A DNA stretch of 64,000 bases, taken from NCBI GenBank assembly GCA_009377375.1, contig WHUE01000011.1, positions 1 through 64,000 on the forward strand, read 5' to 3'. The notes beneath the pieces were generated by a model, which had not been told where the DNA came from, searched no databases, and saw nothing but the letters and a program-made list of their open reading frames with translations. Positions 1 through 64,000 of the stretch are shown in pieces. Each line of letters begins with the position of its first letter. Positions within the stretch are counted from its first letter, which is position 1. Origin of the DNA: Alphaproteobacteria bacterium (GTDB taxonomy: Bacteria; Pseudomonadota; Alphaproteobacteria; MPNO01; UBA2964). The translations under genes and the position numbers were made by a program.

Positions 1-1608
1 GTCGGCGGCGGGTTCGGTCCCAAGCTGGTGTTCTACCCCGAGGACGTGGTGGTGAGCCTCGCCGCGATCCTGCTGCGGCGCCCGGTGACCTGGGCGGAGG
101 ACCGGCGCGAGCATTTCGTCGCCACCACGCAGGAGCGCGACCAGTACTGGGAGACGGAGATCGCCGTCGACGCCGACGGGAAGATTCTCGGCATTCGGGG
201 CACGCTGGTCCACGACCACGGCGCCTATACCGCCCGCGGGGTGAACCTGCCCTACAACTCCGCCACGACGCTGCCGCTGGCCTACATGGTGCCGGCCTAC
301 GACATGGACGTGAAGCTGGCGCTGACGAACAAGGTGGCGGTGACGCCGGTGCGCGGCGCCGGCCATCCGCAGGGCACCTTCGTAATGGAACGGCTGCTCG
401 ACCGGGTGGCGCGCGAGCTGGGGCTGGACCGGGCGGAGGTTCGCCGGCGCAACCTGGTGCCGGGCGAGCTGATGCCCTACGAGAAGCCGATGCAGAACCG
501 CAGCGGCGGCGGCATCGTGCTGGATTCCGGCGACTATATCGCCTGCCTCGACGAGACGCTGGAGCGCGCCGGCTACGCGGGGTTCGAGACGCGCCGCGCG
601 GCCGCGCGCGCGGAAGGACGCCGTATCGGCATCGGCATCGCCAACTACGTGAAGGGCACCGGGCGCGGCCCGTTCGAGGCGGTGACGGTGCGCATCGGCC
701 CGTCCGGCAGGATCTCGGTCTACAGCGGCGCGGCGGCGATGGGCCAGAGCACTCACACCATGTTCGCCCAGATCGTGGCCGAGCAGCTCGGCGGCGACAT
801 GGGAAATATCAGCGTCGTCACCGGCGACACGCAGCCGATCTCGATGGGCATCGGCGGCTCCGCCAGCCGCCAGGCGGTGACGGCGGGCTCGTCCGCCCAT
901 GTCGCCGCGATGAAGGTGCGCGAGAAGGCGCTGAAGGTCGCGGCCCACATGCTCGAGGCTTCCGAGGAGGATCTGGAGATCGAGGGCGGGACGATCCGGG
1001 TGCGCGGCGTGCCGGACATGAAGGTGACGCTGTCCCAGGTCGCCAACGCCGTCGCCGGCACGCCCGGCTATGCGCTGCCCGGCGGAATCGAGCCGGGGAT
1101 GGAGGCGACGGAGCATGTCGTCAACGACGCGCTGACCTATGCCAACGGCACGCATGCGGTCGAGGTGGAGGTCGATATCGAAACCGGCCGCGTGTCGATC
1201 CTGCGCTACGTGATCGTCCATGACAGCGGCGTGCTGATCAACCCGATGATCGTGGACGGGCAGGTGGTGGGCGGCGTTGCCCACGGCATCGGCAACACGC
1301 TGTACGAGTGGATGGGGTTCGACGCCGACGCCAACCCGGTGACGAGCACGCTGGCCGAGTACATGCTGGTGACCGCGCCCGAGGTGCCGCTCATCGAGGT
1401 CCATCATCAGATATCGCCGACGCCGCAGAACCCGATGGGGATCAAGGGGGTGGGGGAGTGCGGCGTGGTGCCCGCCTCGGCCGCTATCGTCTCCGCCATC
1501 GACGACGCACTCTCCGAGTTCGGCGTTCACTTCAACCATATCCCCGTGACGCCGGCCGAGATCGTCGGCGCGGTTGCCGGGGCACAGGGAGAATCCGGCC
1601 ATGGCTGA
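1..1608 (+). CDS. Molybdenum hydroxylase, large molybdopterin-binding subunit (5' partial)
   Basis: C-terminal 535 residues of a xanthine dehydrogenase/CO dehydrogenase-type large subunit, which hydroxylates a carbon using water at a Mo-pterin centre. The reading frame is already open at base 1, where it encodes the molybdopterin motif VGGGFGPK, so roughly 200-250 N-terminal residues lie upstream. Other family marks are VRGAGHPQGTFVMERLLD and, near the C-terminus, GIKGVGECG, whose Glu codon (1456-1458) is the catalytic base position. The small Fe-S and FAD subunits are not in view. The stop overlaps the next gene by 8 bases, so the two are translationally linked. The substrate is unknown; the amidohydrolase and amidase remnant downstream would fit a ring compound, which is inference. 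Confidence 0.92.
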   Translation, partial: VGGGFGPKLVFYPEDVVVSLAAILLRRPVTWAEDRREHFVATTQERDQYWETEIAVDADGKILGIRGTLVHDHGAYTARGVNLPYNSATTLPLAYMVPAYDMDVKLALTNKVAVTPVRGAGHPQGTFVMERLLDRVARELGLDRAEVRRRNLVPGELMPYEKPMQNRSGGGIVLDSGDYIACLDETLERAGYAGFETRRAAARAEGRRIGIGIANYVKGTGRGPFEAVTVRIGPSGRISVYSGAAAMGQSTHTMFAQIVAEQLGGDMGNISVVTGDTQPISMGIGGSASRQAVTAGSSAHVAAMKVREKALKVAAHMLEASEEDLEIEGGTIRVRGVPDMKVTLSQVANAVAGTPGYALPGGIEPGMEATEHVVNDALTYANGTHAVEVEVDIETGRVSILRYVIVHDSGVLINPMIVDGQVVGGVAHGIGNTLYEWMGFDADANPVTSTLAEYMLVTAPEVPLIEVHHQISPTPQNPMGIKGVGECGVVPASAAIVSAIDDALSEFGVHFNHIPVTPAEIVGAVAGAQGESGHG

Positions 1609-2509
1609 CCCCGCCCCGCCGCCGTTCGACGGGCGCATGTACCGGGTCTGCATGCCGCCCGATCCGAATCCCGCGACGCCGAAGCTGAAGGCGCCGCCCG
1701 GGGCGTGCGACACGCATTGCCACATCTTCGGCCCGCCCGACCGGTTTCCGTTCTCGGACAAGCGGCGCTACACGCCGCCGACGGCGCCGGTGGAACATTA
1801 CCTGCAGATGCTCGACGTCATCGGCGTGGAGCGCGGGGTGATCGTCCAGCCCAACGCCCACGGCACCGATAACCGCGTCAGCCTCGACGCTATCGCGCGC
1901 GGCAATGGCCGGCTGCGCGGGGTCGGGCGCATCGACGACGACACCACGGACGAGGATCTGGCGGATATGGATGCCGGCGGCATTCGCGGCATCCGTTTCG
2001 AGTTCGTGCGCGGCCGCGAGGGCTCGTCCGATCTCCAGCTGTTCGAGCGGATGATAGAGCGCGTGCGCCCGCTTGGCTGGCATGTCGAGCTGCATGTCGA
2101 CCCCGACGTGCTGATCGAGCACGAGGCCTGGTTCCGCGCCCTGGATGTCGTCTGCGTCGTCGACCACTTCGCCCGGCTGCATGTGAAGGACGGCATCGAC
2201 CAGCCCGCCTTCCTGCTGCTGCTCGACCTGATGCGGCGCGACAATTACTGGACCAAGATCAGCGGCGCCGACCAGCGCACCGATGCGCCGTGGCCGCACG
2301 GGGACGTCGTGCCGTTCGCGCACGCGCTCGTCGAGGTCGCCCCGGACCGGCTGATGTGGGGCACCAACTGGCCGCATTCGAACATCTTCGAGATGGGGAA
2401 AACCTCCAATGACGGGCGGCTGCTCGACCTCATGCTCGACTTTGCCTCCGACGAGGCCGTGCGCGACATGATCCTGGTGAGCAACCCGGCGCGGCTGTTC
2501 GGGTTCTGA
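1601..2509 (+). CDS. Amidohydrolase-2 family hydrolase (LigI-like TIM barrel)
   Basis: A 302-residue metal-dependent hydrolase of the amidohydrolase superfamily, closest in pattern to 2-pyrone-4,6-dicarboxylate lactonase and related lactone/amide hydrolases. Visible motifs are CDTHCHIFG (HxH near residue 38), VQPNAHG, VELHVD, VVDHFARLH and MWGTNWPHSN. The usual family form of the last motif is GTDWPH, so the key Asp is Asn here. ATG at 1601 was chosen because it sits in the ATGGCTGA overlap with the preceding stop; an upstream TTG would only add nine residues inside the previous gene. Probably the same transcript as the Mo-hydroxylase, acting on its product. Confidence 0.85.
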   Translation: MADPAPPPFDGRMYRVCMPPDPNPATPKLKAPPGACDTHCHIFGPPDRFPFSDKRRYTPPTAPVEHYLQMLDVIGVERGVIVQPNAHGTDNRVSLDAIARGNGRLRGVGRIDDDTTDEDLADMDAGGIRGIRFEFVRGREGSSDLQLFERMIERVRPLGWHVELHVDPDVLIEHEAWFRALDVVCVVDHFARLHVKDGIDQPAFLLLLDLMRRDNYWTKISGADQRTDAPWPHGDVVPFAHALVEVAPDRLMWGTNWPHSNIFEMGKTSNDGRLLDLMLDFASDEAVRDMILVSNPARLFGF

Positions 2510-2577
2510 TGAATATGCTGGCGACGGGGCGCGGCGGCCGGTAGGCTCCGCCAATTCGTTTGCGCATGGGAAATGGG

Positions 2578-4506
2578 ATGAGCAACGGCAATACAGCGCG
2601 CGCGCCGGAACGCGCGCTTCGGGCGGAAGAAGTCGTCGCGCGGACCTTCGGGGCGACTTTCGTCATTATCGCGATCATGTGGGCATTTCAGCTGCCCGGC
2701 GTGCTCGGCCTTTCGGCCTATAACGAGCAGTTCCTGATCCTCTGCCTCGGGCTGGCGGGCGGCGCCGTCTTTCTGACCATCGGCGTGCATCGCCGCAAGG
2801 AAGAGAAGACGCCGTTCTACGACTGGATCGCGGCCCTCGTCTTTTTCGGGGTCTGCGCCTACATCGCCTGGAACTATTCTCGTTTTCTGCTGGACGCGCC
2901 CTACGACACCGACGAGATGGTCGTGCTCGGGCTGATTGTCGTCGTGCTGGTGATGGAAGGAACGCGCCGCGTCGCCGGGATGTTCCTGTTCGTCGTCGTG
3001 ACCGTTTTCATCCTATACGGGTTGCTGGCTCATCTGGTGCCGGCGCCGCTGACCGGCGCGGAAACGGGGTTCAGGCAGCTCGCGAACTACCTGTCGTTCG
3101 ACACCAACGCGCTGCTGGGCACGCCGCTGGTCGTCGCGACCACGATCGTCGTGCTCTTCATCTTCCTCGGCCAGACGCTGTTCGTCAGCGGCGGCGGCGA
3201 GTTCTTCACCGACATCGCAATGGCGACGATGGGCCGGCGGCGCGGCGGCGCGGCGAAGATCGCCGTGGTCGCGTCGGCGCTGTTCGGTTCGATCTCCGGC
3301 TCGGCGATCTCCAACGTGACGACGACCGGAGTCATCACCATCCCGCTGATGCGGCGCTCCGGCTATACCGCTGTCGATGCGGGCGCGATCGAGTCCAACG
3401 CTTCCACGGGCGGTCAGTTCATGCCGCCGATCATGGGCGCGGCAGCGTTCCTGATGGCGGAGTTCCTGGAGATATCCTACACCGACGTCATGATCGCGGC
3501 GCTGCTGCCGGCGCTCCTATATTACTTCGCCGTCTTCGTGCAGGTCGATCTGGTTGCGGCGCGCGACCGCATCGCCACGGTCGAGGCCGATCTGCCGGAC
3601 TGGCGCCGCGTGCTGGCGGAGGGCTGGCAGTTCATCCTGCCCTTCGTCGTGCTTCTCGTCGGGCTGTTCCAGTTCCGGCTGGAGGCGGAGATCGCCGCGC
3701 TGTACGCCGCCGGCACCATTCTCGTTCTCGGCGCCATCCGCTCCTACAAGGGTTCGCGCATCACCTTCAGGACGCTTTGCACCAGTTTCTGGGAAGCGGG
3801 GCTCGCGACCACCGAGCTGGTGATGATCGTGGCCGCGGCCGGGTTCGTCATCGGCATCCTCAACAAGACCGGCGGCGGATTCGCGCTGACCCAGTACCTC
3901 GTTACGCTCGGCGGCGGCAGCATGTTCCTGCTGCTGCTGATCGGGGGCGTGGTGTGCATCGTGCTCGGCATGGGCATGCCGACTTCGGGCGTCTACGTGC
4001 TGCTCGCGTTCCTGGTGGCCCCGGGTCTGGTCGAGGCCGGCGTGGACAAGATTCCGGCGCATCTGTTCATCCTCTATTTCGGCATGATGTCTATGATCAC
4101 GCCGCCAATCGCGCTCGCGGCCTTCGCCGCCGCCGCCATCAGCCGCGCCGACCCGATGAGGACCGGATTCGCCGCCATGCGGATGGGATGGGTGGCTTAC
4201 GTCATCCCGTTCATGTTCGTGCTGTCGCCGTCGCTGGTGCTGCAGGGCAGCGCGGACAAGATCGTGCTCAATACCGTCACGGCGGTGATCGGCGTGTACC
4301 TGGTGTCGGTCGCGATGATCGGCTATTTCTCCCGCCGGCTCAGCCCGGCGATGCGCGCGCTGCTGGTGCTGGCCGGTGCGGCGGCGCTGTTTCCCGATAC
4401 CGCCATCGGGGCCGGGGGGCTCCTCGACCTGGCGGGCGCGGTCGCAGGCGGCGCAATCCTGACCTGGGAGTATTTTGCCGCGCGCCGCATCGCCGCGGCG
4501 GAATAG
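2578..4506 (+). CDS. TRAP transporter fused permease (DctQ-DctM fusion, TAXI type)
   Basis: About 642 residues with many hydrophobic segments. It is a fused 4TM/12TM TRAP permease that moves a solute across the inner membrane using the Na+ gradient together with a periplasmic receptor. Typical large-subunit stretches are FGSISGSAISNVTTTGVITIP, ASTGGQFMPPIMGAAAFLMA, GMGMPTSGVYVLLA and FGMMSMITPPIALAAFAAA. ATG 2578 is preceded by GGGAAATGGG; ATG 2566 or TTG 2560 are alternatives. The two TAXI receptors just downstream are its obvious partners. Confidence 0.93.
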   Translation: MSNGNTARAPERALRAEEVVARTFGATFVIIAIMWAFQLPGVLGLSAYNEQFLILCLGLAGGAVFLTIGVHRRKEEKTPFYDWIAALVFFGVCAYIAWNYSRFLLDAPYDTDEMVVLGLIVVVLVMEGTRRVAGMFLFVVVTVFILYGLLAHLVPAPLTGAETGFRQLANYLSFDTNALLGTPLVVATTIVVLFIFLGQTLFVSGGGEFFTDIAMATMGRRRGGAAKIAVVASALFGSISGSAISNVTTTGVITIPLMRRSGYTAVDAGAIESNASTGGQFMPPIMGAAAFLMAEFLEISYTDVMIAALLPALLYYFAVFVQVDLVAARDRIATVEADLPDWRRVLAEGWQFILPFVVLLVGLFQFRLEAEIAALYAAGTILVLGAIRSYKGSRITFRTLCTSFWEAGLATTELVMIVAAAGFVIGILNKTGGGFALTQYLVTLGGGSMFLLLLIGGVVCIVLGMGMPTSGVYVLLAFLVAPGLVEAGVDKIPAHLFILYFGMMSMITPPIALAAFAAAAISRADPMRTGFAAMRMGWVAYVIPFMFVLSPSLVLQGSADKIVLNTVTAVIGVYLVSVAMIGYFSRRLSPAMRALLVLAGAAALFPDTAIGAGGLLDLAGAVAGGAILTWEYFAARRIAAAE

Positions 4507-4673
4507 GCGGAAGCCGGCGCGCGGATTGCGTCCCGAGCCGGTTCGTGAAAAAATTCCTGTACCGCGCATAACAAAGACAAAAAGGCTCGGCGGTATGGCG
4601 GCAGGGCGTTCGGCTCCGCCGCAGCGACCGGCCTGTCCGGCCGCGGTCACATCTTTTGGGAGGAAGCATCGGG

Positions 4674-5639
4674 ATGTCGAAGAGAACCGCTTTTTCCGCC
4701 GCATGTGCCGGTGCGGTCCTGCTCGCCGCCGCCGGAGCGACGGCGCAAACCTATTCGATCGGCACGAATCCGCAGGGCTCGCTGTTCTATGCCAGCGGCA
4801 CCGCGCTGGCGCGGGTCATGGTGGAGCAGACGGGGCTGCAGTTCCGCGTCCAGCCCTATGCCGGATCGTCCACCTACCTGCCTCTGATCGACGCGGGCAA
4901 GCTGGCTTTCGGGATGGCCAACGTGGCGGAGGCGTCCTTCGCCTATGCCGGCGAGCATCTGTTCAAGACGCCGCTCAGGAACGTCCGCCAGGTCGCCGAG
5001 ACGTTCGGCAATGTCAGCGGCTACGCCGTGCGGAAAGATTCGTCCATCCGCACGATCGCCGACCTTCGCGGTCAGAGAGTGCCGGTGGAGTATACCTCGG
5101 GCCGCATCTTTCACTTTGTCGCCAGCGCGGCGCTGGCGACGGCCGACATGACCGACAGGGATCTGGAAGGCGTGCCATCGCCGAACTTCGTGTCCGCGGC
5201 CAAGCTGTTCATGGCGGGAAGGGTCGACGCGGCCTATCTTCCGGTCAGCGCGGGCATCACCAAGCAGGCCAACGCCACGATCCGTGGCGGCATCCGCTTC
5301 CTGAAGATGGGGTGCGAGGCCGCCGACGAGGCCAGGATCAAGACCATCGTCCCGCCGGCCTTCATCGGCAAGCTCTCACCGGGCAAGACGCAGACCGGCA
5401 TAGTCGAGGATCCGACCTGCGTGATCGACGTGCCGTTCACCCTGGTCGCCGGCAAGCATGTCCCCGACGAGATCGTGCGCAAGGTCGTCGTCACCATGGT
5501 GCGAAACAAGCCGGCGCTGGCAAAGGCGATGGCCGCATTCAACCGCATGGACACGAAGAACCTCGGCCGCAAGCATCCGAACCCGCATCACCCGGGCGCG
5601 ATCAAGGCCTATAAGGAGCTCGGTCTCTGGAAGGATTGA
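4674..5639 (+). CDS. TAXI-family TRAP solute receptor (first copy)
   Basis: A 321-residue periplasmic binding protein. A signal peptide (basic start, hydrophobic to about residue 24, ATAQ cleavage) precedes the TAXI opening TYSIGTNPQGSLFYASG and RVQPYAGSSTYLPLI. ATG 4674 follows a strong GGGAGGA Shine-Dalgarno at the right distance; an upstream TTG would lack one. It should capture the substrate and deliver it to the fused permease encoded upstream. It is clearly paralogous to the next gene. Confidence 0.93.
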   Translation: MSKRTAFSAACAGAVLLAAAGATAQTYSIGTNPQGSLFYASGTALARVMVEQTGLQFRVQPYAGSSTYLPLIDAGKLAFGMANVAEASFAYAGEHLFKTPLRNVRQVAETFGNVSGYAVRKDSSIRTIADLRGQRVPVEYTSGRIFHFVASAALATADMTDRDLEGVPSPNFVSAAKLFMAGRVDAAYLPVSAGITKQANATIRGGIRFLKMGCEAADEARIKTIVPPAFIGKLSPGKTQTGIVEDPTCVIDVPFTLVAGKHVPDEIVRKVVVTMVRNKPALAKAMAAFNRMDTKNLGRKHPNPHHPGAIKAYKELGLWKD

Positions 5640-5772
5640 GATCGGATCGCCGCGGATGTGCCGATTGCCTTGTTCCTCCGTTTATGAAAGTCTTGCCCGT
5701 GATTTTCGGGACAGCCAGGCCCGTCCGCGTTGACGCTGCCGCCCGGCTGAATGTGGGAGATGAGGTAAATCC

Positions 5773-6729
5773 ATGAATAAACGTATCTTTTCGGCCGCCG
5801 TTGCCGGCGTGACGTTGCTGGCGGCCGGCGCATCGGCGCAGACCTACTCGATCGGCACCAACCCGCAGGGCTCGCTGTTCTATGCGACCGGCGCCGCGAT
5901 CGCGAAGGTGATGGTGGAAAAGACCGGCATGCAGTTCCGGGTGCAGCCCTATGCCGGCTCGTCGACCTATATGCCGCTGATCCATGCGGGCAAGCTGGCC
6001 TTCGGCATGGCCAACGCGGCCGAATCCTACTACGCCCATTCGGGCGCTGAGCTGTTCAAGCAGGCGCATCCGAACCTGCGTCAGGTCGCGCAGACCTTCG
6101 GCGTCAACAGCGCCATCGCGGTGCCGATGGATTCGCCGATCAAGACCTATGAGGATCTGAAGGGCAAGAAGGTGCCGGGCGTGTTCGCCTCCGGCCGCAT
6201 CTTCCACTTCCTCCAGAGCGCAGCTCTGGCGACAGCCAACATGACCGACAAGGACCTCGACATCGTGCCGACGCCGAACTTCGTCGCCGGGGCCAAACTG
6301 TTCATGGCGGGCCGCGCGGATGCGGCGTACCTGCCGTTGAACACCGGCATCGCCAAGCAGGCCCATGCAACCGTCAAGGGCGGCGTCCGCTACCTGAAGA
6401 TGGACTGCGGCAAGGAGGCGGAGGCCCGCATGAAGAAGGTGCTGCCTCCCTCCTATATCGGAAAGGCGAAGCCCGGGAAGGCCATGACCGGTGTGGTCGA
6501 GGACCCGACCTGCTTCGTCAACGTGCCGTTCACGCTGGTGACCGGCAAGCATGTGCCGGACGAGGTCGTCTACAAGGTCGTGATGACGCTCTATCACAAC
6601 AAGGCTGATCTTGCGAAGGCGCTGGGCGCGTTCAACCGCATGGACACGAAAGACCTTCATCGCGATCACCCGAACCCGTATCACCCGGGCGCGATCAAGG
6701 CTTTCAAGGAGCTCGGCATCGACAAGTAA
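5773..6729 (+). CDS. TAXI-family TRAP solute receptor (second copy)
   Basis: A 318-residue periplasmic receptor with signal peptide ending near GASAQ, then TYSIGTNPQGSLFYATG and FRVQPYAGSSTYMPLI, nearly identical there to the preceding gene and colinear with it to the end (AIKAFKELGI versus AIKAYKELGL). A GGGAGATGAGG Shine-Dalgarno precedes ATG 5773. A 133-base gap separates the copies. The pair is an old tandem duplication: many positions differ, especially in the middle, so the two may bind different ligands while sharing one permease. Confidence 0.93.
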   Translation: MNKRIFSAAVAGVTLLAAGASAQTYSIGTNPQGSLFYATGAAIAKVMVEKTGMQFRVQPYAGSSTYMPLIHAGKLAFGMANAAESYYAHSGAELFKQAHPNLRQVAQTFGVNSAIAVPMDSPIKTYEDLKGKKVPGVFASGRIFHFLQSAALATANMTDKDLDIVPTPNFVAGAKLFMAGRADAAYLPLNTGIAKQAHATVKGGVRYLKMDCGKEAEARMKKVLPPSYIGKAKPGKAMTGVVEDPTCFVNVPFTLVTGKHVPDEVVYKVVMTLYHNKADLAKALGAFNRMDTKDLHRDHPNPYHPGAIKAFKELGIDK

Positions 6730-6750
6730 GCCACCGGGCCCGACCCTTCC

Positions 6751-6790
6751 GCCGCCGGCCCCCCGCCATAGGGGCCGGCGGCTTGCATTT
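6751..6790 (+). terminator. Hairpin terminator after the TAXI pair
   Basis: Perfect 12-bp stem GCCGCCGGCCCC / GGGGCCGGCGGC (6751-6762 and 6771-6782) with an 8-base loop, followed by TTGCATTT. It lies 21 bases after the second receptor and closes that transcript. The T tract is weak. Confidence 0.7.
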
Positions 6791-6819
6791 CAGCAGACAC
6801 ACCGGACCGCGCTCATCCC

Positions 6820-7152
6820 ATGACCTACGATCCCGATTCCGCCGATCTTCTGAACTTCGCCGCCGCCGTGCCCGCGTTCGCGGACGGCTCGGACACCCCG
6901 CGCGCCTGGCTCGAGCGCTGCATCGAAACCATCGAGGCGCGGGCGCCGGAAGTGAAGGCGTTCGTCACCCTCAACCTGGACGGCGCCCGCAAGGCCGCCG
7001 ACGCCTCGTCCGAACGCTACAAGACGGGCAGGGCGCTCGGTCCGGTCGACGGGATACCGCTGGGCGTGCAGGCGATGGGGTTCTACCGCACGGATTACGA
7101 CCTCGTCGCGCTGGCGCGCTGGCTGGGCGGGACGACGCCGGGCGCCGCGTAA
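6820..7152 (+). pseudogene. Internally deleted amidase (amidase-signature family remnant)
   Basis: 110 codons that read as the N-terminus of an amidase (LERCIETIEARAPEVKAFVTL, then GPVDGIPLGV) joined in frame to a typical amidase C-terminus (GVQAMGFYRTDYDLVALARWL). Amidase-signature enzymes are usually 450-500 residues. The whole Ser-Ser-Lys catalytic core and substrate pocket are missing, so no hydrolase activity is expected. The junction falls at PLGV, a string expected in both the N-terminal (PLGVKD) and C-terminal (PLGVQ) parts of an intact gene, pointing to deletion between short direct repeats. The frame is intact, so a short protein may still be made. Confidence 0.75.
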
Positions 7153-7177
7153 CGTTACCCTGTTACCTCGTTAACCC
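7149..7177. promoter_or_regulatory. GTTAC-type octamer repeats upstream of the LdtR-like gene
   Basis: Three abutting 8-mers, GTTACCCT (7154-7161), GTTACCTC (7162-7169) and GTTAACCC (7170-7177). The first overlaps the 10-bp palindrome GTAACGTTAC (7149-7158). They sit about 65 bases before the regulator start and may be its operator; binding is inferred, not shown. Confidence 0.4.
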
Positions 7178-7241
7178 GCTTTTAAGCCTCGCATGGCATC
7201 ATCCGGGCTTGCGCCCTGTGGAGAGCCTTGCGAGGGGTCCC

Positions 7242-7727
7242 GTGAAGAACGTCTATCTAGAGACGATCCTGTTGATCGAGCGGCTGCACCGCCAGTTCCT
7301 TGAGGTGGTCAAGGCGGAGCTGGACCGGCTTGGCATCGAGGATATCAACAACGTCCAGAGCCTGATCCTGTCCCATGTGGGCGAGGAGGAACTGACGGTA
7401 GGCGAACTGACCTATCGCGGCTACTACCTGGGTTCGAACGTTTCGTACAACGTGAAGAAGATGGTGGAGAACGGCTACCTGATCCAGGAGCGCTCGACCC
7501 ACGACCGCCGCACGGTGCGGGTCCGCGTCTCCGAGAAGGGACTGGATATCTGCAAGCGGATCACCACGCTCTACGAGCGCCATATCGGCCAGCTCGAGAA
7601 CGGTCCGATCGACGTCACGACGCTGGAGGCGGTGAACAATACGCTGAAGCGGCTGGAGCGGTTCTGGGCCCACGATCTCGCCTATGGCCCGCGCAGCATG
7701 CCGGAGGCCGTCGCCGGGGCCGCCTGA
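7242..7727 (+). CDS. Winged-helix MarR-type regulator, LdtR-like
   Basis: A 161-residue DNA-binding regulator. The sequence MKNVYLETILLIERLHRQFL, then VKAELDRLGIEDINNVQ, and the recognition region TYRGYYLGSNVSYNVKKMVENG are those of the alphaproteobacterial LdtR group of MarR proteins, which in Liberibacter and rhizobia is linked to cell-wall L,D-transpeptidase and stress genes. GTG 7242 was chosen from the GAGGGG Shine-Dalgarno and the conserved opening; the frame extends upstream without homology. No L,D-transpeptidase gene is next to it. The target genes here are unknown. Confidence 0.85.
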   Translation: MKNVYLETILLIERLHRQFLEVVKAELDRLGIEDINNVQSLILSHVGEEELTVGELTYRGYYLGSNVSYNVKKMVENGYLIQERSTHDRRTVRVRVSEKGLDICKRITTLYERHIGQLENGPIDVTTLEAVNNTLKRLERFWAHDLAYGPRSMPEAVAGAA

Positions 7728-7750
7728 ACCCGAACGACGCCAGGAACAGG

Positions 7751-7781
7751 CGAAGGGCCGGTCCGCGGGACCGGCCCTTCG
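7751..7781. terminator. Bidirectional hairpin between convergent regulator and sigma genes
   Basis: Perfect 14-bp inverted repeat CGAAGGGCCGGTCC / GGACCGGCCCTTCG with a 3-base loop, between the stops of the LdtR-like gene (+) and the sigma factor (-). There is no clear T tract on either side. Confidence 0.6.
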
Positions 7782-7797
7782 CACGTCCGGACGGAAA

Positions 7798-8700
7798 TCA
7801 GGACGCGATGGCCATCGAGGTTTCGCCGTGCCGTTCGGCCAGCACGGTGCGGAGCTTCGCCAGCGCCCGGCCCTCGATCTGGCGGATGCGTTCCTTGGTC
7901 ACGCCGTACCCGGCGCCGATATCGGCGAGCGTCACCTTCTCGTCGCCAAGGAAGCGCTCGCGGATGATGTCGCGTTCGCGCGGGCTCAGCGTGTCCAGTG
8001 CCTCGTTCAGCCATGCCGCATGGGTGGCGCTGTCCCTCATGTCCTGCACGATGGCCTCCGGCGTCGGCCGTTCGTCGGCCAGAAAATCCATCATCTCGTC
8101 GGTGTCCTCGCCGGCGATGCCCGCGTTGAGCGACCGGTCGGGAGCGGAGAGCTGGGCCTCCATCCGCTCGACGGCGGCCAGCGGCACGCCGAGCTCCTGC
8201 GCGATGGTCTGGCGGTTTTCGGCCGTCAGACCGGTATCCGGGCTCTTGCTGAGCCGGGCGCGCAGCCGGCGCAGGTTGAAGAACAGGCTCTTCTGCGCCG
8301 GGGTGGTGCCGATGCGGACAATGGACGAGTTGCGTACGATATATTCCTGCACCGCGGCGAGAATCCACCAGGTTGCGTAGGTGGAGAACCGTACGTTGCG
8401 CTCGGGGTCGAAGCGGGTGGCGGCTTCCATCAGTCCGACATTGCCTTCCTGGATGAGATCCGGCAGGGGGAGACCGTAGCCGCGGAACCCGGCCGCGATG
8501 CGGATCACAAGGCGCATGTGGCTGGTGATCAGCTCGTCCAGCGCAGCATGATCCTGCTTGTCGCGCCAGCGGCGGCCAAGATTGGCCTCGTGCTCGCGTT
8601 CCAGCAACGGCGTACGCATCGCGGCCGCGATGAACTTCCTGTCGTGGGTTTCCAGATATGACGCCACTTCACTGTTCCTTTCCTTGATCCGGGAACGCAT
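7798..8700 (-). CDS. rpoH: RNA polymerase sigma-32-type factor, RpoH2-like
   Basis: A 300-residue sigma-70-family factor of the heat-shock (RpoH) branch. Region 2 reads GYGLPLPDLIQEGNVGLMEA, FSTYATWWILAAVQEYIVRN and IVRIGTTPAQKSLFFNLRR, the last being the RpoH box. Region 4.2 is VTLADIGAGYGVTKERIRQIE. The pattern RNSSIVRIGTT and LNEALDTLSPRERDII resembles the RpoH2 subgroup, which in other alphaproteobacteria serves singlet-oxygen/oxidative stress (family knowledge). ATG 8700 was chosen; the longer frame to 8877 runs through the promoter and operator region. Transcribed divergently from the cysteine-rich MarR gene. Confidence 0.9.
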   Translation of the reverse strand: MRSRIKERNSEVASYLETHDRKFIAAAMRTPLLEREHEANLGRRWRDKQDHAALDELITSHMRLVIRIAAGFRGYGLPLPDLIQEGNVGLMEAATRFDPERNVRFSTYATWWILAAVQEYIVRNSSIVRIGTTPAQKSLFFNLRRLRARLSKSPDTGLTAENRQTIAQELGVPLAAVERMEAQLSAPDRSLNAGIAGEDTDEMMDFLADERPTPEAIVQDMRDSATHAAWLNEALDTLSPRERDIIRERFLGDEKVTLADIGAGYGVTKERIRQIEGRALAKLRTVLAERHGETSMAIAS

Positions 8701-8734
8701 GCGCGGGAGGCTCCCGGACAGCCAACCCAATTGG

Positions 8735-8791
8735 TATCGACTCGATAATATGGTGTAGGACGGGGTCCCGCAAGGCCCTATCGACTCGATA
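8735..8791. promoter_or_regulatory. Twin TATCGA-N-TCGATA palindromes in the sigma/MarR divergent region
   Basis: The 13-bp string TATCGACTCGATA occurs exactly twice, at 8735-8747 and 8779-8791, with centres 44 bp apart (about four helical turns). With flanks, both contain GGTATCGA-N-TCGATA, the second on the opposite strand. One copy touches the -10 box of the sigma-factor promoter and the other lies just upstream of its -35. This is the expected architecture of a dimeric repressor operator; the MarR protein encoded next door is the natural candidate ligand. Confidence 0.7.
8745..8773 (-). promoter_or_regulatory. Candidate promoter of the RpoH2-like gene
   Basis: On the minus strand TTGCGG (8773-8768), a 17-base spacer, then TATTAT (8750-8745), a 5/6 match to TATAAT. 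The predicted start near 8738 gives a leader of about 38 bases to the ATG at 8700. It is bracketed by the two palindromes. Confidence 0.5.
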
Positions 8792-8908
8792 CCATAAAAT
8801 TTTCGTGAGCGGCGACGGGACCCCGGATAAGCCCCGATCTCCGCGCCCGACGGTTTTTCAGACGGCCCCCTAGCCATACGCAGGTGTACGCCCTAGTTTA
8901 CCCGCGTC

Positions 8909-9478
8909 ATGACCGAAGCCCGGACCCTTGCCGCCCTTGTGGAGCGACTGGGGCGCATGTCACATGCGCTGCAGTTTTCGACGGGGCTCAACCCCTCCCA
9001 GTGGGAGGCGCTGCGCTATCTGGCGCGGGCGAACCGCTATTCGGCGTCGCCGACCGCCCTGGCGAAGTATCTCGGCATTACCAAGGGCACCGTCTCGCAG
9101 ACCATCATCGCGCTGGAATCCAAAGGGCTGGTGACGCGGGTACGGGGCCGGCCGGACGGGCGTTCCGTGCATCTGGAACTGACCGACGAAGGCCGCAACC
9201 TGCTGTGCAGCGACCCGCTGCGGGTTGTGAACGAGGCCGGCGGCTGCATGACCGACGCGGAGCGCGAGGCGACGATCCGCGGCATGAACAAGCTGCTGGA
9301 CGCGCTGTGCCAGGAGAAGGGCCGGTGCGGCTTCGGTGTCTGCGGCGACTGCACCCATCTCGATTCCCGCCCCTGCGCCAAGGGCGGCGGCGAGGGCTGC
9401 TTCTGCGGCCTTGCCAACGAGAGCCTCGCCACGGAGGACCTGCAGAAGCTTTGCGTCAATTTCCAGTCCGCACCCTGA
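8909..9478 (+). CDS. MarR-family regulator with cysteine-rich C-terminal tail
   Basis: A 189-residue regulator. Residues about 10-115 are a MarR winged helix (SPTALAKYLGITKGTVSQTI, then RVRGRPDGRSVHLELTDEG). The last 60 residues carry a dense cysteine set beginning LLDALCQEKGRCGFGVCGDC and continuing with RPC, CFCGL and KLC, which suggests binding of an Fe-S cluster or metal. That would make it a redox or metal sensor; this is inference. ATG 8909 has no clear Shine-Dalgarno. Divergent from the RpoH2-like gene with paired palindromes between, so autoregulation and control of the sigma factor are both plausible. Confidence 0.85.
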   Translation: MTEARTLAALVERLGRMSHALQFSTGLNPSQWEALRYLARANRYSASPTALAKYLGITKGTVSQTIIALESKGLVTRVRGRPDGRSVHLELTDEGRNLLCSDPLRVVNEAGGCMTDAEREATIRGMNKLLDALCQEKGRCGFGVCGDCTHLDSRPCAKGGGEGCFCGLANESLATEDLQKLCVNFQSAP

Positions 9479-9807
9479 CGCCCCCGTCACCGGCGCGCGT
9501 CCGATAACTGGCCGAGGCCGGTTTTTTTATGCCGTCACGCGCCGGCGCCAGGGCAATCGCATGCATACGGATACCCCCCGGTAGCCTTCAGAGTGTCGCC
9601 TCGGCCCAGTTGTCGGGCCAGGGCCCAGTGGCGGTTCTGGACCCCGGCTCTGCGCGGCTAAGCTGTTTGGCCGGGGTGACAACAGAAAGAGAGCTCTTCA
9701 AATGCAATTGCCCAGCGTGCCGGGATCCCGCCATATGGCATGATTCTCCACCGTTCTGCTAAGCTTTCAGCCCTGTTTCGCGCGAAGGGTTGCGAGGGAG
9801 CCTGGTC
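9479..9807. other. Intergenic region between the MarR gene and the BCAA operon
   Basis: 329 bases without a convincing gene. It begins with the marR terminator, then GC-rich sequence, and has an AT-richer stretch (9680-9780) that presumably carries the operon promoter. A 10-bp palindrome GCCATATGGC is at 9730-9739. No convincing -35/-10 pair could be fixed. Confidence 0.5.
9508..9528 (+). terminator. Rho-independent terminator of the cysteine-rich MarR gene
   Basis: CTGGC (9508-9512), loop CGAG, GCCGG (9517-9521; one T-G pair), followed by seven T residues (9522-9528). It begins 30 bases after the stop. Confidence 0.75.
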
Positions 9808-10002
9808 ATGGCGGGCGCAGGGGGCCGCGAGGTTCTGTTTGAATTCACGCGGATCGGCAATGCGGTCAAGGTGACGGCGATCGATCCCGTCACCGGAACG
9901 GAGGCATCCATCGTGGGCCCCGCCTCGGTGGGCGAGACGATCCTGCAGAACAACGCCCTGCGCAAGCTCGACTACGTGCTGGGCAAGAAGGACGGCGGGT
10001 GA
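9808..10002 (+). CDS. DUF6898-type small protein at head of BCAA operon
   Basis: A 64-residue protein, REVLFEFTRIGNAVKVTAID then PVTGTEASIVGPAS, ending ALRKLDYVLGKKDGG. It matches the small alphaproteobacterial family DUF6898, whose function is not known to me. No signal peptide or membrane segment; a compact beta-rich fold is likely. ATG 9808 follows GCGAGGGAG. It lies 31 bases before livH on the same strand, so it is probably co-transcribed with the transporter. Confidence 0.75.
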   Translation: MAGAGGREVLFEFTRIGNAVKVTAIDPVTGTEASIVGPASVGETILQNNALRKLDYVLGKKDGG

Positions 10003-10033
10003 CGGGGCTGGACACGACCGCGGAGCCGCGCTG

Positions 10034-10948
10034 ATGGAGTATTTTCTCCAGCAGCTCATCAACGGGCTGACCCTCGGCGCGATCTACGGGCTGATCGCCA
10101 TCGGCTACACGATGGTCTACGGCATCGTCGGGATGATCAATTTCGCGCATGGCGAGATCTACATGATCGGCGCCTTCATCGCGGTGATTGCCTTCGCTAT
10201 CCTGGGGCCGCTGGGCGGGGGCGGGGTGGTGGTCGCCCTGCTCGTCGTGCTGCTGGTCTCGATGCTGCTGACGGCGGTCTACGGCTGGACGCTGGAACGC
10301 CTCGCCTACCGGCCGCTGCGCGGCTCGCCCCGGCTGGCGGCGCTGATCTCCGCCATTGGCATGTCGATCTTCCTGCAGAACTATGTGCAGCTCGCACAGG
10401 GCGCGCGCACCAAGGCGATGCAGCCGGTGATAACCGGCGGGATCGAGGTGATGAAGGGGGAGACCTTCACCGTCACGCTGTCCTACGTCCAGATCATGAT
10501 CATGGTGCTGACGCTGGCACTGATGGCGGGGTTCTGGACCGTCATCGCGCGCACCCCGCTGGGCCGCGCCCAGCGCGCCTGCGAGCAGGATCGTGCTATG
10601 GCTGCGCTGCTGGGCGTCGACGTCGACCGCACGATCTCCCTGACCTTCGTCATCGGGGCCGCTCTGGCGGCCGTCGCGGGGACGATGGTGGTGCTCTACT
10701 ACGGGGTGATCGACTTCTTCATCGGCTTCCTCGCCGGCATCAAGGCCTTCACCGCGGCGGTTCTGGGCGGGATCGGCTCCATTCCGGGCGCCATGCTCGG
10801 CGGGCTGCTGATCGGGCTGATCGAGGCATTCTGGTCGGGCTACTTCTCCATCGAGTACAAGGACGTCGCCGCCTTCTCGATCCTGGTGCTGGTGCTGATC
10901 TTCCGCCCCTCCGGGCTGCTCGGCCGGCCGGAGGTCGAAAAGGTCTGA
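10034..10948 (+). CDS. livH: Branched-chain amino acid ABC transporter permease LivH
   Basis: A 304-residue inner-membrane permease of the HAAT family with about eight hydrophobic segments. It opens [20 protein letters not shown], then [16 protein letters not shown], the LivH hallmark, and contains the EAA-like loop region [20 protein letters not shown]. It pairs with LivM to form the channel and ends one base before livM. Confidence 0.95.
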
Positions 10949-10949
10949 C

Positions 10950-12376
<1,427 letters not shown>

Positions 12377-12380
<4 letters not shown>

Positions 12381-13188
12381 CCGGCGCGCCGCTGCTCCAT
12401 GTCGAGCACCTGACCATGCGCTTCGGCGGCCTGGTCGCGGTGGACAACCTGTCCTTCGAGGCGCGGGAGGCCGCGATCACGGCGGTGATTGGCCCCAACG
12501 GCGCCGGCAAGACGACCGTGTTCAACTGCCTGACCGGGTTCTACCCGCCGACGGTGGGGCGGCTGACTCTGACGCGCGGCGGCGAGGCGGGGTTCCAGCT
12601 CGAGCGCATGGAAGGCCACCGCATCGCGCGCGAGGCCGGAATCGCGCGCACTTTCCAGAACATCCGCCTGTTCCCGCAGATGTCGGTGCTGGAGAACCTG
12701 ATGGTCGCGCAGCACGCCGAGCTGATGCGGGCCTCCGTCTTCTCGGTCGCCGGTCTGCTCGGGCTGCCGGGATACCGCGCGGCGGCGCGCGGCGCGATCG
12801 ACCGCGCGCGGCTTTGGCTCGACCGCATCGGGCTGACGGAGCGCGCCGACGACGACGCGGGGAACCTGCCCTATGGCGACCAGCGGCGGCTGGAGATCGC
12901 GCGGGCCATGTGCGCCCGCCCGGCGCTGCTCTGCCTCGACGAGCCCGCGGCGGGGCTGAACGCGCGCGAAACCGCCGGGCTGAACGCGCTGCTGCTGGAA
13001 ATCCGCGAGACCGAGCGCATCGGCATCCTGCTGATCGAGCACGACATGAGCGTTGTGATGGGCATATCCGACCACATCGTGGTGCTCGATTACGGCCGCA
13101 AGATCGCCGAGGGCAAGCCGGCCGCCATGCGCGACAATCCCGACGTCATCCGCGCCTATCTCGGCCAGGAGCACGGCGAGGCGCCCCC

Positions 13189-13195
<7 letters not shown>
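12377..13195 (+). CDS. livG: Branched-chain amino acid ABC transporter ATPase LivG
   Basis: A 272-residue cytoplasmic ATPase. Walker A is GPNGAGKTT, the Q-loop region reads [19 protein letters not shown], the signature is [14 protein letters not shown] (the LivG-type variant of LSGGQ), Walker B is [12 protein letters not shown], and the switch His is in [13 protein letters not shown]. It starts in an ATGA overlap with livM and overlaps livF by 7 bases. Confidence 0.96.
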
Positions 13196-13934
<739 letters not shown>

Positions 13935-13938
<4 letters not shown>

Positions 13939-14282
13939 ACGTGGTCTTTCCGCCCGACGGCTGGGCCGTCTACCTGGTCTTCACCGGCGCGATCATGGGC
14001 GGCGCGGCCGCGCTCGCCGGCCAGGCGCTGGCGGCGAACTGGCGGCCGGCCTGGCAGATGGTCGCGTACGGGCTGCTGCTTGCCACGGCCGACCGGTTTC
14101 TCGTCTTCGCGCTGTTCGGCGGCGACCTGGTCTCGCCGGCCGGCTTTCTGGCCGACGCGGTCCTCATCGAGGCGATCGGCCTCTGCGCCTGGCGGTTCAC
14201 CCGCGCGCGCCGCATGGTGACGCAGTATCCGTGGCTGTTCGAACGCGCCGGGCCGTTTGGCTGGCGGTCCCGCCGCGACTGA
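13935..14282 (+). CDS. DUF6867-type small membrane protein in BCAA operon
   Basis: A 115-residue protein with about three hydrophobic segments (starting near residues 12, 44 and 72) and a C-terminal motif RARRMVTQYPWLFERAGPFG. I recognise it as the alphaproteobacterial DUF6867 family found in liv operons; the function is not known to me. The GTG start overlaps the livF stop by four bases, so translation is coupled. Its fixed place inside the operon suggests an accessory role at the permease, which is inference. Confidence 0.75.
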
Positions 14283-14352
14283 CCGCCGGGTCTTGCCGCG
14301 CCTTGCGGCGCTGCTATGGTTGAAGCAGAAATGGCCTCATGGAGCGTAAACG

Positions 14353-15459
14353 ATGACCGGAACGGCATGTAAGGCAATCGCGGCGGCGCTCGGCCTGTTG
14401 CTGGCAGCGGCCTCCGCGCGGGCGGATATTATGATTGCCGTGGCGGGACCGATGACAGGCCAGTATGCCTCGTTCGGCGAGCAGATGCGCCGCGGGGCGG
14501 AGATGGCGGTGGCCGATCTCAACGCTGCGGGCGGCGTGTTGGGGCAGAAGCTGCGGCTGGAGGTGGGCGACGACGCCTGCGACCCGAAGCAGGCGGTGGC
14601 CGTGGCCAATCAGCTCGTCGGCAAGGGGGTGCGCTTCGTCGCCGGACACTGGTGCTCGGGCTCGTCGATCCCGGCCTCCGACGTCTACGCCGACGAGGAG
14701 GTGCTGCAGATCTCGCCCGGCTCGACCAACCCGGTGCTGACCGAGCGCAACCTGCCCACCGTGTTTCGCGTCTGCGGTCGCGACGACCAGCAGGGCGCGG
14801 TCGCCGGCAACTTCCTCGCCGATACCTTCCCCGGAAAGAAAATCGCGGTCATTCACGACAAGACCGCCTACGGCAAGGGGCTCGCCGACGAGACGCTGAA
14901 GACGCTGAAATCCCGCGGCATCACGCCGACGATGTACGAGGCCTATACGGCGGGCGAGAAGGACTACTCCGCGCTGATCACCAAGCTGAAGGTGAACGGG
15001 GTCGAGATTCTCTATATCGGGGGCTACCACACCGAGGCCGGGCTGATGGCGCGCCAGATGAAGGGGCAGGGGATGTCCACCCGCATCGTTTCCGGCGACG
15101 CGCTGATGACCAACGAATACTGGGCGATCACGGGCCCGGCGGGCGAGGGGACGCTGATGACCTTCAGCCCCGACCCGCGGATGAATCCCGGTGTCGCGGG
15201 GCTGGTCGAACGCTTCCGCAAGGCGGGCTATGAGCCCGAGGGTTATACGCTTTATGCCTACGGCGCCATCCAGGCGTGGAAGCAGGCGGCGGAGAAGGTC
15301 GGCAAGGTCGATGCCCCCCAGCTTGCGGCGGCGCTGAAATCGGGCGAGTTCGACACAGTGCTCGGCAAGATCGGCTTCGACGCCAAGGGCGACGTCACCG
15401 CGCCCGGCTATGTTCTCTACGAATGGAAGGGCGGCCAGTACGGCTACTACAGAAAATGA
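14353..15459 (+). CDS. livK: Branched-chain amino acid ABC transporter substrate-binding protein
   Basis: A 368-residue periplasmic receptor (Leu/Ile/Val-binding family, type I fold). Signal peptide to about residue 24 (AAASARAD), then IMIAVAGPMTGQYASFGEQM, GGVLGQKLRLEVGDDACDP and VRFVAGHWCSGSSIPASD. GGAG lies 10 bases before ATG 14353. It is the last gene of the operon, ahead of a strong hairpin. Confidence 0.95.
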   Translation: MTGTACKAIAAALGLLLAAASARADIMIAVAGPMTGQYASFGEQMRRGAEMAVADLNAAGGVLGQKLRLEVGDDACDPKQAVAVANQLVGKGVRFVAGHWCSGSSIPASDVYADEEVLQISPGSTNPVLTERNLPTVFRVCGRDDQQGAVAGNFLADTFPGKKIAVIHDKTAYGKGLADETLKTLKSRGITPTMYEAYTAGEKDYSALITKLKVNGVEILYIGGYHTEAGLMARQMKGQGMSTRIVSGDALMTNEYWAITGPAGEGTLMTFSPDPRMNPGVAGLVERFRKAGYEPEGYTLYAYGAIQAWKQAAEKVGKVDAPQLAAALKSGEFDTVLGKIGFDAKGDVTAPGYVLYEWKGGQYGYYRK

Positions 15460-15492
15460 AACCGGGAAGGGGCGCCCCGGCGCCCTGAATCG

Positions 15493-15524
15493 AAAGGCCC
15501 GCCGTGGTATGCGGCGGGCCTTTT
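15493..15524. terminator. Bidirectional terminator between livK and mucR
   Basis: Perfect 9-bp stem GGCCCGCCG / CGGCGGGCC (15496-15504, 15512-15520), 7-base loop, flanked by AAA and TTTT, so it can serve livK (+) and mucR (-). Confidence 0.85.
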
Positions 15525-15548
15525 GTTACTTGAAGGACGGACGATGCG

Positions 15549-15998
15549 TCAGCTTGCCTTGCGGCGGCGCGGCGCCTTTTCGCCCTTCTTGCGGCCAAGG
15601 CCGATCTTCTTGGCGAAGGCCGAACGCTGCTCGGCGTAGTTCGGCGCAACCATGGGATAGTCGGCCGGCAGGTTCCACTTGGCCCGGTATTCATCGGGGG
15701 TCATGCCGTAGGCGGCGCGCAGGTGGCGCTTGAGCATTTTCAGCTTCTTGCCGTCCTCGAGACATATAATGTAATCGGGATGAACCGACCGGCGGATGCT
15801 CACGGCGGGCTTCGGCGGCTCGGCGCTGCCTTGCGCGACCTGGCCGTTCAACGCATTCAACGAAGTGTATATCGTATTGATGACTTCGGGGACCTGGCCG
15901 GCGGGCACGGAATTGTTGCCGAGGTAAGCGGAGGCTACCTCGACCGCCATGCGGAGTACGTCGGGTTGGGTCGCCGGATTCGGAGTATCATCAGCCAT
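15549..15998 (-). CDS. mucR: MucR/Ros-family transcriptional regulator
   Basis: A 149-residue regulator of the prokaryotic zinc-finger MucR/Ros family, which controls surface polysaccharide, motility and cell-cycle genes by binding AT-rich DNA. The finger region is SVHPDYIICLEDGKKLKMLK then RHLRAAYGMTPDEYRAKWNL, followed by the family tail DYPMVAPNYAEQRS. The first two ligand positions (C, D) and the first His are present, but where Ros/MucR usually have a second His (RTHY/ATHH) this protein has AAY. The basic C-terminus (GRKKGEKAPRRRK) may aid DNA binding. Autoregulation through the AT-rich leader is typical of the family. Confidence 0.93.
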   Translation of the reverse strand: MADDTPNPATQPDVLRMAVEVASAYLGNNSVPAGQVPEVINTIYTSLNALNGQVAQGSAEPPKPAVSIRRSVHPDYIICLEDGKKLKMLKRHLRAAYGMTPDEYRAKWNLPADYPMVAPNYAEQRSAFAKKIGLGRKKGEKAPRRRKAS

Positions 15999-16457
15999 TT
16001 GTACTTGGACCTGTATAAACCATATGTGCGGATCGGGAATTTACATGCTGGACTTACTTTGTCAACGGCAAAAAGAGTAACTAGTCTGACTTCGAAAAAT
16101 TTTACAAATTGATACGTATTTTTAGCGGCTAAGTATTGAATGGTGCACCCATGGCGCGCGAGAGTTAGGCGACGGGCACCACAAAATAGCAGATATTCTA
16201 ATCGCGGTCTGCATTGAGGACATAAGCGGCGACGCGGAGAAAATAAAGGGGCTCTCCGGGAAATAGTCAAATCCGTTCAAGAAGTCCGTATTTCAACTGA
16301 TTCCGCCGGCCCGCCGGAGCCCTGGTCCGGCCGCCGCTTGGAATCGGCGCGCCATTGCCGAATCGCGCTGCCCGACAGGTGGTGGCGGGCTGGTCTTCTC
16401 ACGGCGATATATGGTATGGTCCGCGCAATTCCGAACAGTCGGCCCCGGGCGCGCTCC
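15999..16457. other. AT-rich intergenic region between mucR and rpiB
   Basis: 459 bases with no supported gene. 16000-16240 is markedly AT-richer than the surroundings, with many TpA steps (for example around 16072-16135), as expected for a MucR-type target. The mucR promoter lies at its left end and the rpiB promoter presumably at its right end (AT-rich bases 16406-16420), but no good pair was fixed for rpiB. Confidence 0.6.
16038..16065 (-). promoter_or_regulatory. Candidate mucR promoter
   Basis: Minus strand TTGACA (16065-16060), 16-base spacer, TAAATT (16043-16038). The -35 is a full consensus and the -10 matches 4/6. The predicted leader is about 33 bases. Confidence 0.55.
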
Positions 16458-16916
16458 ATGTCACGCGAAACAGTAGCCATAGCGGCGGATCATGCCGGAT
16501 TCGAGCTGAAATCGGCATTGTCTGAAGAACTCGGCAAGTTGGGATACGACGTGCTGGACCTCGGCACCGACGGGCCCGACTCCGTGGACTATCCCGATTA
16601 CGCCCATGCGGTCGCCCGCGCCGTCGAAGACGGCCGCTCCACGCGCGGCCTGCTGGTCTGCGGTTCGGGCATCGGCATGTCGATCGCGGCAAATCGCCAC
16701 GCAGACATCCGCGCCGCGCTGTGCCACGACGAGATTTCGGCGCGGCTGTCGCGTCAGCACAACGATGCCAACGTGCTGGTGCTGGCCGGCCGCGGCGTTG
16801 ACGAGAACACGGCGCGCCGGATGTTGCGCGCCTTCATGGAAACGGAATTCGAGGGCGGCCGCCACGCGCGCCGCGTCGCCAAGCTTGGCGCGAACCCGGA
16901 TTCCTCGGAAAGGTAG
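16458..16916 (+). CDS. rpiB: Ribose-5-phosphate isomerase B
   Basis: A 152-residue RpiB/LacAB sugar isomerase interconverting ribose 5-phosphate and ribulose 5-phosphate in the pentose phosphate pathway. It opens VAIAADHAGFELK, with the catalytic Cys in LLVCGSGIGMSIAANR and the phosphate/His region SRQHNDANVLVLAGR. ATG 16458 is the start that matches the family N-terminus. It is 12 bases ahead of glyA, probably in one operon. Confidence 0.95.
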   Translation: MSRETVAIAADHAGFELKSALSEELGKLGYDVLDLGTDGPDSVDYPDYAHAVARAVEDGRSTRGLLVCGSGIGMSIAANRHADIRAALCHDEISARLSRQHNDANVLVLAGRGVDENTARRMLRAFMETEFEGGRHARRVAKLGANPDSSER

Positions 16917-16928
16917 GGAAGTCTCGAT

Positions 16929-18239
16929 ATGGCAACGTCCACCAAAGACGCATTGGCGGCCGCCGGCGACTCCTTCTTCACCCAGGGCGTCGCGCAGAAG
17001 GATCCGGAGCTCTTCGGCGCGATGCGGAAGGAGCTGGGCCGGCTGCAGCACCAGGTGGAGCTGATCGCGTCCGAGAACGTCGTGTCGCTCGCGGTGCTGG
17101 AGGCGATGGGCTCGGTGCTGACCAACAAGTACGCCGAGGGCTATCCGGGCCGGCGCTACTACGGCGGCTGCGAGTTCGTGGACATCGCCGAGGAGCTGGC
17201 TCGCGAGCGGGCGAAAAAGCTGTTCGGCTGCACCTATGTCAACGTCCAGCCGCATTCCGGCGCCCAGGCGAATATCGGCGTCTACTTCGCCCTGCTCAAA
17301 CCGGGCGACACCATACTCGGCATGTCGCTGGCGGCGGGCGGACACCTGACCCACGGCGCACCGCCGAACCTGTCCGGCAAGTGGCTCAACGCCGTGCAGT
17401 ACGGGGTGCGGGCGGGCGACCACCGCATCGACTACGACGAGGTCGAACGGCTGGCGAAGGAGCACAGGCCGAAGCTGATCGTGGCCGGCGGGTCGGCCTA
17501 TCCGCGCATCATCGACTTCGCGCGTTTTCGCGCCATCGCCGATTCCGTCGGCGCCTATCTGATGGTGGACATGGCGCATTTCGCCGGGCTGGTCGCCGGC
17601 GGGGTGCACCCCAGCCCGCTGCCCCACGCCCATGTCGTCACCACCACCACGCACAAGACGCTGCGCGGCCCGCGCGGCGGCATGGTGCTGTCGAACGACG
17701 AGGAGGTCGGCAAGAAGGTCAACTCCGCCATGTTCCCCGGCACCCAGGGCGGCCCGCTGATGCACGTCATCGCGGCCAAGGCGGTGGCGTTCGGCGAGGC
17801 GCTGACGCCCGGGTTCCGCGACTATTCCGCACAGGTCGTGGCGAACGCGAAGGCGCTGGCGGACGAGCTGTCGCAGCGCGGCTGCGATATCGTCTCCGGC
17901 GGCACGGACACCCATCTGATGCTGGTCGACCTGCGCCCCAAGGGGCTGACCGGCAAGGAGGCCGAGGCGACGCTGGAAGCCGCCGGCATTACCTGCAACA
18001 AGAACGGCATCCCGTTCGACCCGCAGAAGCCGACGGTGACGTCCGGCGTCCGGCTGGGCTCGCCGGCGGCGACGACCCGCGGCTTCGGCGAGGCGGAGTT
18101 CCGTCAGGTCGGCGCGATGATCGGCGAGGTGCTGGACGGGCTGGCGGCGAGCAACGGCGACAATACCGCGACCGAGGCCCGCATCCGCGAGCAGGTGCGG
18201 ACGCTGTGCGACGCGTTCCCGATCTACCCGACGCTCTGA
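16929..18239 (+). CDS. glyA: Serine hydroxymethyltransferase
   Basis: A 436-residue PLP enzyme converting serine plus tetrahydrofolate to glycine and methylene-THF. Motifs are [46 protein letters not shown] and the PLP-lysine stretch [15 protein letters not shown]. Full length. The order rpiB-glyA-nrdR-ribD is a known alphaproteobacterial arrangement. Confidence 0.97.
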
Positions 18240-18269
18240 CGCGCATCGAAAAAGGGGGGCGAACAGACC

Positions 18270-18728
18270 ATGCGTTGTCCATTCTGCGGCGCGGAGGATA
18301 CCCAGGTGAAGGATTCCCGCCCCACCGAGGAAGGTGCGGCGATCCGCCGCCGCCGGGCCTGCACGGCCTGCGGCGCGCGGTTCACCACCTTCGAGCGCGT
18401 CCAGCTGCGCGAACTGGTCGTGGTCAAGCGCAACGGCAAGCGGGAGCCGCTCGACCGCGACAAGCTCGCGCGGTCCATGAACATCGCGCTGCGCAAGCGC
18501 CCGGTGGAGCCGGAACGGGTCGAGCGCGTCATCAACTCGATCATTCGCCGGCTGGAAAGCTCCGGCGAATCCGAGGTGCCGTCCGACGCCGTCGGCCAGC
18601 TCATCATGGAAGCTCTGGCGACCCTGGATTCGGTCGCCTATGTCCGCTTTGCCTCCGTTTACCGCAATTTCCGCGAGGCGCGCGATTTCGAGGACTTCGT
18701 AGGTACGCTGGGTGATGGCGACGGCTGA
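18270..18728 (+). CDS. nrdR: Transcriptional repressor NrdR
   Basis: A 152-residue ATP/dATP-sensing repressor of ribonucleotide reductase genes. N-terminal zinc ribbon [18 protein letters not shown] then [18 protein letters not shown], followed by the ATP-cone ([16 protein letters not shown]). Normal length. Its end overlaps ribD by 14 bases. Confidence 0.97.
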
Positions 18729-19833
18729 GGCCGACCAGCGTCACATGCGTGCCGCGCTGGGCCTGGCCCGGCGCGGGCTGGGCCGGGTCTGGCCGAACCC
18801 CGCCGTCGGCTGCGTGCTGGCGCGCGACGGCGTCGTCGTCGGGCGCGGCTGGACCCAGCCCGGCGGACGCCCCCATGCGGAGACGGAGGCGCTGGCCCGC
18901 GCCGGCGCCGGCGCCCGCGGCGCCACCGCCTGTGTCACGCTGGAACCCTGCGCCCATCACGGCAGGACGCCGCCCTGCGCCGCGGCGCTGATCGAGGCGG
19001 GAATCGCCCGCTGCGTGGTCGCGCTGCGGGACCTGGACCCGCGGGTCGACGGCGGCGGGCTTCGTATGCTGCGCGAGGCCGGGATCGCGGTCGAGCTCGG
19101 GCTGATGGAGGCCGAGGCGGCCGAGTTGAACGCGGGGTTCCTGAAAAGGGTGCGCGACGGCCGTCCCCTGGTGACCTGGAAGGCGGCGACGACGCTGGAC
19201 GGCCGCATCGCCACCCATACCGGAGAAAGCCGCTGGATCACCGGCGAGGCGGCGCGCCGCGCCGGCCACATGATGCGGGCGACCCACGACGCCATCCTTG
19301 TCGGGTCCGGCACGGCGCTGTCCGACGACCCGGAACTGACCTGCCGCATCGACGGGCTGGAGGACCGGACGCCGGTGCGCGTCGTCCTCGACGGTCGTCT
19401 ACGCCTGCCGCTGACGCACAGGCTGGTCTCCAGCGCCCGCGCGACGCCGACCTGGATGATCACGCTGCCGGCGGACGAGCGGGGCCAGGAGGCGCGGCGC
19501 GACGCCTATCTTGCGGCGGGGGTGGAGGTCATCGAGGTCGCCGCCGACGCCGACGGCAATCCGGATCTGGCCGAGGCGCTGGCGACGCTGGGCGCGCGCG
19601 GCATAACGCGGGTCCTGGTCGAGGGCGGCGGGCGGGTGGCGGCGGCGCTGATGCGCAGCGGGCTGATCGACCGTGTCGTCTGGTTCCGGGCGCCGGTGCT
19701 GATCGGCGGCGACGGCGTGCCGGTGATCGCGGCGTTCGGGCTGGACAGGATGGCGGCGGCGCCGCGGCTGGTCCGGTCGGGCGTCAGCATGCTGGGTGAC
19801 GACACCGTGGAAACCTATATAGTCGGGCAGTAG
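18715..19833 (+). CDS. ribD: Bifunctional riboflavin deaminase/reductase RibD
   Basis: A 372-residue enzyme for the second and third steps of riboflavin synthesis from GTP. The N-terminal deaminase domain has the zinc motifs RPHAETEAL and [14 protein letters not shown]. The C-terminal reductase domain begins near residue 155 ([18 protein letters not shown]). ATG 18715 is used; a GTG at 18712 would add one residue. Either start overlaps nrdR. Confidence 0.96.
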
Positions 19834-19858
19834 GGATTCACGCAGCCAGGCGGAAGGT

Positions 19859-20446
19859 ATGTTCACCGGCATTGTCACCGACGTGGGAACCGTGCGCGCG
19901 ATCGAACGGCGCGGCGACACCCGAATCGAAATCGAAACCGCGTTCGACACCCACGACATCGATATCGGCGCGTCCATCGCCTGTTCCGGGCCGTGCCTGA
20001 CGGTGGTGGAAAAGGGCAGGGGCTGGTTCGCCGTGGAGGCGTCGGCGGAGACGCTGGCGCGCACTACGCTCGGCGCCTGGAAGGTCGGTGCCCGGGTCAA
20101 TCTGGAGCGCGCCCTGCGCGTCGGCGACGAGCTCGGCGGACATATCGTTTCCGGCCATGTGGACGGCGTCGCGACCGTTCTTGACACCCGTCCGGAGGGC
20201 GATAGTGTGCGCTTCGATTTCGAGGCGCCGGAGGCGTTGAAGCGGTACATCGCGCCCAAGGGGTCGATTGCCCTCGATGGCGTCTCGCTCACGGTGAACG
20301 CGGTCGACGATGCGAGGTTCGGCGTCAACGTCATCCACCACACCCAGACCGAGACCACGTTCAGCGAACGGGGCGCCGGCGACCGGGTGAACCTGGAAAT
20401 CGACATGCTGGCCCGCTATGTCGGGCGGCTCATCGGGGAGAAATAA
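19859..20446 (+). CDS. ribE: Riboflavin synthase alpha subunit
   Basis: A 195-residue synthase performing dismutation of lumazine to riboflavin. It shows the two-fold internal repeat: [16 protein letters not shown] with [12 protein letters not shown], and [16 protein letters not shown] with [13 protein letters not shown]. It ends one base before the ribBA GTG start, with the ribBA Shine-Dalgarno inside its last codons. Confidence 0.96.
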
Positions 20447-20447
20447 C

Positions 20448-21653
20448 GTGTCGGACAAGTCGCCGGTCAGACTGGTTGCGGACGGAGAGGACTCGGCCAT
20501 GCAGGAGTTCCGGGAATACATTTCGCCGCCCGCCGATATCATCGACGACATCCGGGCCGGGAAGATGGTCGTCGTCATCGACGACGAGGATCGCGAGAAC
20601 GAGGGCGACCTGATCGTCGCCGGCGAGAAGGCGGACGCGGACGCGGTCAACTTCATGGCCCGGTACGGCCGCGGGCTGATCTGCCTGTCGATGACGCGGG
20701 AACGGGTCCAGGCGCTGAACCTGCCGCTGATGGCACAGGACAACCGGGCGCCGCTGCAGACCGCCTTCACCGTATCCATCGAAGCCGCCGAAGGCGTGAC
20801 CACCGGCATTTCCGCGGCGGACCGGGCGCGCACGGTGCAGGTGGCGATCGATCCCGCCAAGGGCCCGAGGGACATCGTCAGCCCCGGCCACGTCTTCCCG
20901 CTGGTGGCGCGCGACGGCGGTGTGCTGGCGCGCGCGGGCCATACCGAGGCCGCGGTTGACCTGTCGCGGCTCGCCGGACTCAACCCCTCCGGCGTGATCT
21001 GCGAGATCATGAACGACGACGGCACCATGGCGCGGCTGCCCGACCTGGTGACGTTCGCCCAGTTCCACAACCTTAAGATCGGCACCATCGCCGATCTGAT
21101 CGCCTATCGCATGCGCAACGACTCGATTGTCGAGCGGGTGGTGGAGACGACCCTGAGCCGCGCCGACGGCGGCGAATTCAGGCTGATCGTCTACCGCAAC
21201 AAGCTCAACGGGACCGAGCATGTCGCCGCGATCAAGGGCGAGATTTCCGGCGACGAACCGGTGCTGGTGCGCATGCACGCGGTCAACATCCTCGACGACG
21301 TTCTCGGCGACCAGACCAGCGGGCGGACCGGCGAGCTGGAAACCGCACTGCATATGGTCGCAGAGCAGGGCAAGGGCGTGGTCGTGCTGATCCGCGAACA
21401 CTGGAACACGGCGTTTTCGAACCAGATACGCATGCGCCACAACCTGCCGGCGGAAGCGTCCGAAAAGGCGCCGACGGGCGCCCCGGTGCTGCGCGACTAC
21501 GGCGTGGGCGCGCAGATCCTGGTCGATCTCGGTGTGCGCCAGATGCGGCTGATGACCAACGTGCAGCGCACCATCGCGGGCATCGACGGCTACGGGCTGT
21601 CCGTCGTCGAACGGGTGCCGCTGCCGCATGGCCGGATCGACGGCGACGGCTGA
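20448..21653 (+). CDS. ribBA: DHBP synthase RibB fused to a degenerate GTP cyclohydrolase II-like domain
   Basis: A 401-residue protein. Residues about 20-215 are 3,4-dihydroxy-2-butanone-4-phosphate synthase ([36 protein letters not shown]). The C-terminal half aligns with RibA, but the zinc-binding Cys-X10-Cys-X-Cys element is replaced by [20 protein letters not shown], with no cysteines. GTP cyclohydrolase activity is therefore not expected and a separate RibA should exist elsewhere. GTG 20448 has a good GGGGAG Shine-Dalgarno; an ATG at 20500 is the alternative. Confidence 0.92.
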
Positions 21654-21695
21654 CCGGCCGGGGCCGCGACAACAGTCATTCGGTGAAGGAAAGAG

Positions 21696-22160
21696 ATGCC
21701 CGACGCTCCCCACATCATGATCGTGGAATCGCCTTATTACGACGAGATCGCCGATGCGCTGCTCGAGGGCGCCACCGCCGTGCTCGACGCGGCAGGGGCA
21801 CGGTACGACCGGTTCCAGGTCGCTGGCTCGTTCGAGATTCCGGCCGCCATCCGCTTCGCCGTCAACGCGATGCGCCAGCACGCCGACGCCGTCCGCTATG
21901 ACGGCTTCATCGGGCTCGGCTGCGTGATCCGGGGCGAGACCAGCCATTACGATTACGTCTGCCAGGAAAGCGCCCGCGCGATGCAGGACCTCGCCGTCAA
22001 CGAGGCGCTGGCGATCGGCTATGGCATTCTGACGGTGGAGAACCGCGACCAGGCGCTGGCCCGCGCCCGCCCGGACCGGCACGACCGCGGCGGCCATGCC
22101 GCGCGCGCCTGTCTCGCGATGATCGAGCTCAGGCGCCATTTCCGACTGACCGGAGAATGA
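21696..22160 (+). CDS. ribH: 6,7-dimethyl-8-ribityllumazine synthase
   Basis: A 154-residue lumazine synthase, the penultimate riboflavin step. Motifs VAGSFEIPAAI, GLGCVIRGETSHYDYVC (with catalytic His) and ILTVENRDQALARA. Its stop overlaps the nusB start (ATGA), the usual ribH-nusB pairing. Confidence 0.96.
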   Translation: MPDAPHIMIVESPYYDEIADALLEGATAVLDAAGARYDRFQVAGSFEIPAAIRFAVNAMRQHADAVRYDGFIGLGCVIRGETSHYDYVCQESARAMQDLAVNEALAIGYGILTVENRDQALARARPDRHDRGGHAARACLAMIELRRHFRLTGE

Positions 22161-22684
22161 GCGCCGTGCCGCAGCCCGGGCCGGGCGGGCGTTCGCGCAA
22201 CCCGGCGACGGCACGGCACAGCGCGGCGCGCCTCGCCGCCGTGCAGGCGCTCTATCAGATGGAAATCGCCGGCAGCGGCCTGGCGGCGACGGTCAAGGAG
22301 TTCGAGCGCTTCCGCCTCGGCGCCGCCGATCCGGAATCCAGCGGCGGACGGAAGGTCAACCAGAAGCTGTTCGGCGCCCTCGTGAGCGGCGTCGAGGAGC
22401 ATCGCGAGGCGCTGGATGCGCTGATCGCCCCGAGGCTGGCGGGCTGGTCGGTGGACCGGCTGGAGGTGATCCTGCGCGCGATCCTGCGGCTCGGCGCGTT
22501 CGAGCTGCGCCACCGCGTGGAGATGCCGGCCCGCGCCGTGGTCAGCGAATACGTACGGCTGGCGGATTCCTTCTTTTCGGGGGCGGAGCCGGGGATGGTG
22601 AATGGCGTGCTGGACGCCGTGGCGCGCGCGGTGCGCCCGGGAGAGATGGAGCGAGGCCATGGCGGGGACGCGCCGTCCGGGTGA
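22157..22684 (+). CDS. nusB: Transcription antitermination factor NusB
   Basis: A 175-residue RNA-binding factor of rRNA antitermination complexes. Family stretches are AARLAAVQALYQMEIAG, VDRLEVILRAILRLGAFEL and PARAVVSEYVRLADSFF. It starts in the ATGA overlap with ribH and overlaps thiL by 26 bases. Confidence 0.95.
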   Translation: MSAVPQPGPGGRSRNPATARHSAARLAAVQALYQMEIAGSGLAATVKEFERFRLGAADPESSGGRKVNQKLFGALVSGVEEHREALDALIAPRLAGWSVDRLEVILRAILRLGAFELRHRVEMPARAVVSEYVRLADSFFSGAEPGMVNGVLDAVARAVRPGEMERGHGGDAPSG

Positions 22685-23648
22685 GTTCGAGGCCATCGCG
22701 CGGTGGCTCGCGCCGCTGGCGCGCCACGCGCCGGAATCGCTGGGGCTGCTCGACGATGCCGCCGTGTTGTCGCCCGCGCCGGGGCGCGGGCTGGCGCTCA
22801 CCGTGGACACCATGGTCGAGGGCATCCATTTCGTCGCCGACGATCCGCCGGGCGACATCGCCCGCAAGCTGCTGCGGGTCAATCTTTCCGATCTTGCCGC
22901 GATGGCGGCCGAGCCGCGCTGGTGCCTGCTGGCGATGTCGCTGGGCGAGTCCCAGGACGAGTCGTGGCTTGAAGCCTTTGCGGAAGGGCTTGGTGCGGAC
23001 CTGGAGAGTTTCGGCGTTGCCCTGATCGGCGGCGACACGACCGCGACTCCCGGTCCGCTGACCCTGAGCCTGACGGCGCTGGGCGAGGTGGGAAAAGGCG
23101 GCGCAGTGCTCCGGTCCACCGCGGCGGCGGAGCAGGATGTCTGGGTCACCGGCACGCTGGGCGACGCGGCCCTGGCGCTGGCACTGATGCAGGGCAGGGC
23201 GGGGGGGCTGACGCTGGGAGACTTCCCGTGTCTGCAGGGCCGCTACAGGGTGCCGCAGCCGCGGACCGCACTCGGGCCCCGGCTTGCCGGCATCGCGACG
23301 GCGATGCTCGATATCTCCGATGGTCTTGCCGCCGATCTGGGCCATATCTGCGCCGCCTCCCGCGTCGGGGCGGATGTCGCGTTCGAGGCGCTGCCGCTTT
23401 CCGACGAAGCGCGGCGCGTGCTCGACGCCTGTCCGGAACTGGCAGCTTCCGTCGCTGCCGGCGGCGACGATTACGAGTTGCTGTTCACGGCGGCGCCGGG
23501 CGAAGCGGCGCGCATAGAGGCGCTGGGCGCGGAGACCGGCGTGCCGGTGGCGCGCATCGGCGCGACGCGCGCGGGCGAGGGCGTCGTGGTCCGCGATCCG
23601 TCGGGTTCGCCGATGGCGCTGGAGTCCAGCGGCTGGCGGCATTTCTGA
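22659..23648 (+). CDS. thiL: Thiamine-monophosphate kinase
   Basis: A 329-residue ATP-dependent kinase making thiamine diphosphate. It contains LLDDAAVLSPAPG, LTVDTMVEGIHFV, LRVNLSDLAAMAAEP, LIGGDTTATPGPL and AMLDISDGLAADLGH, all PurM/ThiL-type ATP and metal sites. ATG 22659 follows GGAGCGAGG inside nusB. Confidence 0.95.
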   Translation: MAGTRRPGEFEAIARWLAPLARHAPESLGLLDDAAVLSPAPGRGLALTVDTMVEGIHFVADDPPGDIARKLLRVNLSDLAAMAAEPRWCLLAMSLGESQDESWLEAFAEGLGADLESFGVALIGGDTTATPGPLTLSLTALGEVGKGGAVLRSTAAAEQDVWVTGTLGDAALALALMQGRAGGLTLGDFPCLQGRYRVPQPRTALGPRLAGIATAMLDISDGLAADLGHICAASRVGADVAFEALPLSDEARRVLDACPELAASVAAGGDDYELLFTAAPGEAARIEALGAETGVPVARIGATRAGEGVVVRDPSGSPMALESSGWRHF

Positions 23649-23697
23649 CCGGCGGACCGTTTACGGTCTGTTACCCTTTTTGGCGTCATCTGGCGCC

Positions 23698-24174
23698 ATG
23701 ACCACGGACATGCCCCGGAAGACCGCCCTCGCCCGGCGGCGGATGCTCGCGCTGACCGCAGCCGCCGCGCTCGCCTGCGTCCTGCCGGCGGGGGCGTTCG
23801 CGTCCGATGGCGGGTCGGCTCGTTCGCGGCCGCCCAGACCGTCGCGGCTGTCGGCGACCAGGTTCTATACCTTCGATCCGTTCACCATCCCGCTGCTGAC
23901 CGATGGCGTCGTCCGGGAGCAGTTCACCCTGGTCATCGCGGTCGAGCTCAAGGAGGAAGGCCAGCGCGAGGAGGTCGCGGAGCTGACGCCCAAGCTCCGC
24001 GATGCGATGTACAAGGAGCTCTACCGGATGGTGACGTTCCGCCGCGCCGGAAGCCCCATCCCCGTGATCGACGCCTTCAAGATGCGGCTTTACGAGATCG
24101 CCCGCCGGATTGCCGGCGACGAAATCGTCTCCGCCCTGCTGGTCCAGCAGGCCTACAAGCGTCCGGCGCGCTAA
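23698..24174 (+). CDS. Exported protein of unknown function, FliL-like C-terminal region
   Basis: A 158-residue protein with a basic, arginine-rich N-terminus (ALARRRMLALTAAAALACV) and likely signal cleavage near GAFAS. The mature part, IPLLTDGVVREQFTLVIAVE followed by ELTPKLRDAMYKELYRMVTF, resembles the periplasmic part of FliL-type proteins. The match is only by pattern. No flagellar gene is near. Downstream of thiL by 49 bases, possibly co-transcribed. Confidence 0.7.
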   Translation: MTTDMPRKTALARRRMLALTAAAALACVLPAGAFASDGGSARSRPPRPSRLSATRFYTFDPFTIPLLTDGVVREQFTLVIAVELKEEGQREEVAELTPKLRDAMYKELYRMVTFRRAGSPIPVIDAFKMRLYEIARRIAGDEIVSALLVQQAYKRPAR

Positions 24175-24378
24175 CCCGCGCTTTCGGCGCTCACGCGAGC
24201 CCCCCTCCGCGAAGCCGCCAGCCGGCGGCGCCGGGGTTGCCTTGCCCCCCCTATTCTGGCATCTTCCGCGCGGTTTTCGTCCGGCGCCATCTTCCGTGGC
24301 CGGCGGCGTGGGCGTTTTTCGCGCGGCGGCAACCACCGCCCGTTTCGGGGCTACCAGAGACCAACAAGGAACTCCAAG

Positions 24379-26478
24379 ATGGCTGTGACATATTCGCTGG
24401 TGATCGCGTGCGGCGTGATTGCCCTCCTCTACGGCATATGGGCGATTCGCTCCGTGGTGTCGGCGGACCCCGGCACCGAAAGGATGCAGGAAATCGCCAA
24501 CGCGGTGCAGGAAGGTGCCAGCGCCTATCTCAACCGCCAGTACACCACCATCGCCGTCGCCGGCGTGGTGATCGGCGTGCTGCTCGGCTGGGCGCTCGGC
24601 CTGCCGGTGGCCATCGGGTATTTCATCGGCGCGCTTCTTTCCGGCGCGACCGGCTATATCGGCATGAACGTCTCGGTCCGCGCCAATGTGCGCACCGCCA
24701 ACGCGGCGCGCACCGGCGGGCTCGAACCCGCGCTGGGCATCGCCTTCAAGTCCGGCGCCGTGACCGGCATCCTGGTGGTGGGCCTCGCGCTGCTCGGCGT
24801 CGCCGGCTACTACATGGTGCTGCGCGGCATGTACGACGCCGGAAACGACGCCGACCTGCGGCATATCCTCGAAGCGCTGGTCGCCCTAGGCTTCGGCGCG
24901 TCGCTGATTTCCATCTTCGCCCGTCTCGGCGGCGGCATCTTCACCAAGGGCGCCGATGTCGGCGCCGACCTCGTCGGCAAGATCGAGGCCGGAATCCCCG
25001 AGGACGATCCCCGCAACGCGGCGGTGATCGCCGACAATGTCGGCGACAATGTGGGCGACTGCGCCGGCATGGCCGCCGACCTGTTCGAGACCTACGCGGT
25101 GACCATGGTCGCGACCATGCTGCTGGCGGCGATCTACTTCACCGGCGCCGGCCGCGAGGCGCTGATGCTGTTCCCGCTGGTGATCGGCGGCGTCTGCATC
25201 GTCGGTTCCATCGTCGGCTTCTTCTTCGTCCGCCTGGGGGCCTCCAACAACATCATGGGCGCTCTCTACAAGGGGCTGATCGTGTCCATGATCGCTTCCG
25301 CCGTTCTGATCGCCGGCGTCGTCTGGTTCATGTTCGGCGGCTTCAGCGCCGATGTCGGCGCGGGCGGGACGGTCCTGTCGAAGCACCTGTACTACTGTGC
25401 GTTGGTCGGGCTCGCCGTGACCGGGCTGCTGGTGTGGATCACCGAATACTACACCGGCACCGATCACCGTCCGGTCCGCATGGTGGCCAAGGCTTCGGAG
25501 ACGGGGCACGCCACCAACGTGATCGCCGGTCTTTCCATCTCGATGGAGGCCTGCGCGCTGCCCGTGCTGGTGATCTGCGCCGGCATCATCACGGCCTATT
25601 TCGCGGCCGGCATGTACGGTATCGCCATCGCGGCGACGACCATGCTGGCGCTGGCCGGCATCATCACCGCGCTCGACGCCTACGGGCCGGTGACGGACAA
25701 CGCCGGCGGCATCGCCGAGATGGCGGGCCTGCCGGACGAGGTGCGCAAATACACCGATGCGCTGGATGCGGTCGGCAACACCACCAAGGCGGTGACCAAG
25801 GGCTACGCCATCGGCTCGGCCGGGCTCGCCGCCCTCGTGCTGTTCGCGGCCTATACCGCCGACATCGCGCATTACTTCCCGGCCATCTCGGCCAGCATCA
25901 AGTTCGAGTTGCAGAACCCGTTCGTGGTGGTCGGGCTGTTCCTCGGCGGGCTGCTGCCGTACCAGTTCGGCGCGATGTGCATGCAGGCGGTGGGCCGCGC
26001 GGCCGGCGCGGTGGTGGTCGAGGTGCGCCGCCAGTTCAAGGAGATCCCGGGCATCATGGAAGGCACGGCCAAGCCGGAATACGGCCGCGCCGTCGACCTG
26101 CTGACCAAGGCGGCGATCAAGGAGATGATCCTGCCGTCGATGCTGCCGGTGCTGGCGCCGATCGTCGTCTACTACGTCATCCTCGGCGTCGCGGGGCAGG
26201 CGGAAGCGCTGACCACGCTGGGCGCGATGCTTCTCGGCACCATCGTCACCGGCATCTTCGTCGCCATCTCGATGACCTCCGGCGGCGGGGCGTGGGACAA
26301 CGCCAAGAAGTTCATCGAGGACGGCAACTACGGCGGCAAGGGCTCCGACGCCCACCATGCCGCCGTGACCGGCGACACCGTCGGCGACCCGTACAAGGAT
26401 ACGGCGGGTCCCGCGATCAACCCGATGATCAAGATCATCAACATCGTGGCGATCCTGCTACTGGCCATCGCCGCCTGA
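24379..26478 (+). CDS. hppA: K+-independent H+-translocating membrane pyrophosphatase
   Basis: A 699-residue integral membrane pump that couples PPi hydrolysis to proton export. Acidic active-site motifs are [20 protein letters not shown] and [20 protein letters not shown], with the C-terminal motif [20 protein letters not shown]. Residue 470 (codon 25786-25788) in [10 protein letters not shown] is Lys; K+-dependent enzymes have Ala there, so this is the K+-insensitive type, as in Rhodospirillum. The 204 bases upstream show no clear promoter. Confidence 0.97.
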
Positions 26479-26492
26479 ACCGAAGCCAAACG

Positions 26493-26527
26493 AAAAAGCC
26501 CCGGCGGTCGCACCGCCGGGGCTTTTT
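26493..26527. terminator. Bidirectional terminator between hppA and bamE
   Basis: Perfect 16-bp inverted repeat AAAAAGCCCCGGCGGT / ACCGCCGGGGCTTTTT with a 3-base loop. It has T5 on both strands and serves the convergent genes. Confidence 0.95.
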
Positions 26528-26549
26528 CATGTCCGGGCGGGTCGCGTCG

Positions 26550-27035
26550 TCAGTACGGGGCCTCATCCCGGAGCGAGCCGCTCTCCGGTGTGCCGAACCG
26601 GCCGAGATTGCCGATCAGCTGCTGGATGACGGTCAGGTCCTTGCCGCGGGTCGGCGTTTCGCGCTCGACCAGGACGATGGGCTTCTCGTCGGTGGCGTCG
26701 TCTTTCTCGATCTGCTCCACGACGCCCGTCTTGTCGAAGCGGACGGTGATGACGTTGCGGTTCAGCAGCTCGGGCTTGAAGAAGGCGACGGTCTTCACCT
26801 TGCCGCCGATGTAGTACCAGATCTCCTTCTCGAAGGTCGCTGTGGTCGACGGCGCGCCCAGGATGTCGGCGACCTCCGCGCGGGTGGTCTTGCCCGGCCT
26901 GATCTCGGTCAGCAGCTTGGCGTCGGGCAGGTTGCCGCGCACGTCCACCTGCTCCTCGCAGCCGGCCAGAAGCCCGGCGCAGACGAGCAGGGCAAGCGGT
27001 GCTGCCATCAGGCGGTTGCGAAGGTGATTGTGCAT
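26550..27035 (-). CDS. bamE: Outer-membrane assembly lipoprotein BamE (SmpA/OmlA)
   Basis: A 161-residue lipoprotein with lipobox LLAGC (Cys near residue 26), then GNLPDAKLLTEIRPGKTTRA, EVADILGAPSTTATF and EIWYYIGG, the SmpA/OmlA fold. It is part of the BAM complex that inserts beta-barrel proteins. The extension past residue 110 is charged and less conserved. ATG 27035 is chosen; the much longer open frame upstream is antisense to the chaperone gene. Confidence 0.92.
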   Translation of the reverse strand: MHNHLRNRLMAAPLALLVCAGLLAGCEEQVDVRGNLPDAKLLTEIRPGKTTRAEVADILGAPSTTATFEKEIWYYIGGKVKTVAFFKPELLNRNVITVRFDKTGVVEQIEKDDATDEKPIVLVERETPTRGKDLTVIQQLIGNLGRFGTPESGSLRDEAPY

Positions 27036-27104
27036 TGTGCTGGCCCCGTGGCGGACGGCCTCAGCGCGCCGTTGGCAGGCGGCGAGGCCATTTACTCGCC
27101 GCCG

Positions 27105-27133
27105 AATTTGTGTGTTTATCCGCCTTATGTCAA
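27105..27133 (-). promoter_or_regulatory. Candidate bamE promoter
   Basis: Minus-strand TTGACA (27133-27128), 17-base spacer, CAAATT (27110-27105). The -35 is consensus and the -10 is weak. The leader would be about 60 bases. Confidence 0.35.
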
Positions 27134-27155
27134 TTCCTGCGTTCAGGGTGCGCCG

Positions 27156-27713
27156 GTGAGGGCGCTGCGCAGCATCTTCAGGCCGGCGGCCACGTCGCGT
27201 CGTGCCGAGGCGCTGTACGGACGGGCGGTGGGCCAGGCCCGCGACCCCGGCTTCTACGCCGCGCTCGGCGTGCCCGATTCGGTCGATGGCCGGTTCGAGA
27301 TGATTTCCCTGCATGTCTGGCTGCTGCTGCGCCGTCTGAAGTCGGGTCCAGGCGCGGGGGCGCTTGCCCAGGCGGTGTTCGATGCCATGTTCGACGATAT
27401 GGATCGTGGATTGCGCGAGATGGGCGCCGGGGACCTCGGAGTCGGCCGAAGGATCAAGGCGATGGCGACCGCGTTCTACGGGCGGATCGCGGCTTATGAC
27501 CGGGGACTTGCCGCAGGCGGCGAGGTGCTGGAGGACACGCTGATTCGGAATGTCTGGCGCGGAGAGGCGCCGGAGGGCGCGCGGCCCGCCGTGCTGGCGG
27601 CCTATCTGCGCCGGGTGGACGCGCATTTGCGGGACCTGACGCCGGCGGCGCTGCTGGAGGCGGAGGCCCCGTTCGGTCCGGCGCCCGCGGATGTCGAGGC
27701 GCAGGAGGCATGA
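27156..27713 (+). CDS. Ubiquinol-cytochrome c chaperone (Cbp3/UQCC1 family)
   Basis: A 185-residue protein with the Ubiq_cyt_C_chap pattern: RAEALYGRAVGQARDPGFYA, SVDGRFEMISLHVWLLLRRL, FDAMFDDMDRGLREMG and GVGRRIKAMATAFYGRI. It is thought to assist cytochrome b biogenesis of the bc1 complex. GTG 27156 has a short AGGG upstream. It overlaps the DUF177 gene by four bases (ATGA). Confidence 0.9.
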   Translation: MRALRSIFRPAATSRRAEALYGRAVGQARDPGFYAALGVPDSVDGRFEMISLHVWLLLRRLKSGPGAGALAQAVFDAMFDDMDRGLREMGAGDLGVGRRIKAMATAFYGRIAAYDRGLAAGGEVLEDTLIRNVWRGEAPEGARPAVLAAYLRRVDAHLRDLTPAALLEAEAPFGPAPADVEAQEA

Positions 27714-28288
27714 CCATGGCGGCACGGGACGCGCCGACGCCGGAATTCAGCCTCGTCGTTCATCCGTCGGAACTGCCGGCCGGCGGCCGGCGCTATGTGC
27801 TGGAGGCGGGACCGAAGGAGCGCGCGGCGCTGGCCAGCCGTTTCGGCCTGGTCTCCATTGAGGCGTTTACCGCCGAAATGGAGCTGGAGCGGGTTCCGGG
27901 CGGCGATTTTCTGCGTCTCAAGGGCCGGCTTCGGGCCGACGTGGTCCAGAGTTGCGTCGTCACGCTGGAGCCGGTGCGCGCCGCGGTGGACGAGACCGTG
28001 GACATACTTTATGCCGCCGATCCCGGCGGCGCGGAGGCGTTCGAGGACGACATGACACGGGATGTCGAGCTTCTGGAGGGCGATTCGCTGGATATCGGCG
28101 AGATCGCGGCGGAAGAGATGGCGCTGATGCTCGATCCCTATCCGCGCGCCCCCGGCGCATCGCTTGAGGCGCTTGGGCCCTCGCTTCCGGCCCGGCTGCG
28201 TGAAGAGATCGAGGGTGCCGGGACGGCGGAGCGAGAGGGCCGGAGGGCGCCGTTCGAAATACTGGCAGCAATGAAGCGAAAGCAGTAG
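27710..28288 (+). CDS. DUF177 (YceD-like) protein
   Basis: A 192-residue cytoplasmic protein of the DUF177/YceD family that almost always precedes rpmF and is implicated in rRNA/ribosome accumulation. The core reads RLKGRLRADVVQSCVVTLEP and DIGEIAAEEMALMLDPYPRA. ATG 27710 is in an ATGA overlap with the chaperone gene; ATG 27716 is an alternative. Confidence 0.88.
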   Translation: MTMAARDAPTPEFSLVVHPSELPAGGRRYVLEAGPKERAALASRFGLVSIEAFTAEMELERVPGGDFLRLKGRLRADVVQSCVVTLEPVRAAVDETVDILYAADPGGAEAFEDDMTRDVELLEGDSLDIGEIAAEEMALMLDPYPRAPGASLEALGPSLPARLREEIEGAGTAEREGRRAPFEILAAMKRKQ

Positions 28289-28419
28289 AATTACGGCGGT
28301 TTTCGAGGGCTGGAGGCACGGGGGAGAGTCATTCAGGTTGCCCTTCTGTGTGAATTTAGCTAAACCACCAGCCGCCTTGACGGACCCGTGTGCGGTCCAG
28401 CTTTTCCGAGATTGACGAT

Positions 28420-28602
28420 ATGGCCGTTCCAAAGAAGAAAACCTCCAAGTCGCGCCGCAACATGCGCCGTTCCCACGATGCGCTTGAGGCGTCTGCGCAC
28501 AGCGAATGCCCGAACTGCGGCGAGCTGAAGCGGCCGCACCACGTGTGCGGTGCTTGTGGCTACTATCGCGAGCGCGAGGTGGTCGAAGCTGTCGGCGTGT
28601 GA
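28420..28602 (+). CDS. rpmF: 50S ribosomal protein L32
   Basis: 60 residues, [20 protein letters not shown], with four cysteines in [20 protein letters not shown], so this is the zinc-binding (C+) form. Upstream in-frame codons to 28390 are not part of the family protein. Confidence 0.97.
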
Positions 28603-28647
28603 CGGGCCCCTCTTGCCGAATGAGGGCGGGGCAGCAGGGAGCCTGAT

Positions 28648-29700
28648 TTGAGCGCGCGGCTGACGATTGCACTCGATGCCATGGGGGGCGATCACGCCCC
28701 CGAGATCGTGATCAGCGGCGCGGCGATCGCGCGGCGGCGCTTTCCCCAAGTCGATTTCCTGTTCTTCGGCGATCAGGCGCGGATCGATCCGCTGATCGAC
28801 GAGCACCCCAAGCTGCGCAGGGTCAGCACGGTCCGCCACACCGACATGGCGGTCAGCGCACACGAGCGTCCGTCGATCGCGCTGCGCCGCGGCCAGAAGA
28901 CGAGCATGCAGCTTGCCATCAACGCGGTGCGCGACGGCGAGGCCGCCGGTCTGGTCTCGGCCGGCAACACCGGCGCGCTGATGGCGATGAGCAAGGTCAC
29001 GCTGAAAACACTGCCCGGCATCGACCGGCCGGCGATCGCAGCCTATGTGCCGACCCAGGTGGGGGAGAGCGTGCTGCTCGATCTCGGCGCCAACGTCGAA
29101 TGCGACGCGAACAACCTTCTGCAGTTCGGCATGCTGGGCGCCGCGTTCGCGCGCACCGTGCTCGGGCTGAAGCGGCCGACCGTCGGCCTGCTGAACGTCG
29201 GCGCGGAGGAGATCAAGGGCCGCGACATGGTGAAGCAGGCGGCGACGCTGTTCCGCAACGTGAACCTGCCCTTCACCTTCCACGGCTTCGTCGAGGGCGA
29301 CGACATCGGCACCGGCGCGGTGGACGTCTTCGTGGTCGACGGGTTCACCGGGAACGTCGTGCTCAAGTCGATCGAGGGCACGGTGCGGCTCTACACCGAT
29401 TTCCTGCGCCGCAGCTTCCGGAACTCGCTGGTGACGAAGCTGTCCTACCTGCTGGCGCGCGGGGCGTTCAAGCAGATGCGGGCCCGCATCGATCCGCGCC
29501 GCTATAACGGCGCGACCTTCCTCGGCCTCAACGGCATCGTGGTGAAGAGCCATGGTGGCGCAGACGCGTTCGGCTTCGCCAATGCCATCGGGGTGGCCGT
29601 GGACATGGCCGCCAACGGCATCATCGAATTCATCATGCGAGAGCTCGAGCAATCCGCGGAAGACCCGTTGCTGACCAGCGCGCAGGCGGCTGTGTCCTGA
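28648..29700 (+). CDS. plsX: Phosphate acyltransferase PlsX
   Basis: A 350-residue enzyme making acyl-phosphate from acyl-ACP for phospholipid synthesis. It shows [49 protein letters not shown] and [17 protein letters not shown] 28648 is the start, with AGGGAG upstream. The stop shares a base with the fabH ATG (TGATG). Confidence 0.96.
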
Positions 29701-30674
29701 TGGTCCGCCGTTCCATTGTCGCAGGGTGCGGCGCGTATCTGCCGGACCGCATCGTGACCAATCAGGATCTGGCGCGAGATCTCGATACGTCGGACGAGTG
29801 GATCACGCAGCGGACCGGCATTCGCGAGCGCCGCATCGCGGCCGAGGGGCAGACCACGGCCGATCTCGCCACCGCAGCCGCGCAGCGCGCGCTCGAGGCC
29901 GCGGGGATCGGCGCCGACGACCTCGACATGATTGTGCTGGCCACCGCAACCCCGGACGAGACCTTTCCCGCCACCGCCACGCGGGTGCAGGCCGCGCTGG
30001 GGATGACGCGCGGCGCGGCGTTCGACGTGCATGCCGTGTGTTCCGGCTTCATCTACGGCCTGAACATCGCCGACAACTTCATCCGCGTGGGCCAGGCCGA
30101 GAAGGTGCTGGTGATCGGGGCGGAGACATTCTCGCGCCTGCTCGACTGGACCGATCGCACGACCTGCGTGCTGTTCGGCGACGGCGCCGGCGCGGTGGTG
30201 CTGACGGCGGCGGAAGGAAAGGGCGATTCCGGCGACCGGGGCGTGCTGTCCAGCCATATCCATTCCGACGGACGGCATCACGATCTGCTCTATGTCGACG
30301 GCGGGCCGTCCTCGACCCGCACGGTGGGCCATCTGCGCATGTCCGGGCGCGAGGTCTTTCGCCACGCGGTGACCAAAATGGCCGATGTACTCGGCGAGTC
30401 GCTGGCCGCGAACGGGCTTTGCGCCAGCGATATCGACTGGCTGGTGCCGCATCAGGCCAACCGGCGCATCCTCGACGCCACCGCGCAGAAGCTGGGGCTG
30501 GCACCGGAGCGCGTGGTGGTGACCGTGGACCGGCATGCCAACACCTCCGCCGCATCGATCCCGCTGGCCCTGGCGGAAGCCGTGGCCGATGGCCGCATCC
30601 AGCGGGGCGATCTCATCGTAATGGAGGCGATGGGCGGCGGCTTCACCTGGGGCGCCAGCCTGGTCCGCTGGTAG
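29700..30674 (+). CDS. fabH: 3-oxoacyl-ACP synthase III
   Basis: A 324-residue condensing enzyme that starts fatty-acid synthesis from acetyl-CoA and malonyl-ACP. The triad is visible: Cys in [13 protein letters not shown], His in [10 protein letters not shown] and Asn in [15 protein letters not shown]. Coupled to plsX by a TGATG junction. Confidence 0.97.
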
Positions 30675-30679
30675 ACCGG

Positions 30680-30702
30680 CCGGCGGTTGCGCCGGGTTTT
30701 TT
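30680..30702 (+). terminator. Rho-independent terminator after fabH
   Basis: CCGGCG (30680-30685), loop GTTG, CGCCGG (30690-30695), then G and six T residues (30697-30702). Confidence 0.8.
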
Positions 30703-30760
30703 CCCATCAATGCCACAAAAATAATACCGCGGTTTAGTCTCGGCTATTATCCCTTTGATA

Positions 30761-30789
30761 TTGACGGCGGAATTGCGGTTCGCTACCGT
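30761..30789 (+). promoter_or_regulatory. Candidate ihfA promoter
   Basis: TTGACG (30761-30766), 17-base spacer, TACCGT (30784-30789). Position is right for a leader of about 25 bases, but the -10 is poor. Confidence 0.3.
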
Positions 30790-30819
30790 TTGTCCTTCGC
30801 ATCATCCGGGGGGATGACA

Positions 30820-31155
30820 ATGGCTGGTACGACAGTTACGCGGGCCCAACTCAGCGAGTCCGTGTATCAGGAAGTTGGCTTGTCGCGCAATGAGTCCGCC
30901 GAGCTTGTTGAGAATGTACTTAACGAGATCGCGGATACCTTGACCCGTGGTGAGACAGTGAAAATCTCGTCATTCGGCAGCTTCTCCGTGCGCCAGAAAG
31001 GCGAACGGACGGGGCGTAATCCGAAGACCGGCGAAGAAGTGCCGATCAAGCCGCGCCGGGTGCTCGTCTTCCGCGCCTCAAACGTGCTCAAGAGCCGGAT
31101 CAACGGGGGCGAGGACAGCGCCTTCGCTGACAAGGGCGCGCCGCCGTCGCCATGA
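30820..31155 (+). CDS. ihfA: Integration host factor alpha subunit
   Basis: A 111-residue histone-like DNA-bending protein: [40 protein letters not shown] and [20 protein letters not shown], the beta-arm and conserved Pro region. ATG 30820 follows GGGGGG; an ATG at 30814 is possible. It overlaps the MerR gene (ATGA). Confidence 0.95.
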
Positions 31156-31568
31156 GCGATCAGGCCGCCGCCGAACAGCCTGGCCGCCGGCCTGCCAAGT
31201 CCGCGGCCGCCTTCCGCACCATCAGCGAGGTGGCCGCCGAGCTCGACGTGCCCTCGCATGTGCTCCGCTTCTGGGAAACCAAGTTCGCACAGGTCCGCCC
31301 GTTGAAGCGCGGCGGCGGCCGGCGCTACTACCGGCCGGAGGACGTGACCCTCCTGCGCCGCATCCGTCAATTGCTCTATGACGACGGCTACACCATCAAG
31401 GGGGTCCAGAAGCTGCTGCGCGAAGGCGGGCTCAACGATGCCGGCAGCGGCGGCGCGCAGCCGGCTGCCGCCCAACGGGCCGAACTCGATCCTGCCCGTC
31501 GCCGCGCGCTGGAAGACGTGCTCGCCGAGCTGGAATCATTGCGAAACACCCTGCGCGGCGGCGCGTAG
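31152..31568 (+). CDS. MerR-family regulator paired with ihfA
   Basis: A 138-residue protein with a MerR-type winged helix ([20 protein letters not shown], then [20 protein letters not shown] and [20 protein letters not shown]). The short C-terminal coiled region ends without a metal- or drug-binding domain. The ihfA-merR pair is typical of alphaproteobacteria; its effector is unknown. It starts in an ATGA overlap with ihfA. Confidence 0.9.
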
Positions 31569-31585
31569 CCGCAGCACTTTTCAGC

Positions 31586-31614
31586 CGTTGCCATGGGCCG
31601 GCCGGGTGCGTAGA
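31586..31614 (+). promoter_or_regulatory. tRNA-Pro promoter
   Basis: TTGCCA (31586-31591), 17-base spacer, TAGATT (31609-31614), ending 13 bases before the mature tRNA 5' end. Confidence 0.6.
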
Positions 31615-31627
31615 TTGCGCTCCTTGG

Positions 31628-31704
<77 letters not shown>

Positions 31705-31708
31705 AAGC

Positions 31709-31751
31709 ATCGGGGGGATCGGGTGGCATTCGCCTGGTCCCCCCGATCTTT
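31709..31751 (+). terminator. Terminator after tRNA-Pro
   Basis: 10-bp stem ATCGGGGGGA / TCCCCCCGAT (31709-31718, 31738-31747) with a 19-base loop, then CTTT. Confidence 0.6.
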
Positions 31752-31773
31752 ACCGGCCCGCGCCTCGCCGGTG

Positions 31774-31980
31774 TCAGCCCGATCGGTCGACCCGGTCCGG
31801 CGGAATCTCCGGCGGCTCGTCGGGCGGAATTTCCACCGGTTGCTCGTCCGGAAAGCCTGGTGGGGGCGGCTCGGGCTCGGGATCGATAGGCGGCGGCCGC
31901 TCCCACGGCGAGTCAGGCGGAATCTCCGGCGGCGGGTGCGGCGGAGCGTCCGGGATCTGCATCTCGGGCGGCGATGTCAT
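31774..31980 (-). CDS. Small proline-rich protein
   Basis: 68 residues built almost entirely of Pro/Glu/Asp segments (PPEIPPDSPWERPPP, PDEPPEIPPD). No signal peptide or known domain. It starts 4 bases after the stop of the DUF3008 gene on the same strand with no Shine-Dalgarno of its own, so it would depend on coupling. Acidic proline-rich small proteins of this look are annotated as hypothetical in related bacteria; reality as a gene is moderately supported. Confidence 0.5.
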   Translation of the reverse strand: MTSPPEMQIPDAPPHPPPEIPPDSPWERPPPIDPEPEPPPPGFPDEQPVEIPPDEPPEIPPDRVDRSG

Positions 31981-31984
31981 GGCG

Positions 31985-32170
31985 TCACGACGACTTCTTC
32001 TGGGGCTTTCCCTTCCGCTTCGTGGAAGCGAACTCCTCCAGCTTTTTCTCGCTCATCGACTCATACATGTCTTTCGACGCTCCCTTGAGCTCGGACTTCT
32101 TCCGTTCGCCGCGCTTGGCGGCGAGGGCGGCGCCTGCCGCCATCTGCTGCGCCTTGGATTTGGCCGGCAT
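31985..32170 (-). CDS. DUF3008 small basic protein
   Basis: 61 residues, MPAKSKAQQMAAGAALAAKR then SELKGASKDMYESMSEKKLE and ELASTKRKGKP-like ending (EFASTKRKGKPQ). It matches DUF3008, a small stress-associated family of unknown activity. The GAGGAG Shine-Dalgarno upstream of ATG 32170 excludes the longer frame to 32251. It heads a two-gene minus-strand unit. Confidence 0.82.
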   Translation of the reverse strand: MPAKSKAQQMAAGAALAAKRGERKKSELKGASKDMYESMSEKKLEEFASTKRKGKPQKKSS

Positions 32171-32232
32171 TTTGCTTCTCCTCATCTGTCCTGTCCCGGC
32201 CGCAACGGGCAGGCCGGCGACGATGCTGGATA

Positions 32233-32257
32233 AACGCCCGGCCGGGGTCATTGTTTC
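32233..32257 (-). promoter_or_regulatory. EcfG-like promoter for the DUF3008 unit (weak)
   Basis: On the minus strand GAAAC (32257-32253), 16 bases, CGTT (32236-32233). One mismatch from the GGAAC-N16/17-CGTT pattern. Confidence 0.3.
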
Positions 32258-32300
32258 GCAGCGGACACGGCCGGCCCGGCCAGGGAATTCCCCGGTCGCG

Positions 32301-32326
32301 GGAACCTTTGCGAAGGCGGCGGGTTT
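32301..32326 (+). promoter_or_regulatory. EcfG-like promoter for the SDR gene
   Basis: GGAAC (32301-32305), 16 bases, GGTT (32322-32325). It matches the -35 fully and the -10 at three of four positions, about 70 bases before ATG 32394. Confidence 0.4.
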
Positions 32327-32393
32327 AACGAGTCGGAGCGCGGCGGAGCTCTGCCGCCCGTCCGGATTTCCGTATCAGAAGGGCGTCGCACCA

Positions 32394-33245
32394 ATGGCCG
32401 ACACCGCATTGCCGCCGCAGACGCAATCGCACCAGCCGGGTCGGGAATCCGAAATGGATCCGCCGCCGGATTACCAGCCGCGCTTCCCGGGCTCCGGCCG
32501 TCTCCAGGGCAAGGTCGCCATCGTGACCGGCGGGGACAGCGGCATCGGCCGCGCCGTCTGCGTCGCCTTCGCCAGGGAAGGGGCGAAGCTCGGCGTGCTC
32601 TATCTGGAGGAGACGGAGGATGCGAAAGAAACCCAGCGCCTGGTCGAGGCCGAGGGCTCGCAAGCCTACTGCATGGCAGGGGACGTCGCCGACGAGCATT
32701 TCTGCCGGACGGCGGTGGAGCATGTGGTCGACCGCTTCGGCCGGCTCGACATGCTGGTCAACAACGCCGCCGAACAGCATGTAAGGCGGGACATCACCGA
32801 GATATCGCGCGAACAGCTCGAGCGGACATTCGCCACCAACGTCTTCGGCTACTTCCATATGGCGAAGGCCGCGCTGCCCCATCTCGGACCGGGATCGGCC
32901 ATCGTCAACACGACATCGGTGACCGCCTATCACGGCAAGGAGGTGCTGATCGATTACAGCGCGACGAAGGGCGCGATCGTCGCCTTCACACGTTCCCTGT
33001 CCGAGAGCCTTGCGGAGAAGGGCATTCGCGTGAACGCCGTGGCCCCCGGCCCGATCTGGACTCCGCTGATTCCGGCGTCCTTCAGCGCCGAGGAGGTCGG
33101 CAGTTTCGGCCAGCACACGCCGCTGGGCCGGCCGGGCCAGCCGAACGAGGTCGCCGGCTGCTTCGTGTTTCTCGCCTCGGAGGACGCTTCCTACATGAGC
33201 GGCCAGGTCCTTCATCCGAACGGCGGCCAGATCGTCGCGTCCTAG
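32394..33245 (+). CDS. Short-chain dehydrogenase/reductase (YghA/general-stress type)
   Basis: A 283-residue NAD(P)-dependent oxidoreductase with a 40-residue N-terminal extension (PPPDYQPRFPGSGRLQGK) typical of the stress-associated SDR subgroup. Cofactor motif VTGGDSGIGRAV, LVNNAAEQH, catalytic Ser in NTTSVTAYHG and Tyr/Lys in YSATKGA. The substrate is unknown. Its stop overlaps that of the convergent flavodoxin-like gene (shared CTAG). Confidence 0.92.
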   Translation: MADTALPPQTQSHQPGRESEMDPPPDYQPRFPGSGRLQGKVAIVTGGDSGIGRAVCVAFAREGAKLGVLYLEETEDAKETQRLVEAEGSQAYCMAGDVADEHFCRTAVEHVVDRFGRLDMLVNNAAEQHVRRDITEISREQLERTFATNVFGYFHMAKAALPHLGPGSAIVNTTSVTAYHGKEVLIDYSATKGAIVAFTRSLSESLAEKGIRVNAVAPGPIWTPLIPASFSAEEVGSFGQHTPLGRPGQPNEVAGCFVFLASEDASYMSGQVLHPNGGQIVAS

Positions 33246-33847
33246 CCTGTCGGCCCATAGGGGGCCTTGCCCAGCAGCCCGGCCAGATGGACCGCGTTGG
33301 ACACCGCCATGTCCATCGCGCTTCGTACCGCATCCGGTATTTCGGCGAGTTCCCTGTAGTCGATAGCGCCCATCGCCTCGCCCACCCAATAGACGACGGC
33401 ATTGGCCGCGAGCGTGAAGCCGACGTCGTTCAGCGCCTGGTAAAGTTGCGCCGACACGTGATGAGCGCCGTCTTCGTTGCCGACCACCGCCACCAGCGCG
33501 ACGTGGCCGTAGGACGGCATCCGGCCCTCGTCGTCCTTCTCGCCCAGAAACGCGTCCATGCGTTCGAGAACGCGCTGGCAGACGCTCGATGGCTGGCCCA
33601 GCCAGATCGGTGTACCCAGCACCAGAATGTCGGCGGCCAGAACGGCACGGCGTATCGCCGGCCAGGCGTCGCCGTCGCCTTCATCGGAGGTGACGCCGGG
33701 CCTTATGTCGCGATCGACCGCGCGGAGGATGGTTCCGCCGGCGCCATGGCCGTCCAGCGTCTCCATGATCTGGGAGAGCAGGAGCTGGGTCGAGGATTCT
33801 TCGCCGGCTTCGCCCTTCAGGCTGCAGTTCACCGCCAGTGCATCCAT
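33242..33847 (-). CDS. Flavodoxin-like NAD(P)H-dependent FMN reductase
   Basis: A 201-residue flavoprotein-like oxidoreductase: opening LAVNCSLKGEAGEESSTQ, then ADILVLGTPIWLGQPSSVCQ (FMN-phosphate/ring loops) and GHVALVAVVGNEDGAHH. ATG 33847 was chosen from the AGGAGAG Shine-Dalgarno. It is likely to reduce quinones or FMN. Convergent with the SDR gene. Confidence 0.85.
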   Translation of the reverse strand: MDALAVNCSLKGEAGEESSTQLLLSQIMETLDGHGAGGTILRAVDRDIRPGVTSDEGDGDAWPAIRRAVLAADILVLGTPIWLGQPSSVCQRVLERMDAFLGEKDDEGRMPSYGHVALVAVVGNEDGAHHVSAQLYQALNDVGFTLAANAVVYWVGEAMGAIDYRELAEIPDAVRSAMDMAVSNAVHLAGLLGKAPYGPTG

Positions 33848-33886
33848 GGGATTTTTCTCTCCTTGGACCTGCTCCACATCTACGTA

Positions 33887-33910
33887 AACGGATTTCGCGG
33901 GATTGGTTCC
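33887..33910 (-). promoter_or_regulatory. EcfG-like element upstream of flavodoxin-like gene
   Basis: Minus strand GGAAC (33910-33906), 15 bases, CGTT (33890-33887). Spacing is one base shorter than the usual 16-17. Confidence 0.3.
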
Positions 33911-33995
33911 CCCCTCCGGAGTCGTCGAATACTGCCCCGCAACCTTCGGGCCGTCGTCGCGTTAGGGTCAGAAGACCGACGGGAGGAGAAGCGAA

Positions 33996-34649
33996 ATGGG
34001 AAAAGCGAGCAAGCGCGATATCGCGCGGGCGGTGCTGGACCGCCATCCGAAAAGCTACGCCGACGAGCTGCATGTCGCCGTCGGCAGGAACACGCCGGCG
34101 CCGCTCTATCAGTGGCTGATCGCGTCGCTTCTGTTCAGCGCGCGCATCGCCGCCGACCAGGCGCAAGGCGCGGCGAAGGCGCTTTTCGAGCGGGGTTGGC
34201 GCACGCCGGAGAAAATGGCGCGGACGAGCTGGTCGGAGCGGGTAAAGGTGCTGAACCGCTCCGGCTATGCGCGGTACGACGAAAGCACATCGCGCTATAT
34301 CGGCGACACGACCGGGCTGCTGCTGGACCGGTACGGCGGCGACCTGCGCAAGCTGCGCGCGGACGCCGGTCGCGATGTCGAAAAGGAACGGGCGCTGTTG
34401 AAGGCGTTCAAGGGCATCGGCGATGTCGGGGCCGATATCTTTTTCCGCGAGGTGCAGGTCGCATGGGACGAGGTTTACCCGTTCGCCGACCGCAAGGCGC
34501 TCGACGTCGCCCGCCGCCTCGGCCTCGATGACAGCGCGGAAGGGCTGGCGCGGCTGATCGGCCGGGAAAACCTGCCGCGCCTGCTGACGGGACTCGTGCG
34601 GGTCGGCCTCGCGGACGAAGAAGACGACCTGCTGCGGGACGTGGCGTAA
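33996..34649 (+). CDS. HhH-GPD DNA glycosylase/endonuclease III-like protein
   Basis: A 217-residue helix-hairpin-helix protein. LYQWLIASLLFSARIAADQA matches the endonuclease III core, and LLKAFKGIGDVGADIFFREV is the HhH motif. The catalytic Lys position after the hairpin reads REVQ and there is no C-terminal Fe-S cysteine set, so activity may differ from Nth. GGGAGGAG precedes the ATG. Next to ku-ligD, which supports a DNA-repair role. Confidence 0.8.
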   Translation: MGKASKRDIARAVLDRHPKSYADELHVAVGRNTPAPLYQWLIASLLFSARIAADQAQGAAKALFERGWRTPEKMARTSWSERVKVLNRSGYARYDESTSRYIGDTTGLLLDRYGGDLRKLRADAGRDVEKERALLKAFKGIGDVGADIFFREVQVAWDEVYPFADRKALDVARRLGLDDSAEGLARLIGRENLPRLLTGLVRVGLADEEDDLLRDVA

Positions 34650-34667
34650 CCCGCCCGCCGCGCCGCC

Positions 34668-34693
34668 GGAACCGAATAACAGCCGCACGCGTT
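34668..34693 (+). promoter_or_regulatory. EcfG-type promoter of ku-ligD
   Basis: GGAAC (34668-34672), 17 bases, CGTT (34690-34693): an exact match to the general-stress sigma pattern, with a predicted leader of about 30 bases to ATG 34729. Confidence 0.6.
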
Positions 34694-34728
34694 AACAGGC
34701 GGAACGGAGTCAGCAGGCGGCACGCTCT

Positions 34729-35652
34729 ATGGCGCGGAAGGCGACAGCCAGGTCCGGAAAGAAAAGCAGTGGCGCGAAGCCCGGGCGGTCGAAGGGCGCA
34801 GCGTCCTCCGTCGGCACCCGCCCGGCGTGGAGCGGCAACATGCGTCTCGCCCTGGTGTCGGTGCCGGTGAAGATCTTTCCCGCGACGAGCACGGGCGCGC
34901 GCATCAGCTTTCACCAGGTTCATCAGCCCTCAGGCAAGCGCGTGCGGTACCAGAAGGTGGTGCCCGGCCTGGGCCCAGTCGATACCGACGACATCGTGAA
35001 GGGGTTCGAGCTGGAGAAGGGGCAGTATGTCCTGATCGCCCCCGACGAGATCGAGGATCTCAAGCTTGAGGCGAAGAAGACGCTGGATCTCGTCCAGTTC
35101 GTGTCCCAGGGCGAGATCGACCCGATCTGGTTCGACCGTCCCTATTACGTGGTGCCCGACGGCGAGATGGCGGAGGAGGCGTATGGCGTGCTGCGCGACG
35201 CGCTGCGCGAGTCCCGCCGGCTGGGTCTGGGGCAGTACGTGATGAGGGGGCGGGAGTACATCGCCGCCATCAAGCCCTGCGGCAACGGCCTGCTGCTGGA
35301 GACGCTGCGCTTCGCCGACGAGGTGCGCAGCGCGGCGCCGTTCTTCTCCACCGTCGACGATGTCGAGCCCGATGAGGAGCTGCTCTCCCTCGCCCGGGAG
35401 CTGATCGAGAGAAAGAGCGCCCCGTTCGATCCCTCCCGCTTCGAGGATCAGTACACCAAGGCGCTGCGTGAGATGGTCGATGCCAAGGCCAAGCGCAGGA
35501 AGCCGGTCGCAATCGAGGAGGACGAGGAGCCCTCGGGCGGGGCCAAGGTGATCGACCTCGTCGATGCGCTCAAGCGTTCGGTCAAGACGGCCGGCGGCGC
35601 AGGCGCAAAGGGCTCTTCCTCTTCGGGTTCCCGGAAGCGAAAGGCGAGCTGA
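34729..35652 (+). CDS. ku: Non-homologous end-joining protein Ku
   Basis: A 307-residue bacterial Ku that binds DNA ends as a homodimer. Core: AWSGNMRLALVSVPVKIFPA, ISFHQVHQPSGKRVRYQKV and DPIWFDRPYYVVPD. The C-terminus is Ser/Lys/Arg-rich (SSSSGSRKRKAS), the basic tail that recruits LigD. A 30-residue basic N-terminal extension precedes the core. One base separates its stop from ligD. Confidence 0.96.
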   Translation: MARKATARSGKKSSGAKPGRSKGAASSVGTRPAWSGNMRLALVSVPVKIFPATSTGARISFHQVHQPSGKRVRYQKVVPGLGPVDTDDIVKGFELEKGQYVLIAPDEIEDLKLEAKKTLDLVQFVSQGEIDPIWFDRPYYVVPDGEMAEEAYGVLRDALRESRRLGLGQYVMRGREYIAAIKPCGNGLLLETLRFADEVRSAAPFFSTVDDVEPDEELLSLARELIERKSAPFDPSRFEDQYTKALREMVDAKAKRRKPVAIEEDEEPSGGAKVIDLVDALKRSVKTAGGAGAKGSSSSGSRKRKAS

Positions 35653-35653
35653 G

Positions 35654-38191
35654 ATGGCCGCCGACGGCGCGCGCGGGGACGCCCTTGTGACGTATCGTGC
35701 GAAGCGCCGCTTCGACCGGACACCCGAACCGGCAGGCGGCGCCGGCCGGAGCGCGGGCAATCTCTATACGATTCAGAAGCACGCCGCGCGGCGCCTGCAT
35801 TACGACCTGCGGCTGGAGGTCGACGGCGTGCTGAAAAGCTGGGCGGTCACGCGGGGGCCGAGCCTCGATCCGGCGGAGAAGCGGCTCGCCGTGCGCACCG
35901 AAGACCATCCGCTCGACTACGCGGCCTTCGAGGGGCGCATACCGGAAGGCAATTACGGCGCCGGCACCGTGCTGCTGTGGGACCGCGGAAGCTGGGAGCC
36001 GCTGGGCGATCCGCGGGAGGGGCTGAAGAACGGCAAGCTCGTCTTCCGCCTCGACGGGGAGCGGCTCCGCGGCCGGTGGGCGCTGATACGCATGAAGGGC
36101 CGGAAACCCGAGCGGCGGGAGAACTGGCTGCTGATCAAGGAGAACGATCCGGAAAGCGACCGGGAGAAGGACGTGACCGCGCTGGATGCCAGCGTTCTCT
36201 CCGGACGGAAGATGCAGCAGATCGCCGCCGCGCCGGAAGCGGTCTGGACCGGCGGCGGCGAAGTCCGGCGAGGGAAGAAGGCGTCGGACGCGGAACCTCG
36301 CGCCGCGAGGAAGCGCCGCGGAACCGGCAAGATGCCCGGATTCGTCGAGCCGGCGCTTGCGACGCTGGTGGACGACGTTCCGGAGGGCGAGAAATGGCTG
36401 TTCGAGGTCAAGTTCGATGGCTATCGCGCCGTCGCGGCGGCGGCCGGGGATGCGGTAAGGATATCCACGCGCAACGGGCTCGACTGGACGAGCAGGTTTT
36501 CGGGAATCGCCGACGCGCTGCATCGGCTCGATCTCGACGGAGTCCTCCTCGACGGAGAGATCGTGGCGGTCGATCCCGACGGGCGGACCAGCTTCTCGCA
36601 GCTGCAGGACGTTCTGAAGGGCGGCCGGGGACAGCTGTCCTATTTCGTCTTCGATCTTCTCGCCGAGCGGGGAAAGAGCCTGCGGACCCGCCCGCTGACG
36701 GAGAGAAAGGCGCGGCTCGCCGCGCTGCTGAAGGACACCGGCCGCTCCGGCCCGGTCTTCTTTACCGACCACATCACGGGCGACGGCGCGGAGATGCTTG
36801 CGACGCTGTGCCGGACAGGCTTCGAGGGCATCATCGCGAAGCGCGCCGATGCGCCGTACCGGTCCGGGCGCGGGCGCGCGTGGCTGAAGATCAAGTGCTC
36901 GCGCGATCAGGAGTTCGTGATCGTCGGCTGGTCGCCCTCGACCAGGGATCGCCCGTTTTCCTCGCTGTTGCTGGCGGTCAGGGAAAAGGGCGGGTTCCGC
37001 TATGCGGGGCGAGTCGGCACGGGCTTTTCCGAGCGCGATATGGCCGCCATGGCGGAGCGGCTGAAGGGCCTGTCCCGGAAGACGCCGCCGGTGACCGGAG
37101 AAGTTCCGCGCGCGGTCGCGCGGCAGGCCCGCTGGGTGAAGCCCGAGCTCGTCGCCCAGGTCGCCTTCGCCGAATTTACCAGCGACGGTCTCGTGCGTCA
37201 GGGGCGGTTTCTCGGCTTGCGTGAGGACAAGCCGCCGGAAAGCGTGGGCCGGGACATACCTCAGTCGGTGAAGGAGGCGGAGGAGATGGTCGAAAACGAC
37301 GACGTCACGGTTGCAGGAATCCGGCTGAGCCACCCCGACAGGGTCCTGTATCCGCAGCAGGGAGTCACCAAGCGCGACCTCGCGACCTATTTCGAAGCGG
37401 TGGCGTCGGCCATGCTGCCGCACCTTGCGGGCCGGCTGGTCAGCCTCGTGCGCTGTCCGCAGGGCAGCGCGAAGAAGTGCTTCTTTCAGCGTCATGGCGG
37501 CGCCGGGCTTCCGGACCAGGTTCACCGGCTGGCGGTGCGGGAGCGCGACGGAGACGAGGCCGAATATCTCCATGTCGAGGATGCCGCCGGGCTGGTCGCC
37601 GCGGCGCAGATGGGCGTGCTGGAGCTCCACCTGTGGGGTTCGCGCATCGACGACATCGAGCGGCCCGACCGCCTGGTGTTCGATCTCGATCCGGACAGCG
37701 CGGTCGATTTCGGGACCGTGAAACAGGCCGCGGTCCATATCCGCGACGTGCTCGATGCGCTGGGGCTGAAAAGCTTCGCGCTGCTGACCGGCGGCAAGGG
37801 TATCCATGTGGTCGCGCCTCTTGTGCGCCGTCATGAATGGCCGACGGTGAAGGCGTTCGCCGGCTCCGTCGCCGCACGGGTCGCCGATGACGATCCGGCG
37901 AACTTCGTGGCGACGATGACCAAGGCGAAACGCAAGGGACGGATCTTCATCGATTATTTCCGCAACGACCGCGGCTCCACGGCGATCGCGCCTTACTCCC
38001 CGCGCGCGAGGGAAGGCGCGCCGCTCGCCTGGCCGGTCGAATGGGAGGCGCTGGCGTCGGTGCGGGCGGCGAACCAGTTCCGCCTCGGAGAGGTGGACAC
38101 CCGGTCGGCCAAAGGCTGGCCCGGCTACGGCAAAACCCGTCAGGGGCTCAAGGCTGCCAGCCTGCGCGCTCTCGGCGTGCAGGCCGATTGA
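35654..38191 (+). CDS. ligD: ATP-dependent DNA ligase LigD (PE-LIG-POL)
   Basis: An 845-residue NHEJ enzyme with three domains. 3'-phosphoesterase about residues 35-190 (KHAARRLHYDLRLEVDGVLK, EGRIPEGNYGAGTV). Ligase about 225-530, with the adenylated Lys in LFEVKFDGYRAV and LLDGEIVAVD. Primase-polymerase about 550-840 (LVFDLDPDSAVDF, TGGKGIHVVAPL, FIDYFRNDRGSTAIAPYSPR). The order is the Pseudomonas/Agrobacterium type. ATG 35654 follows the ku stop directly. Confidence 0.96.
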   Translation: MAADGARGDALVTYRAKRRFDRTPEPAGGAGRSAGNLYTIQKHAARRLHYDLRLEVDGVLKSWAVTRGPSLDPAEKRLAVRTEDHPLDYAAFEGRIPEGNYGAGTVLLWDRGSWEPLGDPREGLKNGKLVFRLDGERLRGRWALIRMKGRKPERRENWLLIKENDPESDREKDVTALDASVLSGRKMQQIAAAPEAVWTGGGEVRRGKKASDAEPRAARKRRGTGKMPGFVEPALATLVDDVPEGEKWLFEVKFDGYRAVAAAAGDAVRISTRNGLDWTSRFSGIADALHRLDLDGVLLDGEIVAVDPDGRTSFSQLQDVLKGGRGQLSYFVFDLLAERGKSLRTRPLTERKARLAALLKDTGRSGPVFFTDHITGDGAEMLATLCRTGFEGIIAKRADAPYRSGRGRAWLKIKCSRDQEFVIVGWSPSTRDRPFSSLLLAVREKGGFRYAGRVGTGFSERDMAAMAERLKGLSRKTPPVTGEVPRAVARQARWVKPELVAQVAFAEFTSDGLVRQGRFLGLREDKPPESVGRDIPQSVKEAEEMVENDDVTVAGIRLSHPDRVLYPQQGVTKRDLATYFEAVASAMLPHLAGRLVSLVRCPQGSAKKCFFQRHGGAGLPDQVHRLAVRERDGDEAEYLHVEDAAGLVAAAQMGVLELHLWGSRIDDIERPDRLVFDLDPDSAVDFGTVKQAAVHIRDVLDALGLKSFALLTGGKGIHVVAPLVRRHEWPTVKAFAGSVAARVADDDPANFVATMTKAKRKGRIFIDYFRNDRGSTAIAPYSPRAREGAPLAWPVEWEALASVRAANQFRLGEVDTRSAKGWPGYGKTRQGLKAASLRALGVQAD

Positions 38192-38230
38192 CCCGTTGTC
38201 GGCTCGGCGAGTCGCGGAGGGAGGTACGGA

Positions 38231-39577
38231 ATGAGATCGACAGGCGCGCCGTCGGCCTTCATGCGCCGGGCCCTCGGTGTCGGCGCGCTTCTCCTGCTCG
38301 CCGCCTGCGGCAACGAGGCGGAGCTTTCGCGCGCGGAAACGACCGGCCCCAATCCCCGGATTCCCGAGCCCGGGGACGGGCTTTTCCCCGTCGTGGATAT
38401 TGCTCGCGCCAGGGGATGGTCCGGCGGCAGGACTCCTAGCCCGGCGCCGGGGCTGGCGGTGCAGGCCTACGCGGACGGTCTCGATCACCCGCGGTGGCTT
38501 TACGTGCTGCCCAACGGCGATGTGCTGGTGGCGGAGACAAACGCGCCCGAACGGCCGGAGAGCGGCGGGGGCATCAAGGGCTGGATCGTGCAACTGTTTC
38601 AGAAATGGGCGGGGGCGGGCGTGCCGAGCGCCAACCGCATCACCTTGCTGCGCGATGCCGATGGCGACGGCGTCGCCGAGTACCGGACCGCCTTCCTGGA
38701 AGGGCTGAACTCGCCGTTCGGCATGGCGCTTGTCGGCAATGACTTCTACGTCGCGAACACCGATGCGATCCTGCGCTTTCCCTACAGGGGCGGCGAAACC
38801 AGAATCTCAGCGCCCGGCGAAAAGGTGACCGATCTGCCGGCCGGCCCAATCAACCGTCACTGGACCCGGAATGTGATCGCGAGCCGCGACGGGACGCGCC
38901 TTTATGCGACGGTGGGCTCGAACAGCAATGTCGCCGAGAACGGCCTGGACAAGGAGGAGCGCCGCGCCGCGATCCTGGAAATCGACCCGAAAGCCGGACA
39001 GTCCAGGCTATTCGCGTCTGGCCTGCGCAACCCGAACGGAATGGATTGGGAACCGGAAACCGGAATTCTGTGGACGGTCGTGAACGAGCGCGACGAGCTC
39101 GGCAGCGATCTTGTTCCGGATTACCTCACCTCGGTGAAGGAGGGCGGGTTCTACGGATGGCCGTTCAGCTACTGGGGCCGGCATGTCGACGCGCGGGTTT
39201 CTCCCCCCAGACCGGATCTTGTCGCCAGGGCGATCGTCCCGGATTACGCGCTCGGCAACCACGTCGCGCCGCTGGGCCTCGTCTTTTCGAAGGGGACATT
39301 GCTGCCCGAAAATTTCCGAAGCGGCGCGTTCATCGGCCAGCACGGTTCGTGGAACCGCACGCCCCGCAGCGGCTACAACGTCGTCTTCGTGCGCTTCGTC
39401 GCCGGCCATCCCGCCGGGGAACCGGCCGACGTGCTGACCGGTTTCGTCGATGAAGAGAAGGACGAGGCGTTCGGTCGCCCGGTTGACGTCGCCATTGACC
39501 GGCGCGGCGCGCTGCTTGTGGCCGACGACGTCGGCAACACGGTCTGGCGCGTGGCGCCCGTCGCTCCCGCCAGGTAG
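38231..39577 (+). CDS. PQQ-type sorbosone dehydrogenase-like lipoprotein
   Basis: A 448-residue beta-propeller protein of the soluble glucose/sorbosone dehydrogenase family. Lipobox LLLAACG (Cys near residue 26) predicts an anchored periplasmic protein. Motifs include [47 protein letters not shown] and [29 protein letters not shown] Shine-Dalgarno precedes the ATG. It lies 39 bases after ligD and may be on the ku-ligD transcript. Confidence 0.88.
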
Positions 39578-39621
39578 CCGGGAGCTTGCCGGGGAAGGAA
39601 AAGGGAGGTACGGGCGACCAA

Positions 39622-40755
39622 ATGTCTGACGGAGGGGAAGCTGTAAACGAAGCCGACGGCGACAGCGTGCAAATCCGCTGGAGCGCCGGCACGTGGCTCC
39701 TGATTCTCGCCCTTTTTTACACGGCGTACTTCGCCAAGGACGTTTTGATCCCGATTACGCTGGCATTTCTTCTGAACCTCCTGTGTGCGCCGCTGGTCCG
39801 GGGAATGCGAAGGCGCTTGCGCATTCCGCAAATCGTTGCGGCCGTGATTGTGGTCGTCTGTCTGATCGGCGGCGTCGTTGCCAGCTTCTACGCCCTTTCG
39901 GCTCCGGCGGCCGACTGGATGAACAGGCTGCCTGCGGCCATGGCCGAAATCGAACGAAAGCTACAACCGTTCCGCGCCCCCGTGAAGGAGGTCCACGACG
40001 CTGCCAGGAAAGTGGAGCGGCTGGCCAAATCGGAGGAGCCGCCGGATCCCGCGGCGCCCGTCTCGGTCATTGTCAGGGGGCCGAGCCTGACCGAAACCGT
40101 GCTGGGGCAGACAACCGCAATCTCGGTCGGGCTCCTGGCGACGATTGTCCTGCTCCTGTTTCTTCTGGCCTCGGGCGACACCCTGCTGCGCCAGGCGATC
40201 AGCATCGCGCCCCGGCTGCGTGACAAGAAGCGCATCGTGGAGATCGCCCGGGACAGCGAGGACGATATTTCCTATTACCTTCTGACCATCACCATGATCA
40301 ACGCGGGGCTGGGATGTCTCATCGGGGTCGCCATGTGGCTTCTGAACGTGCCCAACCCCCTGCTTTGGGGCGTCATGGCTGCGGCCTTCAACTACATTCC
40401 TTTCGTTGGCGCGCTGGTGGGGGCCGGAGTCATCGCGCTGGTCTCCGTCGTCGCGTTCGACAGTGCTGTCGCCATCGCGGCCCCGCCTGTTGTCTATCTT
40501 CTTCTGAGCGGGATCGAAGGACAGCTGATTACGCCTGCTCTTGTCGCGCGCCGGCTCGCGCTCAACCCTGTCGTCGTCTTCCTGTCGCTGATCGTGTGGA
40601 GCTGGATATGGGGCATTGCCGGCGCGCTGCTCGCCGTGCCTCTGCTTGCGACGTTCAAGATCATGTGCGACCGGGTCGAGAGCCTGCAGCCCATCGGTAC
40701 CATGCTGGGGAGTCCGACGCTCGCCGACGCCGAAGACGCGAAAGCGGCAAGCTGA
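39622..40755 (+). CDS. AI-2E/PerM-family membrane permease
   Basis: A 377-residue inner-membrane protein of the AI-2E transporter superfamily with about eight membrane segments. It shows the family core AFNYIPFVGALVGAGVIALV and IEGQLITPALVARRLALNPV. GGGAGG lies 13 bases before ATG 39622. The substrate is unknown; family members export autoinducer-2 or act as Na+/H+ antiporters. 44 bases after the preceding gene. Confidence 0.88.
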   Translation: MSDGGEAVNEADGDSVQIRWSAGTWLLILALFYTAYFAKDVLIPITLAFLLNLLCAPLVRGMRRRLRIPQIVAAVIVVVCLIGGVVASFYALSAPAADWMNRLPAAMAEIERKLQPFRAPVKEVHDAARKVERLAKSEEPPDPAAPVSVIVRGPSLTETVLGQTTAISVGLLATIVLLLFLLASGDTLLRQAISIAPRLRDKKRIVEIARDSEDDISYYLLTITMINAGLGCLIGVAMWLLNVPNPLLWGVMAAAFNYIPFVGALVGAGVIALVSVVAFDSAVAIAAPPVVYLLLSGIEGQLITPALVARRLALNPVVVFLSLIVWSWIWGIAGALLAVPLLATFKIMCDRVESLQPIGTMLGSPTLADAEDAKAAS

Positions 40756-40776
40756 TCCTGTTCGATTTCCAGGCAT

Positions 40777-40801
40777 GGAACTTCTGCAGCCCCTTGCCGT
40801 T
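40777..40801 (+). promoter_or_regulatory. EcfG-type promoter upstream of the beta-barrel gene
   Basis: GGAAC (40777-40781), 16 bases, CGTT (40798-40801): an exact match. The start near 40810 would give a leader of about 230 bases to ATG 41038, or a separate small RNA. Confidence 0.45.
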
Positions 40802-41037
40802 ACACCGGTCATGGGACGGGGCAGAAAAAACGTTACGAATCGTCCCGTGTGGATGTCGGGGCCGCTGTATCCGGCGGGTGTGACAGATTTGTGATCGTGT
40901 CGTCACCCGCGAATAAACTTCCTTCGATATCGTCTCTCTCATGTGAGCTTTTGCGCGAAACGCGAGGGCTGTTGCTGTCTGCGCGGCATCGGCATCTTCG
41001 CACTCACTGCAGGTTACCAACCCAGGAGGGCACATAC

Positions 41038-41583
41038 ATGCGTAGTACAATCATCGCTCTGACTGCCGCCGCCTTGGCCGTTCCGGCCGCGGCCTTCGCC
41101 CAGAGTGGCACCACTGCGGATACCGCGCGCGGGCCGGTGATCGGAGACTGGGAGTTCACCCTCTCCGGCAGCGGCACCGCCAATAACGATTTCGACGATC
41201 ATACTCTCGGCGCCAGCGGCAGCGTGGGCAAATATCTGCACCAGAACGTCCTCGTGGGCGTGCGCCAGAGCATCAACTTCAACGATGTGGAAGGCTCCGA
41301 CGACGTCTATTCCGGCTCAACCCGAGGGTTCGCCGATTACGTCTTCGATTTCGGTAACTGGCGTCCCTATGTCGGTCTGAACCTGGGCGGCATCTACGGC
41401 GAGGGCGTCAACGAAACCTTCGCGGCGGGAGGACAGGTCGGCGTGAAATACTACGCCGACCAGCGCACGTTCATCTTCGCTCAGACGGAATACCAGTTCA
41501 CCTTCGACGATCTGAGCGATGCCGACAACTCGTCCAACGACGGCCAGTTCTCCCATGCCATCGGCATCGGCATGAATTTCTAG
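41038..41583 (+). CDS. Small outer-membrane beta-barrel protein
   Basis: A 181-residue protein with a clean signal peptide (STIIALTAAALAVPAAAFAQ). The mature part has alternating amphipathic strands (GDWEFTLSGSGTANNDFDDH, VGVRQSINFNDVEGS, WRPYVGLNLGGIYGE, KYYADQRTFIFAQTEYQFTF) and ends in Phe (IGIGMNF), the BAM recognition end. An eight-strand barrel is likely. Strong AGGAGG Shine-Dalgarno. No specific function is recognised. Confidence 0.88.
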   Translation: MRSTIIALTAAALAVPAAAFAQSGTTADTARGPVIGDWEFTLSGSGTANNDFDDHTLGASGSVGKYLHQNVLVGVRQSINFNDVEGSDDVYSGSTRGFADYVFDFGNWRPYVGLNLGGIYGEGVNETFAAGGQVGVKYYADQRTFIFAQTEYQFTFDDLSDADNSSNDGQFSHAIGIGMNF

Positions 41584-41600
41584 CTTCCATCGCGTGTGGG

Positions 41601-41640
41601 AAAGGGGCCGGCGGCGATGCCGGTCCCTTCCTTTTTCTTC
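41601..41640 (+). terminator. Rho-independent terminator after the beta-barrel gene
   Basis: Stem GGGGCCGGC / GCCGGTCCC (41604-41612, 41619-41627) with one G-T pair and a 6-base loop, followed by the T-rich tract TTCCTTTTTCTT. Confidence 0.8.
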
Positions 41641-41736
41641 CCTCGGCCCCTTTTCCAAACACGCCCGGCCCGGTAGCGTATCCGCCACAGGGACGCCGTC
41701 CCGACGGGAGGGCGGCGGACGACATCGGGGGAAGCT

Positions 41737-43452
41737 GTGTTCTCGACAGACTGGGAGACGTCGCCGCGGCGGTACGGCGTCGTGATCGAAAAAGGCGTCC
41801 GTATCCCGGTCGATGACGGGATCACGCTCTATTCCGACATCTTCCGCCCCGACGCGCCGGGCAGGTTCCCGGTGATCCTCGCGGCGCATCCCTACAATCA
41901 GGAAGCCCAGTCGACGCCGATGATCCCGGAGGGCATCCATGTCCGCCGCGCCTTCATCGAATCCGGCGACTACAATTTCTATACCCGGCGCGGCTACGTG
42001 TTCGTGATCATGAACATCCGCGGCACCGGACAGTCGGACGGCAAGTTCTCCAACCGCAATCCCGATGCCCGCACCGTGCAGGACGTGTACGAGGCCATCG
42101 AGTGGCTGGCGCGTCAGAAGTGGTGCGACGGCAATGTCGGCATGTTCGGCGTGTCCTATTTCTCGGTGATCCAGAAGCGGGTCGCCGTGCTCAAGCCGCC
42201 CTCGCTGAAGGCGATCTTCGCGCTCTACGGCTGGACGGAAGGCTATCGCGACCTGTTCTATCACGGCGGCATCTTCGCCTGGGGTTTCTTCTCCGCCTGG
42301 GCGCGCAACCGGGGCCCCGGCATGCGCATCGCCACCGATCTGCGCGCCCAGCTGGGCGACAACGCCTACACCTCGATGATCGAGGACATGCGCGCCGACC
42401 GCGAACTGATGGGCGTGCCTTTCCTTGCCGAGGTGCTGCGCGAGCCGGAGAAGCCGCCGCATCCGCTGATCGTCGAGGTGCTGATGCACCGGCACGATGA
42501 CGAATGGCACCGCGACCGCGCGGTCGATTTCGGCGCCGATACCTCCATCCCCGCCTATTTCGGCGCCGACTGGGGCATGTTCGGATTCCACATGGCCGGC
42601 GACCTGCGTGCGTTCGAGAAGTGGCAAGGGCCGAAGCGCATGGTGATGGGCCCGCCGATCTATCTCGACCGGCCCGTGTACCAGTACGCCTATGAATCGC
42701 TCCGCTGGTTCGATCACTGGCTCAAGGGCGTCGACAACCGGATGATGGACGAGCCGCGCGTGAAGCTGTTCATCGTCGGCGCGAACGAATGGAAGACGGC
42801 GGACGAATGGCCGTTGCCGGAGACGCGCTGGACGCCGTTCTACCTGCACCAGGACGGCTGGCTGTCGGAGCACGAGTTCTGGCCGGACGAGGGCGGCACT
42901 TCCTACAACGACTCGCAGTACGAGCGGGGCGGGGCCGAGTTCGTCACCCCGCCGATGGTGGAGACGACGGAGATCTGCGGCCCCATCGCGCTCGACCTCT
43001 GGGGCTCCACCAACGCAGACGAGGTCCTGTGGTTCGCCAGCCTGTGGCTGGTGGAGACGGACGGGACGAAATCCATGCTCACCCGCGGCTGGCTGCGCGG
43101 CTCGCAGCGCAGGCTGGACAGCGAGAAGTCGAAGCCGTGGCAGCCCGTCCATACGCATGAGGCGCGCGAACCGCTGACGCCCGGCGAGATCTACGAGTTC
43201 AATATCGAGATCCGTCCCTACGGCATCGAGCTGAAGCCCGGCCAGCGCCTCGCGCTCAAGATCAAGTCCGCCGACGACGAGACGCCGACCAATTTCAACG
43301 AGCAGGTTTCGCGCGGCCACGTGCTGCGGCCCACCGCGTCGCGCGTCACCATCCATCACAACCCGGACTGCCCGTCGCATCTGCTGCTGCCAATCACGAA
43401 GGGCAATGTCATCGGCACCTTCTTCTCCGGCGGCAATCTGCCGCCGCTGTAG
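41737..43452 (+). CDS. CocE/NonD-type alpha/beta hydrolase (X-Pro dipeptidyl-peptidase S15 family)
   Basis: A 571-residue serine hydrolase. The alpha/beta core has GITLYSDIFRPDAPGRFPVI, YVFVIMNIRGTGQSDGK and the nucleophile elbow GNVGMFGVSYFSV. The C-terminal jelly-roll part includes ELKPGQRLALKIKSADDET. No signal peptide. GTG 41737 follows GGGGGAAG. Substrates in this family are esters or amides; here it neighbours an uptake receptor. Confidence 0.9.
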   Translation: MFSTDWETSPRRYGVVIEKGVRIPVDDGITLYSDIFRPDAPGRFPVILAAHPYNQEAQSTPMIPEGIHVRRAFIESGDYNFYTRRGYVFVIMNIRGTGQSDGKFSNRNPDARTVQDVYEAIEWLARQKWCDGNVGMFGVSYFSVIQKRVAVLKPPSLKAIFALYGWTEGYRDLFYHGGIFAWGFFSAWARNRGPGMRIATDLRAQLGDNAYTSMIEDMRADRELMGVPFLAEVLREPEKPPHPLIVEVLMHRHDDEWHRDRAVDFGADTSIPAYFGADWGMFGFHMAGDLRAFEKWQGPKRMVMGPPIYLDRPVYQYAYESLRWFDHWLKGVDNRMMDEPRVKLFIVGANEWKTADEWPLPETRWTPFYLHQDGWLSEHEFWPDEGGTSYNDSQYERGGAEFVTPPMVETTEICGPIALDLWGSTNADEVLWFASLWLVETDGTKSMLTRGWLRGSQRRLDSEKSKPWQPVHTHEAREPLTPGEIYEFNIEIRPYGIELKPGQRLALKIKSADDETPTNFNEQVSRGHVLRPTASRVTIHHNPDCPSHLLLPITKGNVIGTFFSGGNLPPL

Positions 43453-43646
43453 CGGCGCGGGGCGGAGGCCCCCCGTTGACGGCAGCCCTTACGGCTCCTA
43501 GGGTTATTCGGCACTGCGCCGCAGACGCGCAGGCATCCTGGCTTCAACGTCGGACGGATCACATCGTGGAACCGGCTGTCGTCTGCGCGGCGCGGCCCGT
43601 GCCGCGGTCGCGCACCCATTCAGTATGGCTAACAGGGAGTCGTCAC

Positions 43647-44675
43647 ATGAAGACCTTCGCGATCCATCGCCTCGTCCCGCTCGTCCTGGCGGGCGGGCTC
43701 GCCTACGCCGCGCCCGCCGCGGCCGACGCCGTCGCGGATTTCTACGGCGGCAAGCAGATCACCTTCGTCGTGCAGGCCGGGGCAGGCGGCTATTACGGGC
43801 TCAACGCCAGGCTGATGTCCAACCATATGGGCCGGTTCATCCCCGGCAACCCCTCCATCGTCGTCCAGCACATGCCGGGCGCGGGCGGGATCAAGGCGGC
43901 GAACTACACCTATAATGTCGCGGCGAAGGACGGCTCGATCATGTCGATGCTGAGCGCCGACGTGGCCGTCGTGCAGAAGATGAAGCCGGACGCGGTCAAG
44001 TACGACGCCGCCGGGTTCTTCTGGATCGGCAGCATCTATCCGTTCAGCCAGGTCCTCTCGGTCTACGAGACGGCGAAGGTGAATTCGCTGGACGAGCTGA
44101 AGACCAAGGAGATCGTGCTCGGCCACACCGGCCGGTCCAGCCACAACTATATGGAGGCCGTGCTGCTGTCCAAGTTCTTCGGCCTGAAGCTGAAGAACGT
44201 GACCGGCTACCGTGGCGGCAGCGACATGTACCTCGCCATGGAGCGCGGCGAGATTCATGGCCGCATCGGCTCCTATGCGAGCCTGAAGGCGACCAAATCG
44301 GACTGGTTGGCCGGAAAGAAGATCAAGGCGCTGCTGCAGACCGGCATCGAGCGGTCGGCGGAGCTGCCGGACGTACCCACGATGGTCGAGATCTCGCCCA
44401 ACGACGAGGTGCGCGAGATGTTCATGTTCCTCTCCGGCGGCGCGCCCGTGGGCTGGTCGGCCTGCATGCCCCCCGGCGTCCCGGACGACCGCGCCGCCGC
44501 GATGCGCAAGGCCTTCGACGACATGCTGAAGGACGAGACCTTCAGGAAGGAGGTCGTCCGCCACAAGGCGGCGATCGACGCGCGCACCGGCGCCCAGGTG
44601 GCGGCCGCGGTGAAGCGGACGCTCGCAACGCCGGACGCCGTCGTGAAGAAGATGCTGGCCGCCGGCCGGGAATAG
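43647..44675 (+). CDS. Bug/TctC-family periplasmic solute receptor (first)
   Basis: A 342-residue tripartite-tricarboxylate-type receptor. Signal peptide ends near PAAADA, then DFYGGKQITFVVQAGAGGYY, VVQHMPGAGGIKAANYTYNV and VTGYRGGSDMYLAMERGEIH. AGGGAG before ATG 43647. No tctA/tctB membrane genes are in the window, so it is an orphan receptor as is common for Bug proteins. Confidence 0.92.
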   Translation: MKTFAIHRLVPLVLAGGLAYAAPAAADAVADFYGGKQITFVVQAGAGGYYGLNARLMSNHMGRFIPGNPSIVVQHMPGAGGIKAANYTYNVAAKDGSIMSMLSADVAVVQKMKPDAVKYDAAGFFWIGSIYPFSQVLSVYETAKVNSLDELKTKEIVLGHTGRSSHNYMEAVLLSKFFGLKLKNVTGYRGGSDMYLAMERGEIHGRIGSYASLKATKSDWLAGKKIKALLQTGIERSAELPDVPTMVEISPNDEVREMFMFLSGGAPVGWSACMPPGVPDDRAAAMRKAFDDMLKDETFRKEVVRHKAAIDARTGAQVAAAVKRTLATPDAVVKKMLAAGRE

Positions 44676-44687
44676 GCTCGAGGCGAA

Positions 44688-44718
44688 GTCGGGACGGGGA
44701 GGCACGCCCCGTCCCGAC
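44688..44718. terminator. Bidirectional hairpin between Bug receptor and enolase-family gene
   Basis: Perfect 12-bp inverted repeat GTCGGGACGGGG / CCCCGTCCCGAC, 7-base loop, between convergent stops; no T tract. Confidence 0.6.
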
Positions 44719-44727
44719 ACTGTCCTG

Positions 44728-45855
44728 TCAATCCAGCGCGTATTCCTCTATCGCGTCGCGGTCGGGCTCGAGGCCGAGCCCGGGCGCGGACGGCAGGATC
44801 ATGTAACCGTCGTCGATCTCCGGCAGGTTGCGGAAGATCGACCGGCAGGCGTTCACGGAGTTGACCTGGTATTCGAGGTTGGTGCCGTTCTGCAGCCCGG
44901 CTTGCAGATGCATGTTGTGGTAGGGACAGCCGCCGCCGTTGGAGATCGGCACGTTGAAGGCGTCGGCCAGCCCGGCGATGCGCAGGCACTGGGTCAGCCC
45001 GCCGGTGATGATCATGTTGGGCTGGATCGCATCCACCGCCTCATGCACCAGCATGTCGCGGAAGCGGTAGGCGAGGCCCTCGTTCTGCCCCGCGGTCAGC
45101 TTGATCGGCTGGCGGCGGCGGAGCTGGGCCAGCAGATGCACGTCGTTCTGCAGGATCGGCTCCTCGAACCAGGCGATGTCGCAATCGGCGATCATGTGGC
45201 AGAGATCGGTGGCGCTGGGCAGGTCGAGCCGGCAGCCGGCATCGACCGCGATCTCCACGTCCTCGCCCACGGCCTCGCGCACCCGGCGCACGCGCCGCGC
45301 GTCGTCCCTCACGATCTCGGCCAGCGGCTTGCCGTTGCGGCGCTGGTCGAGCCCCGGCCGCCCGACCTGGATCTTCACCCCGCGGAACCCGGCCGCCGCC
45401 ATGCGCGAGGTCGACTCCGCCAGCCCGTCGTCGTCCAGGAACGAGAACCCGCACGTGGCGTAGGCTTCCACGCGGTCGCGCGCGCCGCCGATCAGCCGCC
45501 AGACCGGCATGTCGAGCGCGATGCCCTTGATGTCCCACAGCGCGAGGTCGATGGCGCTGATGGCGTGCGACGCATAGCCGGTCTGGCCCCAGGGCGTCGC
45601 CGTCCAGTACATCACGTGCCAGAGCCGTTCGTGGTCCAGCGGGTCCATGCCCATGATCGCGGGGCCGAGCACCGAGTTGACCGCGCTCGCGATCGGCCTC
45701 GGGTCGGCGATCGACGAAATGCCGTGCCCGACCATCCCGGTCTCGGTCTCCACCTCGGCATAGAGCATCTCGCTGCGTCCGGCGCGCTCCACCCCTATTT
45801 CCGAATAATCGACAGGCACTTCCAGCGCCCAGGCCTGGACGCGAACGATCTTCAT
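44728..45855 (-). CDS. Enolase-superfamily enzyme (mandelate racemase/muconate lactonizing type)
   Basis: A 375-residue enzyme abstracting a proton alpha to a carboxylate. N-terminal capping domain, then the barrel: GFRGVKIQVGRPG, metal ligands in EIAVDAGCRLDL and AWFEEPI, and NGGGCPYHNMHLQAGLQNGT near the C-terminus with a possible catalytic His. The usual KxK dyad reads KIQ, so the second Lys is Gln. AGGGAGC precedes ATG 45855. Likely dehydratase or racemase of an organic acid. Confidence 0.88.
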   Translation of the reverse strand: MKIVRVQAWALEVPVDYSEIGVERAGRSEMLYAEVETETGMVGHGISSIADPRPIASAVNSVLGPAIMGMDPLDHERLWHVMYWTATPWGQTGYASHAISAIDLALWDIKGIALDMPVWRLIGGARDRVEAYATCGFSFLDDDGLAESTSRMAAAGFRGVKIQVGRPGLDQRRNGKPLAEIVRDDARRVRRVREAVGEDVEIAVDAGCRLDLPSATDLCHMIADCDIAWFEEPILQNDVHLLAQLRRRQPIKLTAGQNEGLAYRFRDMLVHEAVDAIQPNMIITGGLTQCLRIAGLADAFNVPISNGGGCPYHNMHLQAGLQNGTNLEYQVNSVNACRSIFRNLPEIDDGYMILPSAPGLGLEPDRDAIEEYALD

Positions 45856-46056
45856 GACGGCGCTCCCTGTATGATGTGCGGCTGTCGCCGATGCCCCTGC
45901 GGGCCGGCGCGCCGGATTGCGGACGCGATCACAGTAGCGTCCCCGATTTCCGCATGGCAAGGGTGCGCCCGCCGGTTGACAAAGGGCGGGCGCCGCCGCG
46001 TTATTGCGATATCGGATGATACCGGATCGGCGGGCCGGCGCGCGGGGAGGCATGAC

Positions 46057-46860
46057 ATGCTGGAGCTCTATCACAACGACCAGTCGAGCTGCTCGCAGAA
46101 GGCGCGGCTGGTGCTGGCGGAGAAGGGGCTGGACTGGGAGAGCCATCACCTCGACCTTCGCGCCGGCGACCAGCAGACTCCGGAGTACCTGAAGCTCAAC
46201 CCGAAGGGCGTGGTGCCGACGCTGGTGGACGACGGCCGGGCGGTGCGCGAATCCAACGTCATCATCGAATACGTCGACAACGCCTATCCGGGCCCGGCCC
46301 CGCTGAAGCCGGCGGATGCTTACGGCCGCGCGATGGTGCATCTGTGGACCAAGCGGCTGGACGACGGCCATCACGACATCGCCACCGCGACGCTCAGCAT
46401 GGGCATCGCCTTCCGTCACCAGTACCTGTCGCAGGGAAAGGAGGTCGCGGACCGGTTGATCGAGAACATCCCCGACCCGGTGAAGCGCGAACGCCGACGC
46501 GACATCATTTACAACGGCACCGAGGGACGCGAGTTCCGGCTGGCCGTCCGGCTGTGGGAAGGGCTGCTGACCGACATGGAGGCGGAGCTGACCGGACATG
46601 GCGGCGACTGGATCATGGGCGACGACTACACGCTGGTGGATCTCGCCTACACGCCGTACCTGACGCGGCTGGACCACCTGAACGCGCTGGGCTTCATCGC
46701 GGACCGGCCGCGCCTGCAGGCATGGTACGCGCGCGTCAGGGCGCGCCCGTCCTACGACACGGCCATCGGCAAATGGGACAACGCGGACTATGTCGCGCTG
46801 ATGCGCGAGAAGGGCGGCGAGGCATGGCCGCGCGTGAAGCAGATCGTGGCGGAACTCTGA
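46057..46860 (+). CDS. Glutathione S-transferase family protein
   Basis: A 267-residue GST: N-terminal thioredoxin fold LELYHNDQSSCSQKARLVLA with Ser-Cys-Ser active-site region, KLNPKGVVPTLVDDG and ESNVIIEYVDNAYPG (glutathione-binding E-S). The C-terminal helical domain includes GDDYTLVDLAYTPYLTRLDH. The Shine-Dalgarno GGGGAGG supports ATG 46057, not the out-of-frame ATG at 46052. Confidence 0.92.
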   Translation: MLELYHNDQSSCSQKARLVLAEKGLDWESHHLDLRAGDQQTPEYLKLNPKGVVPTLVDDGRAVRESNVIIEYVDNAYPGPAPLKPADAYGRAMVHLWTKRLDDGHHDIATATLSMGIAFRHQYLSQGKEVADRLIENIPDPVKRERRRDIIYNGTEGREFRLAVRLWEGLLTDMEAELTGHGGDWIMGDDYTLVDLAYTPYLTRLDHLNALGFIADRPRLQAWYARVRARPSYDTAIGKWDNADYVALMREKGGEAWPRVKQIVAEL

Positions 46861-46874
46861 GGGAGAAAGCGGAA

Positions 46875-47219
46875 ATGGACATCAAAAGGACTGGCTCCGG
46901 CGCATGGAACAGCCGCGCGGTGGTTCACAACGGGGTGGCGTACCTGTCGGGGCTCGTCGCCGACGACAAGAGCCTGACGGTGAAGCAGCAGACCGCGCAG
47001 GTGTTGGAAAAGATCGACGCCGTGCTGGCGCAGCTCGGCACCGACAAGACGAAAATCCTGTCCTCGGTGGTCTACATGGCCGACCTCGGCGAGAAGGACG
47101 CGATGAACGAGGCCTGGATGGCGTGGATGGACCCGGCCCATCCGCCGGCGCGCGCCGCCGTCGGCGTGACGCTCACCCCGGGCACCGCGGTGGAGATCAT
47201 GGTGCAGGCGGCGGTGTAA
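46875..47219 (+). CDS. RidA/YjgF-family protein
   Basis: A 114-residue RidA-type protein (WNSRAVVHNGVAYLSGLVAD, VLSSVVYMADL-like segment, then HPPARAAVGVTLTPGTAVEI). RidA proteins hydrolyse reactive imines or enamines; the Arg of PARAAVG is in place. 14 bases after the GST gene, so co-transcribed and probably part of the same catabolic route. Confidence 0.93.
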   Translation: MDIKRTGSGAWNSRAVVHNGVAYLSGLVADDKSLTVKQQTAQVLEKIDAVLAQLGTDKTKILSSVVYMADLGEKDAMNEAWMAWMDPAHPPARAAVGVTLTPGTAVEIMVQAAV

Positions 47220-47383
47220 CGGCAGCCCTGCGCCGGAACGGGACGAGTGAATGCCGTTTGCGGCTGGGCTAGCGTTGGGTCCATGCTCGTGGCGTACAGG
47301 AACATCGGAGGCACATGACCGACTCATAACCGGCTGCGGACGCGGCGACTGGCGCTGGCAAGGCAGCCTGCGGGAGGAAGACC

Positions 47384-48421
47384 ATGAAGACGCTCTGCAA
47401 GCTGATACTGCCTGCGTTCATCGTTGCCGCCCCGGCGGCGTCGGCCGATCCGGTCGCCGATTTCTACAGGGACCAGACGGTGACGATCCTGGTCAGCGCC
47501 GATGCGGGCGGCGGGTTTGACATCTACGCGCGCGCATTGCAGCCCTACCTTTCCAGCCACCTGCCGGGCAAGCCGACCGTCATCGTCAAGAACATGCCAG
47601 GGGCGGGCGGCATCGTGGCGATGAACCATCTCTACAACGCCGCGCCGAAGGACGGGACGGTCGTCGGCATCGTCCACAACACCGTCCCGTTCAGCCCGCT
47701 GCTGAAGAAGCGCAACACCAGGTTCGATGCGCGGGCGTTCCACTGGGTGGCCAGCCTGGACCGGTTGCCCTACCTGTGCGTTTCCTGGCACGGCTCGAAG
47801 GTGAAGACCTTCGACGACGTGCTGAAGCACGAGCTCGTGGTCGGCAGCACCGGGGCCGGCTCCGGGATGACCACCTTCCCGCTGCTGCTCAACCGGATGT
47901 TCGGCGCGAAGTTCAAGGTCGTCTCCGGCTACAAGGGCGGCAACAACATCTATCTCGCGATGGAGCGGGGCGAGGTCGAGGGACGATGCTCGCTGACCTA
48001 TCCGACGCTGGCCAAGGTGCACCCCGAATGGCTGGCCCAGAAGAAGATCAACATCTTCGCGGTGCTGTCCACCGAGCGCGATCCCGACTGGCCGCAGGCG
48101 CTGAAGGAGGCGAGCTTCGTCTACGACAGGGCGAAGACCGACGAGCAGAAGGCGATCTTCGACCTTGCCTTCGCGGGGGCGGAGATGGACCGCCCGATGC
48201 CGATGCCGCCGGGCACGCCCGCCGAGCGGGTCCGGGCGGTCGCCGGGGCCATCGCCGCGGCGGCGAAGGATCCGGCCATGCTGGCGGACTTCGAAAAGCG
48301 GGGGCTGGACCTCAAATACACGCCGGGCGAGAAAGTCGCCGCGCTGATCGCCCGGATCTACGCGACGCCGCCGGAAATCGTCGACAAGGCGATCGACATG
48401 ATGAAGGCGCCGAAGAGGTAG
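47384..48421 (+). CDS. Bug/TctC-family periplasmic solute receptor (second)
   Basis: A 345-residue receptor with signal peptide (AFIVAAPAASA), then DFYRDQTVTILVSADAGGGF, VIVKNMPGAGGIVAMNHLYN and VSGYKGGNNIYLAMERGEVE. Same subfamily as the receptor at 43647 but well diverged from it. GGGAGGA precedes the ATG. Again there is no membrane partner nearby. Confidence 0.92.
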   Translation: MKTLCKLILPAFIVAAPAASADPVADFYRDQTVTILVSADAGGGFDIYARALQPYLSSHLPGKPTVIVKNMPGAGGIVAMNHLYNAAPKDGTVVGIVHNTVPFSPLLKKRNTRFDARAFHWVASLDRLPYLCVSWHGSKVKTFDDVLKHELVVGSTGAGSGMTTFPLLLNRMFGAKFKVVSGYKGGNNIYLAMERGEVEGRCSLTYPTLAKVHPEWLAQKKINIFAVLSTERDPDWPQALKEASFVYDRAKTDEQKAIFDLAFAGAEMDRPMPMPPGTPAERVRAVAGAIAAAAKDPAMLADFEKRGLDLKYTPGEKVAALIARIYATPPEIVDKAIDMMKAPKR

Positions 48422-48427
48422 CCGCTT

Positions 48428-50023
48428 CTACGCCCGTCCCATCGGCAGCGGCGAACGGTCCACCAGCGCGACGCGCATCCGCGCCATGCGCTCGAACAGC
48501 TCGCCGCGCGCCTTCGCGCAGGCTGGGTCGTCGAAGCGGTTGTCCATCTCGTGCGGATCGTCGGCCAGGTTATACAGCTCGCCCCAAGCGACCCCGTCGT
48601 AGACCGAGAGCCGCCAGTCGCGCGTGACCAGCGTGTGCAGCCGCGGCGAATGGTCGAAGCCGAGCTCCGGGCGCTGGGAATCGTCCTCTATGATGACGGC
48701 TGCGTCCCCGTCTTCCGCCCCTTCGGTCTGCGCCATCAGGCTGCGGCCCTGCATGCCCCAGTAGGGCTCCAGCCCGGCGCGGTCGAGGATGGTGGCGGCG
48801 ATGTCCACCGTGCCGGAGAGCGTGGCGTTCGCGCCCGGCTTCGCCCGGTCCGGCGTGTCGGCCCAGATGAAGGGTACCCGCGTGGTGCCCTGGTAGTGGA
48901 TCGGGCCCTTCAGCATGATGCCGTGATCGCCCATGAAGTCGCCGTGATCGGCGGTGAACACGACGACGGTGTTCTCCGCCATGCCGTTCTGTTCCAGGCG
49001 GGCGAGGATGCGGCCGACGCCGTCGTCGATCATCCCGATCATGCCGCAGGTCAGCGCCATGGATTCGCGCAACTCGCGCTCGTCCACCGCGTAGGGCGTC
49101 TGGCTGGTCAGCACGGCGGAGCCGTCGGCGCGGCGTTCGCGCAGCCATTCCACGGTCGGCGGCACCGGGCGGTTGCGCTCGGCGAACGAGGCCGGCACCG
49201 GCATGTCCGCCGGGTCGTACATATTCCAGTACCTGCCGGGCGGGGTGAAGGGGTGGTGCGGGTCCGGATAGGCGACCATGGCGAAGAACGGCTTTTCTCC
49301 GCCCTTCATCGCGTCCAGCCAGTCCAGCGTGCGCTCCGTCACCCAGTGGGTGGGGTAGAGCTCCTCCGGCACAGCGGTGCGGATGCCCTGCGGGCAGATG
49401 TAGCCGTGGGGCAGCTGGTTCTTCGGATCGCGCAGCGCGTCGGCGTCCGGCGTCTGCTCGCGCAGCCACTGGTAGTAATGCCCGCCCACCTGGTCGCCAT
49501 GCCCGGTGCAGAGGTCGACATGCTCGTACCCGTAGAAGGGGAGGCGGAGCTTCAGCCTTTCCTCCGCCTGCCAGCGGCTCGGGTGCTCCTGCCCGTAATC
49601 CCAGTCGCCATACGGGTCCTTCCACGCCTCCTCCAGGCCCTCCGGCTGGGCTGCGCGTTCCGGGGCCGGGGGCGGACGTTTCTGCACCGCGGCGTGTTCT
49701 GTCATGTTCTGCAGATGGCTCTTGCCGAGCAGGGCGGTGCGCCAGCCCTGCGCCCGCAGCAGGTCGATGAAGGTGTTGGCGCGCACGCTGAGCGGTATGC
49801 CGTTGCCGCGCACGCCGTGCGCCGACGGCATCCGCCCGGTGACCAGCGTCGCCCGGTTCGGCATGCAGACCGGGTTGGCGACATAGAACCGGTCGAACCG
49901 CCGCCCGCGCGCGGCGATGGAATCGATGTGGGGGGTCTTCAGCACGGGATGCCCGGTGCAGCCGAGATAGTCGCCGCGATGCTGGTCGGTGATGATGAAC
50001 AGGAAATTAGGGCGGTCGGTCAT
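48428..50023 (-). CDS. Type I sulfatase (formylglycine-dependent)
   Basis: A 531-residue sulfatase. DRPNFLFIITDQHRGDYLGC carries the metal Asp ligands. The modification motif is NPVCMPNRATLVTGR (C-M-P-N-R, a CxPxR match), so activity needs a formylglycine-generating enzyme. Further metal site: VVVFTADHGDFMGDHGIM. No signal peptide, so cytoplasmic. ATG 50023 fits the family start. The substrate is not predictable. Confidence 0.93.
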   Translation of the reverse strand: MTDRPNFLFIITDQHRGDYLGCTGHPVLKTPHIDSIAARGRRFDRFYVANPVCMPNRATLVTGRMPSAHGVRGNGIPLSVRANTFIDLLRAQGWRTALLGKSHLQNMTEHAAVQKRPPPAPERAAQPEGLEEAWKDPYGDWDYGQEHPSRWQAEERLKLRLPFYGYEHVDLCTGHGDQVGGHYYQWLREQTPDADALRDPKNQLPHGYICPQGIRTAVPEELYPTHWVTERTLDWLDAMKGGEKPFFAMVAYPDPHHPFTPPGRYWNMYDPADMPVPASFAERNRPVPPTVEWLRERRADGSAVLTSQTPYAVDERELRESMALTCGMIGMIDDGVGRILARLEQNGMAENTVVVFTADHGDFMGDHGIMLKGPIHYQGTTRVPFIWADTPDRAKPGANATLSGTVDIAATILDRAGLEPYWGMQGRSLMAQTEGAEDGDAAVIIEDDSQRPELGFDHSPRLHTLVTRDWRLSVYDGVAWGELYNLADDPHEMDNRFDDPACAKARGELFERMARMRVALVDRSPLPMGRA

Positions 50024-50337
50024 GGCGCGCGGCGTCTCCCTTGGCGTCTCGTCGGCGCGCGAGTATAGGGGCTGCCGCCGCAAAGAAAAACGGCGGCCCG
50101 GATACGCTGGGCCGCCGTTAGGGGGACAGACTGTCCGGGGTTGGCGTCAAACAGCCTGTCCGAAATCCCGGCTCGGGTATGTGGCGGCTCTCCGGTTGAA
50201 CCCCCGGGCCGCCATACCGTTGACCCTTAACCATGCAAGAAGCATGCCAACAGACGACATCGTGATATTTCAACGGGTTGCCGCCCATACCCGCTCTCGC
50301 CGCCGCAAAACTGTAAAATTTTCCGACGGTGGGGTGC
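50024..50337. other. Structured intergenic region between sulfatase and AspDH-like genes
   Basis: 314 bases without a supported gene. It holds the minus-strand terminator (50085-50118), a large imperfect hairpin (50176-50218) and an AT-richer stretch (50255-50335). It could contain the sulfatase promoter or a small RNA; neither is shown. Confidence 0.5.
50085..50118 (-). terminator. Minus-strand rho-independent terminator
   Basis: Perfect 10-bp stem ACGGCGGCCC / GGGCCGCCGT (50090-50099, 50109-50118), 9-base loop, followed on the minus strand by TTTTCTTT. It would end the AspDH-like transcript ahead of the sulfatase. Confidence 0.75.
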
Positions 50338-51156
50338 TTAAAGCACGATGGCGCCGGTGCCCCTGAGGATGGCGTGGACGAGGCTGAGCGCGGTGGTGGC
50401 GGAGGTCTTGGGATTTTCCGGCGCGGGCAGGCCGCGTGTCTCCACCGCCAGCGTGCCGTAGGCGCTTTCGGCCTCGATGCGGCCGATATTGTACGGCGCC
50501 GCCGCGGGGTCGGCGACCAGGCGGATCTGCGTGTCGTCCAGCCCCAGCCCCGCCAGCGCCACGGTGGCGGCGAGATTGGCGTTCTTCGGATAGAGCCGGG
50601 CGGCGTCCCGCGCCGTGCCCTCGAACAGCGTCGTCGGCGCGGCGATGCCGGCGAGGTCGAAGCGGTCCTCGGCGGGCGTTCCCGCCCAGGCGGCGGGCGG
50701 CTTGGTAGAGGTATAGCGCACGCTCTTCAGCCCACCGACGCGATGCGCCATCAGCCCGTCGATCCCTGCGGCGGCGCCGGCCGGCAGATGCAGCCGCGCC
50801 CCGGTGCGCTCCGCCGTCGCGGTCAGGCGGCCGCGCAGGGCGTCGTCCACGAGCGCGCCGGTGGAGACCGCCATCAGGTCCAGCCCGGCGCCGATCACCG
50901 CCTCGCCGTATTCGGCCAGCGCGCCCTGGCCGGCGCATTCGACGGCGATGTTGGGCGTCAGGCGGATGAAGGCGTCGATATCCGCGACCACCGAGACGTC
51001 CTCGCGGCCCAGCGCGGCGCGGGTTTCTTCCTCGCGGCCGGGACGAACCAGCACCCCGGCGAGCCGGATGCGGTTGCCGGTGTCCAGCTCGGCCAGCTTC
51101 GCGGTGACGATGCGGGCGATGGCGCCGTACCCGATCAGGGCGATGCGTTTATGCAT
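50338..51156 (-). CDS. Aspartate dehydrogenase-like (NadX family) protein
   Basis: A 272-residue NAD(P)-binding protein: RIALIGYGAIARIV (Rossmann), VECAGQGALAEYGEAVIGAG, LHLPAGAAAGIDGLMAHRVG and TLFEGTARDAARLYPKNANL are AspDH family marks. Where the family commonly has a His in N-x-H-x-I, this reads NIGRIEAES, which may change chemistry. ATG 51156 matches the Rossmann start. Confidence 0.85.
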   Translation of the reverse strand: MHKRIALIGYGAIARIVTAKLAELDTGNRIRLAGVLVRPGREEETRAALGREDVSVVADIDAFIRLTPNIAVECAGQGALAEYGEAVIGAGLDLMAVSTGALVDDALRGRLTATAERTGARLHLPAGAAAGIDGLMAHRVGGLKSVRYTSTKPPAAWAGTPAEDRFDLAGIAAPTTLFEGTARDAARLYPKNANLAATVALAGLGLDDTQIRLVADPAAAPYNIGRIEAESAYGTLAVETRGLPAPENPKTSATTALSLVHAILRGTGAIVL

Positions 51157-51308
51157 GGGTCTTGCGGTCCTCGTTGCGCGCGGCGGCGGATGGTAGCGCA
51201 GCCGCTCCGGGCGGGCTACCCGCCGCGCCCGCGAACGCGTTACACTGCGCCGCAGATTCAACCGGGCCGCGTTCGCGGCGCATAATATCTCCAGCGGATC
51301 GGGTGCGG

Positions 51309-52541
51309 ATGGCGGGGCAGGACGACAGCGACAGGGTGCCGCTGCGCATCCAGGCGCCCGTCTACGGCGTCGCGACCTTCACCAACAGCGCGCCCGACGT
51401 GGTGCTGGTGGTGGTGCCGCTCTGGGTGCTGACGTTGGACCCGTCGCCGCTGATGATCGGCATCGTGCTGGGCGTGCGGCACATGGGCCCGGTGCTGTTC
51501 TCGATCCATGGCGGCGCGCTGATGGACCGGCTGGGCACGCGCAACGTGCTGGTCGCTCTGGCGATCCTTTCCATCGCGGTGCCGCTGGCCTTTCCGCTGA
51601 GCCCGTGGATCGTGGCGATGATCGCCCTCCAGTTCCTCGGCGGGCTGGCCGACACGCTCGGCTGGGTGGGCGCGCAGACGCTGAGCGGCCAGCTCCTCTA
51701 CGGCAACCCGCTCTATACCGGCCGGCTGGCCTTCTGCACCCGGATCGGCACCTTCGCAGGGCCGCCGGCGGCGGGAGCGGCCTGGGACGTCTTCGGGCCC
51801 TGGGGGGCGTTCGCGGTGCTGGCGCTCTGGGGGACGGGGACGCTGGTGTCCACGCTGGCCCTGCCGCGCGGCGCGCTGCCGGCGCCGGGCGAGGTGGGTG
51901 GGCGCTTCTCCGCCGGCGCGCTGATGCCGCGGCTGGACGACTACATCGCCGCCATCAAGCTGTTCGCCATCCCCGTGATGGCGCTGGTGATGGCGATCAC
52001 CGCGCTGCGCCAGTTCGGGGCGGGGATGCAGAGCTCGTTCTACGTCGTCTACCTGGAAGGGATCGGCGTTTCCGGCACGGCGATCGGGCTGCTGATCTCG
52101 ATCAACGGCATCGCCGGGGCGGCGGTCTCGCTCGGCACCGGGCGGCTGGCCCGCGCGTTCCACGAGTTCCGGCTGCTGATCGTCATGGTGGCGGCCTCGC
52201 TCGTCGCCATCGGGGTGACGCCGCTGCTGACGACGATGGCGCCTCTGGCCACGGCGTCGGCGATCCGCGGCGCCGCGCTGGCGATCAGCGTGGTGCTGAT
52301 CGTCTCGCTGATCGCCCGCTCGGTCGGGCCGGCGAACCAGGGAAAGGGGATGGGGCTGCGTGTCACCTGCAACCAGATCCTCAGCACGCTGGCGCCCATC
52401 GTGATGGGGGCGGTGACTGAGTTCGCCGGGATCGAGGCCGCGTTCTACGTCGTCTCCGTCGCCGCGCTGGCGCTGCTGGGCGCGCTCGCCTTCGTATCGC
52501 GGCGCATGACTCCGCCGCCGCTGCTGTCGCGGCAGCGCTAG
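51309..52541 (+). CDS. Major facilitator superfamily transporter
   Basis: A 410-residue inner-membrane protein with about 12 hydrophobic segments. The loop 2-3 region GGALMDRLGTRNVLVALAIL is the MFS motif A variant. Likely a 12-TM exporter; substrate unknown. ATG 51309 was chosen because upstream codons are non-hydrophobic and intergenic. Its stop overlaps the convergent small gene (shared CTAG). Confidence 0.88.
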   Translation: MAGQDDSDRVPLRIQAPVYGVATFTNSAPDVVLVVVPLWVLTLDPSPLMIGIVLGVRHMGPVLFSIHGGALMDRLGTRNVLVALAILSIAVPLAFPLSPWIVAMIALQFLGGLADTLGWVGAQTLSGQLLYGNPLYTGRLAFCTRIGTFAGPPAAGAAWDVFGPWGAFAVLALWGTGTLVSTLALPRGALPAPGEVGGRFSAGALMPRLDDYIAAIKLFAIPVMALVMAITALRQFGAGMQSSFYVVYLEGIGVSGTAIGLLISINGIAGAAVSLGTGRLARAFHEFRLLIVMVAASLVAIGVTPLLTTMAPLATASAIRGAALAISVVLIVSLIARSVGPANQGKGMGLRVTCNQILSTLAPIVMGAVTEFAGIEAAFYVVSVAALALLGALAFVSRRMTPPPLLSRQR

Positions 52542-52807
52542 TCTTCCCCGGCGACCACGCGGCCGAGATGGGTGAGCTTGCACACCATCCAGCCGGGCTT
52601 GAGCGGGTTGTCGAACCACGGCTCGGCCCAGCCATGGGCGATGCAGCTTTTCACGGTGCGGTCGGAGATGCGCCGGCCGTCGGCGTCGAACAGCGGCAGC
52701 TTGCCGCCGGGCTCGTCGAGCCCGCGGCGCAGCCACCGTTTCTGCACATCGGTCGGTTGCGCGAGCGCCGCCCCCCGTGCGACGCTCCGCTTCGCTTGCA
52801 GCGGCAT
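52538..52807 (-). CDS. Conserved small protein of unknown function
   Basis: 89 residues. The core QKRWLRRGLDEPGGKLPLFD, GRRISDRTVKSCIAHGWAEP and GWMVCKLTHLGRVV is compact and looks conserved-type, with helix-turn-strand spacing that recalls a winged helix ending in a K-L-T-x-x-G wing. I do not recognise a characterised family. GGGGGAG just before ATG 52807 supports the start. Confidence 0.65.
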   Translation of the reverse strand: MPLQAKRSVARGAALAQPTDVQKRWLRRGLDEPGGKLPLFDADGRRISDRTVKSCIAHGWAEPWFDNPLKPGWMVCKLTHLGRVVAGED

Positions 52808-52894
52808 TGTCTCCCCCAAGACTTGCCGAAACTGGCTGCAAGCCTAACCTGAGACTGACTCCGCGGCAACAAATACAGTCGGAGCGGCAATGTC

Positions 52895-53209
52895 ATGGAA
52901 CTCTGTCTCGTCTACATGACCGCGTCCTCGACGGAAGAGGCGGCGCGCCTGGCCGAGGCGCTGGTCGGCGAAAACCTCGCCGCCTGCGTCAACGTGATCG
53001 ACGGCATGACCTCCTGGTACCGCTGGGAGGGGGCGGTGCAGAACGGACGCGAGGTGGTGGTGCTAGCCAAGACGCGGGCCGCGCTGGTGGATGCGCTGAC
53101 TGCCCGGGTCAAGGCGCTGCACAGCTACTCCGTGCCCTGCGTCGTCGCCCTGCCCATCGCCGGCGGCAACCCGGATTTCCTGCGCTGGATCGGGGAAGAA
53201 ACAAAATAA
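52895..53209 (+). CDS. cutA: Divalent-cation tolerance protein CutA
   Basis: A 104-residue trimeric CutA1 protein: VYMTASSTEEAARLAEALVG, ENLAACVNVIDGMTSWYRWE and HSYSVPCVVALPIAGGNPDF. Normal length. Proposed role in copper/divalent-ion tolerance; the mechanism is unsettled in the family. Confidence 0.95.
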   Translation: MELCLVYMTASSTEEAARLAEALVGENLAACVNVIDGMTSWYRWEGAVQNGREVVVLAKTRAALVDALTARVKALHSYSVPCVVALPIAGGNPDFLRWIGEETK

Positions 53210-53295
53210 GATCAGTGAGTTGAGAAAGAAACCTGATTTTGTTCTTCAGGATGAAAGTGACGTGACGGTTGCGGCAGACGGCGGCGGGGTGGAGA

Positions 53296-53646
53296 TCAGC
53301 CGGCGGTGCGCAGCGCCTCCTGCTCCGTCTTGCCGAAGCCGACGAGGCGCGATACGCCGAGGTCGAAGACCGGCCGCTTGATCAGCGCGGGATGCGCGGC
53401 CATCAGCGCCACCGCGCGCTTCTTGTCCAGGTTTTCCTTTTCGTTTTCAGGAAGTTGCCGCCATGTTGTGCCGCGACGGTTCAACAACGTTTCCCACCCC
53501 AGCTCGGCGGCCCAGCCGGCGAGGACGGACTCCGCGAGCTCATCCGCCCGCACGTCGTGAAACCGGTGTGCGATGCCTTCCGCCTCCATCCATTGGCGGG
53601 CCTTGCGGCAGGTGTCGCAGTTCTTCAGACCGTAGACCGTGACCAT
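53296..53646 (-). CDS. ArsC/Spx-family reductase (YffB-like)
   Basis: A 116-residue thioredoxin-fold protein: VTVYGLKNCDTCRKARQWME (CxxC), then ETLLNRRGTTWRQLP and ALIKRPVFDLGVSRLVGF. This is the YffB-type branch of ArsC-like proteins, not a classical arsenate reductase. No arsenic genes are nearby. Confidence 0.92.
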   Translation of the reverse strand: MVTVYGLKNCDTCRKARQWMEAEGIAHRFHDVRADELAESVLAGWAAELGWETLLNRRGTTWRQLPENEKENLDKKRAVALMAAHPALIKRPVFDLGVSRLVGFGKTEQEALRTAG

Positions 53647-53767
53647 GACCCGTTCTCCCGTTTCTTGCCCGTGTTCGCGGCGCGGACCGTTGTAGAAGCC
53701 GGAGGGTGGCCTATGTCAAGATGAAGGATGTCCCAGTCGCCAGTCCGCAACGGCCGAGAGGGCCCCC

Positions 53768-56700
53768 ATGGCTGAACTCGGCCGTGCCGTCGACCGCTTC
53801 TATCATAGCCGCTGGTTCCGGCGTCTCGGCTATGCGGTCATCGCCGGCTGGCTTGTTTTCGGCCTGGTCTGGTTCGGCGGCCCGCCGGCGCTGCGCGCCG
53901 CGCTGGTCTGGGCGCTTGAGCGCGACGGCACCGCGCAGGCGGAAATCGGCGAGGTGGCGGTCGATCTGTATCCGCTGGAACTGACCCTGACCGATGTCGA
54001 GATCGTTCCGACCGCGGGAGGCGAGGGCGTTTCGGCGAGACGGCTGCATGCCGGGCTGGGATTCAAGGCCCTGTTCGACCGGCGGGTGCTGCTGCGCGGC
54101 GTGGAGGTGGCGGGGCTCAGCCTGCCGCTTCGCCGCGGCGAGACGGGGGACTGGTCGGTGGGCGGGTTCGCGTTTCCGGAACCGGCCGCTGAGGACGCGC
54201 AGAACGGGCCGGAGGAGAGCGGCTGGCAGGTCGGCGTCTCGAGATTCGCCCTCACCGACACCCGCCTTCAGGTGACGGACGGGTCCATCGACCAGACCCT
54301 GCATATCGAACGGCTGCATCTGACCCGGCTGTTTTCCTGGGCGCCGGCCTCGGAGGCCACGATGTCGCTGGCCGCGGCGCTGTCCGGGGCGCAGCTGACG
54401 GCGGAGGCCAGTGCGCACCCCTTCGCCGAGACCCGCGACGGGCGCGTGTCGCTGAAGCTCGATGAACTGCCGCTGTCCGGATTCGCGCCGCTGCTGGTCC
54501 CGCACGGCGTAAATTCACTCGGCGGCTCCGCTTCCATCGATATGAGTTTCGGCGTGACGCCTGACGGCAAGGGAGGGCTCAAGGCCGACGCTGACGGCGC
54601 CCTGTCCTTCGACGGCCTCTCGATGACGACGGCGGACGGTCCGGTCGCCGCGGGGTCGCTCCGGTGGACCGGCAAGATAACGGCGACCCGCGGCGCCGAC
54701 GGCGATCTGGGGGAGGCTGGCCTGTCAGGCACGCTTGCTGCTGCCGACGTCTCACTGGTCACGGCGGACGGGCGAATCCGCGCCCGGTCGCTGCGGTGGA
54801 ACGGCACGGCCACGGTGTCGGAGGGCGGGCAGGACACCGCGGTCAAGGCCGACATCAAGGGCACTCTCAGGGCCGAGGGCCTGTCGGTGCCGGGGGCAGA
54901 CGGTCCGGTCGGGGCCGCCTCCCTGCGGTGGGACGGCGCGATCACGGCGACGCAGCACAGCCAGGGCGGGCTGATCGAGGGGGCGGCGGATGGTGCCATC
55001 GGCGCGGGCGGGGTCACCGCCGGGATCGCCGGCGGCGACGTTGCGCTGGAACAGGTGGGTTGGAAGGGCAAGGCCGGGCTCCGACACGATCCAGGGCGGA
55101 CGGACCAGGGCCAGCTGGAGGGCATGCTGGACCTGTCGGGCCTGCGGGTCCGTTCCGGCGACACCGGCGGCTCGGCTGGTAAATTCGTCTGGGACGGGAC
55201 ACTCGGTTTCTCCCAGGACGTGGCGGCGAACGGGATGACGGGCAAGCTGCGCGGCAACGCGGCGCTGAGCGGGCTGTCGCTTCGCACCGGTGCCGACGGC
55301 GTTGCCGTCGCCATCGGGCGCGTCGAGTGGGACGGGCAGGGCGACGCGCAGAAACCGGGCGGCGCCGCGGAGTTTCTGGGCTCGGTGGACGGCGCGCTCA
55401 GCCTCGCGGATGTCGCGGTCGATTCCGCGGACGGCGCGACCCGTTTCGGCGCCGCCGACAGGATGAGGACCTCCGCGCTGTCCCTCTCGCTTCAAAACGC
55501 CGTCTCCCTGCGGGATGTGGTCATGGAGGGGGTGCGGGCGATGCAGTCGCTCGAGAACGGCGCACCGGCCGGACAGCCCTTCGCCAGCCTGCGCCAGGCG
55601 TCGGCGCCGGAGGCGCGCTACGCCCCCGCGGACGGGGTGACGGTCGGCGCGGTCCGTCTGGACGGGGCGGCGGTCACGCTGGTTCACGCGGGAGGCGGAA
55701 ATTTCCCCATTCCGCCGCAGCGCCGAGCAGAGGCTCAGGACTCCGGCGCGGGGAACAGCGAGGCGAAAGAAGACGGCGCCGCCGGGGGCAAAGAGGGCGG
55801 CATGCCCGCGATATCCGTCGCCGGGCTGCAGCTCGGCGGCGAAAGCCAGGTGGCGTTCATCGACCGGAGCACGGAGCCGCCCTGGACGGCGACCGTGACG
55901 CCCGTGACCGCGACAATCGGCAAGGTGGACAGCGCCGCGCCGCAAACGGCGGTGCCGGTAACGCTGTCGCTGGGGCTTCCGGCCGGCGGTACCGCGAAGC
56001 TCGACGGTTCGGTGCGGCTGTTCTCGGATGCGATGACGGGCCGGATAAAGGTGTCGGTGGACCGGCTGGAGCTCCCCGAGGTCTCGCCGATGGCGCGCCG
56101 GCATCTTGGCCTGACCCTGCAGACGGGCCGGCTCGGCGGCACGCTCGATATCGAGGCGCAGGAGGGTGCGCTGTCGGGCTCCGGGAAGCTCGATATCCAG
56201 CGCCTCGCCGTCGAGATCGCGGACCGGGAAAAGGCGCAGCCGCTCGTCGGCCAGCTTCCGCTGCCGCTGAACTCCGCGCTCAACCTGCTGCGCGGGCGGG
56301 AGGGCGAGATCGCCCTCGATATCCCGATCTCGGGCGATGTCACCGATCCGCAATTCGATCTCAGCAACATCATCAACAAGGCCATCGGCACCGCCCTGGC
56401 GCGTACAGCCATGACGACCGTCAAGGTGCTGTTCCCGCTGGGGGGGCTGGCTTCGATGGTGCTGTCGGAATCCGGCAAGGTCCGGTTCGCGCCGATGCCG
56501 TTCGAGGCGGGCTCGGCGGTGCCCGGAGCGGAGGGCGGCAAGTACATAGAGCAGCTCGCCGGACTGCTGGAAAAGCGGCCGGGCGTCACCGTCGCCCTTT
56601 GCGGCAAGGCGGGGCCGGCGGATCGCGATGCGCTGCTGGCCGCCAAGGAACGCCGCGCCGCGGAGGAACGACGGGCCACGCGTCTCGCTCCGCGGGAGGA

Positions 56701-56896
56701 CCGGCCGGCCGGGCAGGCGTCAGCCGAGTCCGCCGTGACCAGGACGGAGATGGAGGCGCTCGCCGGCGCCCGCGCCGCCGCAGCGCGCACGGCGCTGGTC
56801 GAGCGGGCGGGAGTGGATGCAGGCCGTCTGCTCCAGTGCGCCCCGGCGGCCGAAGACGATTCCGACGCTGCGCCAAGGGTGGAGGTGACGCTTTAA
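53768..56896 (+). CDS. DUF748/AsmA-like envelope protein with internal repeats
   Basis: A 1042-residue protein with one N-terminal membrane anchor (about residues 20-45) and a large periplasmic beta-rich body. The C-terminal region (residues about 820-1042; LPLPLNSALNLLRGREGEIA, GDVTDPQFDLSNIINKAI, LLEKRPGVTVALCGKAGPAD) is the DUF748 pattern. Residues about 275-565 hold six to seven repeats of about 44 residues marked by SLRW(D/N)G. AsmA/DUF748 proteins are thought to handle lipids between membranes. It ends overlapping the convergent CoA-binding gene by four bases. Confidence 0.9.
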   Translation: MAELGRAVDRFYHSRWFRRLGYAVIAGWLVFGLVWFGGPPALRAALVWALERDGTAQAEIGEVAVDLYPLELTLTDVEIVPTAGGEGVSARRLHAGLGFKALFDRRVLLRGVEVAGLSLPLRRGETGDWSVGGFAFPEPAAEDAQNGPEESGWQVGVSRFALTDTRLQVTDGSIDQTLHIERLHLTRLFSWAPASEATMSLAAALSGAQLTAEASAHPFAETRDGRVSLKLDELPLSGFAPLLVPHGVNSLGGSASIDMSFGVTPDGKGGLKADADGALSFDGLSMTTADGPVAAGSLRWTGKITATRGADGDLGEAGLSGTLAAADVSLVTADGRIRARSLRWNGTATVSEGGQDTAVKADIKGTLRAEGLSVPGADGPVGAASLRWDGAITATQHSQGGLIEGAADGAIGAGGVTAGIAGGDVALEQVGWKGKAGLRHDPGRTDQGQLEGMLDLSGLRVRSGDTGGSAGKFVWDGTLGFSQDVAANGMTGKLRGNAALSGLSLRTGADGVAVAIGRVEWDGQGDAQKPGGAAEFLGSVDGALSLADVAVDSADGATRFGAADRMRTSALSLSLQNAVSLRDVVMEGVRAMQSLENGAPAGQPFASLRQASAPEARYAPADGVTVGAVRLDGAAVTLVHAGGGNFPIPPQRRAEAQDSGAGNSEAKEDGAAGGKEGGMPAISVAGLQLGGESQVAFIDRSTEPPWTATVTPVTATIGKVDSAAPQTAVPVTLSLGLPAGGTAKLDGSVRLFSDAMTGRIKVSVDRLELPEVSPMARRHLGLTLQTGRLGGTLDIEAQEGALSGSGKLDIQRLAVEIADREKAQPLVGQLPLPLNSALNLLRGREGEIALDIPISGDVTDPQFDLSNIINKAIGTALARTAMTTVKVLFPLGGLASMVLSESGKVRFAPMPFEAGSAVPGAEGGKYIEQLAGLLEKRPGVTVALCGKAGPADRDALLAAKERRAAEERRATRLAPREDRPAGQASAESAVTRTEMEALAGARAAAARTALVERAGVDAGRLLQCAPAAEDDSDAAPRVEVTL
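54590..55460 (+). repeat. 44-residue repeat array within the DUF748 protein
   Basis: SLRW occurs at residues 297, 341 and 385 (period 44), each after an ADG-containing strand and followed by a G-x-I/L strand. Weaker copies continue with VGWKG, FVWDG and VEWDG. It is a protein-level repeat; the DNA copies are diverged. Confidence 0.7.
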
Positions 56897-57354
56897 CGGC
56901 GCGCCGGGCCTGTTCCTGCCGGTTTGGGCCCGTCGGCCGCCAGGCGGCGGTACTCGATGACCGGGCAGCGATCCATGATGACGGTCAGACCTGCCGTCTC
57001 GGCGCGGGCGGCGGCCTCCTCGTCGATCACGTCGAGCTGCATCCAGACGATCCGCGCCCCTGCGGCGATGGCGTCGTCGACGGCCGCGCCGGCCTCCGCG
57101 GACCGGCGGAAGATGTCGACCATGTCGATCGCTTCCGGCACGTCGGCGACGGCGGCGAGCACGGTTTCGCCGTGGATCGTCTCGCCGGCGCAGACCGGAT
57201 TGACCGGGTAGACCTTGTGCCCCTTTTCCTGGAGAACCCGCATGACGCCGTGGCTGGGTCGGTCGGCGCGCGGGCTGGCGCCGACCATGGCCACCACCCG
57301 GGCCTCGGCGAGGGTGCGTCGAATAAGCGCGTCGTCGTAGGAGAAGCGCGACAT
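56893..57354 (-). CDS. CoA-binding domain protein (YccU-like)
   Basis: A 153-residue Rossmann-fold protein: RVVAMVGASPRADRPSHGVM, GHKVYPVNPVCAGETIHGET and VDIFRRSAEAGAAVDDAIAA. This is the small CoA-binding YccU group, role unsettled. ATG 57354 is the family start. Confidence 0.92.
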   Translation of the reverse strand: MSRFSYDDALIRRTLAEARVVAMVGASPRADRPSHGVMRVLQEKGHKVYPVNPVCAGETIHGETVLAAVADVPEAIDMVDIFRRSAEAGAAVDDAIAAGARIVWMQLDVIDEEAAARAETAGLTVIMDRCPVIEYRRLAADGPKPAGTGPARR

Positions 57355-57409
57355 GGCACAAAGGCTAGCGTCGGAATACGGCCCGCGCAACGGCCGCGTC
57401 CCGCGCTAA

Positions 57410-57423
57410 GGTATAATTATACC
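57410..57423. promoter_or_regulatory. 14-bp perfect palindrome upstream of rplM
   Basis: GGTATAATTATACC, which contains TATAAT on both strands, in the divergent region between the CoA-binding gene and rplM. A shorter inverted repeat GTTTC-AAGG-GAAAC follows at 57442-57455. Possible operator or paired -10 elements; no matching -35 was found. Confidence 0.4.
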
Positions 57424-57461
57424 GTTTATCTAAGCTATTGTGTTTCAAGGGAAACGATACG

Positions 57462-57489
57462 TTGACATGCCGGTTTTTTTCGCCATAAT
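57462..57489 (+). promoter_or_regulatory. rplM-rpsI promoter
   Basis: TTGACA (57462-57467), 16-base spacer, CATAAT (57484-57489). The start near 57496 gives a leader of about 44 bases that contains the hairpin GGGGCC-GA-GGCCCC (57503-57516). Confidence 0.75.
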
Positions 57490-57539
57490 CCGCCCGCTTT
57501 TCGGGGCCGAGGCCCCATGGACACGAGTTCGGCGCACCG

Positions 57540-58010
57540 ATGAAAACATACTCTGCCAAGCCCCAGGAGGCGAACGACGCCCGCAAGTGGTTCGTCGTCG
57601 ATGCCGAGGACATGGTTCTCGGCCGGCTCGCCGCCGAGGTGGCGATTGTGCTGCGCGGCAAGCACAAGCCGATGTTCACCCCGCATATCGATTGCGGCGA
57701 TCATGTCGTCGTCGTCAATGCCGACAAGGTGAAGCTGACCGGCAACAAGATGGCGGACAAGCATTATTACTGGCACACCGGCTATCCCGGCGGCATCAAG
57801 AGCCGCACGGCCGGCGCCATCCTCGAAGGCGCGCATCCGGAGCGCGTGATCGAGAAGGCGGTGCAGCGGATGATGCCCAAGGGGCCGCTTGGCCGCCACA
57901 TGATGTCCAAGCTGAAGATCTACGCGGGCGCGGCGCATCCGCACGCGGCGCAGTCGCCGCTGGTGCTCGACCTCGCCGCCCGCAACCCGAAGAACAAGAG
58001 GAGCGCATAA
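57540..58010 (+). CDS. rplM: 50S ribosomal protein L13
   Basis: A 156-residue L13: [58 protein letters not shown] and MLPKGPLGR-type segment ([20 protein letters not shown]). Followed after one base by rpsI, the universal pair. Confidence 0.98.
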
Positions 58011-58011
58011 C

Positions 58012-58530
58012 ATGGCAGACACGGACCAGGGCGGGGCCACGCTCGCCGACGTGATGCCGGACCGGCAGGCGCCGGAGACCGCGGCCCGCTCGTCCACGCC
58101 GGCCGCTGCCCCCGATGCCGCGCCCGAGCCGAAGATCGACGCGCAAGGCCGGTCCTATGCCACCGGCAAGCGCAAGGACGCGGTCGCCCGCGTCTGGATC
58201 AAGCCGGGCAACGGCCAGGTGACGGTCAACGGGCGCGCCGGCGCCGTCTATTTTGCGCGGCCGACCCTGCAGATGATCATCCGCCAGCCGTTCGAGGTCG
58301 CCGGCCGCAAGGATCAGTACGACGTCTGGGCGACGGTGCGGGGCGGCGGGCTTTCGGGCCAGGCCGGTGCGGTGCGCCACGGCATCTCCAAGGCGCTGAC
58401 CCTGAACGACCCGGCGCTGCGCGCCGCGCTGAAGAAGGGCGGGTTCCTCACCCGCGACCCGCGCGTGGTGGAGCGCAAGAAGTACGGCAAGCCCAAGGCC
58501 CGCCGCAGCTTCCAGTTCTCGAAACGCTAG
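58012..58530 (+). CDS. rpsI: 30S ribosomal protein S9
   Basis: A 172-residue S9. The family core starts near residue 45 ([20 protein letters not shown]) and ends in the conserved SFQFSKR, whose final Arg contacts P-site tRNA. The first 44 residues are an Ala/Pro-rich acidic extension seen in alphaproteobacteria and absent from E. coli S9. Confidence 0.97.
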
Positions 58531-58550
58531 GACACCCCGGCATTTTTTCG

Positions 58551-58586
58551 GAGAAGGGCGTCCCGGCGGGGCGCCCTTCTCGTTTC
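58551..58586 (+). terminator. Rho-independent terminator after rpsI
   Basis: Perfect 10-bp stem GAGAAGGGCG / CGCCCTTCTC (58551-58560, 58572-58581), 11-base loop, then GTTTC. Confidence 0.8.
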
Positions 58587-58637
58587 AATCGGGGCGCAGA
58601 GGGTTTAGGATTCATCGGATCAGGCAGAGACCGGGTC

Positions 58638-59687
58638 ATGGCGACGAGCGCGAACGCGATCAAGACGGCAATCCTCGGGGCAAGCGGCTATACCGGGGCG
58701 GAGCTGGTGCGGCTTCTGGCGCACCACCCGTCGGCCGAGCTGCGCGCGCTGACGGCGAATTCGCATGCCGGCAAGGAGATGGCGCAGGTCTTCCCGCATC
58801 TCGGCGGCGTGCGCCTGCCGCGGCTGGAGAAGATCGAGAACGTCGCGCTGGATGCGATGGATGTCGTGTTCTGCGCGCTGCCGCACGGCACCACGCACGA
58901 GGTCGTCGCCGCGCTGCCCGAGCGGGTAAAGGTGGTGGACCTTTCGCCCGACTTCCGCTTGTTCGACATTCCGACCTACGAGGATTACTACGGCGCGCAC
59001 AAGGCGCCCGACCTGCAGGCCGGCGCGGTCTACGGGCTGACGGAGCTGATGCGCGACGCCGTGCGCGGCGCGCGGCTGGTCGCCAATCCCGGCTGCTACC
59101 CGACCTCGGCGATCCTGGCGCTGGCCCCGCTGCTCGCCGCGGGGCAGGTGGAGGACGAGGGCATCATCATCGATTCCAAGTCCGGCGTGTCCGGCGCCGG
59201 CCGCGCCGCGAAGGAGGCGAACCTCTATGGCGAGATCGCGGAGGGAATCCATGCCTACGGCATTGCCAGCCATCGCCACGCGCCGGAGATCGAGCAGGAG
59301 CTGGGCCGCGCCGCCGGCCATGCGGTGACGGTCAACTTCACCCCGCATCTGATGCCGATGAGCCGGGGCATCCTGTCGACCATCTATGTCCGGCTTGCGA
59401 ACGGGGCGGGCGCGGACGACCTGCGCGCCACCCTCGCCGGGCGCTACGACGCCGAGCCGTTCGTGCGCGTGGTGCCCGAAGGCACGGCGCCGGCGACCCG
59501 GCATGTGCGCGGCTCCAACCATTGTCTGATCGGCGTGTTCGCGGACCGGCTGCCGGGCCGCGCCATCCTGGTGTCGGTGATCGACAACCTGGTGAAGGGC
59601 GCGTCGGGCCAGGCGGTGCAGAACATGAACCTGCAGTTCGGGGTGCCCGAGACGGCGGGGCTGGAGCAGGAGCCCCTGTTCCCGTGA
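58638..59687 (+). CDS. argC: N-acetyl-gamma-glutamyl-phosphate reductase
   Basis: A 349-residue arginine biosynthesis reductase: TAILGASGYTGAELVRLLAH, VVFCALPHGTTHEV and the catalytic Cys in LVANPGCYPTSAILALAPL, with HRHAPEIEQEL downstream. Long (AstC-type 350-residue) form. It overlaps the next gene by four bases (GTGA). Confidence 0.97.
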   Translation: MATSANAIKTAILGASGYTGAELVRLLAHHPSAELRALTANSHAGKEMAQVFPHLGGVRLPRLEKIENVALDAMDVVFCALPHGTTHEVVAALPERVKVVDLSPDFRLFDIPTYEDYYGAHKAPDLQAGAVYGLTELMRDAVRGARLVANPGCYPTSAILALAPLLAAGQVEDEGIIIDSKSGVSGAGRAAKEANLYGEIAEGIHAYGIASHRHAPEIEQELGRAAGHAVTVNFTPHLMPMSRGILSTIYVRLANGAGADDLRATLAGRYDAEPFVRVVPEGTAPATRHVRGSNHCLIGVFADRLPGRAILVSVIDNLVKGASGQAVQNMNLQFGVPETAGLEQEPLFP

Positions 59688-60277
59688 GCTATCCGCGTAC
59701 ATACGACGCGGCGCCGCTGATCCTTCCCTACGAGGACCGTTGGCCGCGCATCGCGGATACCGCCTTCGTCGCGCCGGGCGCCGTGATCGTCGGCGACGTC
59801 GAGATCGGCGCCGAGTCCAGCGTCTGGTTCAACTGCACGGTCCGCGGCGACGAGCAGTCGGTGCGGATCGGCGCCGGAACCAACCTGCAGGACGGCACCG
59901 TCGTCCACGTCAACAGCAAGGTGCAGGGCACGATCATCGGCGACAGCGTCACCATCGGCCACATGGCGATGATCCATGCCTGCACGCTGGAGGACTGGGC
60001 CTATGTCGGAATGTCGGCGGTGATCCTTGACGGCGCGGTGGTCGAAAGCCGGGCGATGCTGGCTGCCGGCGCGCTGCTGACCCCCGGCAAGGTGGTGAAG
60101 TCGGGCGAGCTCTGGGCGGGCCGGCCGGCGAAGTTCATGCGCCGGATCGAACCGGAGGAATGGGCACGGTTTTCGGCGACGGCGGGCAATTACACGGCGC
60201 GGGGACGCCGCTACCGCGAACGGATGGCGGATCTCGGGGCAGGCGAAACGCCGCGCGCTCGAATCGGCTCTGGTTGA
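59684..60277 (+). CDS. Gamma-carbonic anhydrase-like hexapeptide protein
   Basis: A 197-residue left-handed beta-helix protein: FVAPGAVIVGDVEIGAESSV, NCTVRGDEQSVRIGAGTNLQ, DGTVVHV and IGHMAMIHACTLEDWAYVGM, with His residues at the gamma-CA zinc positions (VVHV, GHMAMIHA). Family length. GTG 59684 overlaps the argC stop, so the two are coupled. Confidence 0.92.
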   Translation: MSYPRTYDAAPLILPYEDRWPRIADTAFVAPGAVIVGDVEIGAESSVWFNCTVRGDEQSVRIGAGTNLQDGTVVHVNSKVQGTIIGDSVTIGHMAMIHACTLEDWAYVGMSAVILDGAVVESRAMLAAGALLTPGKVVKSGELWAGRPAKFMRRIEPEEWARFSATAGNYTARGRRYRERMADLGAGETPRARIGSG

Positions 60278-60366
60278 TTGGCCATGTGGTGGTCCCGTAT
60301 TATCCCTGCCGCTTTCATGCCGCCCTGTGCGCGGCGAAACGCGGCTGAAGGCGGAGGACTCCGGCG

Positions 60367-61659
60367 ATGAGCGGACTGGACTCGAAACAGGTTTCGGCGA
60401 CGAAAGGCTTCCGCGCGCGGGGCCGCGCCCTGGGAATGACGCTGGCGATGACGGCGGCCCTGGCGCTGGCCGGCTGCTCGTCGGTGCCCGATGCGGTGAA
60501 TCCGGTCGAATGGTATCGCGGCGTCCAGGGCTGGTGGTCCGACGACGATCAGCAGGAGGCGGACAGGAAAGCCGCCGAGGGCAAGCCGATCCCGGGCGAG
60601 GGCAAGCCGTTCCCCGAGCTCGACAGCGTGCCGAGCAAGCCGGGCATCTCCACCGAGGCCGACCGCAAGGCCGCCGCCGGACAGCTAGCGGCCGACCGCG
60701 AGCAGGCGCGCTATTCCGACCAGCAGGTCCGGTTGCAGACCGACGACCGCCCGGCGCCTCCGCCGGAGCCGCCGCCGCCTCCCGCGCCTTCGTCTTCAGA
60801 GCCTCGGCCTTCTGCGCCTTCTTCTTCGGAACTGCCGCCTGCAGCGGCGCCCCCGCCGGAGCGGAGCGCGACAGAGCCGCCGCCGCCGCCGGCCATGTCC
60901 TCGTCCGAGGTCGCGTCGCCGCCGCCTGCGCCGCCGCGCATGGCCCCGTCGCCGCCGCCCGTGGCCCGGGTGACGCCGCCGCCGATGGAAGCGCCCGCGC
61001 CGTCCGGCCAGCCGAATTCCGTTCCGGCGCCTGGCGGCACCGCACAGGCGCCCGGCGGCAGCATGCCGTTCGGCGCGCCGCCGCCCGACATCGCCGCCAT
61101 GGACGGCGCCGCGCCGTCCGGCGGCCATGCCGCCGCGCCCGCGCCGCCGGCGGCGAACGGGGCGGCCGGCCACCGTCCGACGCGCTCGCCGTTCTCGCCG
61201 CGGTTCCCCGCCGGCGTGGAGACGGGCGCCGCCCCGCCGCCAGCGGCCGCAAACGAGTTCGCCGGCTATGCCGGCTATGCGCCCTACGGGGCCGCGGTCG
61301 AGGGCGGCACGCCGGTCGCGACGGTGACCTTCGCCGTCGGCTCGTCGCGCATCGATGCCGCGGCCAGGCGCGCCATACGCGCCGCCGTGCAGCAGCAGAA
61401 GACGCGCGGCGGTATGCTGCAGGTCATCGGCCACGCCTCCAGCCGGACGCGCGACCTCAGCCCGGTGCGTCATCATATGGTCAATTTCCAGGTGTCAGTT
61501 GACCGGGCGAGCGCGGTGGCGCGCGAGCTGGTGCGCCAGGGCGTGGCGCCGGGGTCGATCCAGGTGACGGCGGTTTCGGATTCCGAGCCCGCCTTCTTCG
61601 AGGTGATGCCGGCGGGCGAGGCGGGGAACCGTCGCGCGGTGATCGTGCTGGGGAACTGA
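60367..61659 (+). CDS. OmpA-family lipoprotein with long proline-rich linker
   Basis: A 430-residue protein. The N-terminal signal ends in lipobox LALAGC (Cys about residue 37). It is followed by VNPVEWYRGVQGWWSDDD and a Pro/Ala/Ser-rich low-complexity linker (about 135-310). The C-terminal OmpA-like peptidoglycan-binding domain (VATVTFAVGSSRIDAAARRA, LQVIGHASSRTRDL, DRASAVARELVRQGVAPGSI) ends NRRAVIVLGN. It should tether outer membrane to cell wall. Confidence 0.85.
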   Translation: MSGLDSKQVSATKGFRARGRALGMTLAMTAALALAGCSSVPDAVNPVEWYRGVQGWWSDDDQQEADRKAAEGKPIPGEGKPFPELDSVPSKPGISTEADRKAAAGQLAADREQARYSDQQVRLQTDDRPAPPPEPPPPPAPSSSEPRPSAPSSSELPPAAAPPPERSATEPPPPPAMSSSEVASPPPAPPRMAPSPPPVARVTPPPMEAPAPSGQPNSVPAPGGTAQAPGGSMPFGAPPPDIAAMDGAAPSGGHAAAPAPPAANGAAGHRPTRSPFSPRFPAGVETGAAPPPAAANEFAGYAGYAPYGAAVEGGTPVATVTFAVGSSRIDAAARRAIRAAVQQQKTRGGMLQVIGHASSRTRDLSPVRHHMVNFQVSVDRASAVARELVRQGVAPGSIQVTAVSDSEPAFFEVMPAGEAGNRRAVIVLGN

Positions 61660-61739
61660 ACGAAACGGCCGGCGCACCTTCGCCGGAAGCTGTGAAGCAT
61701 GGGGCCCCGCCTCCCGCGGAGCCGGATCGGTGTGTCGAG

Positions 61740-62960
61740 ATGGAACAGGAATTTCACCGCATAAAGAGGCTGCCGCCTTACGTCTTCGCCGAGGTCAACG
61801 AGATGAAGGCGCGCGCGCGCGCCGCCGGGGAGGACGTGATCGATCTCGGCATGGGCAACCCCGACGGGGCCACGCCGCAGCACGTGGTCGACAAGCTGGT
61901 GGAGACGGTGCAGAACCCGAAGACGCACCGCTACTCCACCTCGCGCGGCATTCCGGGGCTGCGCCGCGCCAACGCGGCGTATTACGCCCGGCGCTTCGGC
62001 GTCGACGTCGATCCCGAGCGCGAGACCATCGTGACCATCGGCTCCAAGGAGGGCTTCGCCAACCTCGCCATGGCGATCACCAGCCCGGGCGACATCGTGC
62101 TGGTGCCGAACCCCAGCTACCCGATCCACGCCTACGGCTTCATCATCGCCGGCGCCGCGCTGCGCAACATGCCGGTCGGCCCCAACGTCGACCTGATGGC
62201 GGAGCTGGAACGGGCGGTGAAGTTCTCGGTCCCGCCGCCGCTGGCGCTGGTCCTCAGCTTCCCGTCGAACCCGACGGCGCAGATGGTCGATCTCGATTTC
62301 TACGGCCAGGTGGTGGATTTCTGCCGCCACCACAAGATCTGGATCCTGTCCGACCTCGCCTATGCCGAGGTCTATTTCGACGACGTGCCGCCGCCTTCGA
62401 TCCTCCAGATCCCGGGCGCGAAGGAGATCGCGGTCGAGTTCACCTCGCTGAGCAAGACCTATTCGATGCCCGGCTGGCGCATCGGCTTCGCCACCGGCAA
62501 CCCGCATCTGATCAAGGCGGTGGCCCGCATCAAGTCCTATCTCGACTACGGCGCCTTCACCCCGATCCAGGTAGCGGCCGCCACCGCACTCAACGGCCCG
62601 CAGAACTGCGTGGACGAGATGCGCGATCTCTACCGCCGCCGCCGCGACGTGCTGGTGGACAGCTTCTCGCGCGCCGGCTGGGACATCCCGCCGCCGTCCT
62701 CGACCATGTTCGCCTGGGCGCCGATCCCGGACGAGCTGCGGCATCTCGGCTCGCTGGAATTCTCCAAGCTGCTGTTGCAGGAGGCCCATGTCGCGGTGTC
62801 GCCCGGTCTCGGCTTCGGCGAGTACGGCGAAGGCTATGTCCGCATCGCGCTGGTGGAGAACCGCCAGCGCATCCAGCAGGCGGCGCGCAACATCCGCAAG
62901 TTCCTGTCCTCGGTCCGCAACCTGCCGCTCGAAGATCGCGGCCGCGCGGTGGCCTCTTGA
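61740..62960 (+). CDS. Class I/II aminotransferase upstream of hom
   Basis: A 406-residue PLP aminotransferase of the AlaC/LL-diaminopimelate aminotransferase-like group. It has PYVFAEVNEMKARARAAGED, IDLGMGNPDGATP, VLSFPSNPTAQ and the PLP Lys in SLSKTYSMPGWRIGFATGN. ATG 61740 was chosen; codons upstream to 61692 are not family-like. The TTGA overlap with hom indicates one operon. Substrate is probably alanine or an aspartate-family amino acid. Confidence 0.93.
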   Translation: MEQEFHRIKRLPPYVFAEVNEMKARARAAGEDVIDLGMGNPDGATPQHVVDKLVETVQNPKTHRYSTSRGIPGLRRANAAYYARRFGVDVDPERETIVTIGSKEGFANLAMAITSPGDIVLVPNPSYPIHAYGFIIAGAALRNMPVGPNVDLMAELERAVKFSVPPPLALVLSFPSNPTAQMVDLDFYGQVVDFCRHHKIWILSDLAYAEVYFDDVPPPSILQIPGAKEIAVEFTSLSKTYSMPGWRIGFATGNPHLIKAVARIKSYLDYGAFTPIQVAAATALNGPQNCVDEMRDLYRRRRDVLVDSFSRAGWDIPPPSSTMFAWAPIPDELRHLGSLEFSKLLLQEAHVAVSPGLGFGEYGEGYVRIALVENRQRIQQAARNIRKFLSSVRNLPLEDRGRAVAS

Positions 62961-64000
62961 ACGGTCCGCTGAACATCGCCGTCGCCGGTCTGGGCACGGT
63001 CGGCGCGGGGCTGATCCAGTTGCTCAATGCCAACGGCGCGCTGGCGGCGCGGCGCTGTGGAAGAGAGATCGCGGTGACCGCCGTCTCGGCCCGGGACAGG
63101 GGACGGGACCGGGGCGTAGATATCAGCAAATTCAAATGGTTCGATGATCCGGTTCAGATGGCGTGTGAGGCCAATGCCGATGTCGTCGTCGAGCTGATCG
63201 GCGGCGCCGACGGCATGGCCAGGGCGGTCTGCGACGCCGCTATCGGCGTTGGCCGCCACGTGGTGACTGCCAACAAGGCGCTGATCGCCCGTCACGGCAC
63301 GGCGCTCGCCGCCGCGGCGGAGGAGGCGGGGGTGCAGCTTGCCTACGAGGCGGCGGTGGCCGGCGGCATCCCGGTGATCAAGAGCCTGCGCGAAGGGCTG
63401 GCGGCGAACCGGATCGAGTCGCTCTACGGCATCCTCAACGGCACCTGCAACTACATCCTCAGCGTCATGCGCGATACCGGGCGCGAGTTCGACGACGTGC
63501 TCGCCGAGGCGCAGCGTCTCGGCTACGCCGAGGCCGATCCCGGCTTCGACGTGGACGGGGTGGACACCGCGCACAAGCTGGCGATCCTGACCAGCGTGGC
63601 GTTCGGCTCAGCCATCGATTTCGACTCGGTCTTCGTCGAGGGCATCCGCCATGTCTCGGCCGAGGACATCCGCTTCGCCGACGAGCTGGGCTACCGCATC
63701 AAGCTGCTGGGCATCGCGCGCCGCACCGATCACGGCGTGGAGCAGCGCGTACACCCCTGCATGGTGGCGCTCGACTCGCCCATTGCCCATGTAGAAGGCG
63801 TCAACAACGCCATCGTGGCCCAGGGGGATTTCGTGGGAAGCACCGTGTACGAGGGCCGTGGGGCCGGCGCCGGGCCGACGGCCAGCGCGGTCGCGGCCGA
63901 CCTGATCGACATCGCGCGCGGCTGCAGCGTGCCCACGTTCTCCGTACCGGCCAGCGCGCTGGAGCCCGCCGACCCGGCCTCGATGGACCGGCATGTCGGC
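62957..64000 (+). CDS. hom: Homoserine dehydrogenase (3' partial)
   Basis: The frame is open from TTG 62957 to the window end (348 codons seen). It is the NAD(P)-dependent step from aspartate semialdehyde to homoserine for Thr/Met/Ile synthesis. Visible: NIAVAGLGTVGAGLIQLL, VTANKALIARHG, AYEAAVAGGIPVIKSLREGL, YGILNGTCNYIL and EAQRLGYAEADPGFDVDGVD. A C-terminal ACT domain is expected beyond the edge. The TTG start overlaps the aminotransferase stop. Confidence 0.95.
   Translation, partial: MNGPLNIAVAGLGTVGAGLIQLLNANGALAARRCGREIAVTAVSARDRGRDRGVDISKFKWFDDPVQMACEANADVVVELIGGADGMARAVCDAAIGVGRHVVTANKALIARHGTALAAAAEEAGVQLAYEAAVAGGIPVIKSLREGLAANRIESLYGILNGTCNYILSVMRDTGREFDDVLAEAQRLGYAEADPGFDVDGVDTAHKLAILTSVAFGSAIDFDSVFVEGIRHVSAEDIRFADELGYRIKLLGIARRTDHGVEQRVHPCMVALDSPIAHVEGVNNAIVAQGDFVGSTVYEGRGAGAGPTASAVAADLIDIARGCSVPTFSVPASALEPADPASMDRHVG

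Follow-up and report, generated by a model that had tools for sequence, protein, structure and literature searches.

Our analysis indicates that two identical palindromes lying between a gene for an RpoH2-type sigma factor and a divergent marR gene are very likely operators of the MarR protein, which carries a C-terminal cysteine domain. A MarR dimer bound to each palindrome would repress both rpoH2 and marR until the cysteine site is attacked. Comparison with relatives from many bacterial families shows that the sites are associated with this type of MarR and that they keep their position on the predicted promoters.

The divergent rpoH2-marR region

The window, the whole stretch of 64,000 nucleotides that was analyzed (contig WHUE01000011.1, positions 1 to 64,000), belongs to an alphaproteobacterial genome of 4.36 Mb. 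Its features that are discussed here are the following, with promoter elements predicted from consensus.

7798 to 8667, minus strand: gene for an rpoH2-type sigma-32 factor (PRK07500 profile; sigma70 r2 and r4), with a GTG start at 8667 after AAGGAAAGG, or an in-frame ATG at 8700
8735 to 8747: putative operator 1 (distal to marR), TATCGACTCGATA, covering the last 3 bp of the rpoH2 -10 and the start region; conserved in relatives
8745 to 8750, minus strand: predicted rpoH2 -10, TATTAT (8750-8745), 17 bp from the -35
8768 to 8773: predicted -35 hexamer common to both divergent promoters, TTGCGG on the minus strand (rpoH2; 8773-8768) and CCGCAA on the plus strand (marR)
8779 to 8791: putative operator 2 (proximal to marR), TATCGACTCGATA, filling the -35/-10 spacer of the marR promoter, overlapping the first 2 bp of its -10 and lying just upstream of the rpoH2 -35; conserved in relatives
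8790 to 8795, plus strand: predicted marR -10, TACCAT (TACTAT or TACCAT in relatives), 16 bp from the -35
8909 to 9478, plus strand: gene for a MarR-family regulator of 189 aa with a C-terminal cysteine domain (PF12802; best Foldseek matches all MarR-family structures)
9332 to 9454, plus strand: the C-terminal domain, F142-G143-x-C145-x2-C148 ... C166 ... C182, with four Cys invariant in a 15-row alignment of diverse relatives and a low-confidence structure model without ligand

The two copies of TATCGACTCGATA are exact, and their centers are 44 bp apart, as a sequence-only reading of the window had reported. That reading had also held that such a repeat was unlikely to arise by chance, and the counts agree. 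When the whole 4.36-Mb genome was searched with the pattern TATCGASTCGATA, only these two places were found, even with one mismatch, and the result was the same when any center base was allowed. The reversed control pattern gave 0 matches in the genome. When the intergenic region was shuffled 20,000 times by dinucleotides, only 27 shuffles produced at least one site at 11/12 or better.

The placement of one copy on the -10 of the sigma gene and of the other just upstream of its -35 holds, the overlap with the -10 being its last 3 bp. What had been missed is that the second copy occupies the interval between the -35 and -10 of the predicted marR promoter, and that one -35 hexamer serves both promoters. 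The marR -35 in the window (CCGCAA) is weak. By sequence, the two promoters resemble the housekeeping sigma-70 type rather than the ECF type. The leader of rpoH2 contains a further inverted repeat, CGGGAGGCTCCCG, at 8704-8716, just upstream of the in-frame ATG at 8700, which might affect rpoH2 translation.

The sigma factor had been proposed to be RpoH2-like, and its score against PRK07500, the RpoH2-type equivalog, is 367.9 bits (cutoff, 315); against the general RpoH model TIGR02392 it scored 292.8 bits, below the cutoff of 323.1. The genome holds two more rpoH-like genes, namely, a separate RpoH1-type paralog (C222; 364.6 bits, over the cutoff) and C111, as well as one partial match. The other two full-length rpoH genes of the genome (loci L119 and L121) are without the site pair. 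A second winged-helix (MarR-like) regulator gene is found at 7254-7727 on the plus strand, tail-to-tail with rpoH2; we take its product to resemble LdtR-type proteins. A short reading frame at 6820-7152 on the plus strand is similar to the N-terminal part of an amidase and is apparently truncated.

Distribution of the site pair among MarR loci

Relatives of the MarR protein were searched at an E value of 1e-25. Of the genomes sampled, 62 of 386 from the class and 26 of 397 from the phylum gave a match, with some weaker matches being without the cysteine domain. The divergent gene is rpoH in about half of the loci studied; a relative with no rpoH next to it is PGA1_RS18780 of Phaeobacter inhibens DSM 17395. 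A pair was defined as two sites of at least 9/12 each, with a sum of at least 19 and a distance of 36 to 60 bp, and 66 loci encoding a cysteine-domain MarR were usable. The pair was found in 53 of them, against 0.02 expected over all 66 from dinucleotide shuffling, and at least one site of 10/12 was present in 61 of the 66 (0.99 expected from shuffling). Among loci with rpoH, 32 of 35 harbor the pair, so that the palindromes are conserved where the gene pair is conserved; the corresponding number for loci without rpoH is 21 of 31. Relatives without the cysteine domain (L019 and L101 and, judged by the extent of the match, L100 and L102) had no site of 10/12. Three members, L098, L107, and L108, had no recognizable sites.

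The layout is fixed across the 53 loci when these are aligned on the sites. The promoter that reads into marR (TTGCAA or TGTCAA, 16 to 18 bp, TACTAT/TACCAT) has its spacer filled by the proximal site. The distal site starts where the TATAGT/TATTAT-type -10 for the divergent gene ends, with TTGNNN located 17 bp upstream of this -10 in most rpoH loci. The two sites are 37 to 57 bp apart, 47 and 55 bp being the most common spacings, and they keep no constant helical phase. The shared -35 of the relatives is often the self-complementary TTGCAA, and a TTGCAA-like hexamer is common to both promoters where the spacing is about 47. Two variations were observed. In the Bradyrhizobium-type loci L081 and L111, the rpoH/marR pair is kept and two TTTCGAAAC repeats, 44 to 46 bp apart, are found instead; these are a possible co-evolved operator code. 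The same-family relatives L004 to L006 have three operator-like sites upstream of marR, with spacings of 16 and 31-32.

Further genomic targets were probed by pattern search. In 20 further genomes, every exact match to TATCGASTCGATA was at the marR locus, with matches in 6 of the 20 and in more than one family. In the next set of genomes, 8 of 10 exact places (any center base) were at the marR locus. One of the two others lies inside an apparent coding region (L125). The other (L129, 1501-1513; genome G464) is far from marR, beside a MOSC/YiiM-like gene. As a homologous MOSC gene directly follows marR in six other loci, this suggests that the L129 site is a genuine second target.

The rpoH2 orthologs of seven genomes without this MarR (L134 to L140; 52 to 58% identity) had no site above 8/12. 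An exception is the rpoH2 gene of genome G025 (62% identity), which has a single 11/12 site and no adjacent marR; the site is either a relic, or marR is absent from an incomplete assembly. As the pairs follow MarR into loci without rpoH, and as rpoH2 genes of MarR-less genomes lack sites except for this single one, a general promoter element of rpoH2 genes is ruled out, and by sequence comparison the sites belong to the cysteine-domain MarR, with or without an rpoH2 neighbor. The proposal that MarR controls the sigma gene and itself thus gained strong comparative support from the rpoH loci and the conserved promoter position, but its scope was too local, since the sites follow the MarR subfamily regardless of rpoH2.

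In a tree of 68 MarR proteins, the rpoH-linked members all fall into a single clade (support, 99/96), and the neighboring group is associated with other genes. Since the operator sequence does not differ between the two groups, MarR and its operator were probably paired before the link to rpoH2 arose, an order that depends on a midpoint root used for drawing only. Downstream of rpoH-linked marR, the genes are conserved among close relatives only.

The same data bear on other explanations of the palindromes. MarR may repress itself from operator 2 but activate rpoH2 via the same site, which is centered at about -47 relative to the likely rpoH2 start, perhaps only after modification of the cysteine site. 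The location of operator 2 just upstream of the rpoH2 -35 would suit an activator. We nevertheless consider this unlikely, as operator 1 lies over the rpoH2 -10 and start, a repressing position that is kept across relatives, and the pair is also common beside unrelated genes. Another regulator, encoded elsewhere, may bind the palindromes, making the proximity to marR secondary. Binding by MarR is a prediction, and the G025 site stands at rpoH2 with no marR next to it; yet the sites accompany the cysteine-domain MarR at loci with different partners in Alpha- and Gammaproteobacteria and are lacking from the rpoH2 genes of genomes without it, which makes such a regulator very unlikely. The probability of a chance repeat, or of part of a hairpin or terminator, is practically nil: genome-wide uniqueness and conservation in relatives rule out each of them.

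The cysteine domain and the possible signal

The MarR protein had been described as cysteine rich from its sequence, and it has both the fold and the cysteines. Its winged-helix domain passed PF12802 (MarR_2; 58.8 bits; cutoff, 27) and PF01047 (39.9 bits; cutoff, 24.6). The structure model matches MepR, MarR, SlyA, and MexR over about 137 columns, including the terminal dimer helices (Foldseek E values down to 7.8e-07). In the alignment, residues T58, G60, T61, S63, Q64, and T65 of the predicted recognition helix are near-invariant or invariant. The C-terminal segment follows the pattern FGxCxxCxH...C.L...C and matched nothing significantly among Pfam and PDB families. The MarR core is modeled well, and the cysteine domain falls below 50 pLDDT in several stretches, so that no geometry can be read from it; such poor modeling without a ligand would be usual for a small metal-binding domain. 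The protein scored 19.8 bits against the equivalog for AdcR, a zinc MarR, below the cutoff of 175. The four-cysteine site may be a metal (Zn) or Fe-S center, or a set of reactive thiols, with a metal or Fe-S center being probable.

The genes that accompany marR elsewhere include those for protoglobin (Halieaceae), cytochrome P460, a thioredoxin-like protein with NnrS nearby, glutaredoxin, and MOSC/YiiM, and in Bradyrhizobium the ferredoxin gene fdxA adjoins rpoH/marR. Several of these families belong to nitric oxide, heme, or thiol stress. Together with the four-cysteine domain, the partner genes suggest a sensor of nitrosative or oxidative attack, and they hint as much at nitrosative, heme, or thiol stress as at the oxidative signal that had been proposed. 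The most common partner other than rpoH is a conserved predicted periplasmic protein, encoded divergently from marR (L078, L084, L085, L087, L091, and others), which carries YVWPTSLDPxxVGF ... HPDFDDTPLFDE ... WHSHWVVL and has no Pfam or NCBIfam match. The same type of MarR is encoded on a conjugative IncHI2 plasmid of Enterobacter hormaechei (L110, 3218-4477), with the operator-like site TATCGATTCGATA and next to genes for glutaredoxin and a Rho-binding antiterminator. It occurs in 56 Enterobacter plasmid records.

Proposed circuit and relation to known systems

In the circuit that we infer, including the binding, the sign of control, the cluster chemistry, and the inducer, a MarR dimer on operator 1 would block the -10 and start region of the rpoH2 promoter, and a dimer on operator 2 would block the spacer and -10 of marR's own promoter, so that both genes would be held low together. 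Attack of a reactive species on the C-terminal four-cysteine site would cause MarR to release the DNA. RpoH2 would then be made and its stress regulon turned on, and newly made MarR would restore repression.

This proposal resembles local autorepression by MarR proteins of the MarR, MexR, SlyA, and OhrR type in its winged-helix dimer scaffold, its divergent target gene, and its palindromic operators, here predicted, over both promoters. It differs from them in the additional C-terminal domain with four invariant cysteines, in having an alternative sigma factor as the target, and in one operator code that is kept across classes. OhrR shares the MarR scaffold, and cysteine-based sensing is plausible here. 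OhrR senses with an N-terminal Cys, whereas the first Cys of the window MarR is residue 100, and the score against the OhrR model is 25.2 bits (cutoff, 200). The Fe-S repressors NsrR and IscR would work in a similar manner if the cysteine domain holds an Fe-S cluster, but they are Rrf2 proteins, a different family, and family scans revealed no relation of the MarR protein to them.

In the searchable open-access literature, we found no description of this MarR type, of the operator, or of MarR control of rpoH2, nor of a MarR with glutaredoxin and a Rho-binding antiterminator, a MarR with protoglobin, or an Fe-S MarR. A local MarR repressor is of a known kind; the cysteine-domain subfamily, the conserved operator pair, and the sigma factor target look new.

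The described route to RpoH2-type sigma factors runs through ECF sigma factors; in Rhodobacter, degradation of ChrR is followed by transcription of rpoHII by RpoE (PMC7074977). The kind of output would be the same, in that oxidants induce an RpoH2-type sigma factor, but here the promoter looks sigma-70-like and has putative MarR operators. The anti-sigma factor ChrR gave no match at an E value of 1e-10 in the genome of the window (G000; 93.5% complete), and RpoE-ChrR control was rejected there on this ground. We tentatively raise the possibility that this is an undescribed MarR subfamily, the cysteine domain of which would sense nitric oxide or another reactive species by means of an Fe-S (or similar) center, and that one paired-operator switch found across Proteobacteria was captured once in Alphaproteobacteria. 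The RpoH2 regulon would then be under direct control of a one-component repressor, and not of an ECF sigma/anti-sigma cascade.

Large stress regulons depend on RpoH2-type sigma factors, and rpoH2 itself appears to be under the direct control of just one repressor in about a dozen of the families sampled. The predicted operators are short, occur in pairs, and have hardly any further copies in each genome, so that a single protein and a single DNA fragment would suffice to test the prediction. For the signal input, the cysteine domain is a clear candidate.
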